Origin: Verrucomicrobiota bacterium | GTDB taxonomy: Bacteria > Verrucomicrobiota > Verrucomicrobiia > Chthoniobacterales > UBA6821 | Direction of reading: 5' to 3' | DNA length: 64,000 nt | Assembly: GCA_021413925.1 (NCBI GenBank) | Contig: JAIOPL010000013.1 | Coordinates: 1 to 64,000, forward strand | Position numbers and translations under genes: made by a program | Notes under the pieces: generated by a model | Databases searched by the model: none | Told to the model about the DNA's origin: nothing | Seen by the model: only the letters and a program-made list of their open reading frames with translations | Shown: positions 1-64,000 of the stretch, piece by piece | Layout: every line of letters begins with the position of its first letter | Position numbering within the stretch: the stretch's first letter is position 1

Positions 1-1323
1 ACCTGTCAGGTCCTGGATCATCCTGCCGAGGAAACCGAGCCCGAGTGTCTCGACAAAGACGAAGCTCGAGACGGCGGAGTTCTTGAAGGACTTCCAGGCT
101 CCGGCGAACCGCTTGTGCCGCGCGATCGCGCCGAGTTCAGCCTGAGAGCCGTGCGAGGGGACCTTCACGGCGGGGGTCAGGAGGACGGGGCACTGCGGGG
201 TGCCGCTTGTCTCGCCCGCGGGCACCGCCTCGATCGGAAACCCGAAGAAGCCGGCGAACCCGATGGTCTTTCCGGACGGGGCCACCTGTTCGAGCGCCCT
301 CCGGAAGACCTCCGACCGGACATCGATGCAGAAGACTGCCTGGAAGTCGGGAGCCTCTCCCGACCTGCCTCCTCCCAGGGAGGCGAGCTGCGAGAAGAGC
401 TTCCGCCGGGTGGCGATCTCATGGGCCCGCTGCCAGAGGAACTGGGGAGCGGGGGCGGCGGGGGTGCTGGGGGTGCTCGCCGGGACCTCCGCGTGGCCGG
501 TCGGGGCGGTGAAGGCCACCGATGGGAAGGCGTTCTTGAGCGCACACTCGTAGACCAACCTGATGGCAAGCAGATGCCGCAGGGTGTCGTCCTGTTCTCC
601 CTGGAGCCCTTTTTCATGAGCGAGGAATTTCAGGTGACCCGCCCAGCCGCCGATGCCGAGCAGCAGGGAGTGAAAGACCTCCGTTGCCGCGGACTCTTCG
701 AGACCCAGGGCGGCGGCCGCCCTGTCGATCTCGTGGGCAGGATCGTCCCCGAGCCCCCGGACGAATTCCCTCCACCCCCTCAGGCCCGCCGTCTCGGGGT
801 TCCTGTCGAGCGAGGCGGCCTGCCGCCAGGCAGCGAAGAGTGGCACGCCCTTCCAGGGGAATCCCCAGAGCGCCTGACCGCCGTCGAAGTAGGCCGTGCA
901 CCATTTGGAAATCTCCTCGGTCACGAAGGCGCCCCACCGGGCTCCGCCCTCCGCGTCGATCCGTGCACTCGGGAGATTGGCCGGAGGAAGCGGCAGCTCC
1001 CACGCGTCGGCCTGAAGTCCGGCTACAAGATTCTCCGGCGTGAGCCGTGCATCCGCTTCGCCGATCGCCCTCCGCAGATCCTCCGCGGTGATCTTCCCGG
1101 CCCCGTGGAGCTCCCGGTAGAAGGAAGGGGGGAGTGCCAGGGGCGTACCGGCATTCCGGGCAAGCACACCGGCGGCCTTGGTGAAGGGCATGTCGGAGAG
1201 CCCGACAAAGGGATTCACGGCGACGAACCGCGAGAGCGGCCAGAGCGGTGCGATGCGGCCCAAGGCTTCATCGGCCTGGGTCCTGAACGTGTGGGAGGGG
1301 ATCATGGAGGCGCTGGAATGCAT
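1..1323 (-). CDS. dabA: DabA/UPF0753 (DUF2309) inorganic carbon transporter subunit, N-terminal part
   Basis: This frame stays open from an ATG at 1323 to the window edge, so 441 N-terminal residues are seen and the C-terminus lies outside. Residues 20-35 read APLWPLSRFVAVNPFVGL, a hallmark of DUF2309. CIDVRSE is at about 332-338; the Cys and Asp match the zinc ligands of the beta-carbonic-anhydrase-like site in characterised DabA. FKNSAVSSFVFVETLG follows near the edge. DabA is a cytoplasmic partner that couples CO2 hydration to ion flow through DabB. The second pair of zinc ligands would be beyond the window. The gene begins 65 bp after dabB, evidently in one operon. No clear Shine-Dalgarno precedes the start; M7 is an alternative. 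Confidence 0.9.
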   Translation of the reverse strand, partial: MHSSASMIPSHTFRTQADEALGRIAPLWPLSRFVAVNPFVGLSDMPFTKAAGVLARNAGTPLALPPSFYRELHGAGKITAEDLRRAIGEADARLTPENLVAGLQADAWELPLPPANLPSARIDAEGGARWGAFVTEEISKWCTAYFDGGQALWGFPWKGVPLFAAWRQAASLDRNPETAGLRGWREFVRGLGDDPAHEIDRAAAALGLEESAATEVFHSLLLGIGGWAGHLKFLAHEKGLQGEQDDTLRHLLAIRLVYECALKNAFPSVAFTAPTGHAEVPASTPSTPAAPAPQFLWQRAHEIATRRKLFSQLASLGGGRSGEAPDFQAVFCIDVRSEVFRRALEQVAPSGKTIGFAGFFGFPIEAVPAGETSGTPQCPVLLTPAVKVPSHGSQAELGAIARHKRFAGAWKSFKNSAVSSFVFVETLGLGFLGRMIQDLTG

Positions 1324-1388
1324 GGTGGCGGTGAGGATTAGAGTGGGCGTGAAAGTGGGTTAAGGGTCTTTTGGAGTGAGTGAGAGGG

Positions 1389-2987
1389 TCAGGATTTCCG
1401 GGCTCGGGGCGGCCAGATCGAGGCGATCAGGCGGTTGGCGGCGGTGTTGACATAGAATCCGTTGTAGGCGTGGACGAAGAGGGTGCGGCCCGCCCCCGTC
1501 GATGCCCATGTCGGGGGAAGGAAGGCCCGGAGAGCCAGCAGCAGAAAGGAGAGGGCCGTGAGGAGAGCGATCGGCCAGGCCATCGTGAAGGCCGGGGCCG
1601 GGGCGACGGAGTCGCCGAGCAGATGCCGCGTCCCCTCGTGGAGGGCGACCGAGAGGAGGCCGACGCCGGCGGCGACGGCGAGTCCCGAGAGGAATCCGAT
1701 GACGCCCGAGGAGGTCGACCACCAGTGCCAGAGGAGTTGGGCGAGGGCCACGAACAGGATCAGACCGAGGCCGAAGCGGCCGGAGTCCTCCCAGGGGGCA
1801 CTTCCGGAGAGGAAGGAGAGGAGGGCGACCAGACCACCCGCCACCGCGAAGGCCGCAAGCGCCCCGAGAAGGCCCCGATAGCTCCGCGCGGGCGGAGAAC
1901 CGGCCGACCGCGATGCGGCGATCACGCTTCCCGAGGAGAGGAAGGCGTGGGCCTTGTAGAGCGAGTGGGCCGTGATGTGAAGCAGGGCCAGGGCGAAGGC
2001 CCCGAGGCCGCACTGCAGCATCATGAATCCCATCTGGGCGACCGTGGAGAAGGCGAGCGTCCTCTTCACGCTGGTCTGGGTGATCATGACGAGTGATCCG
2101 AAGAGGGCGGTGAACCCGCCGACCGCCGCGAGGAGTTCCAGCGCCTTGGGGGCCTGGGCCATGAGCGGGCTGAACCGGATGATGAGGAAGCCGCCCGCGT
2201 TGATGATGCCCGCGTGCATGAGGGCGGAAACCGGCGTGGGGGTCTCCATCGTGTCGGGCAGCCATCCGTGGAAGGGGAACTGGGCCGACTTCAGGACCGC
2301 AGCCACCACCAGGAGGAGGGCGATCGTCTGGAGCGGAGCCTCCTCCCGGGAAGCACCGTCAAAGAGGGCGGCGTAGTCAAGGGTCCCGAAGGCGCACCAG
2401 GCGCACCAGAGCGCGGCAAGGAGGGCGATGTCACCGAGCCTGCTGAAGAGGAATTTCTTCCGAGCAGCCATCAGGGCAGCTGGCCTGTCGGGATAGAAGG
2501 TGAGCAGCTTGTGCAGGGCCATGCTGACCCCCATCCAGGAGAGGACGAAGAGGGCAAGGTTTCCGGAGACCACGAGCAGCAGCACACATCCGGCGGTCAC
2601 TGAGAGCCACTTGAAGAACCGACCCTGATCGGGATTGCCTCCCAGATAATTCTTTGAAAAGAAAATCACGGAGACTGCAAGGAAGCTGACGAGGAGAAGC
2701 ATGATTGCTGAGACGGCATCGAAGTAGACAGTCAGTCCCATAGCCCCCCACGACATGAACTCATGATGAATCGGCCCTCCCGTTACAACCAGTGCAGCAC
2801 AGGCAATCACTGCCAGGAGCAGGGAGGTGAGGCTGAGGAGGGAAACCACCCTTCCCATCGTCCCGCTGTGGCTGTTCGCCAGCCTCCGTTGAATGAGGAG
2901 CGGCAGCAGCAGGGGGAAAGGCGTTAGCAACACGGGTACGGAGGAGTTCTCCGCAAAGAGGATTTCCAAGGAATGAAGGATGGTCAT
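1389..2987 (-). CDS. dabB: DabB, NuoL/MrpA-like proton- or sodium-conducting membrane subunit
   Basis: This 532-residue polytopic membrane protein belongs to the NADH dehydrogenase subunit 5 / Mrp antiporter family. The conserved core reads FPFHGWLPDTMETPTPVSALMHAG, with the Lys-rich transmembrane channel motif just before it (KSAQ). It is shorter than true NuoL, as expected for the DabB/MpsA partner of DUF2309 proteins, and it lies directly upstream of dabA. Together they energise bicarbonate accumulation at the cytoplasmic membrane. The start at 2987 is 82 bp from the divergent LysR gene. Confidence 0.88.
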   Translation of the reverse strand: MTILHSLEILFAENSSVPVLLTPFPLLLPLLIQRRLANSHSGTMGRVVSLLSLTSLLLAVIACAALVVTGGPIHHEFMSWGAMGLTVYFDAVSAIMLLLVSFLAVSVIFFSKNYLGGNPDQGRFFKWLSVTAGCVLLLVVSGNLALFVLSWMGVSMALHKLLTFYPDRPAALMAARKKFLFSRLGDIALLAALWCAWCAFGTLDYAALFDGASREEAPLQTIALLLVVAAVLKSAQFPFHGWLPDTMETPTPVSALMHAGIINAGGFLIIRFSPLMAQAPKALELLAAVGGFTALFGSLVMITQTSVKRTLAFSTVAQMGFMMLQCGLGAFALALLHITAHSLYKAHAFLSSGSVIAASRSAGSPPARSYRGLLGALAAFAVAGGLVALLSFLSGSAPWEDSGRFGLGLILFVALAQLLWHWWSTSSGVIGFLSGLAVAAGVGLLSVALHEGTRHLLGDSVAPAPAFTMAWPIALLTALSFLLLALRAFLPPTWASTGAGRTLFVHAYNGFYVNTAANRLIASIWPPRARKS

Positions 2988-3042
2988 GCCTCCAAGACTA
3001 GACCGATTCTTTCTGTTTGATCCAATAGATGTATTAGAATAG

Positions 3043-3065
3043 ATCGTTCATTATTATAAAACGAT
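3043..3065. promoter_or_regulatory. Candidate LysR box between dabB and the LysR gene
   Basis: ATCGTT and its inverted copy AACGAT are separated by 11 bp in the 82-bp divergent spacer, only 4 bp before the LysR start codon. The geometry (short inverted repeat with an 11-bp centre) is that of LysR-type sites. No binding data; spacing and position are the only evidence. Confidence 0.35.
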
Positions 3066-3069
3066 TGCC

Positions 3070-4020
3070 ATGCCTTTCCTGAATTACCATCACCTCCGTT
3101 ACTTCCGCGCGATCGCCCAGGAAGGGAACCTCACGCGCGCCGCCGGTCATCTGCGCATCTCCCCATCCGCATTGAGCACCCAGTTGGCTCAACTTGAAGA
3201 AAGTCTCGGTCAGCGCCTCTTTGAACGAAGCAACAAGCGCTTACTCCTGACGGAGGCGGGCCACATAGCTCTCGACTATGCGGAAACCATTTTCCGAACA
3301 GGCGAAGAACTCTACGACACGCTCAAGCACCGAGTGCCAAAACAGCGGCAAGTCTTGCGTATCGGGGCGGTCACCACACTCTCCAGGAACTTCCAACTCG
3401 AGCTGGTAAGACCACTTCTCCATAGGAGCGATATCGAACTGGTGCTTAGGACGGGCGCCCTGCGCGACCTCCTGAGTATGCTCGATGCACACACCATCGA
3501 TCTGGTTCTTTCCAATCTGCCGGTGCCCCCTGATGCCCAGACGGGCCTTCAAAACCATCTGATCAGTGATCAGGAAGTCATTCTCGTCGGCCATCGACGT
3601 GACGAGAAATTCCGTTTTCCTGAATCCTTGCGCGGAGTCGGCATGGTGCTTCCAAGCATGGAGAGCAACATCAGGGGAAGCTTCGATGTTCTGATGCGTC
3701 AGCACGGAATCCGGCCACAGATCGTCGCAGAGGTGGCCGACATGGCAATGCTGCGCCTGCTTGCCCGGGAGGTTGATGCTATCACCTTGGTGCCTAGGGT
3801 TGTCGTCCGTGACGAACTCAAGAACGGAACTTTGGTGGAGCTTCACCGTATCGATAAGATCCGCGAAAGCTTCTACGCGATCACTCCATCCAGACACTTC
3901 CCGAACTCCTTAGTACGGGAGATCGTTAAAACCTCAAATCCGAAAAAAAGAACCAGCGTCCGTCGGGTCGTCGAGACAAAATCCAAACCTCTTCATGCTA
4001 AGAGGGCATCTAAGGGGTAA
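3070..4020 (+). CDS. LysR-family transcriptional regulator (NhaR-like), divergent from dabBA
   Basis: The 316-residue protein starts with a winged helix-turn-helix (about residues 6-65: YHHLRYFRAIAQEGNLTRAA, LRISPSALSTQLAQLEESLG, LFERSNKRLLLTEAG), followed by a LysR effector domain to about residue 290 and a basic C-terminal tail. The HTH resembles the NhaR branch, a group often found beside DabAB genes. Its divergent position 82 bp from dabB suggests it controls dabBA and itself. The effector is unknown. Confidence 0.85.
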   Translation: MPFLNYHHLRYFRAIAQEGNLTRAAGHLRISPSALSTQLAQLEESLGQRLFERSNKRLLLTEAGHIALDYAETIFRTGEELYDTLKHRVPKQRQVLRIGAVTTLSRNFQLELVRPLLHRSDIELVLRTGALRDLLSMLDAHTIDLVLSNLPVPPDAQTGLQNHLISDQEVILVGHRRDEKFRFPESLRGVGMVLPSMESNIRGSFDVLMRQHGIRPQIVAEVADMAMLRLLAREVDAITLVPRVVVRDELKNGTLVELHRIDKIRESFYAITPSRHFPNSLVREIVKTSNPKKRTSVRRVVETKSKPLHAKRASKG

Positions 4021-4149
4021 GCCGTGTTGTTCGTTCGTCGCGTCTCGCTGAGACAATGATCCTTGATCACTTTGTGCTTACATCCCAAAGCCTCTCAACT
4101 CGCCAAGTGTGGACTTTCTGATCAACCTTAAGATGAACTTTTTTGATTA

Positions 4150-5385
4150 ATGAGTTTACGAGTTGTCATTACAGGTATGGGAGCAGTGACGCCGCTCGGC
4201 AATACGGTTGATTCCTTTTGGGAAGGCCTGATTCACGGAAGAAGTGGCATTGATAAGATCACCGCTTTTGATCCATCCCGCCTGACATCCCAGATTGCCG
4301 GTGAAGTAAAGGATTTCAACCCAGCTCCCCATTTTTCCCATCCGAAGAAGGGATTACGCGCGGATCGTTCCAGTCAGTTCGCTGTTGCTGCCGCTAGTCA
4401 GGCCTTTATTCATTCCGGATTAAAGAATCTCCATACGTTCAATCCGAATCGAGGGGGTGTTGTTTTTGGAGCCTCCAACGGCGGAATCACGACCCTGTCG
4501 AAGCAATTCCAGATTCTAGTTGAGAAAGGCCCGAGTAAACTCTCCCCTTTTCTGATTCCCATGCTTCGTACCAATATGGCTGCGGCCATGGTGGCCATAG
4601 AGTTGGGTCTAGAGGGGCCAAATTTTTCTGTAGGAGCCGCTTGCGCTTCCGCAAGTGAGGCAATTGGGCAGGCCTGGCGGCTGATTAGAAATGGAGAGGC
4701 CGACTTCATACTCACCGGAGGTAGTGAAGCCCCGATTTGCGAGCTGATGGTCGGCGGTTTTTGTGCCATGAAAGCGCTGAGCCAGCGCAATTCCTCACCG
4801 CAACAAGCTTCCCGGCCCTTTGATCTTGAACGCGACGGCTTTGTCATCTCGGAGGGAGCGGGAGCTCTTGTTCTTGAGGAGGAGTCTCATGCACGCAGGC
4901 GTGGCGCTACGATTTTAGCCGAGATCATTGGTCATGGGCTAACGACGGACGCTTATCATATCACTCAGCCAAGTGCCGATGGGAAGGGTGTAGCCGCATC
5001 GATGAATGCCGCACTAGCGCAGGCAAAGTGCCAGCCCTCGGAACTCTCCTACGTCATTGCCCATGCTACTTCAACAAAAGCTGGAGATCGCGCCGAGGCC
5101 AGAGCCATTCAATCTCTCTTTGGTCACCACTCGACACCCGTAACAGCTCTAAAATCCATGACAGGTCATTTGTGTGGAGCCTCCAGCGCGATAGAACTTA
5201 TTGGCGCTGTTAAATCAATAGAGCAGTCACTGATCCCCCCGACGATCAACCTTTTCAGACCGGATAAGCACTTCGCGTTGAACCACGTTGCCAACCAGCC
5301 AAGAGAAGCCAAAATAAAGAATGTCGTGATTAACGCCTTCGGCTTTGGTGGTAATAATTCCTCCCTAGTCATAAGTCGTTATTGA
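4150..5385 (+). CDS. Beta-ketoacyl-ACP synthase II-like enzyme (FabF family)
   Basis: The 411-residue thiolase-fold condensing enzyme has the expected triad: Cys165 in GAACAS, His305 in AHATSTKAGD and His340 in MTGHLCGAS, plus a C-terminal FGFGGNNSS. The first His motif departs from the usual NAHGTST. The reaction would be condensation of malonyl-ACP with acyl-ACP. No acyl carrier protein or other fab gene is adjacent, so it may serve a secondary lipid or polyketide route rather than bulk fatty acid synthesis. No strong ribosome binding site precedes the ATG. Confidence 0.82.
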   Translation: MSLRVVITGMGAVTPLGNTVDSFWEGLIHGRSGIDKITAFDPSRLTSQIAGEVKDFNPAPHFSHPKKGLRADRSSQFAVAAASQAFIHSGLKNLHTFNPNRGGVVFGASNGGITTLSKQFQILVEKGPSKLSPFLIPMLRTNMAAAMVAIELGLEGPNFSVGAACASASEAIGQAWRLIRNGEADFILTGGSEAPICELMVGGFCAMKALSQRNSSPQQASRPFDLERDGFVISEGAGALVLEEESHARRRGATILAEIIGHGLTTDAYHITQPSADGKGVAASMNAALAQAKCQPSELSYVIAHATSTKAGDRAEARAIQSLFGHHSTPVTALKSMTGHLCGASSAIELIGAVKSIEQSLIPPTINLFRPDKHFALNHVANQPREAKIKNVVINAFGFGGNNSSLVISRY

Positions 5386-5630
5386 GATTTAAAAGAGGTT
5401 TTGAGGGCTTTAGGAAAGTTTTCTGCGATATCACTCATCAAAAGAAGCCCCTGAAAAGTTTCTCCCAAGCGGGAGTACCAAGGATTTTTTCGTTCAGCGT
5501 GCCGAGGATGAACACACACCAAAACACCCGAATACGAAATCCATCTCATCGCCTCCCCTTAGTGTAGTCCGATCTCTAGACGATCTCCGATAAATGCCAT
5601 TCTGACCGATATCTCAGTCATAAGTTGACA

Positions 5631-5654
5631 TAAGGTCTCCTATAGCAGACTTTA
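5631..5654. promoter_or_regulatory. Candidate HipB operator
   Basis: TAAGGTCT and a 7-of-8 inverted copy AGACTTTA are separated by 8 bp, ending 5 bp before the hipB start codon. E. coli HipB operators have the same half-site/8-bp-spacer layout with different sequence. A TTGACA lies just upstream at 5625. Confidence 0.45.
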
Positions 5655-5659
5655 CTTCC

Positions 5660-5983
5660 ATGCTTCAGCCATCTTCCATGCCACTACCGGCTAGCCATGC
5701 CCTGCGAAAGCTGGGGCGGGACTTGTCGATTGCCCGAAGGAAGAGGGGTATCTCGACCGCAGACATGGCGTCCCGGCTTTTTGTCAGCAGGGATACCTTA
5801 TGGCGTCTTGAAAAGGGGGATCCCTCGGTGGGTATCGGCACCCTGGCAACCGCTGCCTTCATTCTCCAAATGCACGATCGCCTCGCAAATCTTGCCAACC
5901 CATCAACCGATGCCATTGCCCTCGACCTTGATGAGGGCCGACTTGCCAAACGTATCCACCGCATCCGACGCACTGCCGTATGA
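5660..5983 (+). CDS. hipB: HipB-like XRE-family antitoxin
   Basis: The 107-residue protein has an XRE helix-turn-helix at about residues 14-70 (LGRDLSIARRKRGISTADMA, FVSRDTLWRLEKGDPSVGIG). It overlaps the next gene by 4 bp (ATGA), the usual translational coupling of antitoxin and HipA toxin. It probably binds the inverted repeat just upstream and represses the pair. A second ATG at codon 7 is also possible as the start. Confidence 0.85.
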   Translation: MLQPSSMPLPASHALRKLGRDLSIARRKRGISTADMASRLFVSRDTLWRLEKGDPSVGIGTLATAAFILQMHDRLANLANPSTDAIALDLDEGRLAKRIHRIRRTAV

Positions 5984-7206
5984 CCATCGAGGTACACATT
6001 GATTGGAAAGGTAAGCCTCTTTTTGTCGGGAAGCTCCATACATCAGAGCGCACCCCAGCGACTTCTTTTGAATACTCCGCCGAGTGGCTGGCACGCTCGG
6101 ATGCTTTTCCCATTGATCCGACTTCACTCCCCCTCCGGGCCGGCCCCCATCATGCACCGATGCTTTTTGGCGCCTTTGCCGATTGTGGCCCCGACCGTTG
6201 GGGGCGGGTGCTTATCAAACGCTCCGCGAGCAAGGGACTTCTTGAGCGGATACCCCGACATGATCTGGACTATGCATTGGCGCTTGATGATGCCTCGCGG
6301 ATTGGAGCACTGCGCTTTCGTTCCGAGGGCGGGAGTCCTTTTTTGGGTGAGTCTTCTGGAAAATTGCCTCCAATCGTTCAGTTGACGGCTTTGCTCAATG
6401 CTGCCAATGCGGTGCATGGGGAGAGTGAAACAGCGGAGGATCTCAGATTCCTACTGGGAAGGGGTTCTCCTCTGGGAGGGGCCCGCCCGAAATCGGCCAT
6501 AACTCTTCGTGATGGCAGTCTGGCGATTGCAAAGTTCCCAAAGCCGGATGATACCCTCGATGTGGCAGCCGGAGAGGTATTGGCGTTGACCCTTGCCCGT
6601 AAGGCCGGAATGACCGTTGCAGAGCACCAACTTCTTTCGGTCGATGGCAAGAGCATCTCAGTGATCACTCGATTTGACCGTCAGGGTGAACATCGCATTC
6701 CCTTCCTTTCGGCCAACACGCTCCTTGCCCTTCCCCTGGATGATCCCGGCGCCTACACGCTGCTTGCCGACGGCATCCGTCAACATGGTGACAACGTCGA
6801 AAATGACCTGCGTGAGCTGTGGAGACGCCTAGTCTTCTCACTCCTCGCAAGCAACTACGACGACCATCTGCGCAATCACGGATTCCTGATGCTCAGGGCG
6901 GGACGTTGGGCACTCTCCCCCGCTTATGATCTCAATCCGGTCCCCGAGATCGATCGATCGCAAACTCCCAAGACTCCCATTTCCGAAGATCTGGGTGATC
7001 CAACAATTGCAGCCGCGCTTCGCTCAGCGCCCCGCTTTGCACTCAGTGCGAAGGATGCAAAGACCATCCTGAGGGAGGTGTTTGAAGCGGTTTCAACATG
7101 GCATGAAACTGGCAAGAGGCTTGGCATCAAAGCATCGACGCTCGCTGCCTATCAAACGGCTTTTGAGCATCCGATGGCTGAGGAAGCCAGGCGGATCATT
7201 GGGTGA
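5980..7206 (+). CDS. hipA: HipA-family serine/threonine kinase toxin
   Basis: The 408-residue protein matches HipA: an N-terminal subdomain (residues 1-110) and a kinase core. The catalytic loop is NYDDHLRNHG near residues 292-299, and the metal-binding segment SPAYDLNP has its Asp at 317. HipA kinases phosphorylate translation factors such as aminoacyl-tRNA synthetases and cause dormancy when not held by HipB. All key residues appear intact, so the module looks functional. It overlaps hipB by 4 bp. Confidence 0.88.
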   Translation: MTIEVHIDWKGKPLFVGKLHTSERTPATSFEYSAEWLARSDAFPIDPTSLPLRAGPHHAPMLFGAFADCGPDRWGRVLIKRSASKGLLERIPRHDLDYALALDDASRIGALRFRSEGGSPFLGESSGKLPPIVQLTALLNAANAVHGESETAEDLRFLLGRGSPLGGARPKSAITLRDGSLAIAKFPKPDDTLDVAAGEVLALTLARKAGMTVAEHQLLSVDGKSISVITRFDRQGEHRIPFLSANTLLALPLDDPGAYTLLADGIRQHGDNVENDLRELWRRLVFSLLASNYDDHLRNHGFLMLRAGRWALSPAYDLNPVPEIDRSQTPKTPISEDLGDPTIAAALRSAPRFALSAKDAKTILREVFEAVSTWHETGKRLGIKASTLAAYQTAFEHPMAEEARRIIG

Positions 7207-7323
7207 AGTAGGTTGCATTCAGAAAGGATGATGAATGTCCTATCGATGCGCATAGACCCCCGTCGGATTTTACAGGATCTTTCTTTTGAAATTGCTCCCA
7301 ATTGGGAGCACCATTTTCCAAAC

Positions 7324-7557
7324 ATGGCGACTTATCTCTACGAGACCATTTCTACTAAGGAGGGCGATAAGACCGAGAGCTTCGAGGTCCAGCAGAGCAT
7401 GAAGGATGCTCCTCTGACCCGGCATCCTGAGACCGGCGTTCCGGTACGTCGGGTTATCACGGGTGGCTTTGGTTTTGTTTCCAAGCAAAGCTCAGCACCT
7501 TTACCCCAGCGCCCTCCCTCCGGAGGTGGTTGTGGTTCCCATTGCGGCTGTCATTAA
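7324..7557 (+). CDS. FmdB-like small regulatory protein lacking the usual zinc-ribbon cysteines
   Basis: The 77-residue product from ATG 7324 begins MATYLYETI and continues ESFEVQQSMKDAPLTRHPE, TGVPVRRVITGGFGF, which follows the FmdB putative regulatory family closely. The two CxxC pairs of that family are replaced (TKEGD and HPETG), so no zinc ribbon can form. A Gly/Cys/His-rich tail (GGGCGSHCGCH) may bind metal instead. The frame extends upstream to 7213 but that part is not FmdB-like. Function unknown. Confidence 0.65.
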   Translation: MATYLYETISTKEGDKTESFEVQQSMKDAPLTRHPETGVPVRRVITGGFGFVSKQSSAPLPQRPPSGGGCGSHCGCH

Positions 7558-7619
7558 GAAAGGGAAAGCCTTGCCTGCGTAACCGGCTCCCATGAGTTGC
7601 TGTGTGCATTCTTTTACTC

Positions 7620-7647
7620 TTCATAATTCATCATTCATAATTCATCC
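7620..7647. repeat. Heptamer array (TTCATNN x4) before the Lrp gene
   Basis: Four head-to-tail 7-bp units (TTCATAA, TTCATCA, TTCATAA, TTCATCC) end 8 bp before the ATG at 7656, where a Shine-Dalgarno would be expected. The same unit recurs at 34443 and, inverted, at 46565. Confidence 0.85.
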
Positions 7648-7655
7648 TTTCCTTC

Positions 7656-8135
7656 ATGGACTCTCTGATCCGCATCCTCAAACAGAACTCTGCGATCCCC
7701 CGCGCCGACCTCGCCCGCCAACTCGGCCTGAGCGAAGCGGAACTGGCTGCCAAGATCGCGAAACTTGAGTCCAATGGGACGATTCTCGGCTATCATGCCG
7801 TCATCAACCGCGAAAAGTGGGACACCGATACGGTTACCGCTGTAATTGAGGTTCGCGTTACTCCGGAACGTGAGGGGGGATTCGACCGTATTGCCAACCG
7901 CATTGCTGGATTTGAAGAAGTCCAGAGCGTCTATCTCATGAGCGGCGGCCACGACCTCATGGTTGTTGTCGAGGGGGCCAACCTTCGCGAGGTCGCCTCC
8001 TTCGTGGCCGATAAACTCAGCACCATCGAGGCCGTCCAGTCGTGCGCAACCCACTTCCGGCTCAAGACCTATAAGGAAAACGGGATGCTCCATGCCGTCG
8101 AGGAGGCCCCCGAGCGGCTCTCGGTCACCCCCTGA
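7656..8135 (+). CDS. Lrp/AsnC-family transcriptional regulator
   Basis: The 159-residue protein has an AsnC-type HTH (residues 1-50: IPRADLARQLGLSEAELAAK, IAKLESNGTILGYHAVINR) and a C-terminal RAM/ligand domain (VTAVIEVRVTPE, VQSVYLMSGGHDLMVVVEG). It lies 24 bp before an aminotransferase gene on the same strand, so amino-acid-responsive control of that gene is likely. Its start codon is preceded by a heptamer array and not by a Shine-Dalgarno. Confidence 0.88.
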   Translation: MDSLIRILKQNSAIPRADLARQLGLSEAELAAKIAKLESNGTILGYHAVINREKWDTDTVTAVIEVRVTPEREGGFDRIANRIAGFEEVQSVYLMSGGHDLMVVVEGANLREVASFVADKLSTIEAVQSCATHFRLKTYKENGMLHAVEEAPERLSVTP

Positions 8136-8159
8136 CCGGAGCGCTAACGTTTTTCGGCC

Positions 8160-9320
8160 ATGAGCAGTTCCCGCATCGCGGAGCACGTCCGCAACATTCC
8201 CCGCTCGGGGATCCGTGACTTCTTCGAGATCGTCCAGTCGATGAAAGAGGTCATCTCCCTCGGCATCGGCGAGCCCGACTTCGTCACCCCGTGGCATATC
8301 CGCGAGGCCGCCATCTATTCCCTCGAGAAAGGGAAAACCGGCTACACCTCCAACCTCGGAACCCCTCGCCTACGACGCGCGATTGCCAAGTATGTCGAGC
8401 AGCACTTCGCCGTGGAGTATAACCCTCACGACGAGATCATCGTCACGGTCGGCGTCTCCGAGGCCATCGACCTCGCTCTACGCGCCCTTCTCAATCCCGG
8501 TGACGAGGTCCTCTACCACGAGCCCTGCTACGTCTCCTACAGCCCCAGCATCCAACTTGCCGGGGGCGTCCCGGTGGCTGTGGCGACGCGCGCCGAGGAT
8601 GAGTTTTCACTCAAAGCCTCGGATCTTGAGAAGGCTGTCACGCCGAAGACCCGGGTCCTGATGTTGAACTTCCCGACGAATCCCACCGGTGCCGTCATGC
8701 CCCTGGAGGAGTTGAAAAAAATTGCCGCCTTCGCCGTGAAGCACGACCTCGTTGTCCTGACCGATGAGATCTATAGCGAGCTCACCTACGATGAGCTGCC
8801 TCATCACTCCATCGCTGCACTTCCTGGGATGAAGGAGCGAACGCTCTTTCTGCACGGATTCTCCAAGGCCTTTGCCATGACCGGATGGCGCATCGGTTAT
8901 GCCTGCGGTCCCGCCGACATCATCGAGGCGATGATGAAAATCCATCAGTACTCCATGCTCTGCGCTTCCATCATGAGCCAGGAGGCCGCCTGCGAGGCGC
9001 TCGAGCGCGGCCAACGGAGCATGGAGCGCATGAAGGAGGAATACCGCCTCCGCCGTAACTATATCGTCTCCTCCTTGAACGAGGCCGGCATCCCCTGCCA
9101 TCTCCCGAAAGGGGCGTTCTATGTCTTCCCAGACATCCGAGGCACCGGACTTACCAGCAAGGACTTCTCACTCAAGCTACTCGACGCGAAGAAAGTCGCG
9201 GTAGTTCCCGGAACAGCCTTCGGCCCGAGCGGTGAAGGCTATGTCCGGTGCAGTTATGCTGCCGGCATGGATCAGATTAAGTTGGCCTGCGAACGCATTG
9301 CCGAATTTGTACGGATGTAG
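8160..9320 (+). CDS. Class I/II PLP-dependent aminotransferase
   Basis: The 386-residue fold-type I aminotransferase has the substrate-binding N-terminal GIGEPDFVTP, NFPTNPTGAV for PLP contacts, LTDEIYSELTYD with the pyridine-nitrogen Asp, and the Schiff-base lysine Lys236 in HGFSKAFAMTGWRIGY. It most resembles the AspC/PatA/AlaA group; the substrate cannot be fixed from sequence. It is probably co-transcribed with the Lrp-type regulator upstream. Confidence 0.88.
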   Translation: MSSSRIAEHVRNIPRSGIRDFFEIVQSMKEVISLGIGEPDFVTPWHIREAAIYSLEKGKTGYTSNLGTPRLRRAIAKYVEQHFAVEYNPHDEIIVTVGVSEAIDLALRALLNPGDEVLYHEPCYVSYSPSIQLAGGVPVAVATRAEDEFSLKASDLEKAVTPKTRVLMLNFPTNPTGAVMPLEELKKIAAFAVKHDLVVLTDEIYSELTYDELPHHSIAALPGMKERTLFLHGFSKAFAMTGWRIGYACGPADIIEAMMKIHQYSMLCASIMSQEAACEALERGQRSMERMKEEYRLRRNYIVSSLNEAGIPCHLPKGAFYVFPDIRGTGLTSKDFSLKLLDAKKVAVVPGTAFGPSGEGYVRCSYAAGMDQIKLACERIAEFVRM

Positions 9321-9363
9321 GGCTTGGGATTTGAGCGCACAGCGTTGTTCCCCCCTGCAGAGA

Positions 9364-9660
9364 TCAACTCCGTTTTAGCTCTGCGCGAACGGCCTCTGGG
9401 TCTCTGCGACAATCCAGCACTCGGAACACGACTGCCTCCTGCTGGATCACCCTGTAATAAATGCAATAGGGGAAGCGGTTGGCGATCATTCGATGGAACC
9501 CATGATGGATCCGGTGGATTCCGGCATAAAGGGTCAAGGAATCGATATCCTAGAAAAGCGAATCGAAGAAGTAATCACCCACCCCGTCTTCCATCCCGTC
9601 GTAAAATTCCCGTGCAGATGCAAGATCCTCGAGAGCGGACCGAAGAATCCTAATTTTCAT
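9364..9660 (-). pseudogene. ParE/RelE-type toxin interrupted by an in-frame TAG
   Basis: Reading on from the ATG at 9660, which overlaps the antitoxin stop, gives a complete 98-residue ParE-like frame (MKIRILRSALEDLASAREFY near the start, RFPYCIYYRVI and FRVLDCRRDPEAVRAELKR near the end). A single TAG at 9550-9552 follows residue 36. The related module at 15.8 kb has Ser at this position (LFSDID), so a one-base change from TCG or TCA would explain it. The rest of the frame is clean to its TGA, which points to recent inactivation or a sequencing error. Confidence 0.75.
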
Positions 9661-9878
9661 TCAAACCGGCCACGCAGCTCTTTCTTGGCCTGCTGCCAGT
9701 CCAGAACCTCGATGCGCCCTGCCGTGAAATCAGCCTCGGTCTTCCGAAGCTCCTCCCCATGCCAGGAAGGAGAAGTGATGTCATCATCGCGAAGGGCAAG
9801 ATCGCTCCAGAGCATCTCGATAATCCTCATTTTCTCCAATGAGGGAAGTTGGCGGAGTTCCGCTATACTCATGTCCAA
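9657..9878 (-). CDS. Addiction module antitoxin component (TIGR02574-like)
   Basis: The 73-residue protein has the family pattern: an N-terminal LxxLPSLEKMRIIEMLW, then a DxSPxWHxEEL segment and a closing W-x-x-A-K-K-E-L-R. It ends in a 4-bp overlap (ATGA) with a ParE-type toxin frame that carries a premature stop. It is a distant paralogue of the antitoxin at 15.8-16.0 kb. The antitoxin itself looks intact. Confidence 0.75.
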   Translation of the reverse strand: MDMSIAELRQLPSLEKMRIIEMLWSDLALRDDDITSPSWHGEELRKTEADFTAGRIEVLDWQQAKKELRGRFE

Positions 9879-10027
9879 ACGCTAGTCCGACAGCGAATCG
9901 CCGTCAACTGACGCGCTCTACTGATGGGATTGATCAGCACTAGGTGCAAAGGCATTAAATTCTCTTTTCATAGCTCATTCCTTCAACCCTCGACAACGGA
10001 GGATGCCTCTCCTAAATTTTGCCTCCT

Positions 10028-11941
10028 GTGAGCTACCGCGTCTTTGCCCGAAAATACAGGCCTCAGCGTTTTGAGGAGGTCGTTGGCCAGGAGCACATTA
10101 CCCGGACTCTCCAGAATGCCATCACGGGGAATCGACTCGCCCAGGCCTACCTCTTTGTCGGGCCGCGCGGTGTTGGCAAGACTTCCTCAGCTCGCATTCT
10201 TGCGAAGGCACTGAACTGTCAGGCCAACAAGAATGGTCCTACCGACAATCCCTGTGGTGTCTGCGATGCCTGCGTCGAGATCGCCGAAGGACGTAGCCTC
10301 GATGTCATGGAGATCGATGGCGCCAGCAATAATAGCGTCGAGAGCATCCGAACCCTGCGTGAGAATGCCGCTTATGCGCCTGCACGGGGTCCTTATAAGG
10401 TCTACCTGATCGATGAGGTGCACATGCTCACGACGGCGGCTTTCAATGCGCTCCTCAAGACGCTTGAGGAGCCGCCCGATCATGTGAAGTTCCTCTTCGC
10501 CACCACCGAGGCACAGAAGGTTCCCGCCACTATCCTAAGCCGCTGCCAACGCTTCGACTTACGCAGGCTGACCCCGGAACAGATTTCCGGCCACCTTCTC
10601 TTCATCGCGAAAAACGAGAACATCGCCCTCGAGATTGCCGCTGCCGAAGCCCTTGCTAAGGGAGCGGACGGGGCGATGCGCGACGCCGAGTCGATGCTCG
10701 ATCAGGTGGTTGCCTTCTGCGGAAACACGATTGTCGCGGCAGATGTGCATAGTGTTTTCGGATTCACCCCGCGCGAGACCGTCCTTGATCTCGGGAATGC
10801 GCTTGTGAACCGCGATACCCCGGCGGCTCTTGCCGTCGTGAAAGCTCAGGCAGAGGCAGGCAAGGATCTCTCGAGACTGCTTGGTGATCTCGTAGGGCTC
10901 CTTCGCGACGTGCTTATCTCCAAGGTTCATCCATCTGAGAGTGCGACGGACGAGTCCCGGCTGGGAGAGGCGATCGCTCAGGAAAAGCTGCTTGTCCTGC
11001 TCGATCACTTCGGTGAGACCGAGGGCCGTCTTCGCTGGGCCTCGGACAAAAAGCTCCAGCTGGACGTTGCCCTGATCAAGGCAGTTCATCTGCTCGAAGA
11101 GACGAGCCTCTCGGATGTTTTGGATGTCCTGACTGCTCTGCGCGCAGGAACACCCCTACCTGAGCGCCAGACTCCCAAGCTATCGTCCTCGTCACGACCG
11201 ACTCCAGCAGCAAGGCCCGCTATTCCAGTTCCTCTCTCTTCTCCGGAACCGACCCCGGCTCCTGCTTCCACTCCCGCTGCAATAGTTGAGCCATCCAAGC
11301 CTGCTTTTGTAGTTCCTGCTGCAGCGGCACCTGAACCCGCAGCATCCGTAGCGCCAACTACTTCAACCGCACTGCCGGCTGAATCGGCATCCCCATCACC
11401 GGAACCCGATGACCTCTCGACGCCGTCAACGGACTCGGACCCATGGCATACAGTTTCCATGAAACTTGCAGCGGATTCCCCGCTCAAGTTCGGCTGGGTG
11501 GAGGATGGCCATTTCGCTGGACGCTCCGGCAATACGGTGACCGTGGAGTTTCCCCCCTCGTTGGAACCCCACACACAAACACTCTTCTGGCCTCAGGCAA
11601 TCAAGAAGATCGAAGAGCAACTCTCCACGCTGCTCGGAGAGAAGATTTCCTTTGAACCCCGCTTTACCGGCGAGGAGCCAGCAGCACTTCCAGAGCCGGA
11701 ACCGGTAGCGCCTCCGGTTGCCAGAACTCCTTCCCACGCTTCCTCGGCTTCTACTAGTTCCGCTGGTTCCACTGGTTCCATGCCATCGAAGGGAGCAGCC
11801 ACTCAACCCGCTAACTCAAAAGCCGAGGAACCTTCTCCCGGTCTCACACCAGAGGAAATGGAATCCTTCAAGGCCGATCCGCTCATTAAAAAAGCTCTCG
11901 AGATCTTCAAGGCTGAGATACTCACTACAAAAACCACCTGA
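10028..11941 (+). CDS. dnaX: DNA polymerase III subunit gamma/tau
   Basis: The clamp-loader ATPase (about 637 residues) has Walker A GPRGVGKT near residue 45, a four-cysteine zinc module (NCQ, NPCGVCDAC), Walker B YLIDEVHML and an SRC sensor (LSRCQRFDLRRL). After about residue 375 comes a long Pro/Ala/Ser/Thr-rich linker and then a divergent tau-like C-terminal domain. I prefer the GTG at 10028, giving MSYRVFARKYRP as in other DnaX proteins; a TTG nine bases upstream is in frame. The ybaB-like gene follows 11 bp later, the classic arrangement. Confidence 0.95.
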   Translation: MSYRVFARKYRPQRFEEVVGQEHITRTLQNAITGNRLAQAYLFVGPRGVGKTSSARILAKALNCQANKNGPTDNPCGVCDACVEIAEGRSLDVMEIDGASNNSVESIRTLRENAAYAPARGPYKVYLIDEVHMLTTAAFNALLKTLEEPPDHVKFLFATTEAQKVPATILSRCQRFDLRRLTPEQISGHLLFIAKNENIALEIAAAEALAKGADGAMRDAESMLDQVVAFCGNTIVAADVHSVFGFTPRETVLDLGNALVNRDTPAALAVVKAQAEAGKDLSRLLGDLVGLLRDVLISKVHPSESATDESRLGEAIAQEKLLVLLDHFGETEGRLRWASDKKLQLDVALIKAVHLLEETSLSDVLDVLTALRAGTPLPERQTPKLSSSSRPTPAARPAIPVPLSSPEPTPAPASTPAAIVEPSKPAFVVPAAAAPEPAASVAPTTSTALPAESASPSPEPDDLSTPSTDSDPWHTVSMKLAADSPLKFGWVEDGHFAGRSGNTVTVEFPPSLEPHTQTLFWPQAIKKIEEQLSTLLGEKISFEPRFTGEEPAALPEPEPVAPPVARTPSHASSASTSSAGSTGSMPSKGAATQPANSKAEEPSPGLTPEEMESFKADPLIKKALEIFKAEILTTKTT

Positions 11942-11951
11942 CCCACATTCT

Positions 11952-12263
11952 ATGAACATTGCAAAGATGATGAGCGCAGCCGCGAACGCGCAGAAGAAAA
12001 TGGCCCAAATCCAGGAAGACCTTTCTCAGCGCGAGGTCGAGGCCTCATCGGGCGGTGGCAAGGTCACGGTGAAGGCCTCTGGTTCCGGAGATATTCTCTC
12101 CATCCGCATCTCTCCCGAAGTGGTGAATGCCGAGGATGTGGAACTGCTCGAAGATCTCGTCCTGAGCGCCGTCCGTCAGGCGACCACCGACGCAAAGAAG
12201 CTTGCTGCTGACGAGATGGGCAAGCTCACGGCAGGACTAGGCATCCCCGGTTTGCCGTTCTGA
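11952..12263 (+). CDS. YbaB/EbfC-family nucleoid-associated protein
   Basis: The 103-residue protein starts MNIAKMMSAAANAQKKMAQI and has the family middle VTVKASGSGDILSIRISPEV and a C-terminal helix. It forms dimers that bind DNA and is usually encoded between dnaX and recR. Here dnaX precedes it but recR does not follow; an Old Yellow Enzyme gene does. Residues upstream of the ATG in the same frame belong to the out-of-frame end of dnaX. Confidence 0.9.
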   Translation: MNIAKMMSAAANAQKKMAQIQEDLSQREVEASSGGGKVTVKASGSGDILSIRISPEVVNAEDVELLEDLVLSAVRQATTDAKKLAADEMGKLTAGLGIPGLPF

Positions 12264-12271
12264 GGATTCTC

Positions 12272-12295
12272 GCGCGGAGACGCAGAGGCGCAGAG
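12272..12295. repeat. Octamer array of the GCGCAGAG family
   Basis: Three consecutive 8-bp units related to GCGCAGAG (first unit GCGCGGAG, then ACGCAGAG) lie just after the ybaB-like stop codon. Other copies lie at 13889, 14047, 28022, 56495 and 56596. Confidence 0.85.
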
Positions 12296-12401
12296 AAGGA
12301 TCAAACAAGATTTCCTTCATAACCTACTTGCGTATGCGGCGTTAAGATTTCCCAGTCATTCCCAATAGCCTCACAGTCTTCAGCCTAAACACCCTTTCTT
12401 C

Positions 12402-13490
12402 ATGAGCACACCCGACCTTTTCTCTCCGATTCAGCTCGGCCCTCTGGCGCTGCCCAACCGCATTTTCATGGCGCCGCTTACCCGGTGCCGTGCCTCGGTG
12501 GGCAATATTCCCAATGACCTGAACGTTGAGTATTATTCCCAGCGTGCTTCGGCGGGACTGATCATCTCGGAAGCGACCTCCGTCTCATCGCGCGGCTACG
12601 GCTATCCGAATACCCCCGGCATCCATACCGAGGCCCAGGTGGCCGGCTGGAAAAAGATCACTAGCGCCATTCATTCCAAGGGTGGCCATGTCTACCTCCA
12701 GCTCTGGCATGTCGGACGCATTTCGCATCCCGCCTATCAAGAGGAGGGAACCCAGCCGGTCGCTCCGTCAGCGGTGAAACCGAAGGGCCAGATCTTCACA
12801 GGAACCGGCATGGAGGAGTATGTCACTCCCCGTGCCCTTGAGGCCGGTGAAATCCCCGGCATCATCGAAGAATACATCCACGGGGCAAAGCTCGCCAAGG
12901 AGGCGGGTTTCGACGGAGTGGAGATCCACAATGCCAATGGCTACCTACTGGACCAGTTCCTGCGCGACGGGACCAACCTGCGGGGTGATAACTATGGTGG
13001 GTCAGTCCAGAACCGGGCCCGCCTCACTCTTGAGGTCACCGAGGCGGTCTGCAGCCTGTGGGGCGCTGATCGAGTCGGCATCCGATTCTCTCCCTCCGGT
13101 GTCTTCAATGACATGAGCGACAGCAACCCCTTGGAGACCTTTGGGCACGTTCTTCAGGAGTTGAACCGCTTCGGCCTTGCTTACGCCCACATCACGCAGG
13201 TGACGGCCCAAGATATCGCTCATGGTGCCGTGGCAGGCGTTGGACCGAAAGAGCTGAAGCCTTTCTGGAAAGGCAAGATCGTTTCGGCTGGCGGCTTCAC
13301 CCTTGAGTCGGGCAACAAGGCCCTAGCCGAGGGCTGGGCCGATGCGATCGCCTTTGGCGTTCCCTTCCTTTCCAACCCCGATCTCCCAGAACGCTTCCGT
13401 CGGACTGCACCGCTCAACAAACCCGATGAGGCTTCCTTCTACGGGGGAACGGAGAAGGGTTACACGGACTATCCGACGCTCTCTGCTTAG
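12402..13490 (+). CDS. Old Yellow Enzyme family NADH:flavin oxidoreductase (NemA-like)
   Basis: The 362-residue FMN TIM-barrel has the family signatures MAPLTRCRA, YYSQRASAGLIISEA, LQLWHVGRISH, the catalytic HNANGYLLDQFL and the C-terminal AIAFGVPFLSNPDLPERF. Members reduce activated C=C bonds (enones, maleimides, nitrate esters) with NAD(P)H. The start ATG is preceded by a pyrimidine-rich stretch that resembles a weak inverted octamer array (about 12370-12400) and not by a Shine-Dalgarno. Confidence 0.92.
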   Translation: MSTPDLFSPIQLGPLALPNRIFMAPLTRCRASVGNIPNDLNVEYYSQRASAGLIISEATSVSSRGYGYPNTPGIHTEAQVAGWKKITSAIHSKGGHVYLQLWHVGRISHPAYQEEGTQPVAPSAVKPKGQIFTGTGMEEYVTPRALEAGEIPGIIEEYIHGAKLAKEAGFDGVEIHNANGYLLDQFLRDGTNLRGDNYGGSVQNRARLTLEVTEAVCSLWGADRVGIRFSPSGVFNDMSDSNPLETFGHVLQELNRFGLAYAHITQVTAQDIAHGAVAGVGPKELKPFWKGKIVSAGGFTLESGNKALAEGWADAIAFGVPFLSNPDLPERFRRTAPLNKPDEASFYGGTEKGYTDYPTLSA

Positions 13491-13491
13491 C

Positions 13492-13728
13492 TTATTCCTC
13501 GTCGACTAAGGGCACCTGATTTAGTTCGAGTGCATGTCCTTTGGACCAAGCCTTGATCTCTTCTGACCATCGTCGCTCATCGAGGTACTCACTCAGCGGT
13601 TCATCGGGCTCATGGGGACCATCGATCGGACCCGAGATGGGCCCTGGGGGCGTAGGGCGGCAGAACGTAAGTGGGGCGCCGCTTTGTCCGTACAGCCAAT
13701 CACGTTCGGGTGTTGTGCTTTTTCTCAT
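13492..13728 (-). CDS. Hypothetical small acidic protein
   Basis: The frame encodes 78 residues with a proline-rich centre and a charged C-terminal half (LSEYLDERRWSEEIKAWSKG). No family is recognised and no Shine-Dalgarno is visible. It abuts the OYE gene tail to tail. Its antisense frames are also open, so it may not be a gene. Confidence 0.3.
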   Translation of the reverse strand: MRKSTTPERDWLYGQSGAPLTFCRPTPPGPISGPIDGPHEPDEPLSEYLDERRWSEEIKAWSKGHALELNQVPLVDEE

Positions 13729-13888
13729 GGGGAGGGGAAGGGTTGTCTTCCATCTTTTTAGACAACGTCACCCTGAACTCCGTTGAATCAAATAAACCGG
13801 CTCTTCGCTATTTCCTGTGGGTGGATGGTAAGATCATACTTCGGGAGGCAGAGGGTTATTTCACCACTAAGAAAACAGCCAAGGACTC

Positions 13889-14070
13889 GCGCAAAGGCGC
13901 AAAGGCGCGGAGGAAAAGACAAAGAATTAGGTCCAGAGAAGATTTTTATCCTCACTCCCATCAAATCGGATAATCACTTGCTCGATTAACACTGGGTACT
14001 GACGACTCCTTCCAAGGGAGATGTTTCCTAAGAAGCGTTGCCATTACTCTGCGCCTTTGCGTCTTTGCGC
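13889..14070. repeat. Inverted pair of GCGCAAAG-type octamer arrays
   Basis: Three 8-bp units at 13889-13912 (GCGCAAAG twice, then GCGCGGAG) face three inverted units at 14047-14070. They could pair into a long stem around a 134-bp loop. The stretch 13729-14237 has no convincing gene; besides this pair it holds the left copy of a 58-bp inverted repeat at 14118. Confidence 0.75.
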
Positions 14071-14117
14071 GATATTTCTTCCCATGTACATGCGTCAAAT
14101 CAAACCGAAACAGTTCT

Positions 14118-14175
14118 AGTGGTTCAAATTCCCTGCGGGTGTCGATGCTTTACCCACTCCAAAAAGCGAGGAACC
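14118..14175 (+). repeat. 58-bp inverted repeat, left copy
   Basis: This copy matches the reverse complement of 15418-15475 at 56 of 58 positions. The pair brackets the small-exporter and CHAP-like genes. It begins AGTGGTTCAAATTCCCTG, which by itself looks like a tRNA T-loop fragment, but no cloverleaf could be built around it. Confidence 0.85.
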
Positions 14176-14237
14176 AATAAACTGAATCCTGTACTCCCTG
14201 CTGTAAGACGCCCACTCAAAGCAAAGGGGCATGAAAT

Positions 14238-14660
14238 TCAACGCAGCAAGCCAGAACCCAACGATGCGAGAAACCCCAGCACGATGACCCAAGGGAATAC
14301 GCCCAGCACAATGGCTAACTGGATTCTCCGAGGAGACTCCCCGAGCGCCAGGGCCAGGATAGCCGTGACTTGGGGCCCGATTGTGATGGGGGCGATGAGG
14401 CCCAGTCCCCAGAGACCGAAGCGATGCCAGACCTTCCAGAAGAGTTTTGAGTTATCCGGCTTCGGATCAATCTTCAGCTTCCGCGTGATCCAGTCGCGTA
14501 GCGGTGCTCCAGCTAGCAAAACCACGAGCCCTCCAGCCGAATAACCCAGCCATGCGGCCAAAGCGGCTGCCCAGACGGGTGCATGAGCCGCCATACCTGC
14601 GGGGATGGCGCTGATGAAGTACAAAAACCCGAGGCCGAATGCAGTAAGGATGCCTGTCAT
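14238..14660 (-). CDS. Small multidrug export family membrane protein
   Basis: The 140-residue hydrophobic protein has about four membrane segments and the family pattern FGLWGLGLIAPITIGPQVTA. This resembles the putative small multi-drug export family (COG2426). Actual substrate unknown. Its start overlaps the stop of the upstream CHAP-like gene by 4 bp, so the two are coupled. Confidence 0.65.
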   Translation of the reverse strand: MTGILTAFGLGFLYFISAIPAGMAAHAPVWAAALAAWLGYSAGGLVVLLAGAPLRDWITRKLKIDPKPDNSKLFWKVWHRFGLWGLGLIAPITIGPQVTAILALALGESPRRIQLAIVLGVFPWVIVLGFLASLGSGLLR

Positions 14661-15199
14661 GGTCTGGGCCGGGGCCGGAAGACGGCCACGTAGTCGACAA
14701 TATCGATGTTGTCGTTGAAGGAGAAATAGTCAGTCTTCACCATTTTCTGACAGCCCGCATTCTGATTGAAGTAACGCACTCCATCGAGGCTTAGTCTATC
14801 GACAACGCCGATGTGATTGGACTGTGGGTGCTCGGGGAAAAGCACTCCTCCCACTGATCCCCTATCTCCCCTGTACCGATACTGGTCGGCGAAAATATCG
14901 TGAAACAAGACGATATCTCCCGGAAGAACCTTGTTGTAATCACCGGAGATCACTACCCCTCGTGACGTCGAGGCGATGCGCCAGACCTCTGGGCCCAAGC
15001 CATTATTCCAGGACAACCCGGCGGATTGAAGCGCCTCATTCACCAGCGTCTGGCAAATGCCATCTCCGACCTGCTGACCCTCGTGCTGAACGCAGAAATT
15101 ATAGACCGTCTTGTTAACGTCCGTCTGGGCTGAAAGATGCGAGGCCATCGCGACGACGATCAGTGCAAGGAATGCCGATGGAGGTTTTACCATGCCCAT
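14657..15199 (-). CDS. Secreted CHAP/NlpC-P60-like protein
   Basis: The 180-residue protein has a signal peptide (residues 1-24, ending SHLSAQ). GDGICQTLVNEAL places a possible nucleophile Cys at the start of a helix, followed by KVLPGDIVLF and NHIGVVDRL, which match the beta-strand motifs of CHAP/NlpC cysteine peptidase folds. It may act on cell wall peptides in the periplasm. Specific family not certain. Confidence 0.55.
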   Translation of the reverse strand: MGMVKPPSAFLALIVVAMASHLSAQTDVNKTVYNFCVQHEGQQVGDGICQTLVNEALQSAGLSWNNGLGPEVWRIASTSRGVVISGDYNKVLPGDIVLFHDIFADQYRYRGDRGSVGGVLFPEHPQSNHIGVVDRLSLDGVRYFNQNAGCQKMVKTDYFSFNDNIDIVDYVAVFRPRPRP

Positions 15200-15276
15200 A
15201 GAGGAAGCAAAATTTAGAGCCGACAGGGGTAATGTAAACCTAATGTCTCCCGCCGCAATCGAGTAAGGCGGCCAAG

Positions 15277-15324
15277 CGCTTTAGCGCTTTAGCGTTTAAG
15301 ACTGTTAGACTATTGGACTGTTAG
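15277..15324. repeat. Octamer array of the ACTGTTAG family, six units
   Basis: Six consecutive 8-bp units (CGCTTTAG twice, CGTTTAAG, then ACTGTTAG and variants) end in TTAG, TAAG or TTGG at exact 8-bp steps. This is the longest and cleanest array of this family in the window. It sits between the CHAP-like gene and the right 58-bp repeat. Confidence 0.85.
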
Positions 15325-15417
15325 GAAGCTGCTCGGGATCGGGAGAAAACCCAGGCCCCTCGCTCAGCCGGTTCTTTGCTTCTTGGAATTGTCTGTTCAT
15401 GAATTTGATCCAGCCAG

Positions 15418-15475
15418 GGTTCCTCGCTGTTTGGAGTGGGTAAAGCATCGACATCCGCAGGGAATTTGAACCACT
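15418..15475 (-). repeat. 58-bp inverted repeat, right copy
   Basis: Partner of 14118-14175 with two mismatches. The matching stretch is continued on its outer side by a sequence resembling ACTTGGATCCC-type text also present near 30887. Confidence 0.85.
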
Positions 15476-15559
15476 AAGAAGGACCCAAGGGGGATCCAAG
15501 TAAGACCGGGGGAACAAATGGAATGAGCTCCGAGGATCGGAGCTGGAATGCCTGGCGGA

Positions 15560-15787
15560 TCATCCCTGCAAGCTGGCTTGCGAGAGTGAGTCGCAAGGCC
15601 TTCCTCCCCGCAGTACCTTCGGCACTGCATCCATGCCATTGTGATCGTGCATTTCAATCTTCAGCGCATCAATGTCTGAAAAAAGAGTGTCGAGAAAGTA
15701 ATCTCCTAAACCGGAATCCTGGGCATCATAAAAACCATACCCCTCGAGAAGATCTCGCTCTGCAAGATCGAGGATTCGGATTCTCAC
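15560..15787 (-). pseudogene. ParE/RelE-type toxin, 3' half lost
   Basis: From GTG 15787, overlapping the antitoxin stop (GTGA), the product runs RIRILDLAERDLLEGYGFYD, then SGLGDYFLDTLFSDIDALKI, clearly related to the toxin frame at 9.5 kb. After about residue 45 the similarity stops, and the remaining frame (EMHDHNGMDAV onward) has none of the expected RFPYxIYY or LDCRRDP motifs in any frame. The 3' half appears replaced by unrelated intergenic sequence. Confidence 0.65.
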
Positions 15788-16002
15788 GAGACTGATTTGC
15801 GAAGTCGTGCCTTTGCCTCCGACCAATCTGCAAAGGACGCCTTTCCCTCTGCATAGAGTCTGCTGGCCTCGTTCAGTGCAGTTTCATGCCAAGCCGGTGA
15901 AGTCACCGATGCCGCCTCGCTGGAAAGGGCGGTCCAGAGAGTTTCCAAGAGACGCAACTTCTCCACCTTAGAAAGGGATTTAACATCCAGCATCGTGGTC
16001 AT
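15784..16002 (-). CDS. Addiction module antitoxin component, second copy
   Basis: The 72-residue product from ATG 16002 (ATG 15993 also possible) has LSKVEKLRLLETLW, SVTSPAWHETAL and FADWSEAKARLRK, the same framework as the antitoxin at 9.7 kb. It is coupled to a truncated ParE-type toxin. A longer in-frame start at 16029 adds non-conserved residues. Confidence 0.65.
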   Translation of the reverse strand: MTTMLDVKSLSKVEKLRLLETLWTALSSEAASVTSPAWHETALNEASRLYAEGKASFADWSEAKARLRKSVS

Positions 16003-16063
16003 GATTCCAAGGTAGATGGTCCCACACACATCTCAAGTCACGAAAGCGGGGGGGCTCAGAACT

Positions 16064-16342
16064 TCAACCCCGTCGGGATCGTCCCAGAGCTTTGATCTCG
16101 ATTTGCACGGCTTCATCCCAGTCATAGAGATCACCCGAATCGGCTGATTGAATGCCCATCGCAATAGCAGCTCTTAGATTCGTCATCCGCACGCCCTGCC
16201 GAGCATCCCGATCCTCTCGGATTGCGGTAGCGATCTTGGTGGAAGCGATGCGGCGCTTTGCCCCCATCACCCTACCTCCCCACATACGGCATTTCAGAAG
16301 CGGCGCCTCGACAGACTTCGTGATGGTGACTTTTCTCGTCAT
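16064..16342 (-). CDS. Hypothetical protein, possibly a ParD-like antitoxin
   Basis: From the ATG at 16342 the frame gives 92 residues. The C-terminal part (LRAAIAMGIQSADSGDLYDW, then DEAVQIEIKALGR) resembles the toxin-binding tail of ParD-type antitoxins, while the basic N-terminal part is not recognised. No toxin gene adjoins it. It could be a remnant of another toxin-antitoxin pair. Confidence 0.35.
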   Translation of the reverse strand: MTRKVTITKSVEAPLLKCRMWGGRVMGAKRRIASTKIATAIREDRDARQGVRMTNLRAAIAMGIQSADSGDLYDWDEAVQIEIKALGRSRRG

Positions 16343-16444
16343 GGAGTGAATTTCCCACACCATGATTTTTCCTGCGAGGGGAATTTGTACGGCAGGTTTT
16401 TTAGGTCCTATGGGTTTTGTAGTCCAGAGCAACCGCAGTTATTT

Positions 16445-16526
16445 TATTAGATTATAATCTAATAATACGCATATTTCTTTAGACTGCAGTCTAATAGCAT
16501 GTTGACTGTTTCAGGTTATAGTCTAA
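16445..16526. promoter_or_regulatory. Operator cluster of the mobile mystery protein A/B operon
   Basis: Two perfect palindromes, TTAGATTATAATCTAA at 16447-16462 (20 bp when its flanking bases are included) and TTAGACTGCAGTCTAA at 16479-16494, are followed by a half-conserved third copy at 16511-16526 ending TAGTCTAA. Their centres are 32 bp apart, about three helical turns. The last ends 9 bp before the GTG start of the HTH gene, so autoregulation by that protein is likely. Confidence 0.8.
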
Positions 16527-16535
16527 TTTATAAGG

Positions 16536-16997
16536 GTGAAAACTGCCTTCCTAGCCCTAAGCCGTCAACAAGTTGACGAGAAGCTCACCCCATGGAAGTC
16601 ACTCGTCAACCCGAAAGCCCCCCCGTGCGGTTGGATCAGGGCTATTCGCTCGAGTCTCGGAATGCGCGGTGTCGATTTCGCACAACGTCTTGGCATTGCT
16701 CCGGCAAGCGCTTCCGCCCTGGAGCAATCCGAAGCCGCCGGGACGATCTCCCTCAAGAGCCTTCGCAAAGCAGCGGAGGTTCTGGACTGTGACCTTGTCT
16801 ATGCCCTTGTTCCGAGAAAGGGCCTCACCTCGGCTATGGAACGACGCGCCGGGGCCAAGGCCGACGAGATGCTCGGCAACGTGAACCAGACCATGCGCTT
16901 GGAGGCCCAAGGCGTTGATTCACTTGCAGCTCGGAAGCAGTCGCGTGAAACCATCATTAAGTCCCTTCTTGAGAAGCCTTCATCCCTTTGGAAATGA
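16536..16997 (+). CDS. Mobile mystery protein A (HTH regulator)
   Basis: The 153-residue protein starts at GTG and fits the TIGR02612 family: an N-terminal helix with RQQVDEKLTPW, PPCGWIRAIRSSLGM, then an HTH (VDFAQRLGIAPASASALEQS, EAAGTISLKSLRKAAEVLDC) and a short tail. In this family it is always paired with a Fic-domain protein B, as here with a 4-bp overlap. It probably represses the operon through the palindromes upstream and may act as the antitoxin. Confidence 0.88.
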   Translation: MKTAFLALSRQQVDEKLTPWKSLVNPKAPPCGWIRAIRSSLGMRGVDFAQRLGIAPASASALEQSEAAGTISLKSLRKAAEVLDCDLVYALVPRKGLTSAMERRAGAKADEMLGNVNQTMRLEAQGVDSLAARKQSRETIIKSLLEKPSSLWK

Positions 16998-17581
16998 ACC
17001 AAGACGATCCCGAAGGAGCAACACCTCTGACGCCTACAGAGGAGGAAGGATTGATCCCGAGCCATATTACTCTGCGTAGCGAACTAAACGAGTTGGAGCA
17101 GGCCAACATCCTCGAAGCTGAAACATGGCTCCAGACTAGGGAGCGCCGGTCAAGCGCCCTGGATCCGCTGTTTCTCAAAGCACTCCACCGCCGCATGTTC
17201 GGCACCATATGGAAATGGGCTGGGCACTACCGTAAAGCAGATCGAAACATCGGAGTCCACTGGCCAATGATCAGCTCCCAACTCGAACTCCTCTGCCGAG
17301 AGGCAACGGCGTGGCGCGATGAAAAAGCCTTTACCCCCGACGAGTTGGCGATCCGCTTCCATCACAAACTCGTCTGGATTCATTGCTATCCGAACGGCAA
17401 TGGCCGCCATGCCCGTCTGGCAGCGGATCTCCTCGTCATGGAACTCGGAAGCACCCGCTTCTCCTGGGGAGGTGACTCCAACCTCGAATCACCCACTGAA
17501 ATCCGCAAACACTACATCGATTCCTTGAAATCCGCGGATCAGCACGATCACCGCGCCCTGCTCGCTTTTGCAAGGAGATGA
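16994..17581 (+). CDS. Mobile mystery protein B (Fic-domain protein)
   Basis: The 195-residue protein from ATG 16994 fits TIGR02613. The Fic motif is HCYPNGNGRHAR (His130 to about Arg141): the catalytic His and GNGR loop are kept, but the acidic residue of canonical HPFxDGNGR is Asn, as is usual in this family. Without that metal-binding acid the AMP-transfer activity may be altered. No intrinsic inhibitory helix motif is obvious, so the A protein may restrain it. A TTG at 16988 is an alternative start. Confidence 0.88.
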   Translation: MNQDDPEGATPLTPTEEEGLIPSHITLRSELNELEQANILEAETWLQTRERRSSALDPLFLKALHRRMFGTIWKWAGHYRKADRNIGVHWPMISSQLELLCREATAWRDEKAFTPDELAIRFHHKLVWIHCYPNGNGRHARLAADLLVMELGSTRFSWGGDSNLESPTEIRKHYIDSLKSADQHDHRALLAFARR

Positions 17582-17594
17582 GGGGGGGAAATAG

Positions 17595-17627
17595 GCTGTT
17601 AGCTTTTTAGGCTATAGGCTTTTAGGT
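17595..17627. repeat. Octamer array of the ACTGTTAG family
   Basis: Units GCTGTTAG and CTTTTTAG, followed by two degenerate ones, start 13 bp after the mobile mystery B stop codon. The array ends TTTTAGGTCAG, an ending shared with the copies at 19263, 21441 and 27955. Confidence 0.8.
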
Positions 17628-17790
17628 CAGAGAAGATGGGGAAACTGGTTTTGGCTGGATGGGGTCTCCAGACGATCATGCCAACGATTAGAACGGTTTA
17701 AACTGATTCATGGCCACAAGATGCACAGGAGGCACACAATGCACAGGAGTCATTGCTCTTGAGCATCTCCCTCTCGAAGCTCGTTACGAA

Positions 17791-19191
17791 TCAGATCACG
17801 TTAGTGTGGTTTGGGAAGGCTGCGACATGGCGTGCAGCCAGTTGCCTAAACTTCTCTGAAACCAATTCCGATTCGTGAAGCCTCGCCCAAAAGGCACGGG
17901 CCCATAGTGACTCAGGGCCTTGAGTTGCTGCTCCTATCAACCCTAGCAGGGCCTCAGAAATCCCGGGAACGCCTGATTGTTCCACGGGTCGATAAGCCAT
18001 AGGAAGCATGTCGTAAACCGGAGCCAGGGTAAGAGGCTTTGCCTGTGACAGCAGGAAGCTTGCATTCCCGTAATGCATGTCCGTGTTTCCTATTAACTGG
18101 CCAAACTTCCAGAGCGAAGAAAGCTTTTCGGCATCCACCTTGGCGAGCCAGCCCTCGCGATGCATTGCGTCACCAGCTACGGACCATGGTGCATTGATCT
18201 CATTAAGAAAAGCGGCTGCAAATGATCGAAGCGAAACCGCGGCAATTCGCCCACCCTCACGCGTGCGGTCGAATCGTGCCACTTCCAAAAAACGTCTATT
18301 CTCGGCATCGATCAGCTCCACCTGCGGCACATCCATCCCGTTTTCCCGCAGAATGTCAGCGGCGATTTTTTCCCCTGCCAGAAGATCCGCCCATCGACGC
18401 CCCTCCTCACGGTGCAGCTCCGGCGAAAACTTCACCAGCACCGAGCGGATGGATCCACCGGAGGAAAGGGTGGCTGTGAATTTCGGCTGTTCCCCGCCGG
18501 CGGACGATCCCGCGATATTTCCCTGAAGCGCCTCCTCAGCGCGCAGCGGGTAGACAACCGTACGCTCCTCATCCTTAACAGCTGGTCGTGAGGTCAGCGC
18601 CAGCGCTTCGGTCAAAGCATGATGCCCTATCACAAAAGCGCCCGGCAGATCGCTTCCATATCGGATCAGCGACTCAAGCACACCTACCTGTGACCAGAGC
18701 GCCGGATCGAGCCCTTGCCCCAATGGTGATGCATGCCTTCTGGCAAAGGCTCGCCCTAGAAATCCCTGCGGACGCACATCATCCAAAAACCATGGCAAGC
18801 CGGGAAACATTCCCTTGGGGAACTGCTCACCGACGAGCGTTGTCCAATGCTCTTCGGTGCTTCGCTCCAAATGAAAGCCTCCTCCCACAAGTGCTTGAAG
18901 AACGCCCGCCTGTTCGGGAGCCCCGCCACTGCCAATCACATAGAGAGGCCACCGTGATCCCAAATCCGCAACCTGGGCTTCCATTCCGTATCTCGTGGAG
19001 CTTCCCCTTCCGATTCGGACAACAGAGCCCCCCATTCTTGTCAAAGCCCGCGAAATCGTCGGCTGACTTACCCCGGCATCCTCTGCCAGCTCACGCGCCG
19101 TCATCGTCCCCTTCCGAAGAAATGCTAGCCGTATGAGTTGTTGAAGATTGCTCACTTTGAATGGATACGCCGATCTATTCATTCTATGCAA
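17791..19191 (-). CDS. yjjJ: HipA-family kinase with N-terminal HTH (YjjJ-like)
   Basis: The 466-residue protein joins an N-terminal winged HTH (about residues 15-70: LIRLAFLRKGTMTARELAED, AGVSQPTISRALTR) to a HipA kinase. The catalytic loop is GNTDMHYGNASFLL and the metal loop is LAPVYDMLPM. E. coli YjjJ has the same fusion, a HipA-like toxin without a separate HipB. The fused HTH may let it repress its own gene. All kinase motifs seem intact. No partner gene adjoins. Confidence 0.88.
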   Translation of the reverse strand: MHRMNRSAYPFKVSNLQQLIRLAFLRKGTMTARELAEDAGVSQPTISRALTRMGGSVVRIGRGSSTRYGMEAQVADLGSRWPLYVIGSGGAPEQAGVLQALVGGGFHLERSTEEHWTTLVGEQFPKGMFPGLPWFLDDVRPQGFLGRAFARRHASPLGQGLDPALWSQVGVLESLIRYGSDLPGAFVIGHHALTEALALTSRPAVKDEERTVVYPLRAEEALQGNIAGSSAGGEQPKFTATLSSGGSIRSVLVKFSPELHREEGRRWADLLAGEKIAADILRENGMDVPQVELIDAENRRFLEVARFDRTREGGRIAAVSLRSFAAAFLNEINAPWSVAGDAMHREGWLAKVDAEKLSSLWKFGQLIGNTDMHYGNASFLLSQAKPLTLAPVYDMLPMAYRPVEQSGVPGISEALLGLIGAATQGPESLWARAFWARLHESELVSEKFRQLAARHVAAFPNHTNVI

Positions 19192-19243
19192 ACCATTCTT
19201 CAGCAGATTTTTAAATGATTTCGTTCGAGCTCGATGAATAGAG

Positions 19244-19307
19244 AGGCGACCAAGAGGCCAAGGTTGTTAGCTTTTTAGACTGTTGGACTATTAGGTCAGA
19301 AGGGATT
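19244..19307. repeat. Direct repeat left of the Fic gene, containing an octamer array
   Basis: About 63 bp match 20626-20688 with four differences. The repeat starts AGGCGACCAAGA and includes four octamer units at 19263-19294 (GTTGTTAG, CTTTTTAG and two more). The pair brackets the Fic gene. Confidence 0.85.
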
Positions 19308-19357
19308 ATGGGGGTGGCAGTGACTTATCTGATCAATGATGCCTCCAAGCGTGTGAG

Positions 19358-19480
19358 TTTTTGACATAACGTAGTCCGCTATGTCAAAAAACTGCTTTTT
19401 TCTGAAATAACGGCTTGCGAGGCATGCCAACTTGAGTCAAGAAAGAGTCTTATTTCAGAAAACGACCACTTTTTGACATT
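19358..19480. promoter_or_regulatory. Operator region of the Fic gene
   Basis: TTTTTGACATA at 19358-19368 has a perfect inverted copy at 19380-19390, and a third, direct copy (TTTTTGACATT) at 19470-19480 touches the start codon. Between them TTTTCTGAAATAA at 19398-19410 has an exact inverted copy at 19450-19462. Two nested pairs of 11- and 13-bp inverted repeats in 123 bp suggest binding by the HTH of the Fic protein itself. Confidence 0.75.
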
Positions 19481-20617
19481 ATGAACCTTTCGGACTTTAC
19501 CGCAGGCAGCTATGAGCAACGCCAGGAATACAAGGCCTTTCTCCCTGAGCCAGTGTGCCATGAATGGGTAATAGCTGATCCTGAACTCATGGATCTGCTC
19601 GGACGGGCGGATCGTGCCCTGGGAGAGCTGAACGCCTTTGCCCAGTTGATTCCAGACATCGACTTCTTCATCCGCATGCATGTGGCCAAGGAGGCAACAC
19701 AATCAAGCCGTATCGAGGGGACTCAGACCAACATCGAGGATGCCTTCAGGGATGAAGCAGATCTCAAACCCGAGGAGCGAGATGACTGGGCGGAGGTCCA
19801 GAACTATATTCGCGCGATCAATTTTGCGATCAGCTCGCTTGATCGGCTCCCGTTTTCTAACCGTCTGCTCTGTGAGACTCATGCAGTGCTGATGGACGGC
19901 GTAAGGGGGAAGCACAAGCAACCAGGTGAATTCCGAAAAAGTCAGAATTGGATCGGCGTAAGTCTGAGACATGCGTCCTTCGTGCCACCCAATCACGAGC
20001 ATGTTCCAGAGCTGATGAGTGATTTGGAGAAGCTGCTGCATGCGGAGGATCTCTTCGCCCATCCGCTGCTGCGTATCGCTATCGCCCATTACCAGTTCGA
20101 GACGATCCACCCGTTTCTGGACGGCAACGGTCGACTGGGTCGCCTGATGATCTCGCTCTACCTGGCCGCCCGCGGCTTGTTGATCAAACCCGCGCTCTAT
20201 CTCTCGGACTATTTTGAGCGTAACAAAACGGCCTATGTGGATCACCTCATGGCCGTGCGGGAGGGAAATCATCTTCGGTCGTGGCTGGTCTTCTTCCTCT
20301 ACGGAGTGGAGGAGACGGCGCGCTCATCAGCAGGCTTGTTCCGCTCGGTTCTCAGCCTCAAGCATCGCATTGACGCTGAGGTCATGCCGCGCTTCAGCAC
20401 TAGACGGCTGCCAACGGCGCAGGTGCTGATGAGTCAGCTCTACGCGCATCCGGTGATTGATGTGAAAAAGGCGGTTCAAGTCACGGGAGTTTCGAGCAAT
20501 ACCGTATCAGCTCTGATTTCCGACCTTGTTGAGGCAAAAATTCTCGAGGAGATAACCGGGCAACGCCGAAACCGAAGCTTTGTCTTCGATCCCTACCTGA
20601 CTCTTTTCAAATCATGA
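19481..20617 (+). CDS. Fic/DOC family protein with N-terminal inhibitory motif and C-terminal winged helix
   Basis: The 378-residue protein has a Fic_N domain with the autoinhibitory motif SSRIEG (Ser75 to Gly80) and the catalytic HPFLDGNGRLGR near residue 210. A C-terminal winged helix (VKKAVQVTGVSSNTVSALIS, DLVEAKILEEITGQRRNR) follows. Class II Fic enzymes AMPylate proteins, and their own helix blocks ATP. The winged helix probably binds the palindromes upstream. The gene is bracketed by 63-bp direct repeats. Confidence 0.92.
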   Translation: MNLSDFTAGSYEQRQEYKAFLPEPVCHEWVIADPELMDLLGRADRALGELNAFAQLIPDIDFFIRMHVAKEATQSSRIEGTQTNIEDAFRDEADLKPEERDDWAEVQNYIRAINFAISSLDRLPFSNRLLCETHAVLMDGVRGKHKQPGEFRKSQNWIGVSLRHASFVPPNHEHVPELMSDLEKLLHAEDLFAHPLLRIAIAHYQFETIHPFLDGNGRLGRLMISLYLAARGLLIKPALYLSDYFERNKTAYVDHLMAVREGNHLRSWLVFFLYGVEETARSSAGLFRSVLSLKHRIDAEVMPRFSTRRLPTAQVLMSQLYAHPVIDVKKAVQVTGVSSNTVSALISDLVEAKILEEITGQRRNRSFVFDPYLTLFKS

Positions 20618-20625
20618 CAGGCATA

Positions 20626-20688
20626 AGGCGACCAAGAAGCCAAGGCTGTTAGCTTTTTAGACTGTTGGACTATTAGGTCGGAGGGGAT
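20626..20688. repeat. Direct repeat right of the Fic gene, containing an octamer array
   Basis: Partner of 19244-19307; the octamer units are at 20645-20676. It begins 9 bp after the Fic stop codon. Confidence 0.85.
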
Positions 20689-20728
20689 CAAGTAACTTGG
20701 TGAGCTGGATGCTGTCGTTCTAAAGTCC

Positions 20729-20761
20729 CTTTACTTGTTGCACTTTACTTTTATTGTAAAG
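20729..20761. promoter_or_regulatory. Candidate VapB operator
   Basis: CTTTAC at 20743 has an inverted copy GTAAAG at 20756 across a 7-bp spacer, and an additional direct CTTTAC at 20729. The last half-site ends 2 bp before the vapB ATG, a typical place for autorepression by an AbrB-type antitoxin. Confidence 0.5.
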
Positions 20762-20763
20762 GC

Positions 20764-21018
20764 ATGACCACGACGATCAGTAGCAAGGGGCAGATCACCG
20801 TTCCGGTGGAGATTCGTGAGGCTTTGGGACTGGAACCGGGCACCCGCATCGACATCCGCTTGGGGCCCTCCGGCACCTTCCTCGCCACCAAGGCCAAGGA
20901 GACGAGTTTCTTTGCTAAATTCAAGGGCGTGGCAGGCAAACGAAAAGTCCCCTACGGCGATAGCATCGAGGCAATGGATCTCCTACGCGGCAACGTTCCC
21001 TCCGGGGATGTCGATTAG
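20764..21018 (+). CDS. vapB: VapB antitoxin (AbrB/SpoVT fold)
   Basis: The 84-residue protein begins with the swapped-hairpin AbrB motif (TTTISSKGQITVPVEIREAL, LEPGTRIDIR) and has a C-terminal toxin-binding tail. It is followed 8 bp later by a PIN-domain gene, so this is a VapBC pair. It probably represses the operon through the short inverted repeat just upstream. Confidence 0.9.
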   Translation: MTTTISSKGQITVPVEIREALGLEPGTRIDIRLGPSGTFLATKAKETSFFAKFKGVAGKRKVPYGDSIEAMDLLRGNVPSGDVD

Positions 21019-21026
21019 AGGGCACC

Positions 21027-21443
21027 ATGATCACCGCCATTGATTCCAACATCCTGATTGATGTGATCGGGAGTCCTTCTCGGTTCACCGATCCAGCTAT
21101 CCATGCGCTGGATGAGGCCCGCCAGCAGGGTGCCCTCATTATCTCCCCAATTGTTGTGGCTGAGATTGCCGGACATTTTTCCTCTGCATCCCAGCAGGAG
21201 AAGTGCCTGCGCGAGATGGGCCTGAGGCTCATCGACTTCAGTATGGAGGATTCATTCCACGCCGGGCAGGCCTACATCGCCTACAAATCCCGCAGCAAAG
21301 ATCCGAAGCCTCGAATGCTCGCTGACTTTCTAGTCGGAGCCCATGCCTCACTCCAGGCAGATCAACTGATGACCCGCGATAGAGGCTACTACCGCACCTA
21401 CTTTCCGAAGCTCAAGATTGTGGAGCCGACGAGGTCGGTTTAG
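21027..21443 (+). CDS. vapC: VapC toxin (PIN-domain ribonuclease)
   Basis: The 138-residue PIN domain has the acidic active-site residues expected: Asp in AIDSNILIDV near the start, Glu in VVAEIAG, and Asp residues in LADFLVGAHA and MTRDRGYY. VapC toxins cut tRNA or rRNA when freed from VapB. The module looks intact. Confidence 0.9.
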   Translation: MITAIDSNILIDVIGSPSRFTDPAIHALDEARQQGALIISPIVVAEIAGHFSSASQQEKCLREMGLRLIDFSMEDSFHAGQAYIAYKSRSKDPKPRMLADFLVGAHASLQADQLMTRDRGYYRTYFPKLKIVEPTRSV

Positions 21444-21478
21444 GCTGTTAGGGGAACCGGCTCTAGGGTTTTAGGTCA
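21441..21478. repeat. Degenerate octamer array of the ACTGTTAG family
   Basis: A decayed array (GCTGTTAG clear, others drifted) ends TTTTAGGTCAGAG like the other copies. It overlaps the vapC stop codon region. Confidence 0.5.
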
Positions 21479-21552
21479 GAGGGGATCGGGAAAAAGTAGA
21501 AAGCTTAGGGGGTAGGACACTCTGTGTCTTGAGATTGTGGTAAGTTGACCGC

Positions 21553-21828
21553 ATGAAACTCATCCATCACACCCTTCTTGCGATTCTAACCATCACTGCC
21601 GCCCAAGCATTCCCACTCGATGAGCCGGTAATCACAACCATCTACGAGCCGAACGGATTCACTGTGTACTACCCTGCCGGTAAGGCAAACGAGTGGAGTG
21701 CTGCTAGGACGAGTTACGGAAATACTGGTTTGGATCTCTTGGATAGGGTTGGGGAAAGCAGTCGCAATACTACGGACGCCTTGCTGAACGGGGGTTCGGT
21801 TATCGATGCGGCTTTTTTTGATCGGTAA
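21553..21828 (+). CDS. Small secreted hypothetical protein
   Basis: The 91-residue product has a typical signal peptide (MKLIHHTLLAILTITAAQAF) and a mature part without a recognised fold. It ends 10 bp before the start chosen for the deacetylase-like gene. It may be co-transcribed with that gene, but an untranslated remnant cannot be excluded. Confidence 0.4.
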   Translation: MKLIHHTLLAILTITAAQAFPLDEPVITTIYEPNGFTVYYPAGKANEWSAARTSYGNTGLDLLDRVGESSRNTTDALLNGGSVIDAAFFDR

Positions 21829-21838
21829 CAAGGTGGAG

Positions 21839-22762
21839 ATGAGACTAAGCAAACCACTGATGAAATCTCAGGATGCAAATACGCAGTCGGTCTCAAAAAT
21901 TCCAACCTGCTTTTCAGATACCTACTCAGCCGATACTCCGACAGCCAGCATGAGGAAGTTGGCGCCTGTCGCCCGTGCAGCTGAAGCTGCCGGTTACGTC
22001 ACACTGCGGGATCCGGGGTTAGTTGATCGGGACAAACTACGATCCCTCCATAATCCGGACTATGTCCGGGCGTTCATCACTGGCGAGGGACGACTTGCAA
22101 GTTCTCAGGGCTGGGACTGGACCCCACAGATCCGCAAAGGGGTTCTTGCTATCAATGCAGGGCAGATCGAGGCAGCAAACCTCGCCTTCAAGCACGGGAT
22201 CGCTGCCAATGTTGCCCAGGGTTTCCATCACGCCCAACCGGAACGTGGATCAGGTTTTTGCACTTTTAATGGTCTCGCACTCGTGGCTCAAGAATTCCCG
22301 GAGAAGAAGATCTTCGTGCTGGACTGCGACGAGCACTGCGGAGACGGAACGGCTGAATTCACCAAGAAACTCCCCAACCTCTTCAACTTCTCCATCAATG
22401 GCACTAACTGGGGGATGCACGAGAGTGATAGGAGCATTTGCCGGAACATCAAAACGACTCCCAATTCATTCAGGAATTACAAAAAAGCGCTCCTTGAGGG
22501 ATTCAACTGTGCTCGAGAGTGGAGTGCTGATCTGATCATCTATCAGGCTGGTGCAGATCCCCATGTCGATGACCCGATGAGTACCGGCATCCTTAACACA
22601 GAGCAAATGCTTGAACGGGACAGAATGGTCTTTGCTCATTTTCACAAGAGCGGTACACCCCTCTTTTTTGTCCTAGCCGGTGGCTATCAGACTCCCATTG
22701 AGGAGAAGCTACTTCCCTTGCACCTGAATACTTTCAGGGCTGCCTTTGAAGAGTACTTTTAG
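21839..22762 (+). CDS. Histone-deacetylase-family (arginase/deacetylase fold) protein
   Basis: The protein has about 307 residues. Conserved metal and catalytic motifs are GFHHAQPERGSGFCTFN (the HH pair), VLDCDEHCGDGTAEF (Asp-x-His of the zinc site) and QAGADPHVDDP (the second Asp), ending in LAGGY. Bacterial members deacetylate acetylated amines such as polyamines. The start at 21839 has AGGTGG just upstream; ATG 21806 and 21860 are alternatives. It is convergent with the Zorya operon. Confidence 0.85.
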   Translation: MRLSKPLMKSQDANTQSVSKIPTCFSDTYSADTPTASMRKLAPVARAAEAAGYVTLRDPGLVDRDKLRSLHNPDYVRAFITGEGRLASSQGWDWTPQIRKGVLAINAGQIEAANLAFKHGIAANVAQGFHHAQPERGSGFCTFNGLALVAQEFPEKKIFVLDCDEHCGDGTAEFTKKLPNLFNFSINGTNWGMHESDRSICRNIKTTPNSFRNYKKALLEGFNCAREWSADLIIYQAGADPHVDDPMSTGILNTEQMLERDRMVFAHFHKSGTPLFFVLAGGYQTPIEEKLLPLHLNTFRAAFEEYF

Positions 22763-22785
22763 AAGATAATATCTTACGCACCGCC

Positions 22786-23670
22786 CTAGATCTCTTTTGT
22801 GAAAACAAGCACCTTATATTTGTTGTAGTCAGGGGAGCTTCTCAGATGTGCATGCATTGGCTCCTTGCAGTGACAATCAATGCACAAAGAAATCAGATTA
22901 CTGCTAGAGATATCACTTCTATCGCCGTTCTTGTGATGGACATGAAGGTATTTTCTATGTTCTCCGACTAGCAACCTATTGCAGGAGAGATTCATACAAC
23001 GCCAACCTGCCCTCTCTTTTACCCCCTTACTGATCTGATCCCAGTTTACTGGATAGGTATTTAAAGGCGACGTCATTGCTGACTTTTTGGGGATGATCGT
23101 GAAGTTGTGTCTTTTAGGAAAGTTATCAAAGAAATGCTTGGGCTTGAATTCAGTAATATAGTCTTTTCGAGGTTGTCCTGTCAGGGTTCCGAAATCTGGA
23201 AAAGGCAATTCCTTCAAGCAGCAGATACAAACCCTTAGTGCAACTTTCTGATTATTTGGACGTTTGTCAGTGAAGACGTTCATTTCAAACACGCCAGTCA
23301 TTTCGGCCGCTACTTTGTACTTAGAATGAAATCTATTCATCGACTGCATACGCTGGAGGGTCGAGCAGTTATAAAAGTGGTACTTTGGGAAGCTATCCTC
23401 AATAGACTTATTTCTAAAAATATGTATGTCCCTGATATATAGAAGAACTCTTCTATCCTTTAAAGCCAGCGTCCCATCTTGAAGGAATGTAAGATCTCCC
23501 AAATCGACTTCAAGCCCTACCCCTGAATCGATTGCTTTAAGCTCCTCTAAGGTGAGACGTCCCTCAGTAGGGGTCTCAGGGTTGAAATTTCCAAAGCTAT
23601 TTTGTGAAATTCCCATCAATGACTTTAAACGATTCAGTTCTGAATCGATTTTGAAGTCTGGTAGTTTCAC
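22786..23670 (-). CDS. zorE: ZorE-like HNH endonuclease, third gene of a Zorya operon
   Basis: This 294-residue protein starts at a GTG overlapping the zorB stop (GTGA). The C-terminal third is an HNH nuclease: WRCMNLSC, LHVHHKNGDRSDISSSNLIS, LCIDCHCKEP, with paired Cys ligands, the His-His and the Asn. The first 190 residues are not recognised. Type II Zorya is defined by ZorA, ZorB and the HNH protein ZorE, and gene order and overlap match. The codon use looks AT-rich compared with the core genes. Role: DNA cleavage after phage sensing by ZorAB (known for the family). Confidence 0.82.
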   Translation of the reverse strand: MKLPDFKIDSELNRLKSLMGISQNSFGNFNPETPTEGRLTLEELKAIDSGVGLEVDLGDLTFLQDGTLALKDRRVLLYIRDIHIFRNKSIEDSFPKYHFYNCSTLQRMQSMNRFHSKYKVAAEMTGVFEMNVFTDKRPNNQKVALRVCICCLKELPFPDFGTLTGQPRKDYITEFKPKHFFDNFPKRHNFTIIPKKSAMTSPLNTYPVNWDQISKGVKERAGWRCMNLSCNRLLVGEHRKYLHVHHKNGDRSDISSSNLISLCIDCHCKEPMHAHLRSSPDYNKYKVLVFTKEI

Positions 23671-24470
23671 TTGCCTGAATAAGTTGCCATCTCACTGATG
23701 ATCTCATCAGCGTTAGCTTTGACCTTGAACTCAACCCGTTGCGAAAGGAGAGGGTTTTCTGTGCCATCGTCATTCTTTCTAATGTGTGAGGATGACAATC
23801 CGTTGGCTGTAAAGTGGCTGATCATCCACTCCTTTTTGGATTGGATATCGGGAAGAGTAAGTACGTAGGATAGGGTAGCTCTTGTTCTGGACTGGGACAG
23901 ATCCATGTTCTTTGAGTATGCATCATCCGGATTTAACGATCCGTTCCACTGAGAAGATGTATGCCCCTCTATTCGGATCTCTTCAATTGTTGTGCTATAT
24001 TGGGGTTTTGTAAGAATCCGGATATATCTCGGGAAAAAGTCATTAAGTATGTTTTTGAAGCTCTTTTTAAGAATGGATTGTCCTGTGTCGAACAAGACAT
24101 CTGGTTCTTCAAACCTTATAGATAGGCTTTTCTCATCGATGTTTGCTTTCCATTTTGGAAGGTCATTATGAAACTCTATAAACAAGTCGTTATATAGATC
24201 GCTCTTTGTATCTGCGTACTTTGTTGCCACGGCTACAATTGCAGGTAAGGGCGTTGGTGTTGCTGCGGGAGTAGCAGTGGGGGTCGGGGATGCCGTGGGA
24301 GTTGGAGTGGGCAGCGCCTTTTTCTTCTCCTGCTGAAGCTGCACCATGTAAAGGATGGCAATGAGCATGAACACCATCATCAGGCCCGTCATGAGATCGC
24401 TCAAAGGTATCCAATGGTCATCCTTTGGTGACCCGTCGACCTTCTTCCGAAATATCTTCTTGAGAGACAT
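23667..24470 (-). CDS. zorB: ZorB-like MotB/OmpA membrane stator subunit
   Basis: The 267-residue protein has one N-terminal membrane helix carrying the ion-pathway aspartate Asp25 (DHWIPLSDLMTGLMMVFMLI). A Pro/Thr-rich linker at about residues 52-78 follows, then an OmpA/MotB peptidoglycan-binding domain (EEIRIEGHTSS, DLSQSRTRATLSYVL). The Asp corresponds to the essential residue of characterised ZorB. The long PTPT linker looks unusual for a ZorB. It is separated from zorA by 6 bp. Confidence 0.87.
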   Translation of the reverse strand: MSLKKIFRKKVDGSPKDDHWIPLSDLMTGLMMVFMLIAILYMVQLQQEKKKALPTPTPTASPTPTATPAATPTPLPAIVAVATKYADTKSDLYNDLFIEFHNDLPKWKANIDEKSLSIRFEEPDVLFDTGQSILKKSFKNILNDFFPRYIRILTKPQYSTTIEEIRIEGHTSSQWNGSLNPDDAYSKNMDLSQSRTRATLSYVLTLPDIQSKKEWMISHFTANGLSSSHIRKNDDGTENPLLSQRVEFKVKANADEIISEMATYSGK

Positions 24471-24476
24471 TTACAA

Positions 24477-25919
24477 CTATCTAGGGGTTATATCTACAAG
24501 TTGGCGAAGACGTTCCGTGAGGGGAGTATAATCACGAACAAACTGCTGGGAGAGTGCCGTCAGTTGACTCCCGAGACTTGTGAGGGACTTGTTCAACTCC
24601 TCAGTGAGTGCCTTGTCCAAGAGGATGACATTCTCTCTGGCCTTATCGGCAAGCTCCGTGAATTGCTTTCCGCACTGATCATTTGCTTCGAGAAGACCAC
24701 GATTCAAGTCAGCTACGGACTCCCTCATCTTGTCAGAGTTAGATTTCATTGAAGTATTGAGATCTTCCTGATTTTCAGTCATGCCTTTGGCAATATCGGC
24801 AAGCGCTTTATTAAGATTCAACTGATTCGCTGCTATAGATTCAGAAAGGTGTTTAGACGACTCTTTGATAGAGGCTTGTACGACTTCCTGTCCCTTGCTT
24901 ATGGATTCTGAAATCACCTTGAGATTTGTAGTGATGGCACCAGAGAGCATGCTCTGATTTTCCTTAAATGAGCTAGAAAGCTGTTCGGTGATACCAAGGA
25001 TTTTCTTCTCAATCTCAGGCATGCTCCCCGAAGCACTGTTTAAAAGGTTTGCAAGAGCCGCAGAGACAGATTCGAGTTTTTTCTTTTCCTCTTCTAGGAA
25101 AACCATCATGTGACCCAGCCCAGTAGCAACATCAGAGAACTTGGTAGAATGTTCAACAACCTGTGAGTAGTCAGCCGTGGCCTTTGAGAGAAGATCCGCT
25201 GTTATTCCAAGCTTGCTGGTGGTCAGTTCTAGAGATTCCTTATACTGATTCTGCCATTCTAGGAGTTTACCTACTGCCTGATTGAGTTCCTTGAAATTCT
25301 CCCCAAATTGCTCAGTGATCTTCTGGTTGAAATCCTTGATGACATCTCTCAACGCCTCAACAAGAGTCTGGGAACTCATTTGAGAAAGCTTTTCCAGTGC
25401 TTTGAGTTGAGCATCCTTGAGTTGGTCAAGCTTGTCGTTTGAGTCCTGCCTGGAAAGCTTCATTTGGGAGAGAAGAGTCCCCTCATCGCTTCCAACCAAT
25501 CCCTTTTGAATTGCATGCAAGCTGGATAATAGATCAGCGGCCGTGACCTCATCCCCGTGGGTAATGTCTCCTTCTATTGTAGTATGCCCGAAACAATAAT
25601 CCCTGAGCTTGATTGTTAGTGCCGCACCCACCCCTGCCACAGATGCCCAGAAGGCCGTCTGGAGACTGCCCAGCAATTGATGAACGCTCTCTGAAATATG
25701 AGTATCATCCAGATTTAGATCAGTAAGTCCGATCGCTATACCTAAGAATGTAGCAAAGATTCCAGCCGTGGTCAGAATTGCAGGGGCTGAAGCAACAGCC
25801 TTTGCGTTAAATCGAACGTGAAAAAACACCGTCATCAAAGCAATAATAGCGATGAATGACTGCGTTAATCCGCTGAGGTTTAGGAATAAACCGAGGGGTC
25901 CGTGGGATTGGTCGTGCAT
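24477..25919 (-). CDS. zorA: ZorA-like MotA/TolQ/ExbB membrane motor subunit with long coiled-coil tail
   Basis: The 480-residue protein has three membrane segments in the first 140 residues (FIAIIALMTVFFHV; ILTTAGIFATFLGIAIGL; TAFWASVAGVGAALTI), matching the MotA/TolQ/ExbB core. About 320 residues of heptad-rich helix follow, consistent with the intracellular ZorA tail. With ZorB it would form an ion-driven rotary complex that senses phage at the envelope. The length fits type II better than the longer type I proteins. Confidence 0.87.
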   Translation of the reverse strand: MHDQSHGPLGLFLNLSGLTQSFIAIIALMTVFFHVRFNAKAVASAPAILTTAGIFATFLGIAIGLTDLNLDDTHISESVHQLLGSLQTAFWASVAGVGAALTIKLRDYCFGHTTIEGDITHGDEVTAADLLSSLHAIQKGLVGSDEGTLLSQMKLSRQDSNDKLDQLKDAQLKALEKLSQMSSQTLVEALRDVIKDFNQKITEQFGENFKELNQAVGKLLEWQNQYKESLELTTSKLGITADLLSKATADYSQVVEHSTKFSDVATGLGHMMVFLEEEKKKLESVSAALANLLNSASGSMPEIEKKILGITEQLSSSFKENQSMLSGAITTNLKVISESISKGQEVVQASIKESSKHLSESIAANQLNLNKALADIAKGMTENQEDLNTSMKSNSDKMRESVADLNRGLLEANDQCGKQFTELADKARENVILLDKALTEELNKSLTSLGSQLTALSQQFVRDYTPLTERLRQLVDITPR

Positions 25920-26444
25920 GATTGGATTGTCAAAAGGGGTTTGTAGAGTGGTACGCCTGCCGGGACCTATAAAGTCCTCGGTCTCGGCAAGCTGTGCGAT
26001 GGTGGCAGATTCTAATTGTGATACAATGGCATAATAGAAGAAGCCATAGCGTATTTTGTCCGATTAGTGGTGTCCGCTTTAGGGTTCAAAATGTTTGATA
26101 CTAGCATTCCAATAATCCAATCCACCGACCTTTATAGATTTCGTGCAGATTGAGAATGGGTGCCCCAGCCATGTCTGGTAGGATTTCTCACTGCGACAGA
26201 TTGGAGTAGGAGCAAACTTCAAAGCATGGAAGCACTCCTGAACTCTCAACAAGAAGTACCACTGTAAACAAACCCAAACCCAATTCATTCCGATATAACT
26301 ACGTGGGGGGGCGAGTGTGCAGTAGATGGGAGTCGTGAACCCCTAACCCTCTGAGCCGTAGTCAGGTGGTCTTCTAGGATTGGAAGATCGGATGGTGAGC
26401 AAGGCGGCCAAGGCGAACCAAGCCTCAGGGATGAGGTGCGGAGA

Positions 26445-26617
26445 ATTCCGCGTAGCGGAATCCGATAGGGCGGCACAGCTTTGCGGGAGCAAAGTGCCGT
26501 TCAAGCCGTAGTAGTCCTACGGCGACCGCGGGCGCTAACACAGCAAACCTACTACTGGCGGGAGTAGGTTGTAGTGCCGCAGGCAACCCCTTTAGGGGCG
26601 AGCGGCGTGGGCACGCC
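26445..26617. repeat. String of compact hairpins between Zorya and the PDH operon
   Basis: The gene-free stretch 25920-26652 contains consecutive perfect stem-loops, each with a different stem. ATTCCGC/GCGGAAT is at 26445; CGGCA plus CTTTGC/GCAAAG at 26471-26499; GCCGTAG/CTACGGC at 26505-26523; AACCTACT/AGTAGGTT at 26546-26570; CCCC/GGGG at 26587; GGCGTG/CACGCC at 26604-26617. No T-run follows any of them, so they are not ordinary terminators. The part 25920-26440 shows nothing recognisable. Confidence 0.8.
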
Positions 26618-26652
26618 CTAGTACAATCTCCGCTGATATCCCAAGCCTCCTG

Positions 26653-27939
26653 TTACAGAAGTAACAGGGCAGGCGATTCGAGAAGCTTGCGGAGAGCCGT
26701 CATATACTCCGCCGCCACCGCTCCATCCACCACGCGATGGTCGCCGCTGAGGGTGATGCTCATGCGGTGGCCGATCTCGATCTCGTCGCGGCTGTTGACC
26801 ACGGGCTTCTTAACGATGGTTCCGATGGCGAGGATCGCGGCCTGGGGAGGATTCACAATAGCGCAGAACTGCTCGATGCCGTAGGAGCCGAGGTTGGAGA
26901 CGGTGATGGTGCCTCCCGCGTATTCCTCGGGCTTGAGCTTCTTGTCACGGGCGCGGGTCGCGAGATCCTTCACTGCGGCGCTGATCTCCTTGAGCGAGAG
27001 GTTCTGCGCATCGCGGATCACCGGGGTGACGAGGCCATCCTCGACGGCGATGGCCACGGATAGATTCACGCTGCCGTACTGGACAATGCTGTCGCCGGCG
27101 AAGGCGGCGTTGACCTTCGGCTTCTGCATGGCGGCGCGGGCCACGGCGGAGAGGGCGATATCGTTGAAGGTAATCTTGCCACCACTGGCTGCGATGTATT
27201 CCTTGCGGAAGGCCATCATCGGTGCGGCGTCGATCTCGATAGAGAGATAGAAGTGCGGGATCTGGGTCTTGCTCGCGAGCAGACGCTCGGCAATGACACG
27301 GCGCATGCCGGAAAGAGGAACCTTGGTCTCGGGCATCCCGGCGATCGGGGTCGGGAGAATAGCGGCGACGGGGGATGAGCCGGAGGCAGGAGCCGGGGAG
27401 CCTACTGGAGCACTCTCGACGTCAAAAGCGATGATGCGTCCACCGGGGCCTGTGCCCTTGACGGCATCGAGCCGGACCCCGCGGGCGTCAGCGATCTTGC
27501 GGGCAAGTGGGGTCGATTTCACGCGAACGCCTGCGTTCACATTTCCACCGGCTCCACCACCAGTACGGAGAGCGGCGGCACGAGCCCGGGGAGTGAGAGG
27601 ACGGCCGGAAGAGATAGCGGGACGGGCCTGAGGAGTTGAAAGTTCTGCAGTTGAAGTTGAAGTAGCCGGGGCAGAAGCCTTCGGTTTGTCTCCGGCTTTT
27701 TCTCCATCCTTCAGGACAAGGGCCAGCGCGGCGCCTACTAGGACCTTGCCACCTTCGGGAACGAAAATGTCGGCGAGCGTGCCCTCCTCAAAGGACTCCA
27801 TCTCCATGGTTGCCTTATCAGTCTCGACCTCAGCCAGAATGTCGCCGACCTCGATCTTGTCCCCCTTCTTCTTGTGCCAGCGCAGGAGGGTGCCCTCCGT
27901 CATGGTGTCGCTCAACTTGGGCATCGTGATCTCGGGCAT
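26653..27939 (-). CDS. pdhC: Pyruvate dehydrogenase E2, dihydrolipoamide acetyltransferase
   Basis: The 428-residue protein has an N-terminal lipoyl domain (Lys43 in ETDKATMEMES), an Ala/Pro-rich linker, a peripheral subunit-binding domain (TPLARKIADARG, VKGTGPGGRI) and a catalytic domain ending in the acetyltransferase motif SGDHRVVDG. It is the last gene of the E1alpha-E1beta-E2 operon. The stop codon lies within a perfect 8-bp hairpin (26649-26668) without a T-run. No E3 gene is in the window. Confidence 0.95.
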   Translation of the reverse strand: MPEITMPKLSDTMTEGTLLRWHKKKGDKIEVGDILAEVETDKATMEMESFEEGTLADIFVPEGGKVLVGAALALVLKDGEKAGDKPKASAPATSTSTAELSTPQARPAISSGRPLTPRARAAALRTGGGAGGNVNAGVRVKSTPLARKIADARGVRLDAVKGTGPGGRIIAFDVESAPVGSPAPASGSSPVAAILPTPIAGMPETKVPLSGMRRVIAERLLASKTQIPHFYLSIEIDAAPMMAFRKEYIAASGGKITFNDIALSAVARAAMQKPKVNAAFAGDSIVQYGSVNLSVAIAVEDGLVTPVIRDAQNLSLKEISAAVKDLATRARDKKLKPEEYAGGTITVSNLGSYGIEQFCAIVNPPQAAILAIGTIVKKPVVNSRDEIEIGHRMSITLSGDHRVVDGAVAAEYMTALRKLLESPALLLL

Positions 27940-27954
27940 GGGAGTAGGAGGTAG

Positions 27955-28045
27955 GCTGTTAGCGGTTTAGGCTGAAGGCTGTTAGGTCAGAAGGGTGAAA
28001 ATTCTAGGACTGCATGTTCTCGCGCAAAGGCGCAGAGGCGCGGAG
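27955..28045. repeat. Both octamer families between pdhB and pdhC
   Basis: A ACTGTTAG-family array (27955-27986) and a three-unit GCGCAAAG/GCGCAGAG/GCGCGGAG array (28022-28045) fill most of the spacer between two genes of the same operon. They would therefore be transcribed in the pdh message. Confidence 0.8.
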
Positions 28046-28061
28046 TAAATTCATTGTGGAA

Positions 28062-29036
28062 TCAGAAGGATGACAGGACTTTGGCGACGACGGCTTGGGC
28101 GTCGGGGAGCTGGAGCTTCTCGAGTGGCATGCTGTAGATGGCCGGGGCATCAAGAGCCGTGACGCGTAGGACGGGGGCATCCAGGTCGTCGAAGGCATGC
28201 TCGGCAAGCAGCGCGGCGATCTGCGCGCTGACGCCGCAGAAGGGCTTGTTCTCGTCGACTAGGACGGCGCGGTGAGTCTTGGCCACGGAATTGAGGATGG
28301 TCTCTTCGTCGAGCGGGCGGATGGAGCGCAGGTCAACGACCTCGGCTTCGATGCCATGTTCTGTCGCTAGGATCTCGGCGGCGGCAAGGCAGGTGAGGAC
28401 GGCGCGGCCATGGGCGATGAGGGAGACATCAAGCCCCTCGCGCTTCACGTCGGCGACGCCGAGCGGGATGGTGTAGGAACCGTCCGGAACCTCGCCGAGG
28501 TCACCGTAGAGAAGGGTGTTCTCCATGAAGCAGACGGTATCATTATCACGGATGGAAGCGATCATGAGGCCCTTCGCATCGTAGGGAGTGGCGGGACAGA
28601 CGACCTTCAGGCCCGGGGTGTTCGCCAGGAAGTTCTCCGGGGTGTGGGAGTGGGTCGCACCGACATTCGTGCCCCCATTAGCAGGGCCGCGGATGACCAT
28701 CGGGACATTGATGAGTCCGCCCGACATGTAGCGGATGCAGCCGGCGTTATTGATGATCTGGTCGAAGCCGACATAGGCAAAGCTCCAGAACATGAGCTCA
28801 ACCACCGGACGCAGGCCCATCATGGCGGCGCCGACGCCTAGACCGAGGAAAGCGGCTTCGCTGATCGGCGTGTCGATGACACGCTTGCAGCCGAAACGCT
28901 TCCAGAGACCCTCGGTGACCTTGTAGGCGCCGTTGTACTGGGCGACTTCCTCACCCATGAGGAAGACGTTCTCGTCGCGGGTGAGCTCCTCGGCGAACGC
29001 GTCGTTCAGAGCCTGGCGGTAAGTGATGAGAGGCAT
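28062..29036 (-). CDS. pdhB: Pyruvate dehydrogenase E1 component, beta subunit
   Basis: The 324-residue protein has the transketolase pyrimidine-binding fold: MGEEVAQYNGAYKVTEGLW, DTPISEAAFLGLGVGAAMMG and LFxFAD-type regions, then a C-terminal domain with VDLRSIRPLDEETILNSV. It pairs with E1alpha to decarboxylate pyruvate with thiamine diphosphate. The operon order is pdhA-pdhB-pdhC on the minus strand. Confidence 0.95.
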   Translation of the reverse strand: MPLITYRQALNDAFAEELTRDENVFLMGEEVAQYNGAYKVTEGLWKRFGCKRVIDTPISEAAFLGLGVGAAMMGLRPVVELMFWSFAYVGFDQIINNAGCIRYMSGGLINVPMVIRGPANGGTNVGATHSHTPENFLANTPGLKVVCPATPYDAKGLMIASIRDNDTVCFMENTLLYGDLGEVPDGSYTIPLGVADVKREGLDVSLIAHGRAVLTCLAAAEILATEHGIEAEVVDLRSIRPLDEETILNSVAKTHRAVLVDENKPFCGVSAQIAALLAEHAFDDLDAPVLRVTALDAPAIYSMPLEKLQLPDAQAVVAKVLSSF

Positions 29037-29045
29037 GCGGGGAAA

Positions 29046-29095
29046 AGGCTGAAGGCTAAAAAGGCTAAAGGCTAAAGGCTAAAGGCTGAAGTGGG
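29046..29095. repeat. Heptamer array (AAAGGCT) between pdhA and pdhB
   Basis: Repeats of AAAGGCT/AAGGCTG with 7-bp period fill the short spacer between the two E1 genes. It resembles a shortened form of the GCTGTTAG octamer text. Confidence 0.7.
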
Positions 29096-29110
29096 AGCAG
29101 AACCATAAAA

Positions 29111-30397
29111 CTACTCACTGAAGAAGAAGCGGCCGGTCTGGCCGGCCTCGGTCTTGTGATCCACCTCGTGGTAGATGTCCTCGAAGATGCTCTCCTCCGA
29201 GGGCCAGGGGCTGGCGATCCCGAACTCTGCAGCAGCGGCGGCTTCGGCCTTGGCCTCGTCATCGATCTTCTCGATCTGGGCCTGGGTAACCGTCTTCTCC
29301 TTGAGCAGCTGATTTTGCCAGCGGGTGATCGGGTCGTAGTCAGTCTTGTAGAGCTCGATCTCCTCGGGTGCGCGGTACTTCTTGGCATTCGCATCGGCGA
29401 CAGAGTGGCCGTAGTAGCGGTAGGTGGAGACCTCGAGGACCATTGGCTTGGACTCTTTGCGGGCACGCTCCATGGCGGCTCCGAGATTGGCCCGTAGCTC
29501 GTAGAGGTCAAAGCCGCCACAGGTGGCCCACTCGACACAGAAGCCCTCGGCACGCTTGGCCAGTGAGCCGTTCACGGCCGAGGAACGCTCGAGGCTAGTC
29601 CCCATGGAATAGCCGTTGTTCTCGATGACATAGACGATCGGAAGATCCCAGAGAGCGGCCATGTTCAGGCACTCGCTGAAGACTCCCTGATTCACCGCCC
29701 CGTCACCTAGGAAGGCGACTGCGCAGCCGTTGATCTGCTTGTACTTGATTGCGAAGGCGAGGCCTAGGCCAAGCGGGGTCTGGCCGGCGACGATGCCATG
29801 ACCGCCCCAGTAATGCTTGTCGGGAGCAAAGAAGTGCATCGAGCCCCCCTTCCCCTTGGAGCAGCCGGTGCCTTTGCCAAAGAGTTCGGCCATGCATTCG
29901 TTCATTCCCATGCCGACAGCCAAGGCGTGGCCATGGTCGCGGTAGGCGGTGATGATTTCGTCGTGGCCGTTCATCAGGGAAGCGGTGCCAACCGCGACCG
30001 ACTCCTGGCCGTTGTACAAATGGAGGAAGCCACCCATGATCCCCTGATTATAGTATTTCAGCGCCTGCTGCTCGAAGCGGCGGATGCGGAGCATTTCGCG
30101 CAGGAAGCCGATCTTCTCGGCTGGCTTCAAAGAGGAGTTGAAGGGGGACTTGGAGAAATCGGAGGAAGTCACCTTGGGTGGGGCAGTAACAGCTTTGGTG
30201 GGCGCTTTGGCCGGGGCTTTTGCAGCAATCGGCTTGGTGGGGGATTTTTTACCAGTCTTGGCAGGGCCTTTAGTCTTCAGGGGCTTGAGGGACTTAGGAG
30301 ACGCCTTTTTTGCTACAACCTTGGGGGCTGCGAGACGGACCACCTTTTTCACGGCGGTCTTTTTGGATTTCGAAGGTAAGGAAAGCGTGCGTGCCAT
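29111..30397 (-). CDS. pdhA: Pyruvate dehydrogenase E1 alpha with histone-H1-like N-terminal tail
   Basis: From ATG 30397 the product has 428 residues. Residues 1 to about 80 are Lys/Ala/Pro-rich low complexity (KKTAVKKVVRLAAPKVVAKK, AKAPAKAPTKA). The thiamine-binding E1alpha fold then follows (FLREMLRIRRFEQ, GKGGSMH, FLGDGAVNQGVFSE with the GDG...N motif, RYYGHSVAD). Ordinary E1alpha proteins are about 330-370 residues and lack this tail. Another ATG at 30466 is in frame but adds non-basic residues. Confidence 0.93.
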   Translation of the reverse strand: MARTLSLPSKSKKTAVKKVVRLAAPKVVAKKASPKSLKPLKTKGPAKTGKKSPTKPIAAKAPAKAPTKAVTAPPKVTSSDFSKSPFNSSLKPAEKIGFLREMLRIRRFEQQALKYYNQGIMGGFLHLYNGQESVAVGTASLMNGHDEIITAYRDHGHALAVGMGMNECMAELFGKGTGCSKGKGGSMHFFAPDKHYWGGHGIVAGQTPLGLGLAFAIKYKQINGCAVAFLGDGAVNQGVFSECLNMAALWDLPIVYVIENNGYSMGTSLERSSAVNGSLAKRAEGFCVEWATCGGFDLYELRANLGAAMERARKESKPMVLEVSTYRYYGHSVADANAKKYRAPEEIELYKTDYDPITRWQNQLLKEKTVTQAQIEKIDDEAKAEAAAAAEFGIASPWPSEESIFEDIYHEVDHKTEAGQTGRFFFSE

Positions 30398-30491
30398 AGG
30401 CGTTTCCCATCCGGAGAAAACCGGTCGGGAAGAGTAAATTATTGAGAAATCAACCGTGTGCGGCAAGCCCGAAGAGATCGACGAATGAATC

Positions 30492-30848
30492 GGGAACTCA
30501 AGAACTCAGGAACCGATGGGATTCTTAATGCTCTGAAACTTAGAAAAAAGGGATCTTCCGCAAGGAGTGTGTAGGGCCCTTAACTGTTATGAGTTGGCGC
30601 AACAGAGGAGTATTCTTGAAGACAAGCCAATGCAGAATTTCACCACGAAGTACCGACAAAGGACCATCCAAGGTAACTGAAAAGGACTGATGCCAGCCTA
30701 TTAGACTGAAACCTGTTAGCGAAATACAGGCATGGACGCAGTGCACCCGTCACGGATGTACTGCGGGGCGGTTGCTGAGCTGATGTGCTCTCGCAAGCTA
30801 GCTTGCAGAGGCACTTCATTCAGTAACCCAGCTCCGTCTTAACGGAGC
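30492..30848. repeat. Gene-free spacer with a GGAACTCA-type octamer array and palindromes
   Basis: The stretch 30398-31149 contains no convincing gene. It holds three 8-bp units at 30492-30515 (GGGAACTC, AAGAACTC, AGGAACCG), a nearly palindromic 30-mer at 30785-30814 centred on GCAAGCTAGCTTGC, and a perfect GCTCCGT/ACGGAGC hairpin at 30831-30848. The CTGCAAGCTNGCTTGCGAGAG text also occurs near 15574. Confidence 0.6.
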
Positions 30849-31014
30849 CCATGCTAACAGCCCCGACCCATCTTGGTTTCTCTAACTTGGATCCCACTTG
30901 GGTTGCCCTTCGTGGTTAATAATAGGATCCCCCTTTGCTTCGATCGCTCCCGCGATCCGAACCCTTCATTTTCCCTCAGGCCTCGGGATAAATTCACTTT
31001 CTGCGGATGAACCG

Positions 31015-31051
31015 AAAAAAGGCCCCACCCGCGGCTTGCGGAGTGAGGCCT
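31015..31051 (-). terminator. Rho-independent terminator of recA
   Basis: On the minus strand AGGCCTCAC pairs with GTGGGGCCT (one mismatch), an inner CCGC/GCGG stem extends it, and a run of six T follows. It lies about 100 bp after the recA stop codon. Confidence 0.85.
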
Positions 31052-31149
31052 GTTCTCTCTGTATTACTCAGGTCTTTTCCTGAGTTTGCTAGCCCGGCCC
31101 TTGCTTCGCAGCCGTTACGGCTGAGTTCCAGATTAATATTTCCGAAGGT

Positions 31150-32199
31150 CTACTTCTTGCCCGCGGCGTCGGCCTCGAGGGCGGCCTTCACGGCCTCCTC
31201 GATCTCCGCGTAGAGGGCGGCGTCGGACTTGAGCAGCTCCTTGGCAGCATCACGCCCCTGCGCGATGTTGTTCCCCTTGTAGCCCATCCAAGAGCCGCGC
31301 TTCTCGATGATATTCTTCTCGAGGGCGAGATCCAGCAGCGAGCCCGTGCAGGAAATTCCCTCGTTGTACATGATGTCGAACTCGGCCTCGGTAAAGGGAG
31401 GGGCGACCTTGTTCTTCACGACTTTCACGCGGGTACGGTTGCCGGTGACGGTGCCGTCGGTTTGCTTGATCGCGCCGATGCGGCGGATGTCGACACGGAC
31501 GCTGGCGTAGAACTTAAGCGCCTTGCCTCCGGGCGTGGTCTCGGGGTTGCCGAACATGACGCCGATCTTCTCGCGGATCTGGTTGGTGAAGATGCAGCAG
31601 GTGTCGGACTTCGAGATGAAGGCCGTGAGCTTCCTCATCGCGGCGCTCATGAGGCGGGCCTGCGCTCCGACGACGGAGTCGCCGATCTCTCCCTCGAGCT
31701 CGGACTTGGTGACCAGTGCGGCAACGGAATCGAGCACGACGACATCGACGGCATTGGAACGGATGAGCGTCTCGCAGATGCGGAGGGCCTCTTCGCCGGA
31801 GCTGGGCTGGGAGACAAGGAGCTCCTCCAGATTCACCCCGAGCTTGCGAGCATAGCTGGGATCGAGAGCGTGCTCGACGTCGATGAAGGCGGCGACGCCA
31901 CCGCGCTTCTGGGCCTGGGCGATGACGGTGAGAGTGAGGGTAGTTTTTCCCGAGGACTCGGGGCCATAGATCTCGATGATGCGGCCCTTCGGAAATCCGC
32001 CGACCCCAAGGGCGCGGTCGATGAGGAGGTTACCGGTCGGGATGGAGGCGATGTTCACCGCGGATGCCTCACCAAGGCGCATGATGGCTCCGTCGCCGTA
32101 GTCCTTGGCGATAGCCTGGATGGCGAGGTCGAGATTCTTGGCACGCGCGGTGGCGGCTTTGTCGGTTGCTTTGTCGGCGGATGCGTCTTCTTTGGCCAT
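31150..32199 (-). CDS. recA: Recombinase RecA
   Basis: The 349-residue protein has Walker [10 protein letters not shown], the FIDVEHALD segment, [20 protein letters not shown] with L1, loop L2 ([14 protein letters not shown]) and a C-terminal acidic/alanine tail. It forms the nucleoprotein filament for homologous recombination and LexA cleavage. No recognisable LexA box was found upstream by eye. It is followed by a strong terminator. Confidence 0.97.
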
Positions 32200-32319
32200 G
32201 GTTCGGGGAATAGGGTTGATGATTCGGTGAACCCACAGCGTAGACCTCCCCTTCGGGGGAGCAATCGGAAAACGGCGGCTTGCCTTTAACGGGGGTGTTT
32301 CTAACTTAAACAGCTCGGA

Positions 32320-33207
32320 ATGCGTTCACTCCCCTCCTCTTTCCTACCCCGCCTTGTCAGTACCGTGATCCTATGGGGGGCACTCATCGTCGCCTACAGG
32401 CTCCGCTCGGAAATAGCCTTTGCAATTCTGATCAGCATCCCTGCCCTGGGGGCGCTCTGGGAGTACTTCGCCCTGCTGAAAGCTGGAGGGATCTCCCACC
32501 ATCGGGGCATGGGCATGACAGTAGCCCTGTTGCTGATTGGTCTGAATTTTTGGCTATTGCAATCTGCGGACCCAGTCATCCGGTTTGCGATCTTCCCGGG
32601 CGAGGCGGCGGTCATGGCTTTCTTCGTGATGACTCTCTTCCTGCGGGAGTATGGCCGCAACAACCCAGGCCGTGCCACGGCCGAGGGGATCACGTTCACC
32701 CTCCTGGGGGTGATCTACATTCCGTGGCTTTTCCTCTTCATGGCTAAGCTGCTCTACTTCACGCCCCGGACCTCCGAGGGCCACCTCACGGGCCAGTATT
32801 TGGTTCTCTTCGTGGTGGCGGTGACGAAATTCACCGATGTGGGGGCATTCCTCTGCGGAAGCCTCTTCGGACGCACACCCTTCTTCCCGAATATCAGTCC
32901 TAAGAAGACCTGGGAGGGAATTCTCGGCGGTGTTGTGCTGGGTGTGGCCGTGGGCTGGGGGGTCTTTCACTTCTTCGGGCAGCATCTTCCTCCCTTTTCC
33001 TTAATGCTGGTTTACGGCCTGTCGCTGCTTCTGGCGATTGCGGGAGTCGCCGGCGACCTGGCCGAATCCCTGCTCAAGCGCTCGGTGCACAGCAAAGACT
33101 CCGGTCATGCACTGCCCGGCATAGGCGGCGGACTCGACCTGATCGATAGCCTGCTCTTCACCCTGCCGTTGTTCTATTTCATCCTGCTCTTTCTGCTGCA
33201 CCTATGA
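32320..33207 (+). CDS. cdsA: Phosphatidate cytidylyltransferase
   Basis: The 295-residue protein has about eight membrane segments and the CDP-alcohol signature near the C-terminus ([29 protein letters not shown]). It makes CDP-diacylglycerol from phosphatidate and CTP at the inner membrane. It overlaps dxr by 4 bp. The uppS gene often found upstream is absent. Confidence 0.93.
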
Positions 33208-34346
33208 AGAAACGAGTCGTCGTCCTTGGGGCTACCGGCTCCATCGGCGAGAGTACCCTGCGCGTGGCGCGCGCCCTGTCTGATAAGATCGAGATTGTTG
33301 GCATCTCCGGCGGACAAAATGTGCATCGCCTCCTGGAAATCGCTCGCGAGTTTCCCGCCGCCAGGATTTGCGCGGGGGATGAGTTGGGGGCGGCCGCACT
33401 CCGCTCCAACCTGCCGGGACGCGAGGTTCTGCATGGGGCGGATGGCCTCGAGACTCTAGCCGCAATGCCGGGGGCTGATCTTGTGCTGGTCGCAATCGTG
33501 GGCACGGCGGGACTGAAGCCCGCTCTTCGCGCCCTGGAAACCGACAAAGATTTGGCAGTCGCTAGCAAGGAGATCCTGGTCATGGCCGGTGAGCAGGTAA
33601 TGGCGACAGCACAGCGGACGGGAGGCAGGGTTCTCCCCGTCGACAGCGAGCACAATGCGGTCTTCCAATGCCTCGAAGGACAAGACCTCTCAACCGTGAA
33701 GCGGCTGATTCTGACCTGCTCGGGAGGGCCCTTCCGCAAAGCTTCTGCGACGGATCTGGCCTCAGTCACCCCCGAGCAGGCACTGCGTCACCCGACCTGG
33801 TCGATGGGTCGGAAGATCTCGATCGACTCGGCAACCCTCTTCAACAAGGGACTAGAAATGATCGAGGCGCGTTGGCTCTTCAACATCCCGATGGAGAAGA
33901 TCGACGTGGTGATCCACCCGCAGAGCATCGTCCACTCGATGGTGGAGTTTGTGGACGGCTCGATCATGGCCCAGATGAGCTCGACCGACATGGCGCTGCC
34001 GATCCAGTACGCGCTCACCTATCCCGAGCGCTTTGCCGGCCCCTGCACACCGCTCGATCTGACGAAAGTAGGTCGTCTTGATTTCGAAGAGCCCAGAGCC
34101 GATCTCTTCCCCGCTCTAGAGCTAGCACGCCGTGCCGGAATAGCAGGCGGAACGCTCCCGGCCGTGCTGAATGCCGCGAATGAGTCGGCCGTGGAGGCTT
34201 TCCTTGCCGGACGACTCAGCTTCACCGGCATCTGGGAAAGCGTGGCACGGGCCATGGATGAAGTGCCTTTCGTGCAGCATCCGACTCTGGATGAACTGAT
34301 CGATGCGGACACGGCGGCTAGGGCCGCTGTGGGTTATGGGGAATAG
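33204..34346 (+). CDS. dxr: 1-deoxy-D-xylulose 5-phosphate reductoisomerase
   Basis: The 380-residue protein has an NADPH-binding start (VVVLGATGSIGESTLRVARA), VASKEILVMAGEQV, the metal site VDSEHNAVFQCLEG and the loop SCSGG-like LTCSGGPFRK. It commits carbon to the methylerythritol phosphate isoprenoid route. It is translationally coupled to cdsA. Confidence 0.96.
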   Translation: MKKRVVVLGATGSIGESTLRVARALSDKIEIVGISGGQNVHRLLEIAREFPAARICAGDELGAAALRSNLPGREVLHGADGLETLAAMPGADLVLVAIVGTAGLKPALRALETDKDLAVASKEILVMAGEQVMATAQRTGGRVLPVDSEHNAVFQCLEGQDLSTVKRLILTCSGGPFRKASATDLASVTPEQALRHPTWSMGRKISIDSATLFNKGLEMIEARWLFNIPMEKIDVVIHPQSIVHSMVEFVDGSIMAQMSSTDMALPIQYALTYPERFAGPCTPLDLTKVGRLDFEEPRADLFPALELARRAGIAGGTLPAVLNAANESAVEAFLAGRLSFTGIWESVARAMDEVPFVQHPTLDELIDADTAARAAVGYGE

Positions 34347-34375
34347 GTAATCGGGAATGGGGTAATCGCAACGAG

Positions 34376-34470
34376 GCTGTTAGGCTGAAGACTGTTAGAC
34401 TATTCGGAAATTCAACCACCGTGCGTTTTGCGGCGGCAGTCCTTCATCATTCATCCTTCTGACTTCATCC
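34376..34470. repeat. Octamer array followed by a TTCATCC heptamer array after dxr
   Basis: A short ACTGTTAG-family array lies at 34376-34406. Four heptamers (TTCATCA, TTCATCC, TTCTGAC, TTCATCC) occupy 34443-34470 just before the terminator. Confidence 0.75.
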
Positions 34471-34473
34471 TTA

Positions 34474-34509
34474 AATAAAAGCCCCGCGCCGTTTCCGGAG
34501 CGGGGCTTT
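34474..34509. terminator. Bidirectional terminator between dxr and sodB
   Basis: GCCCCGC at 34481 pairs with GCGGGGC at 34500; A-rich sequence on the left and TTT on the right give U-tracts on both strands. The better U-tract is on the minus strand, for sodB. Confidence 0.85.
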
Positions 34510-34538
34510 CTAAAGGTGTTGATTTTGGTTCAGGGCTA

Positions 34539-34593
34539 GGCGTCGCAAGCGATGCCGTAGCAAAACCTACGGCGAGCGCGCAGCAACGACGCC
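34539..34593. repeat. Nested palindrome GGCGTCG...GCCGTAG/CTACGGC...CGACGCC
   Basis: An outer perfect 7-bp stem (GGCGTCG/CGACGCC) encloses an inner perfect stem GCCGTAG/CTACGGC with a 6-base loop. The inner stem and the following GCGAGCGCG are shared with the hairpin at 26505 (GCGACCGCG there). It lies between the terminator and sodB. Confidence 0.75.
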
Positions 34594-34608
34594 CTGGGCC
34601 AAAAGGAA

Positions 34609-35223
34609 CTACTTCAACGCGGTCTGATAGTTCTGCTCGGCATGATCCCAGTTGACCACGTTCCACCAGGCCTTGAGATAATCGGGGCGGCGGTTCTGAT
34701 AGTGGAGGTAATAGGCATGCTCCCAGACGTCGTTGGCGATCACTGGCTTATTACCATCCATGTAGGGGCTGTCCTGGTTGGGCAAGGAGATGATCTCCAG
34801 CTGGCCCTGCTTATTCACGATGAGCCAGGCGAACCCGCTGCCGAATCGTTTGACACCGGCCTCTTCGAACTTGGCCTTGAACTCGTCAAAGCTGCCGAAG
34901 GCCTTGGTGATGGCCTCGGCAAGTTTGCCGACAGGTGCTCCTCCCTTGCCTGGTCCCATGATCTCCCAGAAGAAGGTGTGGTTGGAGTGACCGCCGCCGT
35001 TGTTGCGGACGGCCGGGCGGATTGCCTCTGGAACCGCGGAGAGATCTGCGATCAGTTCATTCACCGGCTTGGCGGCAAGCTCGGGATGATCCTTGAGGGC
35101 GTTGTTGAGGTTATTGATATAAGCAGCGTGATGCTTATCGTGATGGATCTCCATCGTGCGCGCATCGATGTGCGGCTCGAGGGCGTCGAAAGCGTAGGGA
35201 AGAGGAGGCAGCGTGTAGGACAT
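34609..35223 (-). CDS. sodB: Superoxide dismutase, Fe/Mn type
   Basis: The 204-residue protein has the metal ligands in order: His27 region ([20 protein letters not shown]), His in the FFWEIMGP-preceding helix, and the C-terminal [19 protein letters not shown]. It disproportionates superoxide in the cytoplasm. Fe versus Mn cannot be decided. A monocistronic gene with its own terminator. Confidence 0.95.
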
Positions 35224-35271
35224 AGGTCTGCATCATGCCTCCGTCACCCAATTCCATACAAGCAGGATCTC

Positions 35272-35290
35272 CTTCCAACGTAATTGGAAG
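35272..35290. promoter_or_regulatory. CTTCCAA/TTGGAAG inverted repeat upstream of sodB
   Basis: A perfect 7-bp inverted repeat with a 5-bp centre lies 49 bp before the sodB start. It has no T-run on the minus strand, so it is more like a protein binding site than a terminator for the reductase gene. Confidence 0.35.
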
Positions 35291-35313
35291 TCCATCCAGT
35301 TCTATTGAACGCC

Positions 35314-36459
35314 CTAGTAGACGTCTTTCCTGTAGCGCTTCGACTTCTTCAGCTCCTCGACATAGGCGGCGGCCTCCTCAGGGGACTTGCCTCCAGCCTT
35401 CTCGACCACCTGATGAAGGGCGGTGTCGACATCCTTGGCCATGCGCGATGCATCGCCACAGATATAGAAATAGCCACCCTGCTCAAGCCATGCGAAGAGT
35501 TCCTCAGCCTCCTCCAGCATGCGGTGCTGGACATAAACCTTCTCGGCCTGATCGCGTGAGAAGGCGGTTGAGAGTTTGTGGAGGACACCCTCCTTCTGCC
35601 AGGCCTCCAGCTCCTCGCGGTAGAGGAAGTCGGTGGCGGATTTCTGATCGCCGAAGAAGAGCCAATTCTTGCCCGTGGCGCCGGTGGCTTTCCTTTCCTG
35701 AAGGAAGGCCATGAAGGGTGCGATTCCCGTGCCGGGGCCGACCATGATCGCATGGGTCGAAGGATCCTCGGGAACGCGGAAGTGCTTGGCCGTATGGACG
35801 AAGACGGGAACGGGTACATTGTCCGCACGGTCGGAAAGGAAGGTCGAGCAGACACCCTCTCGCTTTCGGCCATGGGTCTCGTAGCGAACCGCTGCCACGG
35901 TGAGATGAACCTCCGAGGGATTGGCCTTCTGCGACGAGGCGATCGAGTAGAGACGTGGCTGCAGCTTGCGCAGGCACTTCACGAATTCCTCTGGCGTAAA
36001 CTTGGCAGCGGGATGAGCCAGCAGGGGATCGATCACCTCGCGCCCCGCGACATAGGCCTCGAGTTCAGCCCGTCCCTCCGGGGTCGTCATCGGGATAAAG
36101 TGGGCTGCCGTAGGATCCTTCTCCGCGATGGCAGCTAGGAGTTTCTTGTCCTTCTCGGTGATCACATAGCTGCGGGTCAGGGCCTCGCGGATCGTGATTG
36201 TGTTCCCATTCGGATCCGTCACCTCTTCCTCACCACTGAAACCGAGAACGCCGAGGATCTCCTCGACAAGTACGGGATTGTTCGTCGGGAACACACCGAG
36301 CGAATCGCCGACCTCGTAGGCGAGTCCCGAATCCGCGAGATCGATCTCGAAGTGGCGGGTGTCCTTGGCCGACCCCGGGCCAGTGAGGCTGCGGTTCGTC
36401 TTGAGCTTCGCGGGAAAGGGATTCTTGCGGGAATAGAGTGCGGTTGGATCGGCGGACAT
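35314..36459 (-). CDS. cysJ: CysJ-like sulfite reductase flavoprotein without flavodoxin domain
   Basis: The 381-residue protein holds the FAD- and NADPH-binding modules of the cytochrome P450 reductase family: YEVGDSLGVFPTN, PRLYSIASS (FAD), GVCSTFL, GPGTGIAPFMAFLQER (NADPH) and YFYICGDASRMAKDVD. The N-terminal flavodoxin domain of CysJ is missing, so electrons must pass directly or through another carrier. The partner haemoprotein is not in the window. Confidence 0.8.
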   Translation of the reverse strand: MSADPTALYSRKNPFPAKLKTNRSLTGPGSAKDTRHFEIDLADSGLAYEVGDSLGVFPTNNPVLVEEILGVLGFSGEEEVTDPNGNTITIREALTRSYVITEKDKKLLAAIAEKDPTAAHFIPMTTPEGRAELEAYVAGREVIDPLLAHPAAKFTPEEFVKCLRKLQPRLYSIASSQKANPSEVHLTVAAVRYETHGRKREGVCSTFLSDRADNVPVPVFVHTAKHFRVPEDPSTHAIMVGPGTGIAPFMAFLQERKATGATGKNWLFFGDQKSATDFLYREELEAWQKEGVLHKLSTAFSRDQAEKVYVQHRMLEEAEELFAWLEQGGYFYICGDASRMAKDVDTALHQVVEKAGGKSPEEAAAYVEELKKSKRYRKDVY

Positions 36460-36543
36460 CGGTTCAGAATAAAAGGTTGGAGGTTGGGTTCAAGTCAACA
36501 GAGAGCAAAAGACGCGCCAAAAGGCCTCATCTCTCGGCTTTGT

Positions 36544-37614
36544 TCATCGAAGGGAGACATTGCTCAGCAGTTGGAACAGCGGCTCGTTGATGAAGAAGTT
36601 GGTTTTCCCCCTCTTTTCCTTGCGGAGGAGTCCCTCGGTGACCAACAGCTCCAGATATTTCGAAGCGGTGACGCGCGAGATACCGAGCTCCTTCTCCACG
36701 AACTCGATCTTCGTGTAGGGATGGCGGAAGAGATTGTTGAGCAGATCCTGCGAATAGATTTTCTCCAGTCGGCTCCGGATCTTCACTTTCGTCTCCTGCA
36801 TGAGCGCGCGCAACGACTTCACCAGCGCGATTTCGCTACGGGCCGTCATCGAGACGCCTCGGATCATATAGAGGCACCAATCCTTCCAGAGTCCCTTCTC
36901 ACGCGTCTCCTGCAGCAGCCTGTAGTATTCACCCTTCGTAGTGGTGATATATCGACTCAGGTAGAGTACCGGCAGATCAAGGAGACCCTCCTTCTGGAGG
37001 ATCAACAAATTCAGGATGCGGCCGGTCCTGCCGTTTCCGTCATAGAACGGATGAATGCTCTCGAACTGATGATGCGCGATCGCCATACGAAGGATTGGAT
37101 TCAGATCATCCTCCGCATGAAGAAAGTCAATCAGGTTGTTCATTAGAGATTCCACCTCCGCAGCACTTTGTGGCGGCTCGTAGACGATCCTTCCCGATGC
37201 AGGGTTCTTCAGAACGGTACCCGGCAGTTTTCTTAGACCCGCCTTCTTCGGCTCGATCCGTGTCTGGACATCCAGCAGCGTTTTCAGACGGATCAGGCCG
37301 CTCTTACGCACCTCCTCGAAACCCCCCTGTAGCGCCTCGACATAGTAGCGCACCTCCTTCACGGAACCGTTCGCCGATTCCTCCTCACGATCAGCGAAGA
37401 TCTCATCATGGGTCGTGATGATGTTCTCGATCTCCGAGCTGTCCTTCGCCTCTTGGATCGAGAGGGTACTGATCAGTATCGCCTGATTAGGAAGGGTTTC
37501 GCAGAGCCCTTTGAGCTCGGCAAGGTGGCGCTCCGCCTCGGCAATAGCCATCCACACTTCGCGACTATCAAGTAGCGAGAGGTCCAGAATGGGCAGAGGG
37601 GATAGAGAGGACAT
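36544..37614 (-). CDS. Fic/DOC family protein, second copy
   Basis: The 356-residue class II Fic protein has the inhibitory motif SSEIEN (Ser59 to Asn64), the catalytic HPFYDGNGRTGR and a C-terminal winged helix (EFVEKELGISRVTASKYLEL, LVTEGLLRKEKRGK). It has the same architecture as the protein at 19.5 kb but limited sequence similarity, and no comparable operator palindromes were seen upstream. Likely function is AMPylation of a cytoplasmic target. Confidence 0.92.
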   Translation of the reverse strand: MSSLSPLPILDLSLLDSREVWMAIAEAERHLAELKGLCETLPNQAILISTLSIQEAKDSSEIENIITTHDEIFADREEESANGSVKEVRYYVEALQGGFEEVRKSGLIRLKTLLDVQTRIEPKKAGLRKLPGTVLKNPASGRIVYEPPQSAAEVESLMNNLIDFLHAEDDLNPILRMAIAHHQFESIHPFYDGNGRTGRILNLLILQKEGLLDLPVLYLSRYITTTKGEYYRLLQETREKGLWKDWCLYMIRGVSMTARSEIALVKSLRALMQETKVKIRSRLEKIYSQDLLNNLFRHPYTKIEFVEKELGISRVTASKYLELLVTEGLLRKEKRGKTNFFINEPLFQLLSNVSLR

Positions 37615-37715
37615 AGAAAGAAATCATCATAATCTTAATACGTTCCTGGAAACGCGCAAAGAAATAGCGTTTTTTTATGCGTGAAAATGCGTTCATGCAA
37701 AGAAAAAGGGGCTTT

Positions 37716-39062
37716 TCAGTTAGCTTTTCCCAACTCCTCTAAGAGAATCTTATTCATGCGGATGCCGCCGAGGAAGTTCTCGACAAGCATGTTCTCGTCC
37801 GGCGAGTGGATGCGGGAGTCTGGATTCGCTAAGCCCAGGAGGTAGGAATCGACACCGAGGATTTCCTTCAGCGTGGCCAAGATAGGGATGCTGCCACCGT
37901 CCCGCAGAAGCAGGGGCTCCGAACCGAAGGCGCCGGCAAGGGCCTTTCGGGCGGCCAGCCCGTCCGGGGAATTCGGATCGGACTGGTAGGAGGCGCCTGC
38001 GTGTCCGGTGATGATTTCCAGCAGAACGCCCGGAGGAGTCTGATTGCGGAGATATTCCTCGGCTGCCGCGAGAATCACGGCCGGATCCTGATCGGCGACC
38101 AGTCGGAAGGTGAGTTTGGCAAAGGCTTCTTTTGGCAGGACCGTTTTGGTTCCGGCCCCCTGGTAGCCGCCACCAATGCCGTTCACCTCGGCTGTCGGAC
38201 GCGCTCCAATGCGCTCGATGGTCGTGAAGTCCTTTTCTCCGAAGAGCTCAGCAACCCCGGCAAGCTCCTTGATCGCTTCGTCGCCGCCGGATGCCTTTTC
38301 CAAGCTGGCAGCGGCTTCGCGTTCCCAAGGCTCAAGCGGTCGTACGGCGTCATAGAAACCGGGAATACGAACGCGTCCCTCGGCATCATGGAGAGAGGCC
38401 AGCAGGCGAGCCACCACTGTGGCGGGATTCGCCACAGCACCTCCGAAAAGACCGCTGTGGAGGTCGCGGGCCGGACCGCGGACGATGAGCTCCATCGCGG
38501 CAATACCACGCAGGGCATAGGTGAGGGCAGGCTTGTTGCCCGGCGCCATCGCGGTGTCTGAGATCGCAACCAAATCGCAGGCGAGTTCTTCCCTATGCTC
38601 CCGCAGGAAGTCAGCGAGATTAGGGCTTCCAATCTCCTCCTCGCCCTCGATCAGGAAGATGACATTGACGGGCAGGGAGCCTTTTTCGCGGAGTGTCTCG
38701 CCCACCCCGAGGATATGAGCGAGGATCTGCCCTTTGTTATCAGCGGAGCCGCGGGCATAGATGCGACCTTCCTCAATGCGGGGCTCGAAGGGCGGCGTGG
38801 TCCACCCCTCCAGCGGATCGGGCGGCTGCACGTCGTAGTGGCCGTAGATCAGTACAGTCCGCTTCTGCGGATCGCGCGGGGTCGAAGCGACGACGACGGG
38901 AGACCCGGATGTGGGATGAACGGTCGCAGTCAGCCCTATCGCCGTGAGTTTTTCGCTCAGCCACTCGGCACAGGCCTCTAGATCCGGAGCATGTTCCGGC
39001 TGCGTGGAGATGCTGGGAAAGCGTAGGAAGGATTTTAACTCTTCCAGCGGATCCATGGGCAA
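37716..39062 (-). CDS. M20-family metallopeptidase (dipeptidase)
   Basis: The 448-residue protein has the di-zinc site signatures VLIYGHYDVQPPDPLEGW, GSADNKGQ, IEGEEEIGSPNL with the catalytic Glu pair, and GGSIPI near the C-terminus. It matches the carnosinase-like dipeptidase branch of M20. It lies 5 bp after nuoG and is probably transcribed with it, though a functional link is not evident. Confidence 0.92.
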   Translation of the reverse strand: MPMDPLEELKSFLRFPSISTQPEHAPDLEACAEWLSEKLTAIGLTATVHPTSGSPVVVASTPRDPQKRTVLIYGHYDVQPPDPLEGWTTPPFEPRIEEGRIYARGSADNKGQILAHILGVGETLREKGSLPVNVIFLIEGEEEIGSPNLADFLREHREELACDLVAISDTAMAPGNKPALTYALRGIAAMELIVRGPARDLHSGLFGGAVANPATVVARLLASLHDAEGRVRIPGFYDAVRPLEPWEREAAASLEKASGGDEAIKELAGVAELFGEKDFTTIERIGARPTAEVNGIGGGYQGAGTKTVLPKEAFAKLTFRLVADQDPAVILAAAEEYLRNQTPPGVLLEIITGHAGASYQSDPNSPDGLAARKALAGAFGSEPLLLRDGGSIPILATLKEILGVDSYLLGLANPDSRIHSPDENMLVENFLGGIRMNKILLEELGKAN

Positions 39063-39067
39063 AATGA

Positions 39068-40732
39068 TCAGGCTTTCAGCGTGACGCCGAGGTCACCGAT
39101 CTTGCCGAAGTTCAGGCCGGAAAGTGCGGGCGTGGCTGCTGCCATCTGCTTGAAAAGTTCCTCAAGGGAAGAGGCCCCTTCGGCTCCCAGAGCCTTCAGC
39201 AGGTCGCTCAGAATTTCCCAATCATCGCGGGCATGGCCGGGCGCCGTGAGGGCGCGGTTGAGGCGCTGGAGACGGCCGTTGATATTCACCATCGATCCGC
39301 GCTTTTCCGCGGAGGCACTGCCGGGAAGGACGACCTTCGAGAATTTGAGCCCGTCATTCGGCAGGATATCGAGCGTCACGAGTGAGGAGAGCTTGCTCAG
39401 ATCAATCTCGCTAAGGCCGCAATGAAGAGGGTTCTCGCCGAGTACTACGAGAGAGGTGATCTTGCCGGAGGCGATGCCTGCCACGATCTCGGGTAGGCGG
39501 GAGCCCGGAGCGGAGCCGGTCACACCGAGCAGCTGGGCACCCCGGGTGTTCGGATTACCATCATCGGAGACAAGGAATCCATCGCCCTTCTGCGCACGTG
39601 GGCGGATGTCGATCAGCTCAGCTCCGAGGGTCTTGGCGAGACGGCTTGCCAGGAAAAGCTCCTCATTGGTCATGCGGCCCGAGGCAATAATTGCGGTCGA
39701 GGCACCGGCCTGGCCCTTAAGCGATTCGGCGGCGGCGGTAACGGCATCCTTCCAGCGGACGGATCCTCCGTTCACAAGGGGCTCCTTGAGGCGATCCTCG
39801 CGGTGGATGTAGGTATAATTCAACCTATGGGAATCGGGCAGCCAGAAGGCATTCACGGCCTCGTTCTCACGTGGGGTGATGCGGTGGACTTTGTTCTCAC
39901 GGCTGCCGATCAGGATGTTGCTGCCAGTGCCGCAGTTCGTGTCGATGGTCTTGGTCTCCTTGAGGAACCAGACGCGCATCTTGAAGCGGAAGTCCTTGGA
40001 GGTCAGCGCGCCGACCGGGCAGATGTCGACGGTATTGAGCGAGTAGTTGCTGTCGAGGCGCTTGCCGGGATGGACGGTCAGCGTGGTGTGACCACCGCGG
40101 TCGACAAAGCCGAGACAGTCATCCTTGGCTACCTCGTCCATGAAGCGGATGCAGCGGGAGCAGAGAATGCAGCGTTCGTCGTCGAGGACGATGCGCTCGC
40201 CGATATCGACATGCTTCGGCTTCTTGACCTTATCATCCTCGAATCGGGAGTTATCGTTACCGTATTCCACGGAGAACTCCTGTAGGCGGCACTCGCCGGC
40301 CTTGTCACAGATGGGGCAGTCGAGCGGGTGATTGATCAGGAGGAACTCCATCACACCCTTACGACACTCCTCGACAAGCGGTGAGTTAGTACGGACACCG
40401 AGCCCCTCGGAGACCTCGATGGCGCAGCAGATGGCGGGCTTCGGGCTCCAGTTGATAAGAGGCCGACCATCCTCCCCAAGCTCCGGCTTGCGATCGGGGC
40501 CCATCTTCGGAGTGCCCATCTCGATCAGGCACATGCGGCAGTTGCCGGGAGAACTCAGAGCAGGATGGTAGCAGTAATGAGGCACGTAGCTGCCTGACTT
40601 CATGCAAGCCTCGATGAGGCGGGTCCCCTTGGGAAACTGCTTCCACTCGCCATCCACCTGAACATTGATCATCGGGACGGCCTGAGCAATGTTTTCTACT
40701 GCTGGCTCTGCGGTGGTGACGGTAGCGCTCAT
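39068..40732 (-). CDS. nuoG: NADH-quinone oxidoreductase subunit G
   Basis: From ATG 40732 the product has 554 residues: a 2Fe-2S ferredoxin domain (VPHYCYHPALSSPGNCRMC), the NADH-G 4Fe-4S domain with HPLDCPICDKAGEC, and CILCSRCIRF plus CPVGALTS for further clusters. A short molybdopterin-oxidoreductase-like region follows. It is shorter than E. coli NuoG. No other nuo gene is in the window, so the complex I genes seem split. An ATG 24 codons upstream is also in frame. Confidence 0.9.
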   Translation of the reverse strand: MSATVTTAEPAVENIAQAVPMINVQVDGEWKQFPKGTRLIEACMKSGSYVPHYCYHPALSSPGNCRMCLIEMGTPKMGPDRKPELGEDGRPLINWSPKPAICCAIEVSEGLGVRTNSPLVEECRKGVMEFLLINHPLDCPICDKAGECRLQEFSVEYGNDNSRFEDDKVKKPKHVDIGERIVLDDERCILCSRCIRFMDEVAKDDCLGFVDRGGHTTLTVHPGKRLDSNYSLNTVDICPVGALTSKDFRFKMRVWFLKETKTIDTNCGTGSNILIGSRENKVHRITPRENEAVNAFWLPDSHRLNYTYIHREDRLKEPLVNGGSVRWKDAVTAAAESLKGQAGASTAIIASGRMTNEELFLASRLAKTLGAELIDIRPRAQKGDGFLVSDDGNPNTRGAQLLGVTGSAPGSRLPEIVAGIASGKITSLVVLGENPLHCGLSEIDLSKLSSLVTLDILPNDGLKFSKVVLPGSASAEKRGSMVNINGRLQRLNRALTAPGHARDDWEILSDLLKALGAEGASSLEELFKQMAAATPALSGLNFGKIGDLGVTLKA

Positions 40733-40860
40733 CGGTGTGTAAGAAATGGGTTTCCTGTGTTGGGAAAGAGAAGCATTTATGAACGCAGGGCCCTTGATGA
40801 GCAAGTAAGAAGCCCTGATTTAACAGGAGGAGATTCAAAAAGCGCCGTTCTCATCACCTC

Positions 40861-41187
40861 GCAGAGGCCATCCCTCCCCACTTTTTAGAATTTTGAGGGC
40901 TGAACGAATCCCCTTCCTGTCTCGCGGCTTGCATCCCGAATGGTTCCAGCCTAGTTTCTTACGCCTTCCTAGGATGGGTGGCAGAGTGGTCGATTGACTC
41001 GCTCGCGCCCGCTCGGCTCGCCCTACGGGTCCCGCGGTTGCGGAATCTATCCGGGCCTTTCCCAAGGCCACGTATTGCGCACGCTTGGAAAGCGTGTTTA
41101 CCTTTATCGGTAACGAGGGTTCGATCACCATCCCGCGATCAGCGGGAGAGCTTTTCTGCGAAGCCATGATGGTGCACCTCTGCTAAT
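40861..41187 (+). repeat. Tandem duplication unit of the tRNA-Ser locus (first copy)
   Basis: The stretch from GCAGAGGCCATCCCTCCCC at 40861 through the start of a tRNA-Ser is repeated almost exactly 327 bp downstream at 41188. The first 134 bp of both copies are practically identical; they differ after the D-arm. Confidence 0.9.
40972..41187 (+). pseudogene. Broken tRNA-Ser(GGA) copy with inserts in the D and T arms
   Basis: It starts GGATGGGTGGCAGAGTGG exactly like the intact gene. After GGTCGAT comes an insert of about 82 bp (40995-41076) containing hairpins (CCCTACGGG; CCGC/GCGG; GGCCTT/AAGGCC). The anticodon and variable arms then return intact. After GGGTTCGA in the T-loop a second insert of about 70 bp follows (stems CCCGC/GCGGG and CCTCTGC/GCAGAGG), ending just before ATCCCTCCCC. 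The 3' acceptor strand is missing. Confidence 0.85.
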
Positions 41188-41298
41188 GCAGAGGCCATCC
41201 CTCCCCACTTTTTAGAATTTTGAGGGCTGAACGAATCCCCTTCCTGTCTCGCGGCTTGCATCCCGAATGGTTCCAGCCTAGTTTCTTACGCCTTCCTA

Positions 41299-41385
41299 GG
41301 ATGGGTGGCAGAGTGGTCGATCGCGCACGCTTGGAAAGCGTGTTTACCTTTATCGGTAACGAGGGTTCGAATCCCTCCCCATCCG
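41299..41385 (+). tRNA. tRNA-Ser(GGA)
   Basis: The 87-base gene has acceptor GGATGGG/CCCATCC, a D-arm, anticodon stem CACGC/GCGTG with loop TTGGAAA (anticodon GGA), a long variable arm TTACCTTTATCGGTAA and a T-arm GAGGG/CCCTC around TTCGAAT. The CCA is not encoded (CGG follows). It is the only complete copy in a cluster of damaged ones. Confidence 0.95.
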
Positions 41386-41690
41386 GTTTACTTGCTCATA
41401 GAGCAACAAATTGCATTCTGAGGGATGAGAACTTCAGTTCGATCACCATGCCGCGATTAGCGGCATATAATCAATGCAAAGCCATCCCGTAGCACCTCTG
41501 CGAATGCAGAGGAAATCCCTCCCCATCCGGTTTACTTGCTCACAGAGCAACAAATTGCATTCTGAGGGATGAAGAACCTTCAGGTTCGACTGCCATGCCG
41601 CGATCAGCGGCTTCATGCTCTCAAGCAGTGATTCTGCAGAGCCTTGACGCCAGCCAAGGATAATCCCTCCCATCTCCCAGAGAATCCGCT
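41370..41690 (+). repeat. 144-bp repeats of the tRNA-Ser 3' end with hairpin inserts
   Basis: The text from AATCCCTCCCCATCCGG through GGTTTACTTGCTCA and on to TTCAGTTCGA recurs 144 bp later (41370 and 41514) with few changes. Each copy ends in GTTCGA followed by a hairpin element (ATGCCGC/GCGGCAT at 41447; a similar one at 41595). The first of these closes with CCTCTGC/GCAGAGG and rejoins AATCCCTCCCC, so the break is again in the T-loop. Confidence 0.8.
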
Positions 41691-41702
41691 AGCTTCCCAA
41701 CC

Positions 41703-42878
41703 ATGAACTCCTTTGCCGATCTCGCACTGCTCCCCACCCTTCGGGAGACGCTTGTTGAAAAAAACCTGACCATCCCCACGGATATCCAGGCCCAGACCGT
41801 GCCGGCCCTGCTCGCGGGACGTTCCGTGGTGGGGGTTGCCGAGACCGGCAGCGGAAAAACCCTCGCTTATGCCCTGCCGATTCTCCATCGGCTCAAGACT
41901 CTTGAGCTCCAAGGCAAACCGGTCACTGTCTATGGTGAGCCCCGCGCAATCGTGGTAGTCCCCACCAGGGAGTTGGGTGAGCAGGTCGCCAAGGCCTTCA
42001 AGCCGTTCACTCACACGACGCGTCTCCGCGTGCGCTCACTCCTGGGCGGCACAACAATGGAACAGGCAAAACGCAGCCTGCAGGGTCCCTTCGAAGTGTT
42101 GGTTGCCACGCCTGGGCGCCTTATCAAGATGATGGAGGCAGGGCTCGTGACGCTAGGGGATGTCCGCACCCTCGTGCTCGATGAGGCTGATCAGATGCTG
42201 GATCACGGATTTTTGCCAGATGTGCGACGGATCGTGAAGGATTGCCCGCCAGAGCGTCAGCTCGCGATGTTCTCGGCCACGGTTCCGCCAGCAGTGGAGA
42301 AACTCATTGCGGATCTCTTCGCTAGTGCGGAAGTCATCCGCAGCTTGGGGAGCCACCGGGTCGTGGCGTCACTCACCACTACCCAGGAAACGGTCGTGGG
42401 AGGAAAACGCTTTCCCCTGCTCGAGCGTCTGCTCGACAAAAAGGTGGAGGGAGGAACGATCCTCTTTACCAATACTCGCGAGCAGTGCGATAAGCTGGCC
42501 GGCGAGTTGGAAGAAGCCGGGTGGCCCTGCGTGGTCTACCGGGGAGAGATGGACAAGATGGAGCGGCGCAGGAACCTCAAGGCGTTCCGGGAGGGTGACG
42601 TTGCCCTGCTGATCTCCACCGATCTCGCCTCTAGGGGGCTCGACGTGGAGCATGTCGGCCGCGTCATCAACTATCACATGCCGCAGCAGATGGAGAATTA
42701 CCTGCATCGCGTAGGACGCACTGCACGTGCTGGACGCCCGGGTCTCGTGGTGAATTTCGTGACCGAGCGCGATGCCCCGCTTGTGAGCAAGCTCGACGTC
42801 GTACAGCAGCCCCCAAAGGTTTCTAGAGGGACCTCCTCGGCCTCCTCGGCTTCGAAGTCATCCCAATCCAGGCGCTAA
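41703..42878 (+). CDS. DEAD-box ATP-dependent RNA helicase
   Basis: The 391-residue protein has the full set of motifs: Q-motif region, AETGSGKT, PTRELGEQ, TPGRL, LDEADQML, FSATVP, then STDLASRGLDVEHV and HRVGRTARAG. The short Ser-rich C-terminus lacks an extra RNA-binding domain. It probably remodels rRNA or mRNA. Confidence 0.95.
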   Translation: MNSFADLALLPTLRETLVEKNLTIPTDIQAQTVPALLAGRSVVGVAETGSGKTLAYALPILHRLKTLELQGKPVTVYGEPRAIVVVPTRELGEQVAKAFKPFTHTTRLRVRSLLGGTTMEQAKRSLQGPFEVLVATPGRLIKMMEAGLVTLGDVRTLVLDEADQMLDHGFLPDVRRIVKDCPPERQLAMFSATVPPAVEKLIADLFASAEVIRSLGSHRVVASLTTTQETVVGGKRFPLLERLLDKKVEGGTILFTNTREQCDKLAGELEEAGWPCVVYRGEMDKMERRRNLKAFREGDVALLISTDLASRGLDVEHVGRVINYHMPQQMENYLHRVGRTARAGRPGLVVNFVTERDAPLVSKLDVVQQPPKVSRGTSSASSASKSSQSRR

Positions 42879-42911
42879 TATTCTTTCGCGCCCTTCTCTG
42901 TTCATTTCTCC

Positions 42912-44072
42912 ATGGTCTCATTTGATTCATGGTTGAGCCTGCAGCTCGCCGCTCTCGAAGACCAAGGTCTGCGTCGCAACCTGCAAGTCGTTGAGGAAAC
43001 GCACGGCAGCCAAATCACGATCGCCGGCCGAGAGCTGATCAACTTTTCCTCAAATGACTACCTGGGACTCTCATCTCATCCTGCCATCGCCGATGCGATG
43101 GGGGAGGGGGCTCGTCGATGGGGGACTGGATCCACCGCGTCGCGCCTGATCTGCGGGAATACAGCTGAGCACGCCGCGCTGGAAGAGGAATTGGCGGCGG
43201 CGAAGGGCACGGAGTCCGCCTTGGTCTTCTCGACGGGCGTCGCTGCAGCCACCGGAACCATTCCCGTACTCGCCGGTAAGGATGATGTCATCATCATGGA
43301 CAAGCTGGCCCACGCCTGCCTAATCGACGGGGCCCGCGCGAGCGGCGCAATTCTCCGTGTGTTTCCCCATAACGATCTGGAGAAGATGGAATCCCACCTG
43401 CGATGGGCGCGCGAAAAACATCCCACCTCGCGCGTGATGGTCATCACCGAATCGGTCTTCAGCATGGATGGCGATCTGGCTCCGCTCCGTGAAATCGTAG
43501 GGCTGAAGGAACGCTATGGTGCCATCCTCTTCCTCGATGAGGCTCATGCGGTCGGCGTTCGCGGTGCAGGAGCTCAGGGGCTTGCAGGCGAGCTGGGTCT
43601 TGGAGATCAGGTCGACATCCAGATGGGAACGCTCGGCAAGGCTCTCGGTGTTTCCGGCGGCTACATCGCCGGATCGAGGGTTCTGATCGATTATTTGATC
43701 AACTGCGCCCGAAGCTTTGTCTTCTCCACAGCTCCCTCCCCGGCCGTAGCGGCCGCCTGTCGTGCGTCCCTCAGGATCGTTCAGTCGCCGGAGGGTGATG
43801 CTCTTCGTGCTGACCTTCAGGAAAATCTTCGTCTCTTTGCCTCGGAGATGAAGCTCAGCGACTCCCCGAGTGCGATCCTCCCGCTGATACTCGGAAGTGA
43901 AGAACGCACGATGCAAGAGACGACGCGGCTTCAGCAAGCGGGATTCTTTATTCCAGCGATCCGCTACCCCACCGTTCCGAGAAATACGGCGCGGCTTCGC
44001 ATCACGCTTAGTAGCGCTCACAAACCAGAGCAGATCCAGGGCCTTGCCTCCGCGCTGAAGGGTTCGGGTTAA
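42912..44072 (+). CDS. bioF: 8-amino-7-oxononanoate synthase-like alpha-oxoamine synthase
   Basis: The 386-residue PLP enzyme has FSSNDYLGLSSHP, GTGSTASRLICGNT, FLDEAHAVGVRGAGAQGL and the Schiff-base lysine in GTLGKALGVSGGYIAGS. These fit BioF, the first committed step of biotin synthesis; glycine C-acetyltransferase is the alternative. No other bio gene adjoins. Confidence 0.87.
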   Translation: MVSFDSWLSLQLAALEDQGLRRNLQVVEETHGSQITIAGRELINFSSNDYLGLSSHPAIADAMGEGARRWGTGSTASRLICGNTAEHAALEEELAAAKGTESALVFSTGVAAATGTIPVLAGKDDVIIMDKLAHACLIDGARASGAILRVFPHNDLEKMESHLRWAREKHPTSRVMVITESVFSMDGDLAPLREIVGLKERYGAILFLDEAHAVGVRGAGAQGLAGELGLGDQVDIQMGTLGKALGVSGGYIAGSRVLIDYLINCARSFVFSTAPSPAVAAACRASLRIVQSPEGDALRADLQENLRLFASEMKLSDSPSAILPLILGSEERTMQETTRLQQAGFFIPAIRYPTVPRNTARLRITLSSAHKPEQIQGLASALKGSG

Positions 44073-44100
44073 AGAGCCCTGGGAGCCTTGGGAACGCTAG

Positions 44101-45561
44101 CTATGCTTGGAGCTTCTTCGCGAGGATCTCTCCCGCGAGAGCGGGATTTGCCTTTCCTTTGGAAAGCTTCATGACCTGACCCTTGAGGAAGTTGAGCGCG
44201 GCTTCCTTGCCAGACTTGAAGTCGGCGACAGATGCCGGATTGGCAGCAATGACCTCGTCGCAGAATGCCTCAATAGCCCCGGTGTCGCTGACCTGCTTGA
44301 GCCCCCTCTCCTCAACGATCACTGCGGGCTGCTTGCCGCTGACCATCATCTCGGCAAAGACCTCCTTGCCTTGGCGGCCGCTTATGGTTCCTAACTCAAT
44401 GAGGGCCGTGAGTTCACCGATATAAGCTGCCTGGATGGGGCATTCCGAGAGATCCAGCGAAGCGGCTGAGAGGGCGCTGAGCAGGTCGTTGATGATCCAG
44501 TTTGCAACGCTCTTCGGCTTGGGGGAGCCCTTGCTGGCTACCTCGAAGTAATCAGCCAATGCGGCATCATCTGCTAGGACGGCCGCGTCGTACTCGCTGA
44601 TACCATAGTCAGCGACGAATCGGTCGCGCTTGGCCTGAGGCAACTCCGGCATGCCAACCTTTGCCGATTCGACGATCTTGGCCGTGCGGACGGGAAGCAG
44701 GTCAGGATCGGGGAAGTAGCGGTAGTCGTGAGCGGACTCCTTGATGCGCATGAGCGTCGTCTCGCCACGGTCGTCATCCCAACGACGCGTCTCCTGATCG
44801 AGTTTTCCTCCCGCCTTCACAAAGGCAGTCTGGCGCTCGATCTCGAAGGCGAGAGCGCGGCGGACTCCGCTGATGGAATTGAGATTCTTCAGCTCGATCT
44901 TGGTGCCGTATTCCTTCTGGCCGACAGGTCGCACGGAAACGTTCACATCGCAGCGCATCTGGCCCTTCTCCATGTCGGCATCGCTGATTTCACCATAGAC
45001 AAGGATCTGACGCAGTGCCGTGAGGTAGGCGAAGGCCTCCTCGGGGGAAGCGATGTCGGCCTCCGAGACGATCTCCATGAGAGGTGTGCCGGCGCGGTTG
45101 AAATCAATGCCGCTGGCAGTCTCGAGATGGAAACTCTTCGCCACATCCTCCTCCAGATGGATGCGGGTGAGCCGGATCTTCTTGCCGGGGGTCGCGATCG
45201 TCTTCTGGGCATCCTTAGGATAGGCCGTCTCGTGGAGAGGGACGTCGCCTCCGAGACAGAGGGGCTGGTCGTACTGGGAGATCTGATAGTTCTTCGGCAT
45301 GTCCGGGTAGTAGTAGTTCTTGCGATCGAACTTACAGACCTCGGGAATGTCACAGCCTAGCATCAGTCCTGCGCGGGCGGTAAGTCGCAGCGCCTCGCCA
45401 TTCATCACCGGAAGCGCACCGGGCAGTCCGAGACACGTAGGGCAGGTGTGCGTGTTCGGTTCAGCTCCGTACTCGACCTTGCAACCGCAGAACATCTTGC
45501 TCTTGGTTTTCAACTGGGCATGGACTTCAAGTCCGATCGTTACGCTGTATTCCGTGCTCAT
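44101..45561 (-). CDS. gatB: Asp-tRNA(Asn)/Glu-tRNA(Gln) amidotransferase subunit B
   Basis: The 486-residue protein has the GatB/GatE signature (TIGLEVHAQLKTKSKMFCGC, HTCPTCLGLPGALPVMN), the kinase-like core with LEEDVAKS and RAGTPLMEIVSEAD, and a C-terminal YqeY-like tail. It transamidates mischarged tRNAs together with GatA and GatC, which are not in the window. Confidence 0.96.
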   Translation of the reverse strand: MSTEYSVTIGLEVHAQLKTKSKMFCGCKVEYGAEPNTHTCPTCLGLPGALPVMNGEALRLTARAGLMLGCDIPEVCKFDRKNYYYPDMPKNYQISQYDQPLCLGGDVPLHETAYPKDAQKTIATPGKKIRLTRIHLEEDVAKSFHLETASGIDFNRAGTPLMEIVSEADIASPEEAFAYLTALRQILVYGEISDADMEKGQMRCDVNVSVRPVGQKEYGTKIELKNLNSISGVRRALAFEIERQTAFVKAGGKLDQETRRWDDDRGETTLMRIKESAHDYRYFPDPDLLPVRTAKIVESAKVGMPELPQAKRDRFVADYGISEYDAAVLADDAALADYFEVASKGSPKPKSVANWIINDLLSALSAASLDLSECPIQAAYIGELTALIELGTISGRQGKEVFAEMMVSGKQPAVIVEERGLKQVSDTGAIEAFCDEVIAANPASVADFKSGKEAALNFLKGQVMKLSKGKANPALAGEILAKKLQA

Positions 45562-45577
45562 AAGATGATGTTCTCTG

Positions 45578-46555
45578 TCAGTTGGCTTTACCGGGAGTCG
45601 TGATGGATTGCGAGGACGTGTTTGTAGCGTGCGGTTTGGCGCGAGGCGAGTTCGGAGAATTGCCAGGATGGGCTTTTTTGATCGGTTGGATCGGCTGGCT
45701 GTGCCGGACGGGGACTGGGGGTTCGAGGGCGTAGTTAAGCGCCCCGGTCAGATCGAATTCCTTTAGCTGGGCAAGAAGGAGGGGATCATTGGCCGCGGCT
45801 TGGACATGCTTGTTCTGCAGAAGAGGCAGGATGTTCTTTTTCTCGGCTGCTTTTTCCAGGGCGGGGTCTTGGATCAGGGCGGTAATGTGAGGATTGGCGA
45901 TGATCTTCAGTGTCCCGGGATACTGCACGAAGCGCTCGATGGCCTGTTGCGAGCCTGCTACCATGGAGATCTTCACGATATTGTCGTAGAATGCCGCCGG
46001 GAGCGGGTCTGCCTTCTTGAGAGTCTGGCCAGTGACACCGATTTCCAGTGATTCCTTCAGCTTGATCAGGAAGAGGGCCGTTTTTTCCGTGGAGAGTAAC
46101 CGCCCCTCATTCCGGGCCTGGACGACGCGGAGTTCCCCGAGAGCTCCCATGCCCCTGATCAGCGTGATTCCAGCCCAGAGAAAGAGGATGCCGAAGATCA
46201 CTCCGCAAACTGCGCCACCCAAACCAAAACCAAGCCGGATCACTCCCGAGTGATCCTCAGTCTTTTTAAAAAGAAGCCCTGCGACGATCGAGATGCCGAT
46301 ATAGATACCTATACCGACCGTCAGCCCCGCGACGGCGGGGGCGATCAGGGGAGGGACCTTGGAGAAAAAGGCGACCACCGTCCCCGTGGCTCCTGCAGCC
46401 GTCGAACCTCCGATCCAGGCACAAAAAAGGGCCGCTAACCTCAGGAGACCGCGTACGGCTCCGAGTCTCCAACCCCGCCATAGCTCCCATAAAAGGAAAA
46501 GTGTCGCCGCAATAAAAATGTACTGCTGCCACTGGGCGGAGCCTTCGAGGAGCAT
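45578..46555 (-). CDS. CvpA-family membrane protein with long C-terminal extension
   Basis: From ATG 46555 (about 325 residues) the first 150 residues contain four membrane segments in the CvpA pattern (WRGWRLGAVRGLLRLAALFC, GAVCGVIFGILFLWAGI). A soluble part of about 150 residues and a Pro/Ser-rich tail follow. The longer start at 46648 would overlap the next gene and a heptamer array, so I prefer 46555. Function is not established for this variant. Confidence 0.7.
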   Translation of the reverse strand: MLLEGSAQWQQYIFIAATLFLLWELWRGWRLGAVRGLLRLAALFCAWIGGSTAAGATGTVVAFFSKVPPLIAPAVAGLTVGIGIYIGISIVAGLLFKKTEDHSGVIRLGFGLGGAVCGVIFGILFLWAGITLIRGMGALGELRVVQARNEGRLLSTEKTALFLIKLKESLEIGVTGQTLKKADPLPAAFYDNIVKISMVAGSQQAIERFVQYPGTLKIIANPHITALIQDPALEKAAEKKNILPLLQNKHVQAAANDPLLLAQLKEFDLTGALNYALEPPVPVRHSQPIQPIKKAHPGNSPNSPRAKPHATNTSSQSITTPGKAN

Positions 46556-46564
46556 TTGGGGAAA

Positions 46565-46592
46565 GGATGAAGTAGGAGTTATGAATGATGAA
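46565..46592. repeat. Heptamer array before the cvpA-like gene
   Basis: On the minus strand the four 7-bp units are TTCATCA, TTCATAA, CTCCTAC and TTCATCC, ending 9 bp before the ATG at 46555. The layout parallels the array before the Lrp gene at 7620. Confidence 0.85.
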
Positions 46593-46619
46593 ATGGGAAC
46601 TAAAGGCCCATTCCCTGTT

Positions 46620-46901
46620 TTAAGAATGGGTGCTGGCCAAAAAAACAAAGGCGCAGGCCATTACGCTCAAAATTAAGTTGAGCCAAGAGGCTATGGTTTT
46701 GCACCTGCCCGGAGACAAAGATGGAATGAGCAGACCAACGAAGATGCAAGGGAACAGCGCCAAAAAATTCCAGTCGGTCCATCGATGATTCAGACCAGCT
46801 CTATGCGTAATAGCCCAAAGACAGATGACTAAAGCGCTTATCAATGAGACTAAAGCAAGCCACCTGAGAACAGCCCCAAGCTGATTATGTTTTGAGCGCA
46901 T
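46620..46901 (-). CDS. Small membrane protein, hypothetical
   Basis: The frame gives 93 residues with three hydrophobic segments (VLRWLALVSLISALVICLWA, FLALFPCIFVGLLI, LNLILSVMACAFVFLA) and a basic N-terminus. No family is recognised. It lies upstream of the cvpA-like gene on the same strand. Confidence 0.5.
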   Translation of the reverse strand: MRSKHNQLGAVLRWLALVSLISALVICLWAITHRAGLNHRWTDWNFLALFPCIFVGLLIPSLSPGRCKTIASWLNLILSVMACAFVFLASTHS

Positions 46902-46918
46902 TAATCAACAATGAAGAA

Positions 46919-46946
46919 GCGGCGCAGAAAATCAATCCTGCGCCGC
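46919..46946 (-). terminator. Probable terminator downstream of smc
   Basis: GCGGCGCAG pairs perfectly with CTGCGCCGC across a 10-base loop; a TTCTTCATT tract follows on the minus strand. It lies about 200 bp after the smc stop codon. Confidence 0.55.
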
Positions 46947-47147
46947 CTCCTCGGGGTGGGGGGAAAAGGCGCCTGGGAAGGCGGCTTTGCTTGCCTCGCT
47001 CGTGCGATGTCATGCGAGCCTCCAGGCGAGCAGTCCGAGGATGCCTGATCTGGGAAGATTGGCAGACAAATGGCACTCGTTCCTCAGTTCCTGTCTTCCT
47101 CGTTTGCTTGCTTGGCCGTTGCTTCGCATCCGTTGCATCCAGATTAT

Positions 47148-50100
47148 TTATCCTTCAATCTCCTCCGTTACACCAACGGGAGCCGTTTCCAGCGTCTCGT
47201 CGCGCAGGGTGCTGTTCGTGGCTGCGGCTGGCGGTAGTTGCTCATCCCGACCGGTGAACTTGACGCTGAGGAGCTTGCTGATGCCGCGCTCTTCCATGGT
47301 TACGCCATAGAGGGAGTCGGCACGCGACATCGTGCGCTTGTTGTGGGTGATGACCATGAATTGACTCTGGCCGATGAAACGGTCGAGTAGCTTGATGAAG
47401 CGCCCGATATTCGACTCGTCGAGCGGGGCGTCCATTTCGTCGAGCACACAGAAGGGGGAGGGCTTCACCATGTAGATAGCGAAGAGCAGGGCCACTGCCG
47501 TCATGGTGCGCTCGCCGCCGGAGAGGAGCGAAATGCTCTGGAGCTTCTTGCCAGGAGGGCTGGCGATGATCTCGATGCCACTCTCGAGCGGATCGCTCTC
47601 ATCCATGAGGAGGAGGTTGGCCTTACCGCCGCCGAAGAGCTGGGTGAACATCTCCAGGAAGTTCACGCGGATCTTCTCGAAAGTCTCCGAGAAGAGCTCC
47701 TTGGTCGTCTTGTTGATTCGGGCGATCGCCTCCATCAGCTCGGCCTTGCCGTTGATCAGATCGTTATTCTGCTGTTCAAGGAATTTGTAGCGTTCCTCCA
47801 GCTCATCGTATTCCTGAATGGCATCCAGGTTGACGGGCCCCATCGAGTCGGCGCGTTCGGTTAGCTCGGCAACAACGAGCTCGATCCGTTCCCACGGGAT
47901 TTCCGCAGGGATGGGGCCGCTGATAGCCTGAACCACCTCAACCGTGATCTCTTCGGGGTTTTCATTGGAAGAAACCTCCCCTTCGACCGTCGGATCGGTG
48001 GATGCGGGAAGGGCGGCACGGCGCTCCTTTTCCTTCTGCTGGGCCACGGCCTTGAGTAGGGCATAGCGGTCTGGCTCAAATCCAGCAAGATCGAGCTGGT
48101 AGCGTCGGGAGACATGGTCGCGGATCGACTCGGCGCGGAGCTTCAGCTCGGCAAGGCGTACCTCGTTCTTAGAGCGGTTATCCTGCAGGTCGGAGAGATT
48201 TTTGCGGGCGCCACGCAGGGCGATTTCCAACGCCTCAACGCCGGATTGCAGTTCGGCACGGCGGACGCCTAGCTCCAGCACCCGGGCCTCGGCTTCGGCG
48301 CTTTCGATTTTCCAAGTCTCCACGCTCTCGGCAAGTCCCGTCGACTCGGCTTCCAGCGACTTGATCTTTTCGTCGTGCGTCGTGATATCGCGTTCACGAA
48401 CCGAGATCGTTTCGGCCAGCTCGCGGATACGGGCCTCCATGGGGGCACGCTGGTTTGCGAGCGACTGCTGACGCTGACGCTCGGTGGCAACCCGTAGTCG
48501 TGCCTCGGCGAGATCTGCGGCCGCGGTCGTCTCGGCGTCCCGCAGGAAGGAAATCCTGAAGCCGGCGGCTGAACGCTCTTCGCGTGCGGTGTTTAGCTCC
48601 AGCGAGGCTGTCTCGAGCTGCTGCTCACGATCAGCAATCTGTGCTTCCAGGAGCTGGATGTGTTCCTGCAGGGAGGAGATTTCGCCGTCGAGGGACTCGT
48701 GACGGTTACGGGCATTCTCCAGTTCGCGGGTTGCCAGAAGGTTATCGGCCTGTGCCGCAGCAAGCAGTCCCTGCGTGTTTCCGAGAACTTCTCGGGCGTC
48801 GCGGAGACGATTCACTGCAGCCTCCAGCGCAGCGAGAGCTCCTTCACGAACAAGGGAGAGATGCGAGACGCTCTCACGGAGCAAGTTCACCTCCCGCTCG
48901 AGCGAGGCAATCTGGGAGCGGCGAAGCAGTGCGGATCCGCTAACATCTCCCGTGGAACCACCATGCGCGACGCCGTCGCGACCAAGGAATTCACCGGTGC
49001 GCGCCGCAAAAGCAAGACCGGGATATGCCCGCTTGAGCCGGAAGGCCGTCGCTAGATCGGGCACGATGGCGACCCCTTCGAGAAGGCGGCCGATCAGCCC
49101 ATGCGCCGAGCCAGTAGCGCGCACCACATCGACTGCCCAGCAAGTCGCACCCTCGGGAAGCGCCTCGGCTGGGGAAGGACTGATCGGCAGAAGATCGCTT
49201 GCCACCACGGAAGCACGTCCTTGAGCAGCCTCGCGCAACGTCTGAAGGGCAGCCTCAGCCATGCCGGCATCGGCAAAAACTATGGCCCGGCTGGCAGCTC
49301 CAAGCGCGGCCTCGATCGCTGGGATTTCGGCGGCCGGAACTTCGATCAGCGAGGCAAGAGTTCCGAGAATGCCAGCCTGATAAAATTCGGGGCGGTCTAG
49401 GCCGCGCAGGATAGCCTGCGCTCCCTCGCCAAGTCCCTCACCCTCACGCTCAAGCTGGAGTAGGATTTCCAGCCGATGTTCGCGTTCGGAGAGTTGCTTT
49501 ACCGAGTTGTTCCATTCGGTCTCGGCAATCTGGCGTGCATTCTGCGCCTCGTCATGCCCCTGCTGGGCGGCGAGAAGCTCCTGCTCCGCCGCGTCCAGAG
49601 AGGCTCGTGTGGAGGCCTGGGCAGCTCCCGTCTGGTCCGCGCGTGTTGCGGCTGTCGTGACGGCAAGGCCGGCGACGGAAACTTGCTCCTGAAGTTGGAG
49701 GGAACGAGATCTCTCGGCATCGCGGCGGGCGCTGGCGGTGGAGAGCTCACCCCGAACATCGGTTAGACGGTTTTCCAGTCCATGAAGGCGTCCGGTGAGG
49801 GACTCAGTGGCCTGCTCGGCGGACTGACGCTCCTGCTGCGCCTGCTGGAGACGCGCGGCACCCGCCTGGAGTAGCTCTTCCTCGCCGCGGAGAACTTCCA
49901 GCAATGATGTCAGCTGGGCATCCGTCTGCTCGATCTCGTTTTCCTGCTCGCGGATGCGTAGATGCGTGGCATCGATATCGGCGCTGGCGCGGATCCCCAT
50001 CTCGCGGAATTCACCGCAACGTTCGGCATTCGTCTCGATGCGGCTCTCGCCGGAGAAGATCCGGTTGCGCAGGGTCTGCAGGCTGTCGCGAGCAACTCCG

Positions 50101-50948
50101 GTCTCGGTATCGAGTGCGGTGACCTGTTCGCGGGCCCCGGCAACCTCGAGCTCCTGCTCGCCGATCTCGTGCTCATAGAGAGCGCGGGCATCGGCACTCT
50201 TCTCCACCTGCTCCGCAACCTCGGTGATCGAACGCTCCAGATCGAGGTAGGTGCGGTGCGAAAGATGGGTGTCGAGAACACGCAGGTCCTCCATGAGGGA
50301 CTGATAGCGGCGGGCCTTCCCAGCCTGACGCTGGAGGGAGCCGATCTGGCGCTTCACCTCCTTGATGATGTCGGAGACGCGGAGCAGGTTCGACTCAGTG
50401 TACTCGAGCTTGCGAAGCGCCTCCTTCTTTTGGGCCTTGTACTTTGTGATGCCGGCTGCCTCTTCGAAAATGGCGCGACGGTCTTCCGGACGGCTATTGA
50501 GCAGCTGGGCCGTGCGACCCTGCTCCATGATGGAGTAGGCGCTTCGGCCGATGCCGGTGTCCATGAAGAGATTGTGGATGTCCTTGAGCCGGCAGGGTGT
50601 GCCGTTGATCAGATACTCCGACTTGCCATCGCGAAAGACGCGGCGGGTGATGCGGACTTCATTCCACTCGACTCCCAGCTCCTGCTCGCACTCAGCAAAG
50701 GTCATGGAGACCTCGGCCATGTTGTGGGGCTGTCGCGTGTCGGTGCCGTTGAAAATGACGTCGGCCATCTCGCCGCCACGGAGCGCCTTGGCAGACTGCT
50801 CGCCGAGCACCCACCGGATTGCATCCAGGACATTCGATTTGCCGCAGCCGTTCGGGCCGACAATGGCAGTCACCCCGCGATGAAAACGCAAGGTTGTCTT
50901 GGGGGCAAAGGACTTGAATCCGATCAGTTCGAGTGATTGAAGATACAT
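47148..50948 (-). CDS. smc: Chromosome segregation ATPase SMC
   Basis: From the ATG at 50948 the product has 1266 residues. It has Walker A (AIVGPNGCGKSNVLDAIRWV), long coiled coils interrupted by a hinge near the middle (about 510-660), the signature SLLSGGERTMTAVALLFAIY and Walker B CVLDEMDAPLDE, DxNI. It is somewhat longer than typical SMC. Nine extra in-frame codons upstream are not conserved. ScpA/ScpB partners are not in the window. Confidence 0.96.
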   Translation of the reverse strand: MYLQSLELIGFKSFAPKTTLRFHRGVTAIVGPNGCGKSNVLDAIRWVLGEQSAKALRGGEMADVIFNGTDTRQPHNMAEVSMTFAECEQELGVEWNEVRITRRVFRDGKSEYLINGTPCRLKDIHNLFMDTGIGRSAYSIMEQGRTAQLLNSRPEDRRAIFEEAAGITKYKAQKKEALRKLEYTESNLLRVSDIIKEVKRQIGSLQRQAGKARRYQSLMEDLRVLDTHLSHRTYLDLERSITEVAEQVEKSADARALYEHEIGEQELEVAGAREQVTALDTETGVARDSLQTLRNRIFSGESRIETNAERCGEFREMGIRASADIDATHLRIREQENEIEQTDAQLTSLLEVLRGEEELLQAGAARLQQAQQERQSAEQATESLTGRLHGLENRLTDVRGELSTASARRDAERSRSLQLQEQVSVAGLAVTTAATRADQTGAAQASTRASLDAAEQELLAAQQGHDEAQNARQIAETEWNNSVKQLSEREHRLEILLQLEREGEGLGEGAQAILRGLDRPEFYQAGILGTLASLIEVPAAEIPAIEAALGAASRAIVFADAGMAEAALQTLREAAQGRASVVASDLLPISPSPAEALPEGATCWAVDVVRATGSAHGLIGRLLEGVAIVPDLATAFRLKRAYPGLAFAARTGEFLGRDGVAHGGSTGDVSGSALLRRSQIASLEREVNLLRESVSHLSLVREGALAALEAAVNRLRDAREVLGNTQGLLAAAQADNLLATRELENARNRHESLDGEISSLQEHIQLLEAQIADREQQLETASLELNTAREERSAAGFRISFLRDAETTAAADLAEARLRVATERQRQQSLANQRAPMEARIRELAETISVRERDITTHDEKIKSLEAESTGLAESVETWKIESAEAEARVLELGVRRAELQSGVEALEIALRGARKNLSDLQDNRSKNEVRLAELKLRAESIRDHVSRRYQLDLAGFEPDRYALLKAVAQQKEKERRAALPASTDPTVEGEVSSNENPEEITVEVVQAISGPIPAEIPWERIELVVAELTERADSMGPVNLDAIQEYDELEERYKFLEQQNNDLINGKAELMEAIARINKTTKELFSETFEKIRVNFLEMFTQLFGGGKANLLLMDESDPLESGIEIIASPPGKKLQSISLLSGGERTMTAVALLFAIYMVKPSPFCVLDEMDAPLDESNIGRFIKLLDRFIGQSQFMVITHNKRTMSRADSLYGVTMEERGISKLLSVKFTGRDEQLPPAAATNSTLRDETLETAPVGVTEEIEG

Positions 50949-51156
50949 GAGAAAAAGAGTGGCTGGAGGTGCCAAAGAGTAGCTCTAGTAGGTGCTAAGT
51001 CACAACAAAAAACACAACCCCTTGGGGTATTCGCATCTATCACCACAATATATAGTGGTTTCCGGACATCTCTTGGTCAGCTCTCTTGAGGGAGTCGGAC
51101 ATCCCCGCCCAATTGCTTGCTTGGATAAGCCGGCAGGTTTCCTTAAAAGATATTCC

Positions 51157-51822
51157 ATGTCATCCTTTGATTTCGCACCAGTCCTTGCCGCCCGCATTAT
51201 TTCCGTAATCACCATCGACCGCGCCGAAGATGCAGAGCCCCTGACTCAAGCCCTTCTGGATGGTGGCCTGAATGCTCTCGAAGTCACTTTCCGTACCCCC
51301 GCCGCCCCGGAGGCAGTTGCCCGGATCAAGGCAGCCTTCGGAGACAAGGTCCATCTTGGTGTTGGCACCCTGCTCACGGGCGAGCAGGTCGTCCAGGCAG
51401 CCGAGGCAGGAGCTACCTTCGGTCTCGCTCCCGGCCTGAATGCAAATGTCGTCCGGGCCGCCCATGAACGCGGCCTTGGATTTATCCCTGGAGTCATGAC
51501 CCCCTCGGAAATCGAGCGCGCACTCGAACTCGGCTGCAAGGTCCAGAAGTTCTTCCCGGCGGATGTCGCCGGCGGCATCAAGATGCTCAAAACTCTCTCC
51601 GGCCCCTTCGGCCACACCGGCGTGAAGTTCGTCCCGCTAGGCGGCGTCAGCGCCGCCACGCTGAAAGAATATCTGGCTGCTCCCGGCGTTGCCGCGGTAG
51701 GTGGCTCCTGGATCGCTGACCGCTCTCTCATTAAGGCCGGCGACTGGGCCGGAATCACGGCTCTTGCGAGGAAAGCCGTTGCCATTGCCTCGGGACAGGA
51801 AGAGGAAGGCTCCTTGGAGTAA
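51157..51822 (+). CDS. eda: KDPG/KHG aldolase
   Basis: The 221-residue TIM-barrel protein has the Eda pattern: Glu in LEVTFRTPAAPEAV, LGVGTLLTGEQV, and the Schiff-base lysine in VQKFFPADVAGG. It cleaves 2-keto-3-deoxy-6-phosphogluconate (Entner-Doudoroff) or 4-hydroxy-2-oxoglutarate. Upstream codons in this frame to 50992 are not conserved. It is not next to other sugar acid genes. Confidence 0.92.
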   Translation: MSSFDFAPVLAARIISVITIDRAEDAEPLTQALLDGGLNALEVTFRTPAAPEAVARIKAAFGDKVHLGVGTLLTGEQVVQAAEAGATFGLAPGLNANVVRAAHERGLGFIPGVMTPSEIERALELGCKVQKFFPADVAGGIKMLKTLSGPFGHTGVKFVPLGGVSAATLKEYLAAPGVAAVGGSWIADRSLIKAGDWAGITALARKAVAIASGQEEEGSLE

Positions 51823-51852
51823 AGACGAGCAGTTGAACGGGCCTCACCTAAC

Positions 51853-52044
51853 TTGCAACGTCTCCTTCTAAGACCCGGAGTGCTGATTGCTGTCGGCTTG
51901 CTTCTTCTAGGAGCGGTAACCGCAGAAATCTGCTTTCTGAGGTCAAATGGCCACCGAACCGCGGTAAACACCCGGATCTCAGAGCAGTTCGGTGAGGCGC
52001 TGGAGCGCGCGGGGATTCAGACTCAGGCAGCACCCTCCAAGTAG
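51853..52044 (+). CDS. Hypothetical single-span membrane peptide
   Basis: A TTG-started frame of 63 residues has one clear membrane helix (PGVLIAVGLLLLGAVTAEI). It begins 30 bp after eda. No family is recognised, and the start codon is weak. Confidence 0.3.
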   Translation: MQRLLLRPGVLIAVGLLLLGAVTAEICFLRSNGHRTAVNTRISEQFGEALERAGIQTQAAPSK

Positions 52045-52102
52045 GGAGGCATGTCGCGGGTTGACCCCGCTTTGGGTCTGTGGTAACAATTCTTTAGTTA
52101 AT

Positions 52103-52176
52103 GCGGGTATAGCTTAGTGGTAAAGTTCCTGCCTTCCAAGCAGGCCATGAGGGTTCGATTCCCTCTACCCGCTCCA
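52103..52176 (+). tRNA. tRNA-Gly(TCC)
   Basis: The acceptor GCGGGTA/TACCCGC, D-arm AGCTTAGTGGTAAAGTTC, anticodon stem CTGCC/ around CTTCCAA (anticodon TCC) and T-arm GAGGG/CCCTC with TTCGATT all form. The CCA is encoded at 52174-52176. Confidence 0.97.
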
Positions 52177-52246
52177 TTTCACCTTTCGTTTTAGGAGGGT
52201 TGATCGTTTTCTAAACACGATCGGTTCGATTGATTGACGGCTCTTT

Positions 52247-52282
52247 CCTAACAGCCTTCAGTCCAAACCTCTTCAGCCTTAC
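52247..52282. repeat. Octamer array of the ACTGTTAG family, inverted
   Basis: Read on the minus strand this is AGGCTGAA ... GACTGAAG and GCTGTTAG at 8-bp steps. It lies directly downstream of the ppk stop codon. Confidence 0.6.
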
Positions 52283-52285
52283 TTT

Positions 52286-54361
52286 CTACTGTGCCAAGGC
52301 AGGCTTCGCCTTGCGGCGGCGCTGGGAGTCGGCGACGAACTCTTCCTGGGCGTTGAATCTCTCTCCCTCCACGGAACGCAGGTGGTACAGACCCTCCGTG
52401 TCCATGACGCGGACCTTCACATTGTCCTTCCAGAAGGTGTTGATGATCTCCTCGATATGCTCCTGGACGCGGGGGTTGCGAATCGGGAAGCCCGTCTCCA
52501 CACGGCGGAAGAGATTGCGCGGCATCCAGTCAGCACTTCCGAGGTAGATTTCGGGAGCGCCGCCATTCTCAAAGCGAATGATGCGGCTGTGCTCTAGGAA
52601 TCGACCAACCAGACTGCGCACCTCGATGTTCTCGCTAACCCCGGGGATGCCGGGGCGCAGGCAACAGATACCGCGGATGAAGAGCTGCACCTTGATGCCT
52701 GCCTGTGAGGCAAGGTAGAGCGCATCGATCATGCTCTCCTCCACTAGGGCGTTCATCTTCACGAAGATGCCAGCCGGGCGACCGGCCTTGGCATGTTCGA
52801 TCTCACGGTCGATTAACTCAAGCATGCCCTCACGCAGATCGTAAGGTGCCATCAGAAGCTCCTTCATGCCGGGGAACTTGGACACGCCGGTCAGGATATT
52901 GAACATCGCGGCAACATCCGAGGTGAGCTCCTCGCGGGCTGTGAGGAAACCGAGATCGGTGTAAAGACGTGCCGTGGAGGGATGGTAGTTGCCGGTTCCG
53001 AGGTGTGCGTAGCGCCGGATAATCTCGCCCTCCTGGCGGACGACCAGCATGGCCTTGGCATGGGTCTTGAGTCCCGCGATGCCGTAGATGACATTGACGC
53101 CGGCCTCGCGCATAAGGCGTGCCCATTTGATATTGGCGGCTTCGTCGAAGCGGGCCTTCAGCTCGATAATGACCGTCACCTGCTTTCCGTTCTCAGCAGC
53201 ATGGATGAGCGAGGCCACGAGGGGAGAATCGGAGCTGGTACGATAGAGAGTCTGCTTGATCGCCAGGACATGCGGGTCCTCGGCGGCCTGCCCAAGGAAA
53301 TCGAGGACGGTCTGGAAGCTGTCGTAGGGATGCTGCATCAGGATATCGCCCTTGCGGATATGCCAGAAGATGTCGGCCTCTTCGTTAAGTGAAACGACGG
53401 TCGCGGGGGTGAACCGCTTGTCGCGGAGATCGGGCCGGTCGATCGAGAGGGCCAGCGGCATCAGGCGCGTGAGATTGATAGGGCCCTCGTGCCGGTAGAG
53501 ATCGCCGTGACCGAGATTGAAGATCTCCAGCAGGCGGTTGGCCACCGCGTCGGGACAGTCGTCCTGAACCTCGAGGCGCACGGCTGCACCGCGATTCACA
53601 TGGCGCAGCTCTTCCTCGATCGCGTGCAGGAGATTCTCTGCCTCCTCCTCGTCGACGTAGAGATTGCTGTTGCGGGTGACGCGGAAGAGATGGGCCCCGA
53701 GCACCTTGACTCCGTGGAAAAGGGTTCCTACGTAATGTTTGATGACGCTGCCGAGGAAGACAAAGTCATGGCCCTGCTCCTCGGTCTGCTGGGAGAAGGG
53801 AACCACGCGCGGTAGGATCCGTGGCACCTGGACAACCGCCAGGTCGGTGTTGATCCCCTCGCCCTCGAGGTGAACGATGATATTGAGACTCTTGTTGAGA
53901 AGCTGGGGAAAGGGGTGTGAAGGATCAATGGCAAGGGGCGTGAGCACCGGGAAAATCCGCTCATGGAAGAACTTCTCGAAATGCGCATGCTCGGATTCGG
54001 GAACATCCGGAAAATTGTGAAATTTGATGTTCTCACCCGCGAGGCCTGGTTCGATCTCCTCATTCCAGCAGCGGTACTGGTCGTCCACCTGTTTGCGGGC
54101 ACGCTTCGAGATCGCTGCAAGTTCTGATTTCGGCGACATGCCGTCCGGCGCCAGCGCGACGGTGTTCGTCTGCACCTGCTGCTTGAGACCGGCCACGCGC
54201 ACCTCGAAGAACTCGTCGAGGTTCGAACTGACGATACAAAGGAACTTCAGGCGCTCCAGCAGGGGGTTCTCTTTGTCGAGCGCCTGGTCGAGCACGCGCT
54301 GGTTGAACTCCAGCCAGCTAAGACCGCGGTTGATGAAGTGAGAGTGAATCCCTTTTCCCAT
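52286..54361 (-). CDS. ppk: Polyphosphate kinase
   Basis: The 691-residue PPK1 has the N-terminal helical domain (FINRGLSWLEFNQRVLDQA, SNLDEFFEVRVAG), the catalytic His in GLKTHAKAMLVVR and a second conserved site HLGTGNYHPSTARLYTDLG. It makes polyphosphate from ATP at the membrane. Monocistronic here. Confidence 0.96.
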   Translation of the reverse strand: MGKGIHSHFINRGLSWLEFNQRVLDQALDKENPLLERLKFLCIVSSNLDEFFEVRVAGLKQQVQTNTVALAPDGMSPKSELAAISKRARKQVDDQYRCWNEEIEPGLAGENIKFHNFPDVPESEHAHFEKFFHERIFPVLTPLAIDPSHPFPQLLNKSLNIIVHLEGEGINTDLAVVQVPRILPRVVPFSQQTEEQGHDFVFLGSVIKHYVGTLFHGVKVLGAHLFRVTRNSNLYVDEEEAENLLHAIEEELRHVNRGAAVRLEVQDDCPDAVANRLLEIFNLGHGDLYRHEGPINLTRLMPLALSIDRPDLRDKRFTPATVVSLNEEADIFWHIRKGDILMQHPYDSFQTVLDFLGQAAEDPHVLAIKQTLYRTSSDSPLVASLIHAAENGKQVTVIIELKARFDEAANIKWARLMREAGVNVIYGIAGLKTHAKAMLVVRQEGEIIRRYAHLGTGNYHPSTARLYTDLGFLTAREELTSDVAAMFNILTGVSKFPGMKELLMAPYDLREGMLELIDREIEHAKAGRPAGIFVKMNALVEESMIDALYLASQAGIKVQLFIRGICCLRPGIPGVSENIEVRSLVGRFLEHSRIIRFENGGAPEIYLGSADWMPRNLFRRVETGFPIRNPRVQEHIEEIINTFWKDNVKVRVMDTEGLYHLRSVEGERFNAQEEFVADSQRRRKAKPALAQ

Positions 54362-54437
54362 AAACCATCTATCGTGCGATGTCTGATGGTGGGGTCAAGG
54401 GGGGATTTGTGACAATGCGGCGACATTCGATTCCGCA

Positions 54438-54470
54438 GGCTTTTTAGCTGTTTAGGCTTTAGGCTGTTAG
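54438..54470. repeat. Octamer array of the ACTGTTAG family
   Basis: Units ending in TTTTTAG, GTTTAG, CTTTAG and GCTGTTAG are followed by GTCGGA, the same ending as the array at 20645. It lies between the divergent ppk and Nudix genes. Confidence 0.65.
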
Positions 54471-54600
54471 GTCGGACCCAGACCCCGCTGTCTCCACAGT
54501 CAAAGAACCCCTGATGTCATCATGGGATTTATTCAGCGCATCCCTAAGAGTGAAGAGTTAGAAAGTATTATTTCGTCCGGTCAGCCTAGTGCAGTAGATT

Positions 54601-54640
54601 TCTAACCCTTCAACCCTTCAACGCTCTAACCCTCCAACCC
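54601..54640 (+). repeat. Octamer array (TCTAACCC/TTCAACCC x5) touching the Nudix start codon
   Basis: Five exact 8-bp units, the first two TCTAACCC and TTCAACCC, run without gaps into the ATG at 54641. Sequence is unlike the other octamer families but period and location are the same. Confidence 0.9.
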
Positions 54641-55135
54641 ATGGATCCCCACGACCCCGCCTTCTGGCAGAACTGGCAGCCGACGATGAGGGCATCTCTC
54701 TGCTTTGTGCTAAGGGATAAGCAGATCCTCATGATTAGAAAAAAACGCGGTCTTGGTGCAGGGAAGATCAATGGACCGGGCGGTCGACTCGAACCCGGCG
54801 AGAACGCTCTGGCGGCCGCGATCCGCGAGACTCAAGAGGAACTCTGTGTCACGCCGCTGAATCTCTCGGAGCGTGGAGAACTCCACTTCCAGTTTGTCGA
54901 CGGACTGGCCCTTCATTGTGTCGTTTTTACTGCCGAGGGTTGTCTTGGGGAACCGGTCGAGACGGATGAGGCAGTTCCCCATTGGATGGAAACTTCTGCG
55001 ATTCCCTACCATGATATGTGGCAGGATGATCAGTACTGGTTACCGGGGATGCTCGAGGGCAAAACCTTCAAGGGGTATTTTCATTTTGACCAGGATGTGA
55101 TGCTATCGCGCCGTCTGGAGTGGCTATCAGCCTAA
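54641..55135 (+). CDS. Nudix hydrolase, MTH1-like
   Basis: The 164-residue protein carries the Nudix box GRLEPGENALAAAIRETQEE near residues 48-70, with LMIRKKRGLGAGKINGPGG before it, as in oxidised purine nucleotide pyrophosphatases of the MTH1/MutT type. It would cleanse 8-oxo-dGTP or 2-OH-dATP. An octamer array occupies the whole ribosome binding region. Confidence 0.85.
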   Translation: MDPHDPAFWQNWQPTMRASLCFVLRDKQILMIRKKRGLGAGKINGPGGRLEPGENALAAAIRETQEELCVTPLNLSERGELHFQFVDGLALHCVVFTAEGCLGEPVETDEAVPHWMETSAIPYHDMWQDDQYWLPGMLEGKTFKGYFHFDQDVMLSRRLEWLSA

Positions 55136-55191
55136 GAGTGTAACTCGGGGGGCTACAGAGAATATAAGCGCTACGGCACCTCCTCGGTAAT

Positions 55192-55881
55192 TCAAACAGG
55201 CTTGCCGACTAGTGCACCCACGCCTGCAGTCAGGGCCATGGCTAGCGCGCCCCAGAAAGTGACGCGCACGATCGAACGCAGCATAGGAGCGCCCCCCGCG
55301 TAGGCAGAGAGTGCGCCAAGGATGGCGAGGAAAATCATGGAGCTGCCCGACACTGTCCAGGCAATCCAGTTGTGAGGCACGGCAAGCACAACCAGCAATG
55401 GCATTGCGGCACCCACGGCGAAGGTCGCCGCGGAGGCTAATGCAGCCTGCAAAGGCCGGGCACTAAGGGCTTCAGAAATACCGAGTTCGTCACGGGCATG
55501 TGCTCCCAAGGCATCCTTTGCCATCAGCTGCTTGGCCACTTGATCCGCAAGCCCCTGATCAAGTCCCCGCTCCACATAGATGGAGGCCAACTCCGCATGT
55601 TCATGTTCGAAATCGGTGGCAAGTTCGATCCGTTCACGCTCCAGATCGGCCCGTTCCGTATCGGACTGGGAACTCACGGAGACATACTCTCCGGCTGCCA
55701 TCGACATGGCACCCGCTACAAGTCCGGCAACCCCGGCGACTAGCACGCTACCACGGCTCGCCTCTGCTGCCGCAACGCCAACAATCAGACTGGCCGTGGA
55801 GAGGAGCCCGTCGTTTGCACCGAGGACGGCGGCGCGGAGCCATCCGACACGATGAGTGAGGTGGAACTCGGAGTGCTTCAT
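55192..55881 (-). CDS. VIT1/CCC1-family membrane transporter
   Basis: The 229-residue protein has five membrane segments with HRVGWLRAAVLGANDGLLST and AGAMSMAAGEYVSVSSQSDT, and a cytosolic Glu/His-rich metal-binding stretch between TM2 and TM3. Family members move Fe2+ or Mn2+. It precedes no obvious metal regulator; msrB lies 8 bp upstream on the same strand, pointing to a small stress operon. Confidence 0.9.
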   Translation of the reverse strand: MKHSEFHLTHRVGWLRAAVLGANDGLLSTASLIVGVAAAEASRGSVLVAGVAGLVAGAMSMAAGEYVSVSSQSDTERADLERERIELATDFEHEHAELASIYVERGLDQGLADQVAKQLMAKDALGAHARDELGISEALSARPLQAALASAATFAVGAAMPLLVVLAVPHNWIAWTVSGSSMIFLAILGALSAYAGGAPMLRSIVRVTFWGALAMALTAGVGALVGKPV

Positions 55882-55889
55882 TGCGGGGA

Positions 55890-56468
55890 TCAGCGGGCAA
55901 CCTGAGCACCCATCTTCTTCACTTCAGTTTCGTCCTTGAAGATCAGTGAGACGGAGTTCAGGCAGTAGCGGAGATGGGTGGGTGCCGGGCCGTCGTCGAA
56001 GACATGACCGAGGTGGCCGCCGCAGCGGGCGCAGAGGATCTCGGTACGGGCCATGCCGAGCGATACATCGCGGATCTCGGTGATGTTCTCTGGAGCGAAG
56101 GGCCGGTAGAAACTGGGCCAGCCTGTGCCGGAGTTGAACTTCGAGCTGGAGGCAAAGAGTGGCAAGCCACAGCCGGCACAGAAATAGACGCCATCCTTGT
56201 GGTTATCGAGCAGGTTGCCGCAGAAGGGAGCCTCGGTCCCCTTGGCCCTCAGAACGCGGTAGGCAGCAGGGCCAAGCTGCTTCTCCCACTCGGCGTCGGT
56301 CTTTACAACGCGGGGACTCTGGACGACTGAGCCCGGATTGCCATCGGGGCCGATCAGGCAGACAGCGACTGTGTTGGTATTTCCCGGCGGAGTCTGTGCG
56401 GACATGCAGCAGACCATAGAAAGCAGTAGGGCCGCGGGCAAGAGATGACGGGCGATCATGGCAATCAT
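55890..56468 (-). CDS. msrB: Secreted peptide-methionine (R)-S-oxide reductase
   Basis: The 192-residue MsrB has a signal peptide (residues 1-24, CCMSAQ end), two zinc CxxC pairs (CAGC, CARC) and the catalytic Cys in HLRYCLNSVSL; GTGWPSFYRP is also present. The signal peptide indicates periplasmic repair of oxidised methionine. Confidence 0.93.
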   Translation of the reverse strand: MIAMIARHLLPAALLLSMVCCMSAQTPPGNTNTVAVCLIGPDGNPGSVVQSPRVVKTDAEWEKQLGPAAYRVLRAKGTEAPFCGNLLDNHKDGVYFCAGCGLPLFASSSKFNSGTGWPSFYRPFAPENITEIRDVSLGMARTEILCARCGGHLGHVFDDGPAPTHLRYCLNSVSLIFKDETEVKKMGAQVAR

Positions 56469-56494
56469 TATAGCACAGGATAGGGAAATATGTC

Positions 56495-56619
56495 CCGCAG
56501 AGGCGCAGAGACGCAGGGGTATTATGATTGTGTGATGAGTATTATTTCGCTGGGCCCCAGACCCTCCCTACATGTTTTCTTTAACCTTTCTCTTCCTCCG
56601 CGCCTCTGCGCCTCTGCGC
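56495..56619. repeat. Inverted pair of GCGCAGAG octamer arrays before plsY
   Basis: Three units at 56495-56518 (CCGCAGAG, GCGCAGAG, ACGCAGGG) face three inverted units at 56596-56619 (CTCCGCGC, then CTCTGCGC twice). They could fold into a stem around a 77-bp loop between msrB and plsY. Confidence 0.8.
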
Positions 56620-56671
56620 GAGTTATTCCCTTTTTACTTGTCCCTGCGATTACGACTGATGAGATCCATTG

Positions 56672-57322
56672 GTGCTTTCCTCGCTTGCTCCTTGGCTACT
56701 CATAGCCGTTGCCTCGTACCTGCTCGGCTCGATCCCATTCGGGTTCATCGCCGGCAGGATCTGTGGTATCGATATCCGCACTAAGGGAAGCGGCAACATC
56801 GGGGCTACGAATGTGCTTCGCGTGCTAGGCAAGAAATGGGGCTATGCCGTGTTCCTCCTCGATTTTGTGAAAGGTCTGATTCCCGTCCTGCTGGCGCTTG
56901 CATGGGGTCGTTCCATCGGGGTGAACCCCGCCTCCGCCCCAGGAGCGTTGGCGGCGCTTTGCGCGCTCCTAGGTCATAGCTTTCCCGTCTGGCTGGGATT
57001 CAAGGGGGGGAAGGGGATTGCCTCCTCCGCAGGCGTGATCGTCGGACTCTTCGGATTCTGGGCCTTTCTGTTTTGCCTCGGCTCATGGCTCCTTTTCTTC
57101 AGCATCACCCGCTATGTTTCCGTGGCTTCGATTGCGGCGGCCATTGCCGTTCCTGTCTCCGTCTCCGTGCTCTATTTCATGCATCGGTCGGATTGGCTAA
57201 CTTTGCTCGTGGCGTGCCTCATGTGCCTGCTAGCAATCTGGCGTCACCGCTCGAACATCGTCCGCCTGCAGGCAGGAACAGAGCCCCGCTTTGAGAAGAA
57301 GACGGGGCCGAAAAAACCATGA
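56672..57322 (+). CDS. plsY: Acyl-phosphate:glycerol-3-phosphate acyltransferase
   Basis: The protein has about 216 residues with five membrane segments and the PlsY motifs YLLGSIPFGFIAGR, GSGNIGATNVLR and GHSFPVWLGFKGGKGIASSAG. It makes lysophosphatidic acid. GTG 56672 or the TTG one codon earlier is the start; neither has a Shine-Dalgarno. It overlaps gpsA by 4 bp. Confidence 0.93.
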   Translation: MLSSLAPWLLIAVASYLLGSIPFGFIAGRICGIDIRTKGSGNIGATNVLRVLGKKWGYAVFLLDFVKGLIPVLLALAWGRSIGVNPASAPGALAALCALLGHSFPVWLGFKGGKGIASSAGVIVGLFGFWAFLFCLGSWLLFFSITRYVSVASIAAAIAVPVSVSVLYFMHRSDWLTLLVACLMCLLAIWRHRSNIVRLQAGTEPRFEKKTGPKKP

Positions 57323-58326
57323 GCAACCCTGCAGTCAGCGTTCTCGGTGCGGGGGGATGGGGAACGGCTTTGGCTATTCTCCTTGCTCGACCAGACAGGA
57401 AAATCCCTCTCTGGGGTCATGATCCGATTCATGTGGAAAACATGGTCCGTGAGGGAATCAATACAAAGTATCTCCCAGGGGTGGTGTTGCCCTCCACTAT
57501 CAAGCCCACGGCGGATCTCTCGGTGGCGTCGAAATCCGAAATTCTCTTTTTGGCCATTCCCTCGAGATACCTGGACGCGATCGCCTCGCAACTCGCTGAA
57601 TTATGCGGAGACCGCAAACCTGTTCTTGTCTCCTGCACCAAGGGAATCGAACAGGAACATGGCCTTCTGATGAGCGAGGTGATCAGCAAACGCTTTCCAA
57701 AAACCACCATAGCCGTTCTCTCCGGGCCGAATCTAGCTGGTGAGATTGCCCGGGGCATCCCCGCCGCAGGAGTGATCGGCTCTGCTGATGCGCAGGCTCT
57801 GACCGCCGTTCAGGCGCTGTTCGCCGGGACGAGTTTCCGTGCCTACACGAGCGGTGATATCCGTGGCATCCAGTTGGGCGGAGCGTTAAAAAACATCTTC
57901 GCGATTGCGGCCGGCGCCTCTGACGGCCTCGGTCTGGGTGAAAACGCGCGGGCGGGTCTGGTTACCCGATCGCTTACCGAGATGACCCGGCTCGGCATTG
58001 CCATGGGAGGAGGCCGCGAAACCTTCGGTGGATTGAGTGGTATCGGCGACCTCATGGTCACCTGTTTCAGCCCTAGCAGCCGCAACCATCAAGTGGGATT
58101 CCGCCTTGGTCAGGGGGAGTCACTCGAATCGATTACCTCATCCATGGGCAGCATGGTAGCGGAAGGAATCCCGACCGCCATAAGTGCGCAAGCGGCAGCT
58201 CGACGACTCTCCGTGGAGACTCCGATCATCGACGAGGTCTCAGCCCTTCTTCAGGGACTGAAAACTCCGGCCGCGGCGATGAAATCCCTAATGGGCCGCA
58301 ATCTGCGCGCAGAAGAGGAAGTTTAG
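57319..58326 (+). CDS. gpsA: Glycerol-3-phosphate dehydrogenase [NAD(P)+]
   Basis: The 335-residue protein has the dinucleotide motif VLGAGGWGTALAILLA, FLAIPSRYL, SGPNLAGEIARGIP, LGGALKNIFAIAAGASDGLG with the catalytic Lys and the C-terminal LSGIGDLMVTCFSPSSRNH. It supplies glycerol-3-phosphate to PlsY, the product of the coupled upstream gene. Confidence 0.96.
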   Translation: MSNPAVSVLGAGGWGTALAILLARPDRKIPLWGHDPIHVENMVREGINTKYLPGVVLPSTIKPTADLSVASKSEILFLAIPSRYLDAIASQLAELCGDRKPVLVSCTKGIEQEHGLLMSEVISKRFPKTTIAVLSGPNLAGEIARGIPAAGVIGSADAQALTAVQALFAGTSFRAYTSGDIRGIQLGGALKNIFAIAAGASDGLGLGENARAGLVTRSLTEMTRLGIAMGGGRETFGGLSGIGDLMVTCFSPSSRNHQVGFRLGQGESLESITSSMGSMVAEGIPTAISAQAAARRLSVETPIIDEVSALLQGLKTPAAAMKSLMGRNLRAEEEV

Positions 58327-58359
58327 AAAATTTCCTAGGGCCTGGGGCTCTAAGTGGCC

Positions 58360-58923
58360 TTAAGGCTTGGTTTCCACGTGGCCGTCCGCGCGCAGAACAT
58401 TCAGCCTCCCGAGATGCGGCAGCCCCTTGTCCGTGCAGACGGTCATGGTACTGAGCTTGCTGATCGTGAAGACACCGCCACGGGTATAAATATGCACATC
58501 CTGCGGTTGCTCTCCCTGAAGCACAGGTGACCAAAGATAGCTTCCATAGTTAGTATCCGGGGCTGTATCTGAAGGACAGGTGAGCAGGGCAATGGTGACT
58601 CCGTAGTTGCCAAGACATTGCAGCGGAAGAAGCAAACCGGTCGGAGAGTTAGAGTTCACTCCCGATTGTGAGGAGGCGTTTGAAGCCGACACATTATAGA
58701 TGGGAGGAAACTGATGGCCGTTATCCGGGTCAGCCACATACTGCTGAACGGAGACGCCGATCTGCCGAAGATTGCTCAGGCACTGGGCCCCTTTGTCTTT
58801 CTGGATTCCGGTTTGGATTGATGGGAAGAACAGCGAGGCCAGCATGCTGATGATGGCGATGACGACCAGGAGCTCGACCAGCGAAAAGCCGCGCGAAAAT
58901 TTCATCAAACGGCTCCTAATCAT
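58360..58923 (-). CDS. Type II secretion/type IV pilin-like pseudopilin
   Basis: The 187-residue protein has a prepilin leader and N-methylation helix (GFSLVELLVVIAIISMLASL), then CLSNLRQIGVSVQQYVADPD and NVLRADGHVETKP at the end. This short pseudopilin type is common in Verrucomicrobiota and Planctomycetes. It overlaps the preceding gene by 4 bp. No assembly ATPase is nearby. Confidence 0.85.
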   Translation of the reverse strand: MIRSRLMKFSRGFSLVELLVVIAIISMLASLFFPSIQTGIQKDKGAQCLSNLRQIGVSVQQYVADPDNGHQFPPIYNVSASNASSQSGVNSNSPTGLLLPLQCLGNYGVTIALLTCPSDTAPDTNYGSYLWSPVLQGEQPQDVHIYTRGGVFTISKLSTMTVCTDKGLPHLGRLNVLRADGHVETKP

Positions 58924-59996
58924 TGTGCGGCTTTCGCAGCTGCTTTGTGGTTGAGGTAATTTACGGCACGGGTGATCCGACGCTCTGCCGTCTGTTGCGA
59001 CTGCCTGACGAGTTGAGAGTCCTGCATTTTCTGCCCCATCTCGGAATTGGCCATCATGTCCTGTATTTTGGCCATACGGTCCGCTGGAGTGAGACCCTTC
59101 AGGGAATCAAAAAAGGCCTTCCTCTCTGCCTTATCCTTCAGAGCCTGAGCCTGTTTGTCGGAAGGAAGTTTCTTGATCTGGGCCAGTTGGCGCTGCTCCA
59201 TCCAGTCTGGGTTGGCATGGGGGCGGCGCCCCACGTCGGCCGGCTGGTTCATCGACCCTGATAGCCTTGATCCGCTTGCGCTATCGGGCCCTCCCTCACC
59301 ATCCTCAGGTCCGGCGCCCCCCCAACCACGACGCGCTCGTTCCGAAAGGAAAAAGAATTCAGCGCTCTTGCCATGAGCCGAGCCGACCAGAGAGGAGACG
59401 ATCTTTCGAACACTTGTAGGCTTGGGAAGTTTGGCCGGGGGGCTCCATTCCTTGGGAAGGGCAATCATCACACCACTCTTCTGAGCCGCCTCATCGAGAA
59501 GTTTTGCCAGATCCGGATCCGGTCCCTCCATGGCAATGGAGAGAAACCGGGGGTCGATCACCTGACCATACTCAGCTCCCGCGGCTCCACCGGCTCCACC
59601 TGGGCCCGGGTAATAGCTGGTGGTCCAGGCATCGATCTTGCCGGTGCCGTTAAGCGAAGCGATTGCCTCATTAAGGGCGGTTTTGGTCGGCGCCGCGAGA
59701 TAAACGACCCGCCAGCCTGATTCCATTGCTCCGGCTAATATCTCCAGTGCCTCCACAGGGGTAACCTTGACGGCGTCCATGGTCACCCGCTTGGAAAGGT
59801 CGAGAGAGCTCTCCATGCGGACTCCCCCCTGACGGGCGATTGAGGCGATCACCTTGGCAAGTGGTTGCTCCTCAGCATGGATGGTGACCAACCCCCAGTT
59901 TGCGATCCATCGGGCGATCAGGATAACGGCCAGCAGGATGGCGATGGCCCCCAGATAGAGCTGCCGTCTGGGCAACGCGGAGAGAAAGGAGATCAT
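58920..59996 (-). CDS. Membrane-anchored hypothetical protein between two pseudopilins
   Basis: The 358-residue protein has one N-terminal membrane helix, then a segment (HAEEQPLAKVIASIARQGGV, RVTMDAVKVTPVEALEIL) that resembles the secretin short N-terminal (STN) fold. A Gly-rich linker and a helical, charged C-terminal region follow. Its place between pseudopilin genes suggests a role in the same envelope system. Not identified further. Confidence 0.6.
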   Translation of the reverse strand: MISFLSALPRRQLYLGAIAILLAVILIARWIANWGLVTIHAEEQPLAKVIASIARQGGVRMESSLDLSKRVTMDAVKVTPVEALEILAGAMESGWRVVYLAAPTKTALNEAIASLNGTGKIDAWTTSYYPGPGGAGGAAGAEYGQVIDPRFLSIAMEGPDPDLAKLLDEAAQKSGVMIALPKEWSPPAKLPKPTSVRKIVSSLVGSAHGKSAEFFFLSERARRGWGGAGPEDGEGGPDSASGSRLSGSMNQPADVGRRPHANPDWMEQRQLAQIKKLPSDKQAQALKDKAERKAFFDSLKGLTPADRMAKIQDMMANSEMGQKMQDSQLVRQSQQTAERRITRAVNYLNHKAAAKAAQ

Positions 59997-60170
59997 GAGT
60001 CCTTATGAACACCCCATAGGCCATGAAGTTGCAGCAAAAATCACTCGCTAGAACCTGTGTGACGAACCGTGAAGGTTTTTCACTTACCACTCCGGGGGTC
60101 CCGAAAAAGAACCCCCGGCTTATAGCTTTCTCTAATATTCTTTCCGTCCCTGTTCACCACCACGTCCTCC

Positions 60171-60875
60171 CTAGGATCTACCTTTTTTGCTGTCATCGTC
60201 ATCGTCGTCGTCATGGTCATCATCGGATTCACCTTTTTGGCCGCTACGATATTCTCCAGAGCCAGATCCCCCCGAAGCAGCTGTTCCACTGCTTGCCGAC
60301 TGGATGGAAGCGAGGTAGGCCCAGGTCTGGGTCTCAACATGTCCGTCCGCACGAAGAATATTCAGTTTTCCCATGTGGGGATTCCCTTTGTCCGTGCAGA
60401 CCGCCATGGATGAGAGCTTGGAGATGCTGTTGACGCCTCCCTGATTGTAGATAGCGGCGCTCTGCGCCTCCTCACCATTGAGCGTTGGAGTCCAGATATA
60501 GCTGCCATAGTTCGAATCTGGCGCCTTATCGGTAGGGCAGCTGAGCAGACTTGCCTTCACTCCATAGGCACTGAGAGCAGCCAGCGGGCCCTGCGGTGCG
60601 GAGGGTGTCGCTCCAGGAACCATGTAATTTGAGTTCACTGCCGTCGAGTTGATCGGCGGGAACTGCTGGCCGTTAGCGGGGTCTGCCACATACTGCTGAA
60701 CGGCGACGCCGATCTGGCGCATGTTGCTGATACACTTCGCGGTTTTGCTTTTCTGCGATGCCTGCTGTACGGTCGGCACCATCATCGAGGTCATGGCACC
60801 TATTACTGCGGTGGTCACAAGCAGTTCCACCATGGTGAATCCGGCGTTGCACCGGGGGGATGTGCATCTTTTCAT
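60171..60875 (-). CDS. Pseudopilin with acidic Asp-rich tail
   Basis: The 234-residue protein has a prepilin leader and helix (GFTMVELLVTTAVIGAMTSM), CISNMRQIGVAVQQYVADPA and ILRADGHVETQTWAYLAS. Unlike the sister gene it continues into a Ser/Gly linker and a tail DDDHDDDDDDD followed by SKKGRS. The two cores are paralogous. The tail could bind calcium or other cations. Confidence 0.85.
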   Translation of the reverse strand: MKRCTSPRCNAGFTMVELLVTTAVIGAMTSMMVPTVQQASQKSKTAKCISNMRQIGVAVQQYVADPANGQQFPPINSTAVNSNYMVPGATPSAPQGPLAALSAYGVKASLLSCPTDKAPDSNYGSYIWTPTLNGEEAQSAAIYNQGGVNSISKLSSMAVCTDKGNPHMGKLNILRADGHVETQTWAYLASIQSASSGTAASGGSGSGEYRSGQKGESDDDHDDDDDDDSKKGRS

Positions 60876-61486
60876 TTTGTTTTAGGGTTTGTTGTTTAAC
60901 TGCGCGATGAAGAAGTAAAAGGAGCGGAGAAAAGCCGCTGCCTGCAGAAAGCCTCGGCAGGCCGTGGTAAAAAGAGGCCGAAGCAACGACCTTTGCGGCA
61001 CCATTACATGGGATCCCTCTTGGCGTTGCCACAATGGTTCCCTCACCTCCGGAAAGGCCCAGAAGCCATGAGCGAGTCCTCGCTCTCATGGGTCAACATG
61101 CGGCCGGATTCGGAAAAATCAAAAATTCTTTTGCAAGTTTCGGCAAAAAATCTCCCACTCGTTCCCGTTGTCGCGGCGAAACGAGACCGATTTGCCTTGT
61201 CTCGCCGGCGGTTCGATGCGAGAGAGAGGGTTGCCCGATACCGGTGACCGTCGCAAGGTGGTGCGGATTTCCGCTACCTACCCCGGCATTGAAAGCCGAC
61301 GCAGCCTCCACCACGCCCCTTTTCGCAAGATTCCAGGGACGGGACACAAAGGAGGCCGCACACGGCGAGTCGCACGGGCACCAACACACAACGCAACGAT
61401 AAACATACCTAGTCCTGATCCCCGCCCACACCGGCTCCGTGTCCCAGGCCGCTCATCGCGGGGATCCCTTCAACACAACACATATC
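60876..61486. other. Gene-free spacer upstream of the RRM gene
   Basis: Nothing coding is convincing. A hairpin CATGAGCGAG...CTCATG lies near 61066. The last 250 bp probably form a long untranslated leader of the RRM gene, but no known riboswitch was recognised. Confidence 0.4.
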
Positions 61487-62125
61487 ATGTCCTCAAATTA
61501 TTCCCCTAACAGCGGCCGTTCCCGCAGTGGCGGCGGCGGTCGCCGTCGTTCCTCAGGCTCCCAGGGTCGCTCCCAAGGCGCTTCCCGAAGCGAAGACCGT
61601 CCTCGCCGCGCGCAGCAGCCAGCCAAGAAGCAAGGCTTCCTTGCCAAGCTCCTCTCCGTCCTCGGACTCGGTGGCAAAAAAAAGCCCCAGGCGGCCTCCG
61701 GCCAACCTCAACGCACTCCCCGTGGCGAGCATTCCGAGCGCCGTGAAAGTGCATCTCCCCGCCAGTCCCGGAAGCCCGAGCGCATTGAAGTAACCACGCC
61801 CCGCGTCTACGTCGGCAACCTCTCTTTCGATGCGAGTGAGAGCGACCTGATGGAACTCTTCAGCGGCGTTGGATCCGTCCAGAACGTCGAGGTCGTTTGC
61901 AACCGCGAGACTCAACGCTCCAAGGGATTCGGATTCGTCACGCTTTCTTCCGTTGAGGAGGCCAAGCGCGCAGTCGATGAGCTTCACGACAAGGAATACA
62001 TGGGCCGCAAGCTCGTGGTCAGCGGCGCCAAGGCTGTAGCCGAGAGCCGCAGTGAACGGTCCGAACGCCGCGACACGGCGGGAGCTTCGGAAGCTTCCAC
62101 GGATTCCGAGGCGGCAGCGGCCTAG
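61487..62125 (+). CDS. RRM-domain RNA-binding protein with basic low-complexity N-terminus
   Basis: The 212-residue protein has a Ser/Arg/Gly-rich stretch (residues 1-40), a hydrophobic patch (GFLAKLLSVLGLGGKKK), a second charged region and one RRM at about 105-185 with RNP2 VYVGNLSF and RNP1 KGFGFVTL. The C-terminal tail is acidic/alanine-rich. Similar RRM proteins act in RNA stability at low temperature. A GTG 16 codons upstream is in frame. Confidence 0.88.
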   Translation: MSSNYSPNSGRSRSGGGGRRRSSGSQGRSQGASRSEDRPRRAQQPAKKQGFLAKLLSVLGLGGKKKPQAASGQPQRTPRGEHSERRESASPRQSRKPERIEVTTPRVYVGNLSFDASESDLMELFSGVGSVQNVEVVCNRETQRSKGFGFVTLSSVEEAKRAVDELHDKEYMGRKLVVSGAKAVAESRSERSERRDTAGASEASTDSEAAAA

Positions 62126-62156
62126 TTGGTTTTTGGTACCAATCGGTTCCGTTTCC

Positions 62157-63110
62157 GTGCTTCCTGCGGAAACAATTCTTATTGCCGGCCCCACTGGGGT
62201 CGGCAAGACCGATCTCTCTCTCCGGCTTGCCGGTGACCTTCACGGTGAGATCGTCGGCGCGGATGCCTTCCAGATCTATGCCGGCCTATCTCTTCTGACT
62301 GCCCAGCCCTCGGGGGCTACGCGGGCGCTAATTCCCCATCATCTGATCGGATCTGTCGATCCGGCGGAGGCTTATGACGCGGGACGCTATCTGCGTGAGG
62401 CGCTGCCCGTCATCCGCGATATCGCTGCCCGTGGCAAACGGCCAATCGTAGTTGGCGGAACAGGACTTTATTTCAAGGCGCTGCTCGGGGGTCTTCAAGA
62501 ACTTCGGGCAGGCGACCCCGTCCTGCGCGCTGAACTACAGGCTCTCACATTACCGGAACTGATCGGGCGACTTGAGGCTCTGGATCCTGCTGCCGTGAGG
62601 ATAGTCGATCTGGTTAACCGCCGCCGTGTGGAACGGGCCCTTGAAATCGTGATGCTGACGGGCAAGCCGCTAGCCGAATCGCGGAAGGAATCGCAAGGCC
62701 CCATTCCAACACCCCAGAGTATGGGAATCATGACCCTTCTTCTCACACGTAATCGGGAGGAGTTGAACGCCCGGATCGAGGCCCATGTGCAGTCGATGTT
62801 CCATCAGGGCGTGGAGGATGAAGTGGCTGCTCTACCTGAGCAGTATGTCGGGCCAACGGCCTCGATGACACTCGGTCTCCGTGAGATCCGCTCACTCCTA
62901 CGGAATGAGATCACCCGGAAAGAGGCGATCGAAGCCATCAGCTCGTCAACTCGGCGCTATGCCAAGCGGCAGATGACCTGGTTCGGCCACCAGCATGACT
63001 TTCCAAAGCTGAACCTGAGTCTTTTTTCCGATCCCGAAAAGTCTTTTGCCGAGGCATTACGGCTACTCCAATCATCCGAGCCAGCGCAAGCGAACGGCAC
63101 CGCTATTTGA
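62157..63110 (+). CDS. miaA: tRNA dimethylallyltransferase
   Basis: The 317-residue protein has Walker A ILIAGPTGVGKTDLSLRLA, DAFQIYAGLSLLTAQPS, HLIGSVDP, VVGGTGLYFKALL and the C-terminal RRYAKRQMTWFGHQ. It adds dimethylallyl to A37 of tRNAs reading UNN codons. The GTG at 62157 gives the normal length; an ATG at 62052 would overlap the RRM gene by 74 bp with non-conserved residues. Confidence 0.94.
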   Translation: MLPAETILIAGPTGVGKTDLSLRLAGDLHGEIVGADAFQIYAGLSLLTAQPSGATRALIPHHLIGSVDPAEAYDAGRYLREALPVIRDIAARGKRPIVVGGTGLYFKALLGGLQELRAGDPVLRAELQALTLPELIGRLEALDPAAVRIVDLVNRRRVERALEIVMLTGKPLAESRKESQGPIPTPQSMGIMTLLLTRNREELNARIEAHVQSMFHQGVEDEVAALPEQYVGPTASMTLGLREIRSLLRNEITRKEAIEAISSSTRRYAKRQMTWFGHQHDFPKLNLSLFSDPEKSFAEALRLLQSSEPAQANGTAI

Positions 63111-64000
63111 GAAAGCCGCCGAGCGTATCGAGAACTTTCCCCGCTCCCTGTTCGAGCGTTTTAACAGCATTTGTCGTCGTCATGTTGGTCGCGGACTGCT
63201 CCTTGATGCCCAAGAATTTCATTCCCTCTTGAATCCCCTCCTTGATGACTCCTTCGGCGCGCGCGGTTACAGCCGTCACAAGACGTGCCGAGAGATCCTC
63301 CGTGGGATGGGAAAGACTCCCGCCGACGATCATCGGGGTCCAAATATAGCCGTCATGCTCGTTCAGACCGAGGACCTCGCGGGCGAAGGGGATCATGTCG
63401 ACAATCCTCTTGGTGATGCCTACCTGAAAAGATCCCTTGAGTGATCCTTCTCGGCCCACCTCCGCATCTCCTATGAGCTTTAGCAGACCTTTGGATTCGA
63501 GAACCACGTCGCTCCATGTGGTCTTGTTCACATCCCCTGAGAATGTGGCGTGCGCCTCCTGAATCGGAAGGTGCCTGAATTGGTCCATCGCCGTGAAGAG
63601 CGCCAACTTCTCCAACGCCGGAATCTGCGAGAGGGTAATGTCATGCGCGCTGACATTGCCTGAGATGGAATGGATCCCGTCACGACCCCATGCGGCCTCG
63701 CTCTGCCCCTCCAGAGAGCCCAGCACCTTCCCCTCCAGTGCAGGTATAAGCGAGGTCAATTCGACCTTCGCCCAATGCCCCTTCAGCCGTGACTCACGTC
63801 CATTGCTTGGAAAGTTACCCTCCAATCGAAGGGTCCCCCCATTATGAATCGAGAGATCCGCGCCGGTGAGGTCGAGCCCTTCGTTGGAGAGACGGCATCG
63901 GATCGTGTCGATATCGATCTTCAGATCTGGAAAGCGCTCGTTGACCAGGCGTCCTCCATGGGCCTCAAAGCGGATCTGTTCTCCTTCCGGCACAGATTCC
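63103..64000 (-). CDS. AsmA-like large envelope protein, C-terminal part
   Basis: The frame is open through the window edge, so the N-terminus is missing. The visible 298 residues show repeated beta-strand pattern (LRLEGNFPSNGRESRLKGHW, GSLSHPTEDLSARLV) and a C-terminal helix, as in AsmA/YhdP-type proteins thought to bridge inner and outer membranes. It is convergent with miaA, overlapping its end by 8 bp. Confidence 0.65.
   Translation of the reverse strand, partial: ESVPEGEQIRFEAHGGRLVNERFPDLKIDIDTIRCRLSNEGLDLTGADLSIHNGGTLRLEGNFPSNGRESRLKGHWAKVELTSLIPALEGKVLGSLEGQSEAAWGRDGIHSISGNVSAHDITLSQIPALEKLALFTAMDQFRHLPIQEAHATFSGDVNKTTWSDVVLESKGLLKLIGDAEVGREGSLKGSFQVGITKRIVDMIPFAREVLGLNEHDGYIWTPMIVGGSLSHPTEDLSARLVTAVTARAEGVIKEGIQEGMKFLGIKEQSATNMTTTNAVKTLEQGAGKVLDTLGGFLK

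Follow-up and report, generated by a model that had tools for sequence, protein, structure and literature searches.

The question raised by this locus is whether three consecutive genes in a 64,000-nt stretch of Verrucomicrobiota DNA, here called the window, form a Zorya system, and if so how far they depart from the known types. According to the ORF list, zorA, zorB and zorE all lie on the minus strand and together span 22786–25919 (Table 1), with 6 nt between zorA and zorB and a 4-nt overlap (GTGA) of zorB and zorE. The arrangement of the three genes described in the initial annotation was recovered, as were a MotA-like ZorA with a coiled-coil tail, Asp25 of ZorB and an HNH motif, on the basis of profiles, alignments to 8vvi and conserved columns. 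We conclude that the locus is very probably a complete type II Zorya, a predicted anti-phage operon gained by horizontal transfer, in which a Pro/Thr-rich linker of ZorB replaces a coiled-coil stalk. With the exception of the ZorB neck its parts are ordinary for the type. Scans of the locus for promoters and terminators gave site counts no higher than chance.

Table 1. Features of the zorABE operon and of the slot that holds it, in window coordinates.
Feature	Position	Strand	Description	Evidence
zorA (ZorA2)	24477-25919	-	480 aa, ATG start	PADLOC ZorA2 2.6e-111; PDB 8vvi_F 5.1e-60
ZorA residues 320-419, extra tail stretch	24663-24962	-	11-residue periodicity	gap between two 8vvi-aligned stretches
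zorB (ZorB2)	23667-24470	-	267 aa, ATG start	PADLOC ZorB2 4.2e-88; PDB 8vvi_A 1.1e-53
ZorB Asp25 codon	24396-24398	-	ion-channel carboxylate	aligns with S. kujiense D21 and E. coli D24
ZorB residues 51-80, Pro/Thr-rich neck	24231-24320	-	membrane helix to peptidoglycan-binding domain	unaligned insert vs 8vvi; in frame
zorE	22786-23670	-	HNH nickase effector by homology; 294 aa, GTG start	PADLOC ZorE2 3.5e-74, residues 1-285
ZorE residues 1-20	23611-23670	-	motif MKLPxFxxxxxLNxLRxxMG	L3, M19 at least 90% conserved
ZorE N-domain, residues about 41-200 (DUF8245 of preprint)	23071-23550	-	putative Zn site H98, C102, C148, C151	
ZorE HNH nuclease domain	22852-22998	-	C225, C230, H245, H246, N258, C263, H267, H273	conserved columns
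Cargo slot, vapBC to pyruvate dehydrogenase E2	21453-26637	.	holds HDAC-like gene and zorABE	

The type was evaluated by profile search, and the type II assignment proposed initially was borne out for all three genes by PADLOC. ZorA scored 370 bits against the ZorA2 model as compared to 39 bits against ZorA1 and 16 bits against ZorA3. NCBIfam returned the same three protein names, all below strict cut-offs (140 of 700, 219 of 400 and 120 of 600 bits) in models that are fitted to the E. coli-like branch. The nearest solved structure by sequence is the type II complex of Sulfuricurvum kujiense, 8VVI. Each hallmark of type II was found, namely adjacent zorA, zorB and zorE without zorC or zorD, a MotA/TolQ-like ZorA channel core with a long cytoplasmic helical tail, a ZorB with the channel Asp and an OmpA-type peptidoglycan-binding domain, and a ZorE with an HNH nuclease and the putative N-domain zinc site. 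The operon is flanked by an HDAC-like gene and a pyruvate dehydrogenase E2 gene; neither matches the zorC and zorD genes of type I, both of which are absent, and neither is of the zorF or zorG kind that would go with type III, for which the ZorA3 score is also just 16 bits.

A flagellar MotAB or ExbBD/TolQR-type stator that happens to lie beside an unrelated HNH gene would have its fold class (MotA/MotB, OmpA domain) in common with the window proteins. This reading is vanishingly improbable, however, as Pfam MotA_ExbB detects seven other genes of the same genome and misses ZorA, while both ZorA and ZorB score far better on Zorya models and 8VVI. Furthermore, the third gene matched the ZorE profile, most relatives have zorE linked to zorAB, and the order zorA-zorB-zorE is maintained in most of those collected with ZorA. 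The stator reading was rejected on the profile scores and this linkage.

Likeness to the S. kujiense complex extends over the ZorA core and tail end, the ZorB membrane helix with D21/D25 and the peptidoglycan-binding domain (PMC11890865), the alignment of ZorA to 8vvi_F covering residues 23–319 and 420–477. The window ZorA tail is roughly 100 residues longer. The extra stretch is missing from S. kujiense ZorA and shorter in the congener locus L052; self-match peaks of the tail were observed at lags of 11, 18, 22, 29, 36 and 40 residues, and the stretch gave a weak apolipoprotein-repeat match. Tail lengths across the family ranged from 145 to 334 residues between two landmarks, and neither 7 nor 11 emerged as a clean step family-wide.

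Initially, no known match could be named for roughly the first 190 residues of the HNH protein. In fact, PADLOC ZorE2 models align over residues 1–285 and a novel N-terminal domain was accordingly rejected; the region is the ordinary N-domain of the family. This domain is named DUF8245 in a 2026 preprint (PMC13192584), and DUF8245 was not among the matches of a Pfam scan. The residues H98, C102, C148 and C151 are found in all 73 aligned ZorE, a conservation consistent with the zinc site predicted in PMC13192584. An AF2 model of ZorE had a mean pLDDT of 91.4. As a PDB fold search with ZorE gave weak matches throughout, mostly to HNH proteins and none for the N-domain, that domain is without a detectable solved relative.

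The window operon resembles E. coli type II Zorya in its three genes, their order, the ZorE N-domain with its Zn site and the HNH residues (PMC11890865, PMC13192584), the latter including positions mutated in E. coli ZorE. Standalone defence by E. coli ZorE requires H90, Y189, H226, K231, N238, L239, H247 and H253 (PMC13192584). These correspond to H98, Y206, H246, R251, N258, L259, H267 and H273 in the window, K231 to R251 being a conservative change. Residues E99, N234 and H235 of the E. coli protein are needed only for Bas37 synergy with Druantia III (PMC13192584), and these columns hold R107, I254 and S255 in window ZorE. The Druantia-III-linked C-terminal nuclease-like extension is absent as well: 27 residues follow H267 as opposed to 120 after the equivalent H247 in E. 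coli and 103–133 in extended ZorE. Given that the standalone residues are kept, the synergy residues changed and the extension missing, window ZorE is expected to function standalone, without Druantia III.

ZorE grouped with Spartobacteria L052 (support 100/99) and L050 (97/96), followed by Microvirga and Nitrosomonas, and in both the ZorE and ZorB trees the window proteins fell inside type II with proteobacterial neighbours. The nearest ZorE/ZorB outgroup is formed by type II Zorya of Microvirga, Methylococcaceae and Nitrosomonas (L051, L054, L055 and L071). The operons of two congeners (L052/L039 in genome G393, L050/L040 in G334) share genus and gene order with the window, and their ZorE are 55% and 39% identical to window ZorE; their ZorA of 411 and 525 aa differ in length from the 480 aa in the window. 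No ZorE match was found in the phage records searched. These trees speak against the suggestion that the operon might be a distinct Zorya subtype. Window ZorE is less than 45% identical to any ZorE outside the genus, and the neck of window ZorB is unlike all others compared, as a separate subtype would have it. The genes and their order are nevertheless those of type II, ZorE and ZorB are nested within it, and PADLOC type II models fit over near-full length, making a distinct subtype exceedingly unlikely.

ZorE opens with a 20-residue motif in which L3 and M19 are the positions kept in at least 90% of sequences (Table 1). The same motif opens nuclease-less third proteins of other zorAB operons, which suggests that it is a candidate docking peptide for ZorAB.

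Several zorAB operons without a full ZorE were encountered among the relatives. Six loci, mostly in marine Burkholderiales (L072, L074, L082, L083, L104 and L090), carry type II zorAB and no zorE; the short ORF that follows zorAB encodes only the first ~20 residues of ZorE (MKxxxFxxxxxLNxLRxxMxA). Upstream of them are found a kinase (6 of 6), a PP2C (5 of 6) and a TerY-like vWA gene (4 of 6), identified by PADLOC at L074 as TerY (9.9e-128), PP2C (1.1e-47) and STK_OB (1.1e-124), so that these loci resemble a Zorya motor to which a TerY-phosphorylation triad has been added. Their ZorB together with that of L105 make up one clade (98/90). Nuclease-less third proteins opening with the ZorE N-terminal motif were also observed in L078 and L087, downstream of zorB, and at L105:2301-2654; a membrane segment was predicted by eye after the motif in L078 and L087. 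At the zorE position, L088, L091, L098 and L107 have a ZorE reduced to the N-domain, without HNH, and L116 a protein whose C-terminal part differs from ZorE, a frameshift being possible in each. Type II Zorya is the main cargo of a 7461-bp mobilizable Psychrobacter plasmid (NZ_MN657036.1, L035), where its genes are annotated merely as hypothetical, OmpA and HNH proteins.

The origin of the operon was evaluated from its composition and distribution. As noted initially, it is AT-richer than its neighbours, with a GC content of 44.3% compared to 57.7% for the remainder of the window, and all of the lowest-GC segments of 3134 nt lie over it. Only 3 of the 16 genomes of the genus have zorE, the window genome included, and in the phylum sample a match across most of ZorE was found in only 3 of 388 genomes. 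Both congener operons sit among other genes, at genomic sites unlike that of the window. A further congener, G398 (L190), aligns to window positions 20644–21452 and again from 26638, and holds in the same slot a single unrelated gene of ~1 kb with 41% GC. Low GC, patchy presence in the genus, differing sites and the unrelated G398 cargo all indicate that zorABE was horizontally acquired into a cargo hotspot, in keeping with the transfer suspected initially. Direct repeats sought on either side of the operon proved to be short, and no long one was detected.

This setting also bears on whether the locus could be a Zorya-derived motor that was co-opted for a cell function, in the envelope or in signalling, and lost its role in defence. 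Some type II ZorAB relatives without a nuclease do occupy syntenic places and co-option therefore probably happened elsewhere. The window zorE is intact, however, with the standalone-defence residues all conserved or conservatively changed, and the operon occurs patchily, has a high AT content and lies in a cargo hotspot; co-option is thus highly unlikely here.

The surroundings of the operon showed further features. The stretch to its left is variable and rich in toxin-antitoxin and defence genes: two HipA-domain genes (5980–7206 and 17791–19191), a Fic gene (19481–20617), a Fic-like/PDC-S04 match (16988–17581) and an AbrB/VapC-like pair (20764–21443). A histone-deacetylase-family gene (21806–22762, plus strand) without a PADLOC match shares the slot and is convergent with zorE, 23 nt separating the ORF ends. 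Intergenic dispersed repeats at 26376–26628, of which this genome and those of congeners contain many copies, adjoin the Zorya insertion edge. The pyruvate dehydrogenase E1 alpha gene (29111–30466, minus strand) encodes a Lys/Ala/Pro-rich, histone-H1-like N-terminal extension of ~90 residues that congeners retain, although its sequence varies (L174, L175, L177, L182).

ZorB is a MotB-like protein with a single transmembrane helix followed by a periplasmic OmpA-type peptidoglycan-binding domain, to which Pfam OmpA gave 26.1 bits, slightly below its cut-off of 27.2. Asp is found at the Asp25 column in all 87 aligned ZorB. In E. coli ZorB, D24, H141 and S143 are all required for defence, H141 and S143 both for peptidoglycan binding as well, and R215 for peptidoglycan binding (PMC11890865). 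H141 and S143 align with H170 and S172 of the window protein, while the R215 column holds Q244, being Q in 48 and R in 39 of the 87 sequences, followed by an invariant R245.

The neck that connects the membrane helix to the peptidoglycan-binding domain sets the window protein apart. Relative to 8VVI, which has none at the same point, window ZorB contains a 30-residue insert, and its neck is 47% Pro+Thr. Among 101 ZorB such a neck was unique to the window. It is known from one assembled genome. The homologues comprised the 80 best loci from a scan with ZorA, together with viral, plasmid and order-level matches; further Pro/Thr necks may occur beyond this sample. In a non-redundant set of 79 ZorB (pairwise identity <80%), the D25–W107 distance was a multiple of seven in 56 (49, 56, 63, 70, 77, 84, 91, 98 or 105) and a multiple of seven plus three or four in 21 (52, 53 or 102). 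The remaining two were a divergent viral ZorB, at 50, and window ZorB, at 82. As the sequences are related these counts are not independent of each other; at least 22 changes in neck length were required on a ZorB tree made without the neck columns. Long necks elsewhere are charged and helical-looking, including those of the two congeners (102 and 105), and the outgroup necks all look helical and are in register (56, 77 and 84). On account of the length changes in sevens and the charged, helical-looking long necks, ZorB necks elsewhere are read as parallel coiled coils in which the register has to be maintained.

In the AF2 model of window ZorB the helix stops at residue 52 and resumes at 75, with low-pLDDT coil at 53–74. 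The Pro/Thr linker thus interrupts both the neck helix of the model and the heptad register. As a linker of ~30 residues replaces the coiled-coil stalk, the cell-wall anchor is likely tethered rather than rigid. By our estimate an extended 30-residue linker spans about 90 angstroms and a 50-residue helix about 75 angstroms. What is conserved in the neck may therefore be how far it can reach towards the cell wall. Necks of at least 77 are present in each of the six Verrucomicrobiota type II ZorB recovered, which fall into two separate clades; the link between phylum and long necks is based on these two clades. Outside the phylum, among the ZorB compared, necks of that length occur in two Microvirga only.

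Assembly, ion flow, activation and nicking are modelled on the E. coli, Shewanella and Sulfuricurvum systems (PMC11890865, PMC13192584). Five ZorA and two ZorB would assemble in the inner membrane into a rotary motor powered by ion flow, with the OmpA-type domain of ZorB gripping peptidoglycan. Entry of a phage would set the motor free or switch it on, movement of the ZorA tail would recruit or activate ZorE, and ZorE would nick phage DNA, and host DNA too if unchecked. The window variant would combine this standard type II motor and nickase with a cell-wall anchor on a tether.

A broader proposal, which we put forward tentatively and consider doubtful, is that type II ZorB necks are parallel, heptad-stepped coiled coils whose length is set by the host envelope, given that the longest necks are those of the two Verrucomicrobiota lineages recovered. 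The window operon would then show a Zorya motor at work on an unstructured Pro/Thr tether, which would mean that phage sensing does not require the motor to be rigidly coupled to the cell wall. The range of type II Zorya now includes freshwater Spartobacteria, where it is tied to a cargo hotspot. Through the short N-terminal motif that ZorE has in common with nuclease-less third genes, the effector may contact the motor. The heptad-stepped ZorB neck, together with the natural variant in which it is broken, provides a direct handle on whether the motor needs a rigid anchor in order to sense phage.
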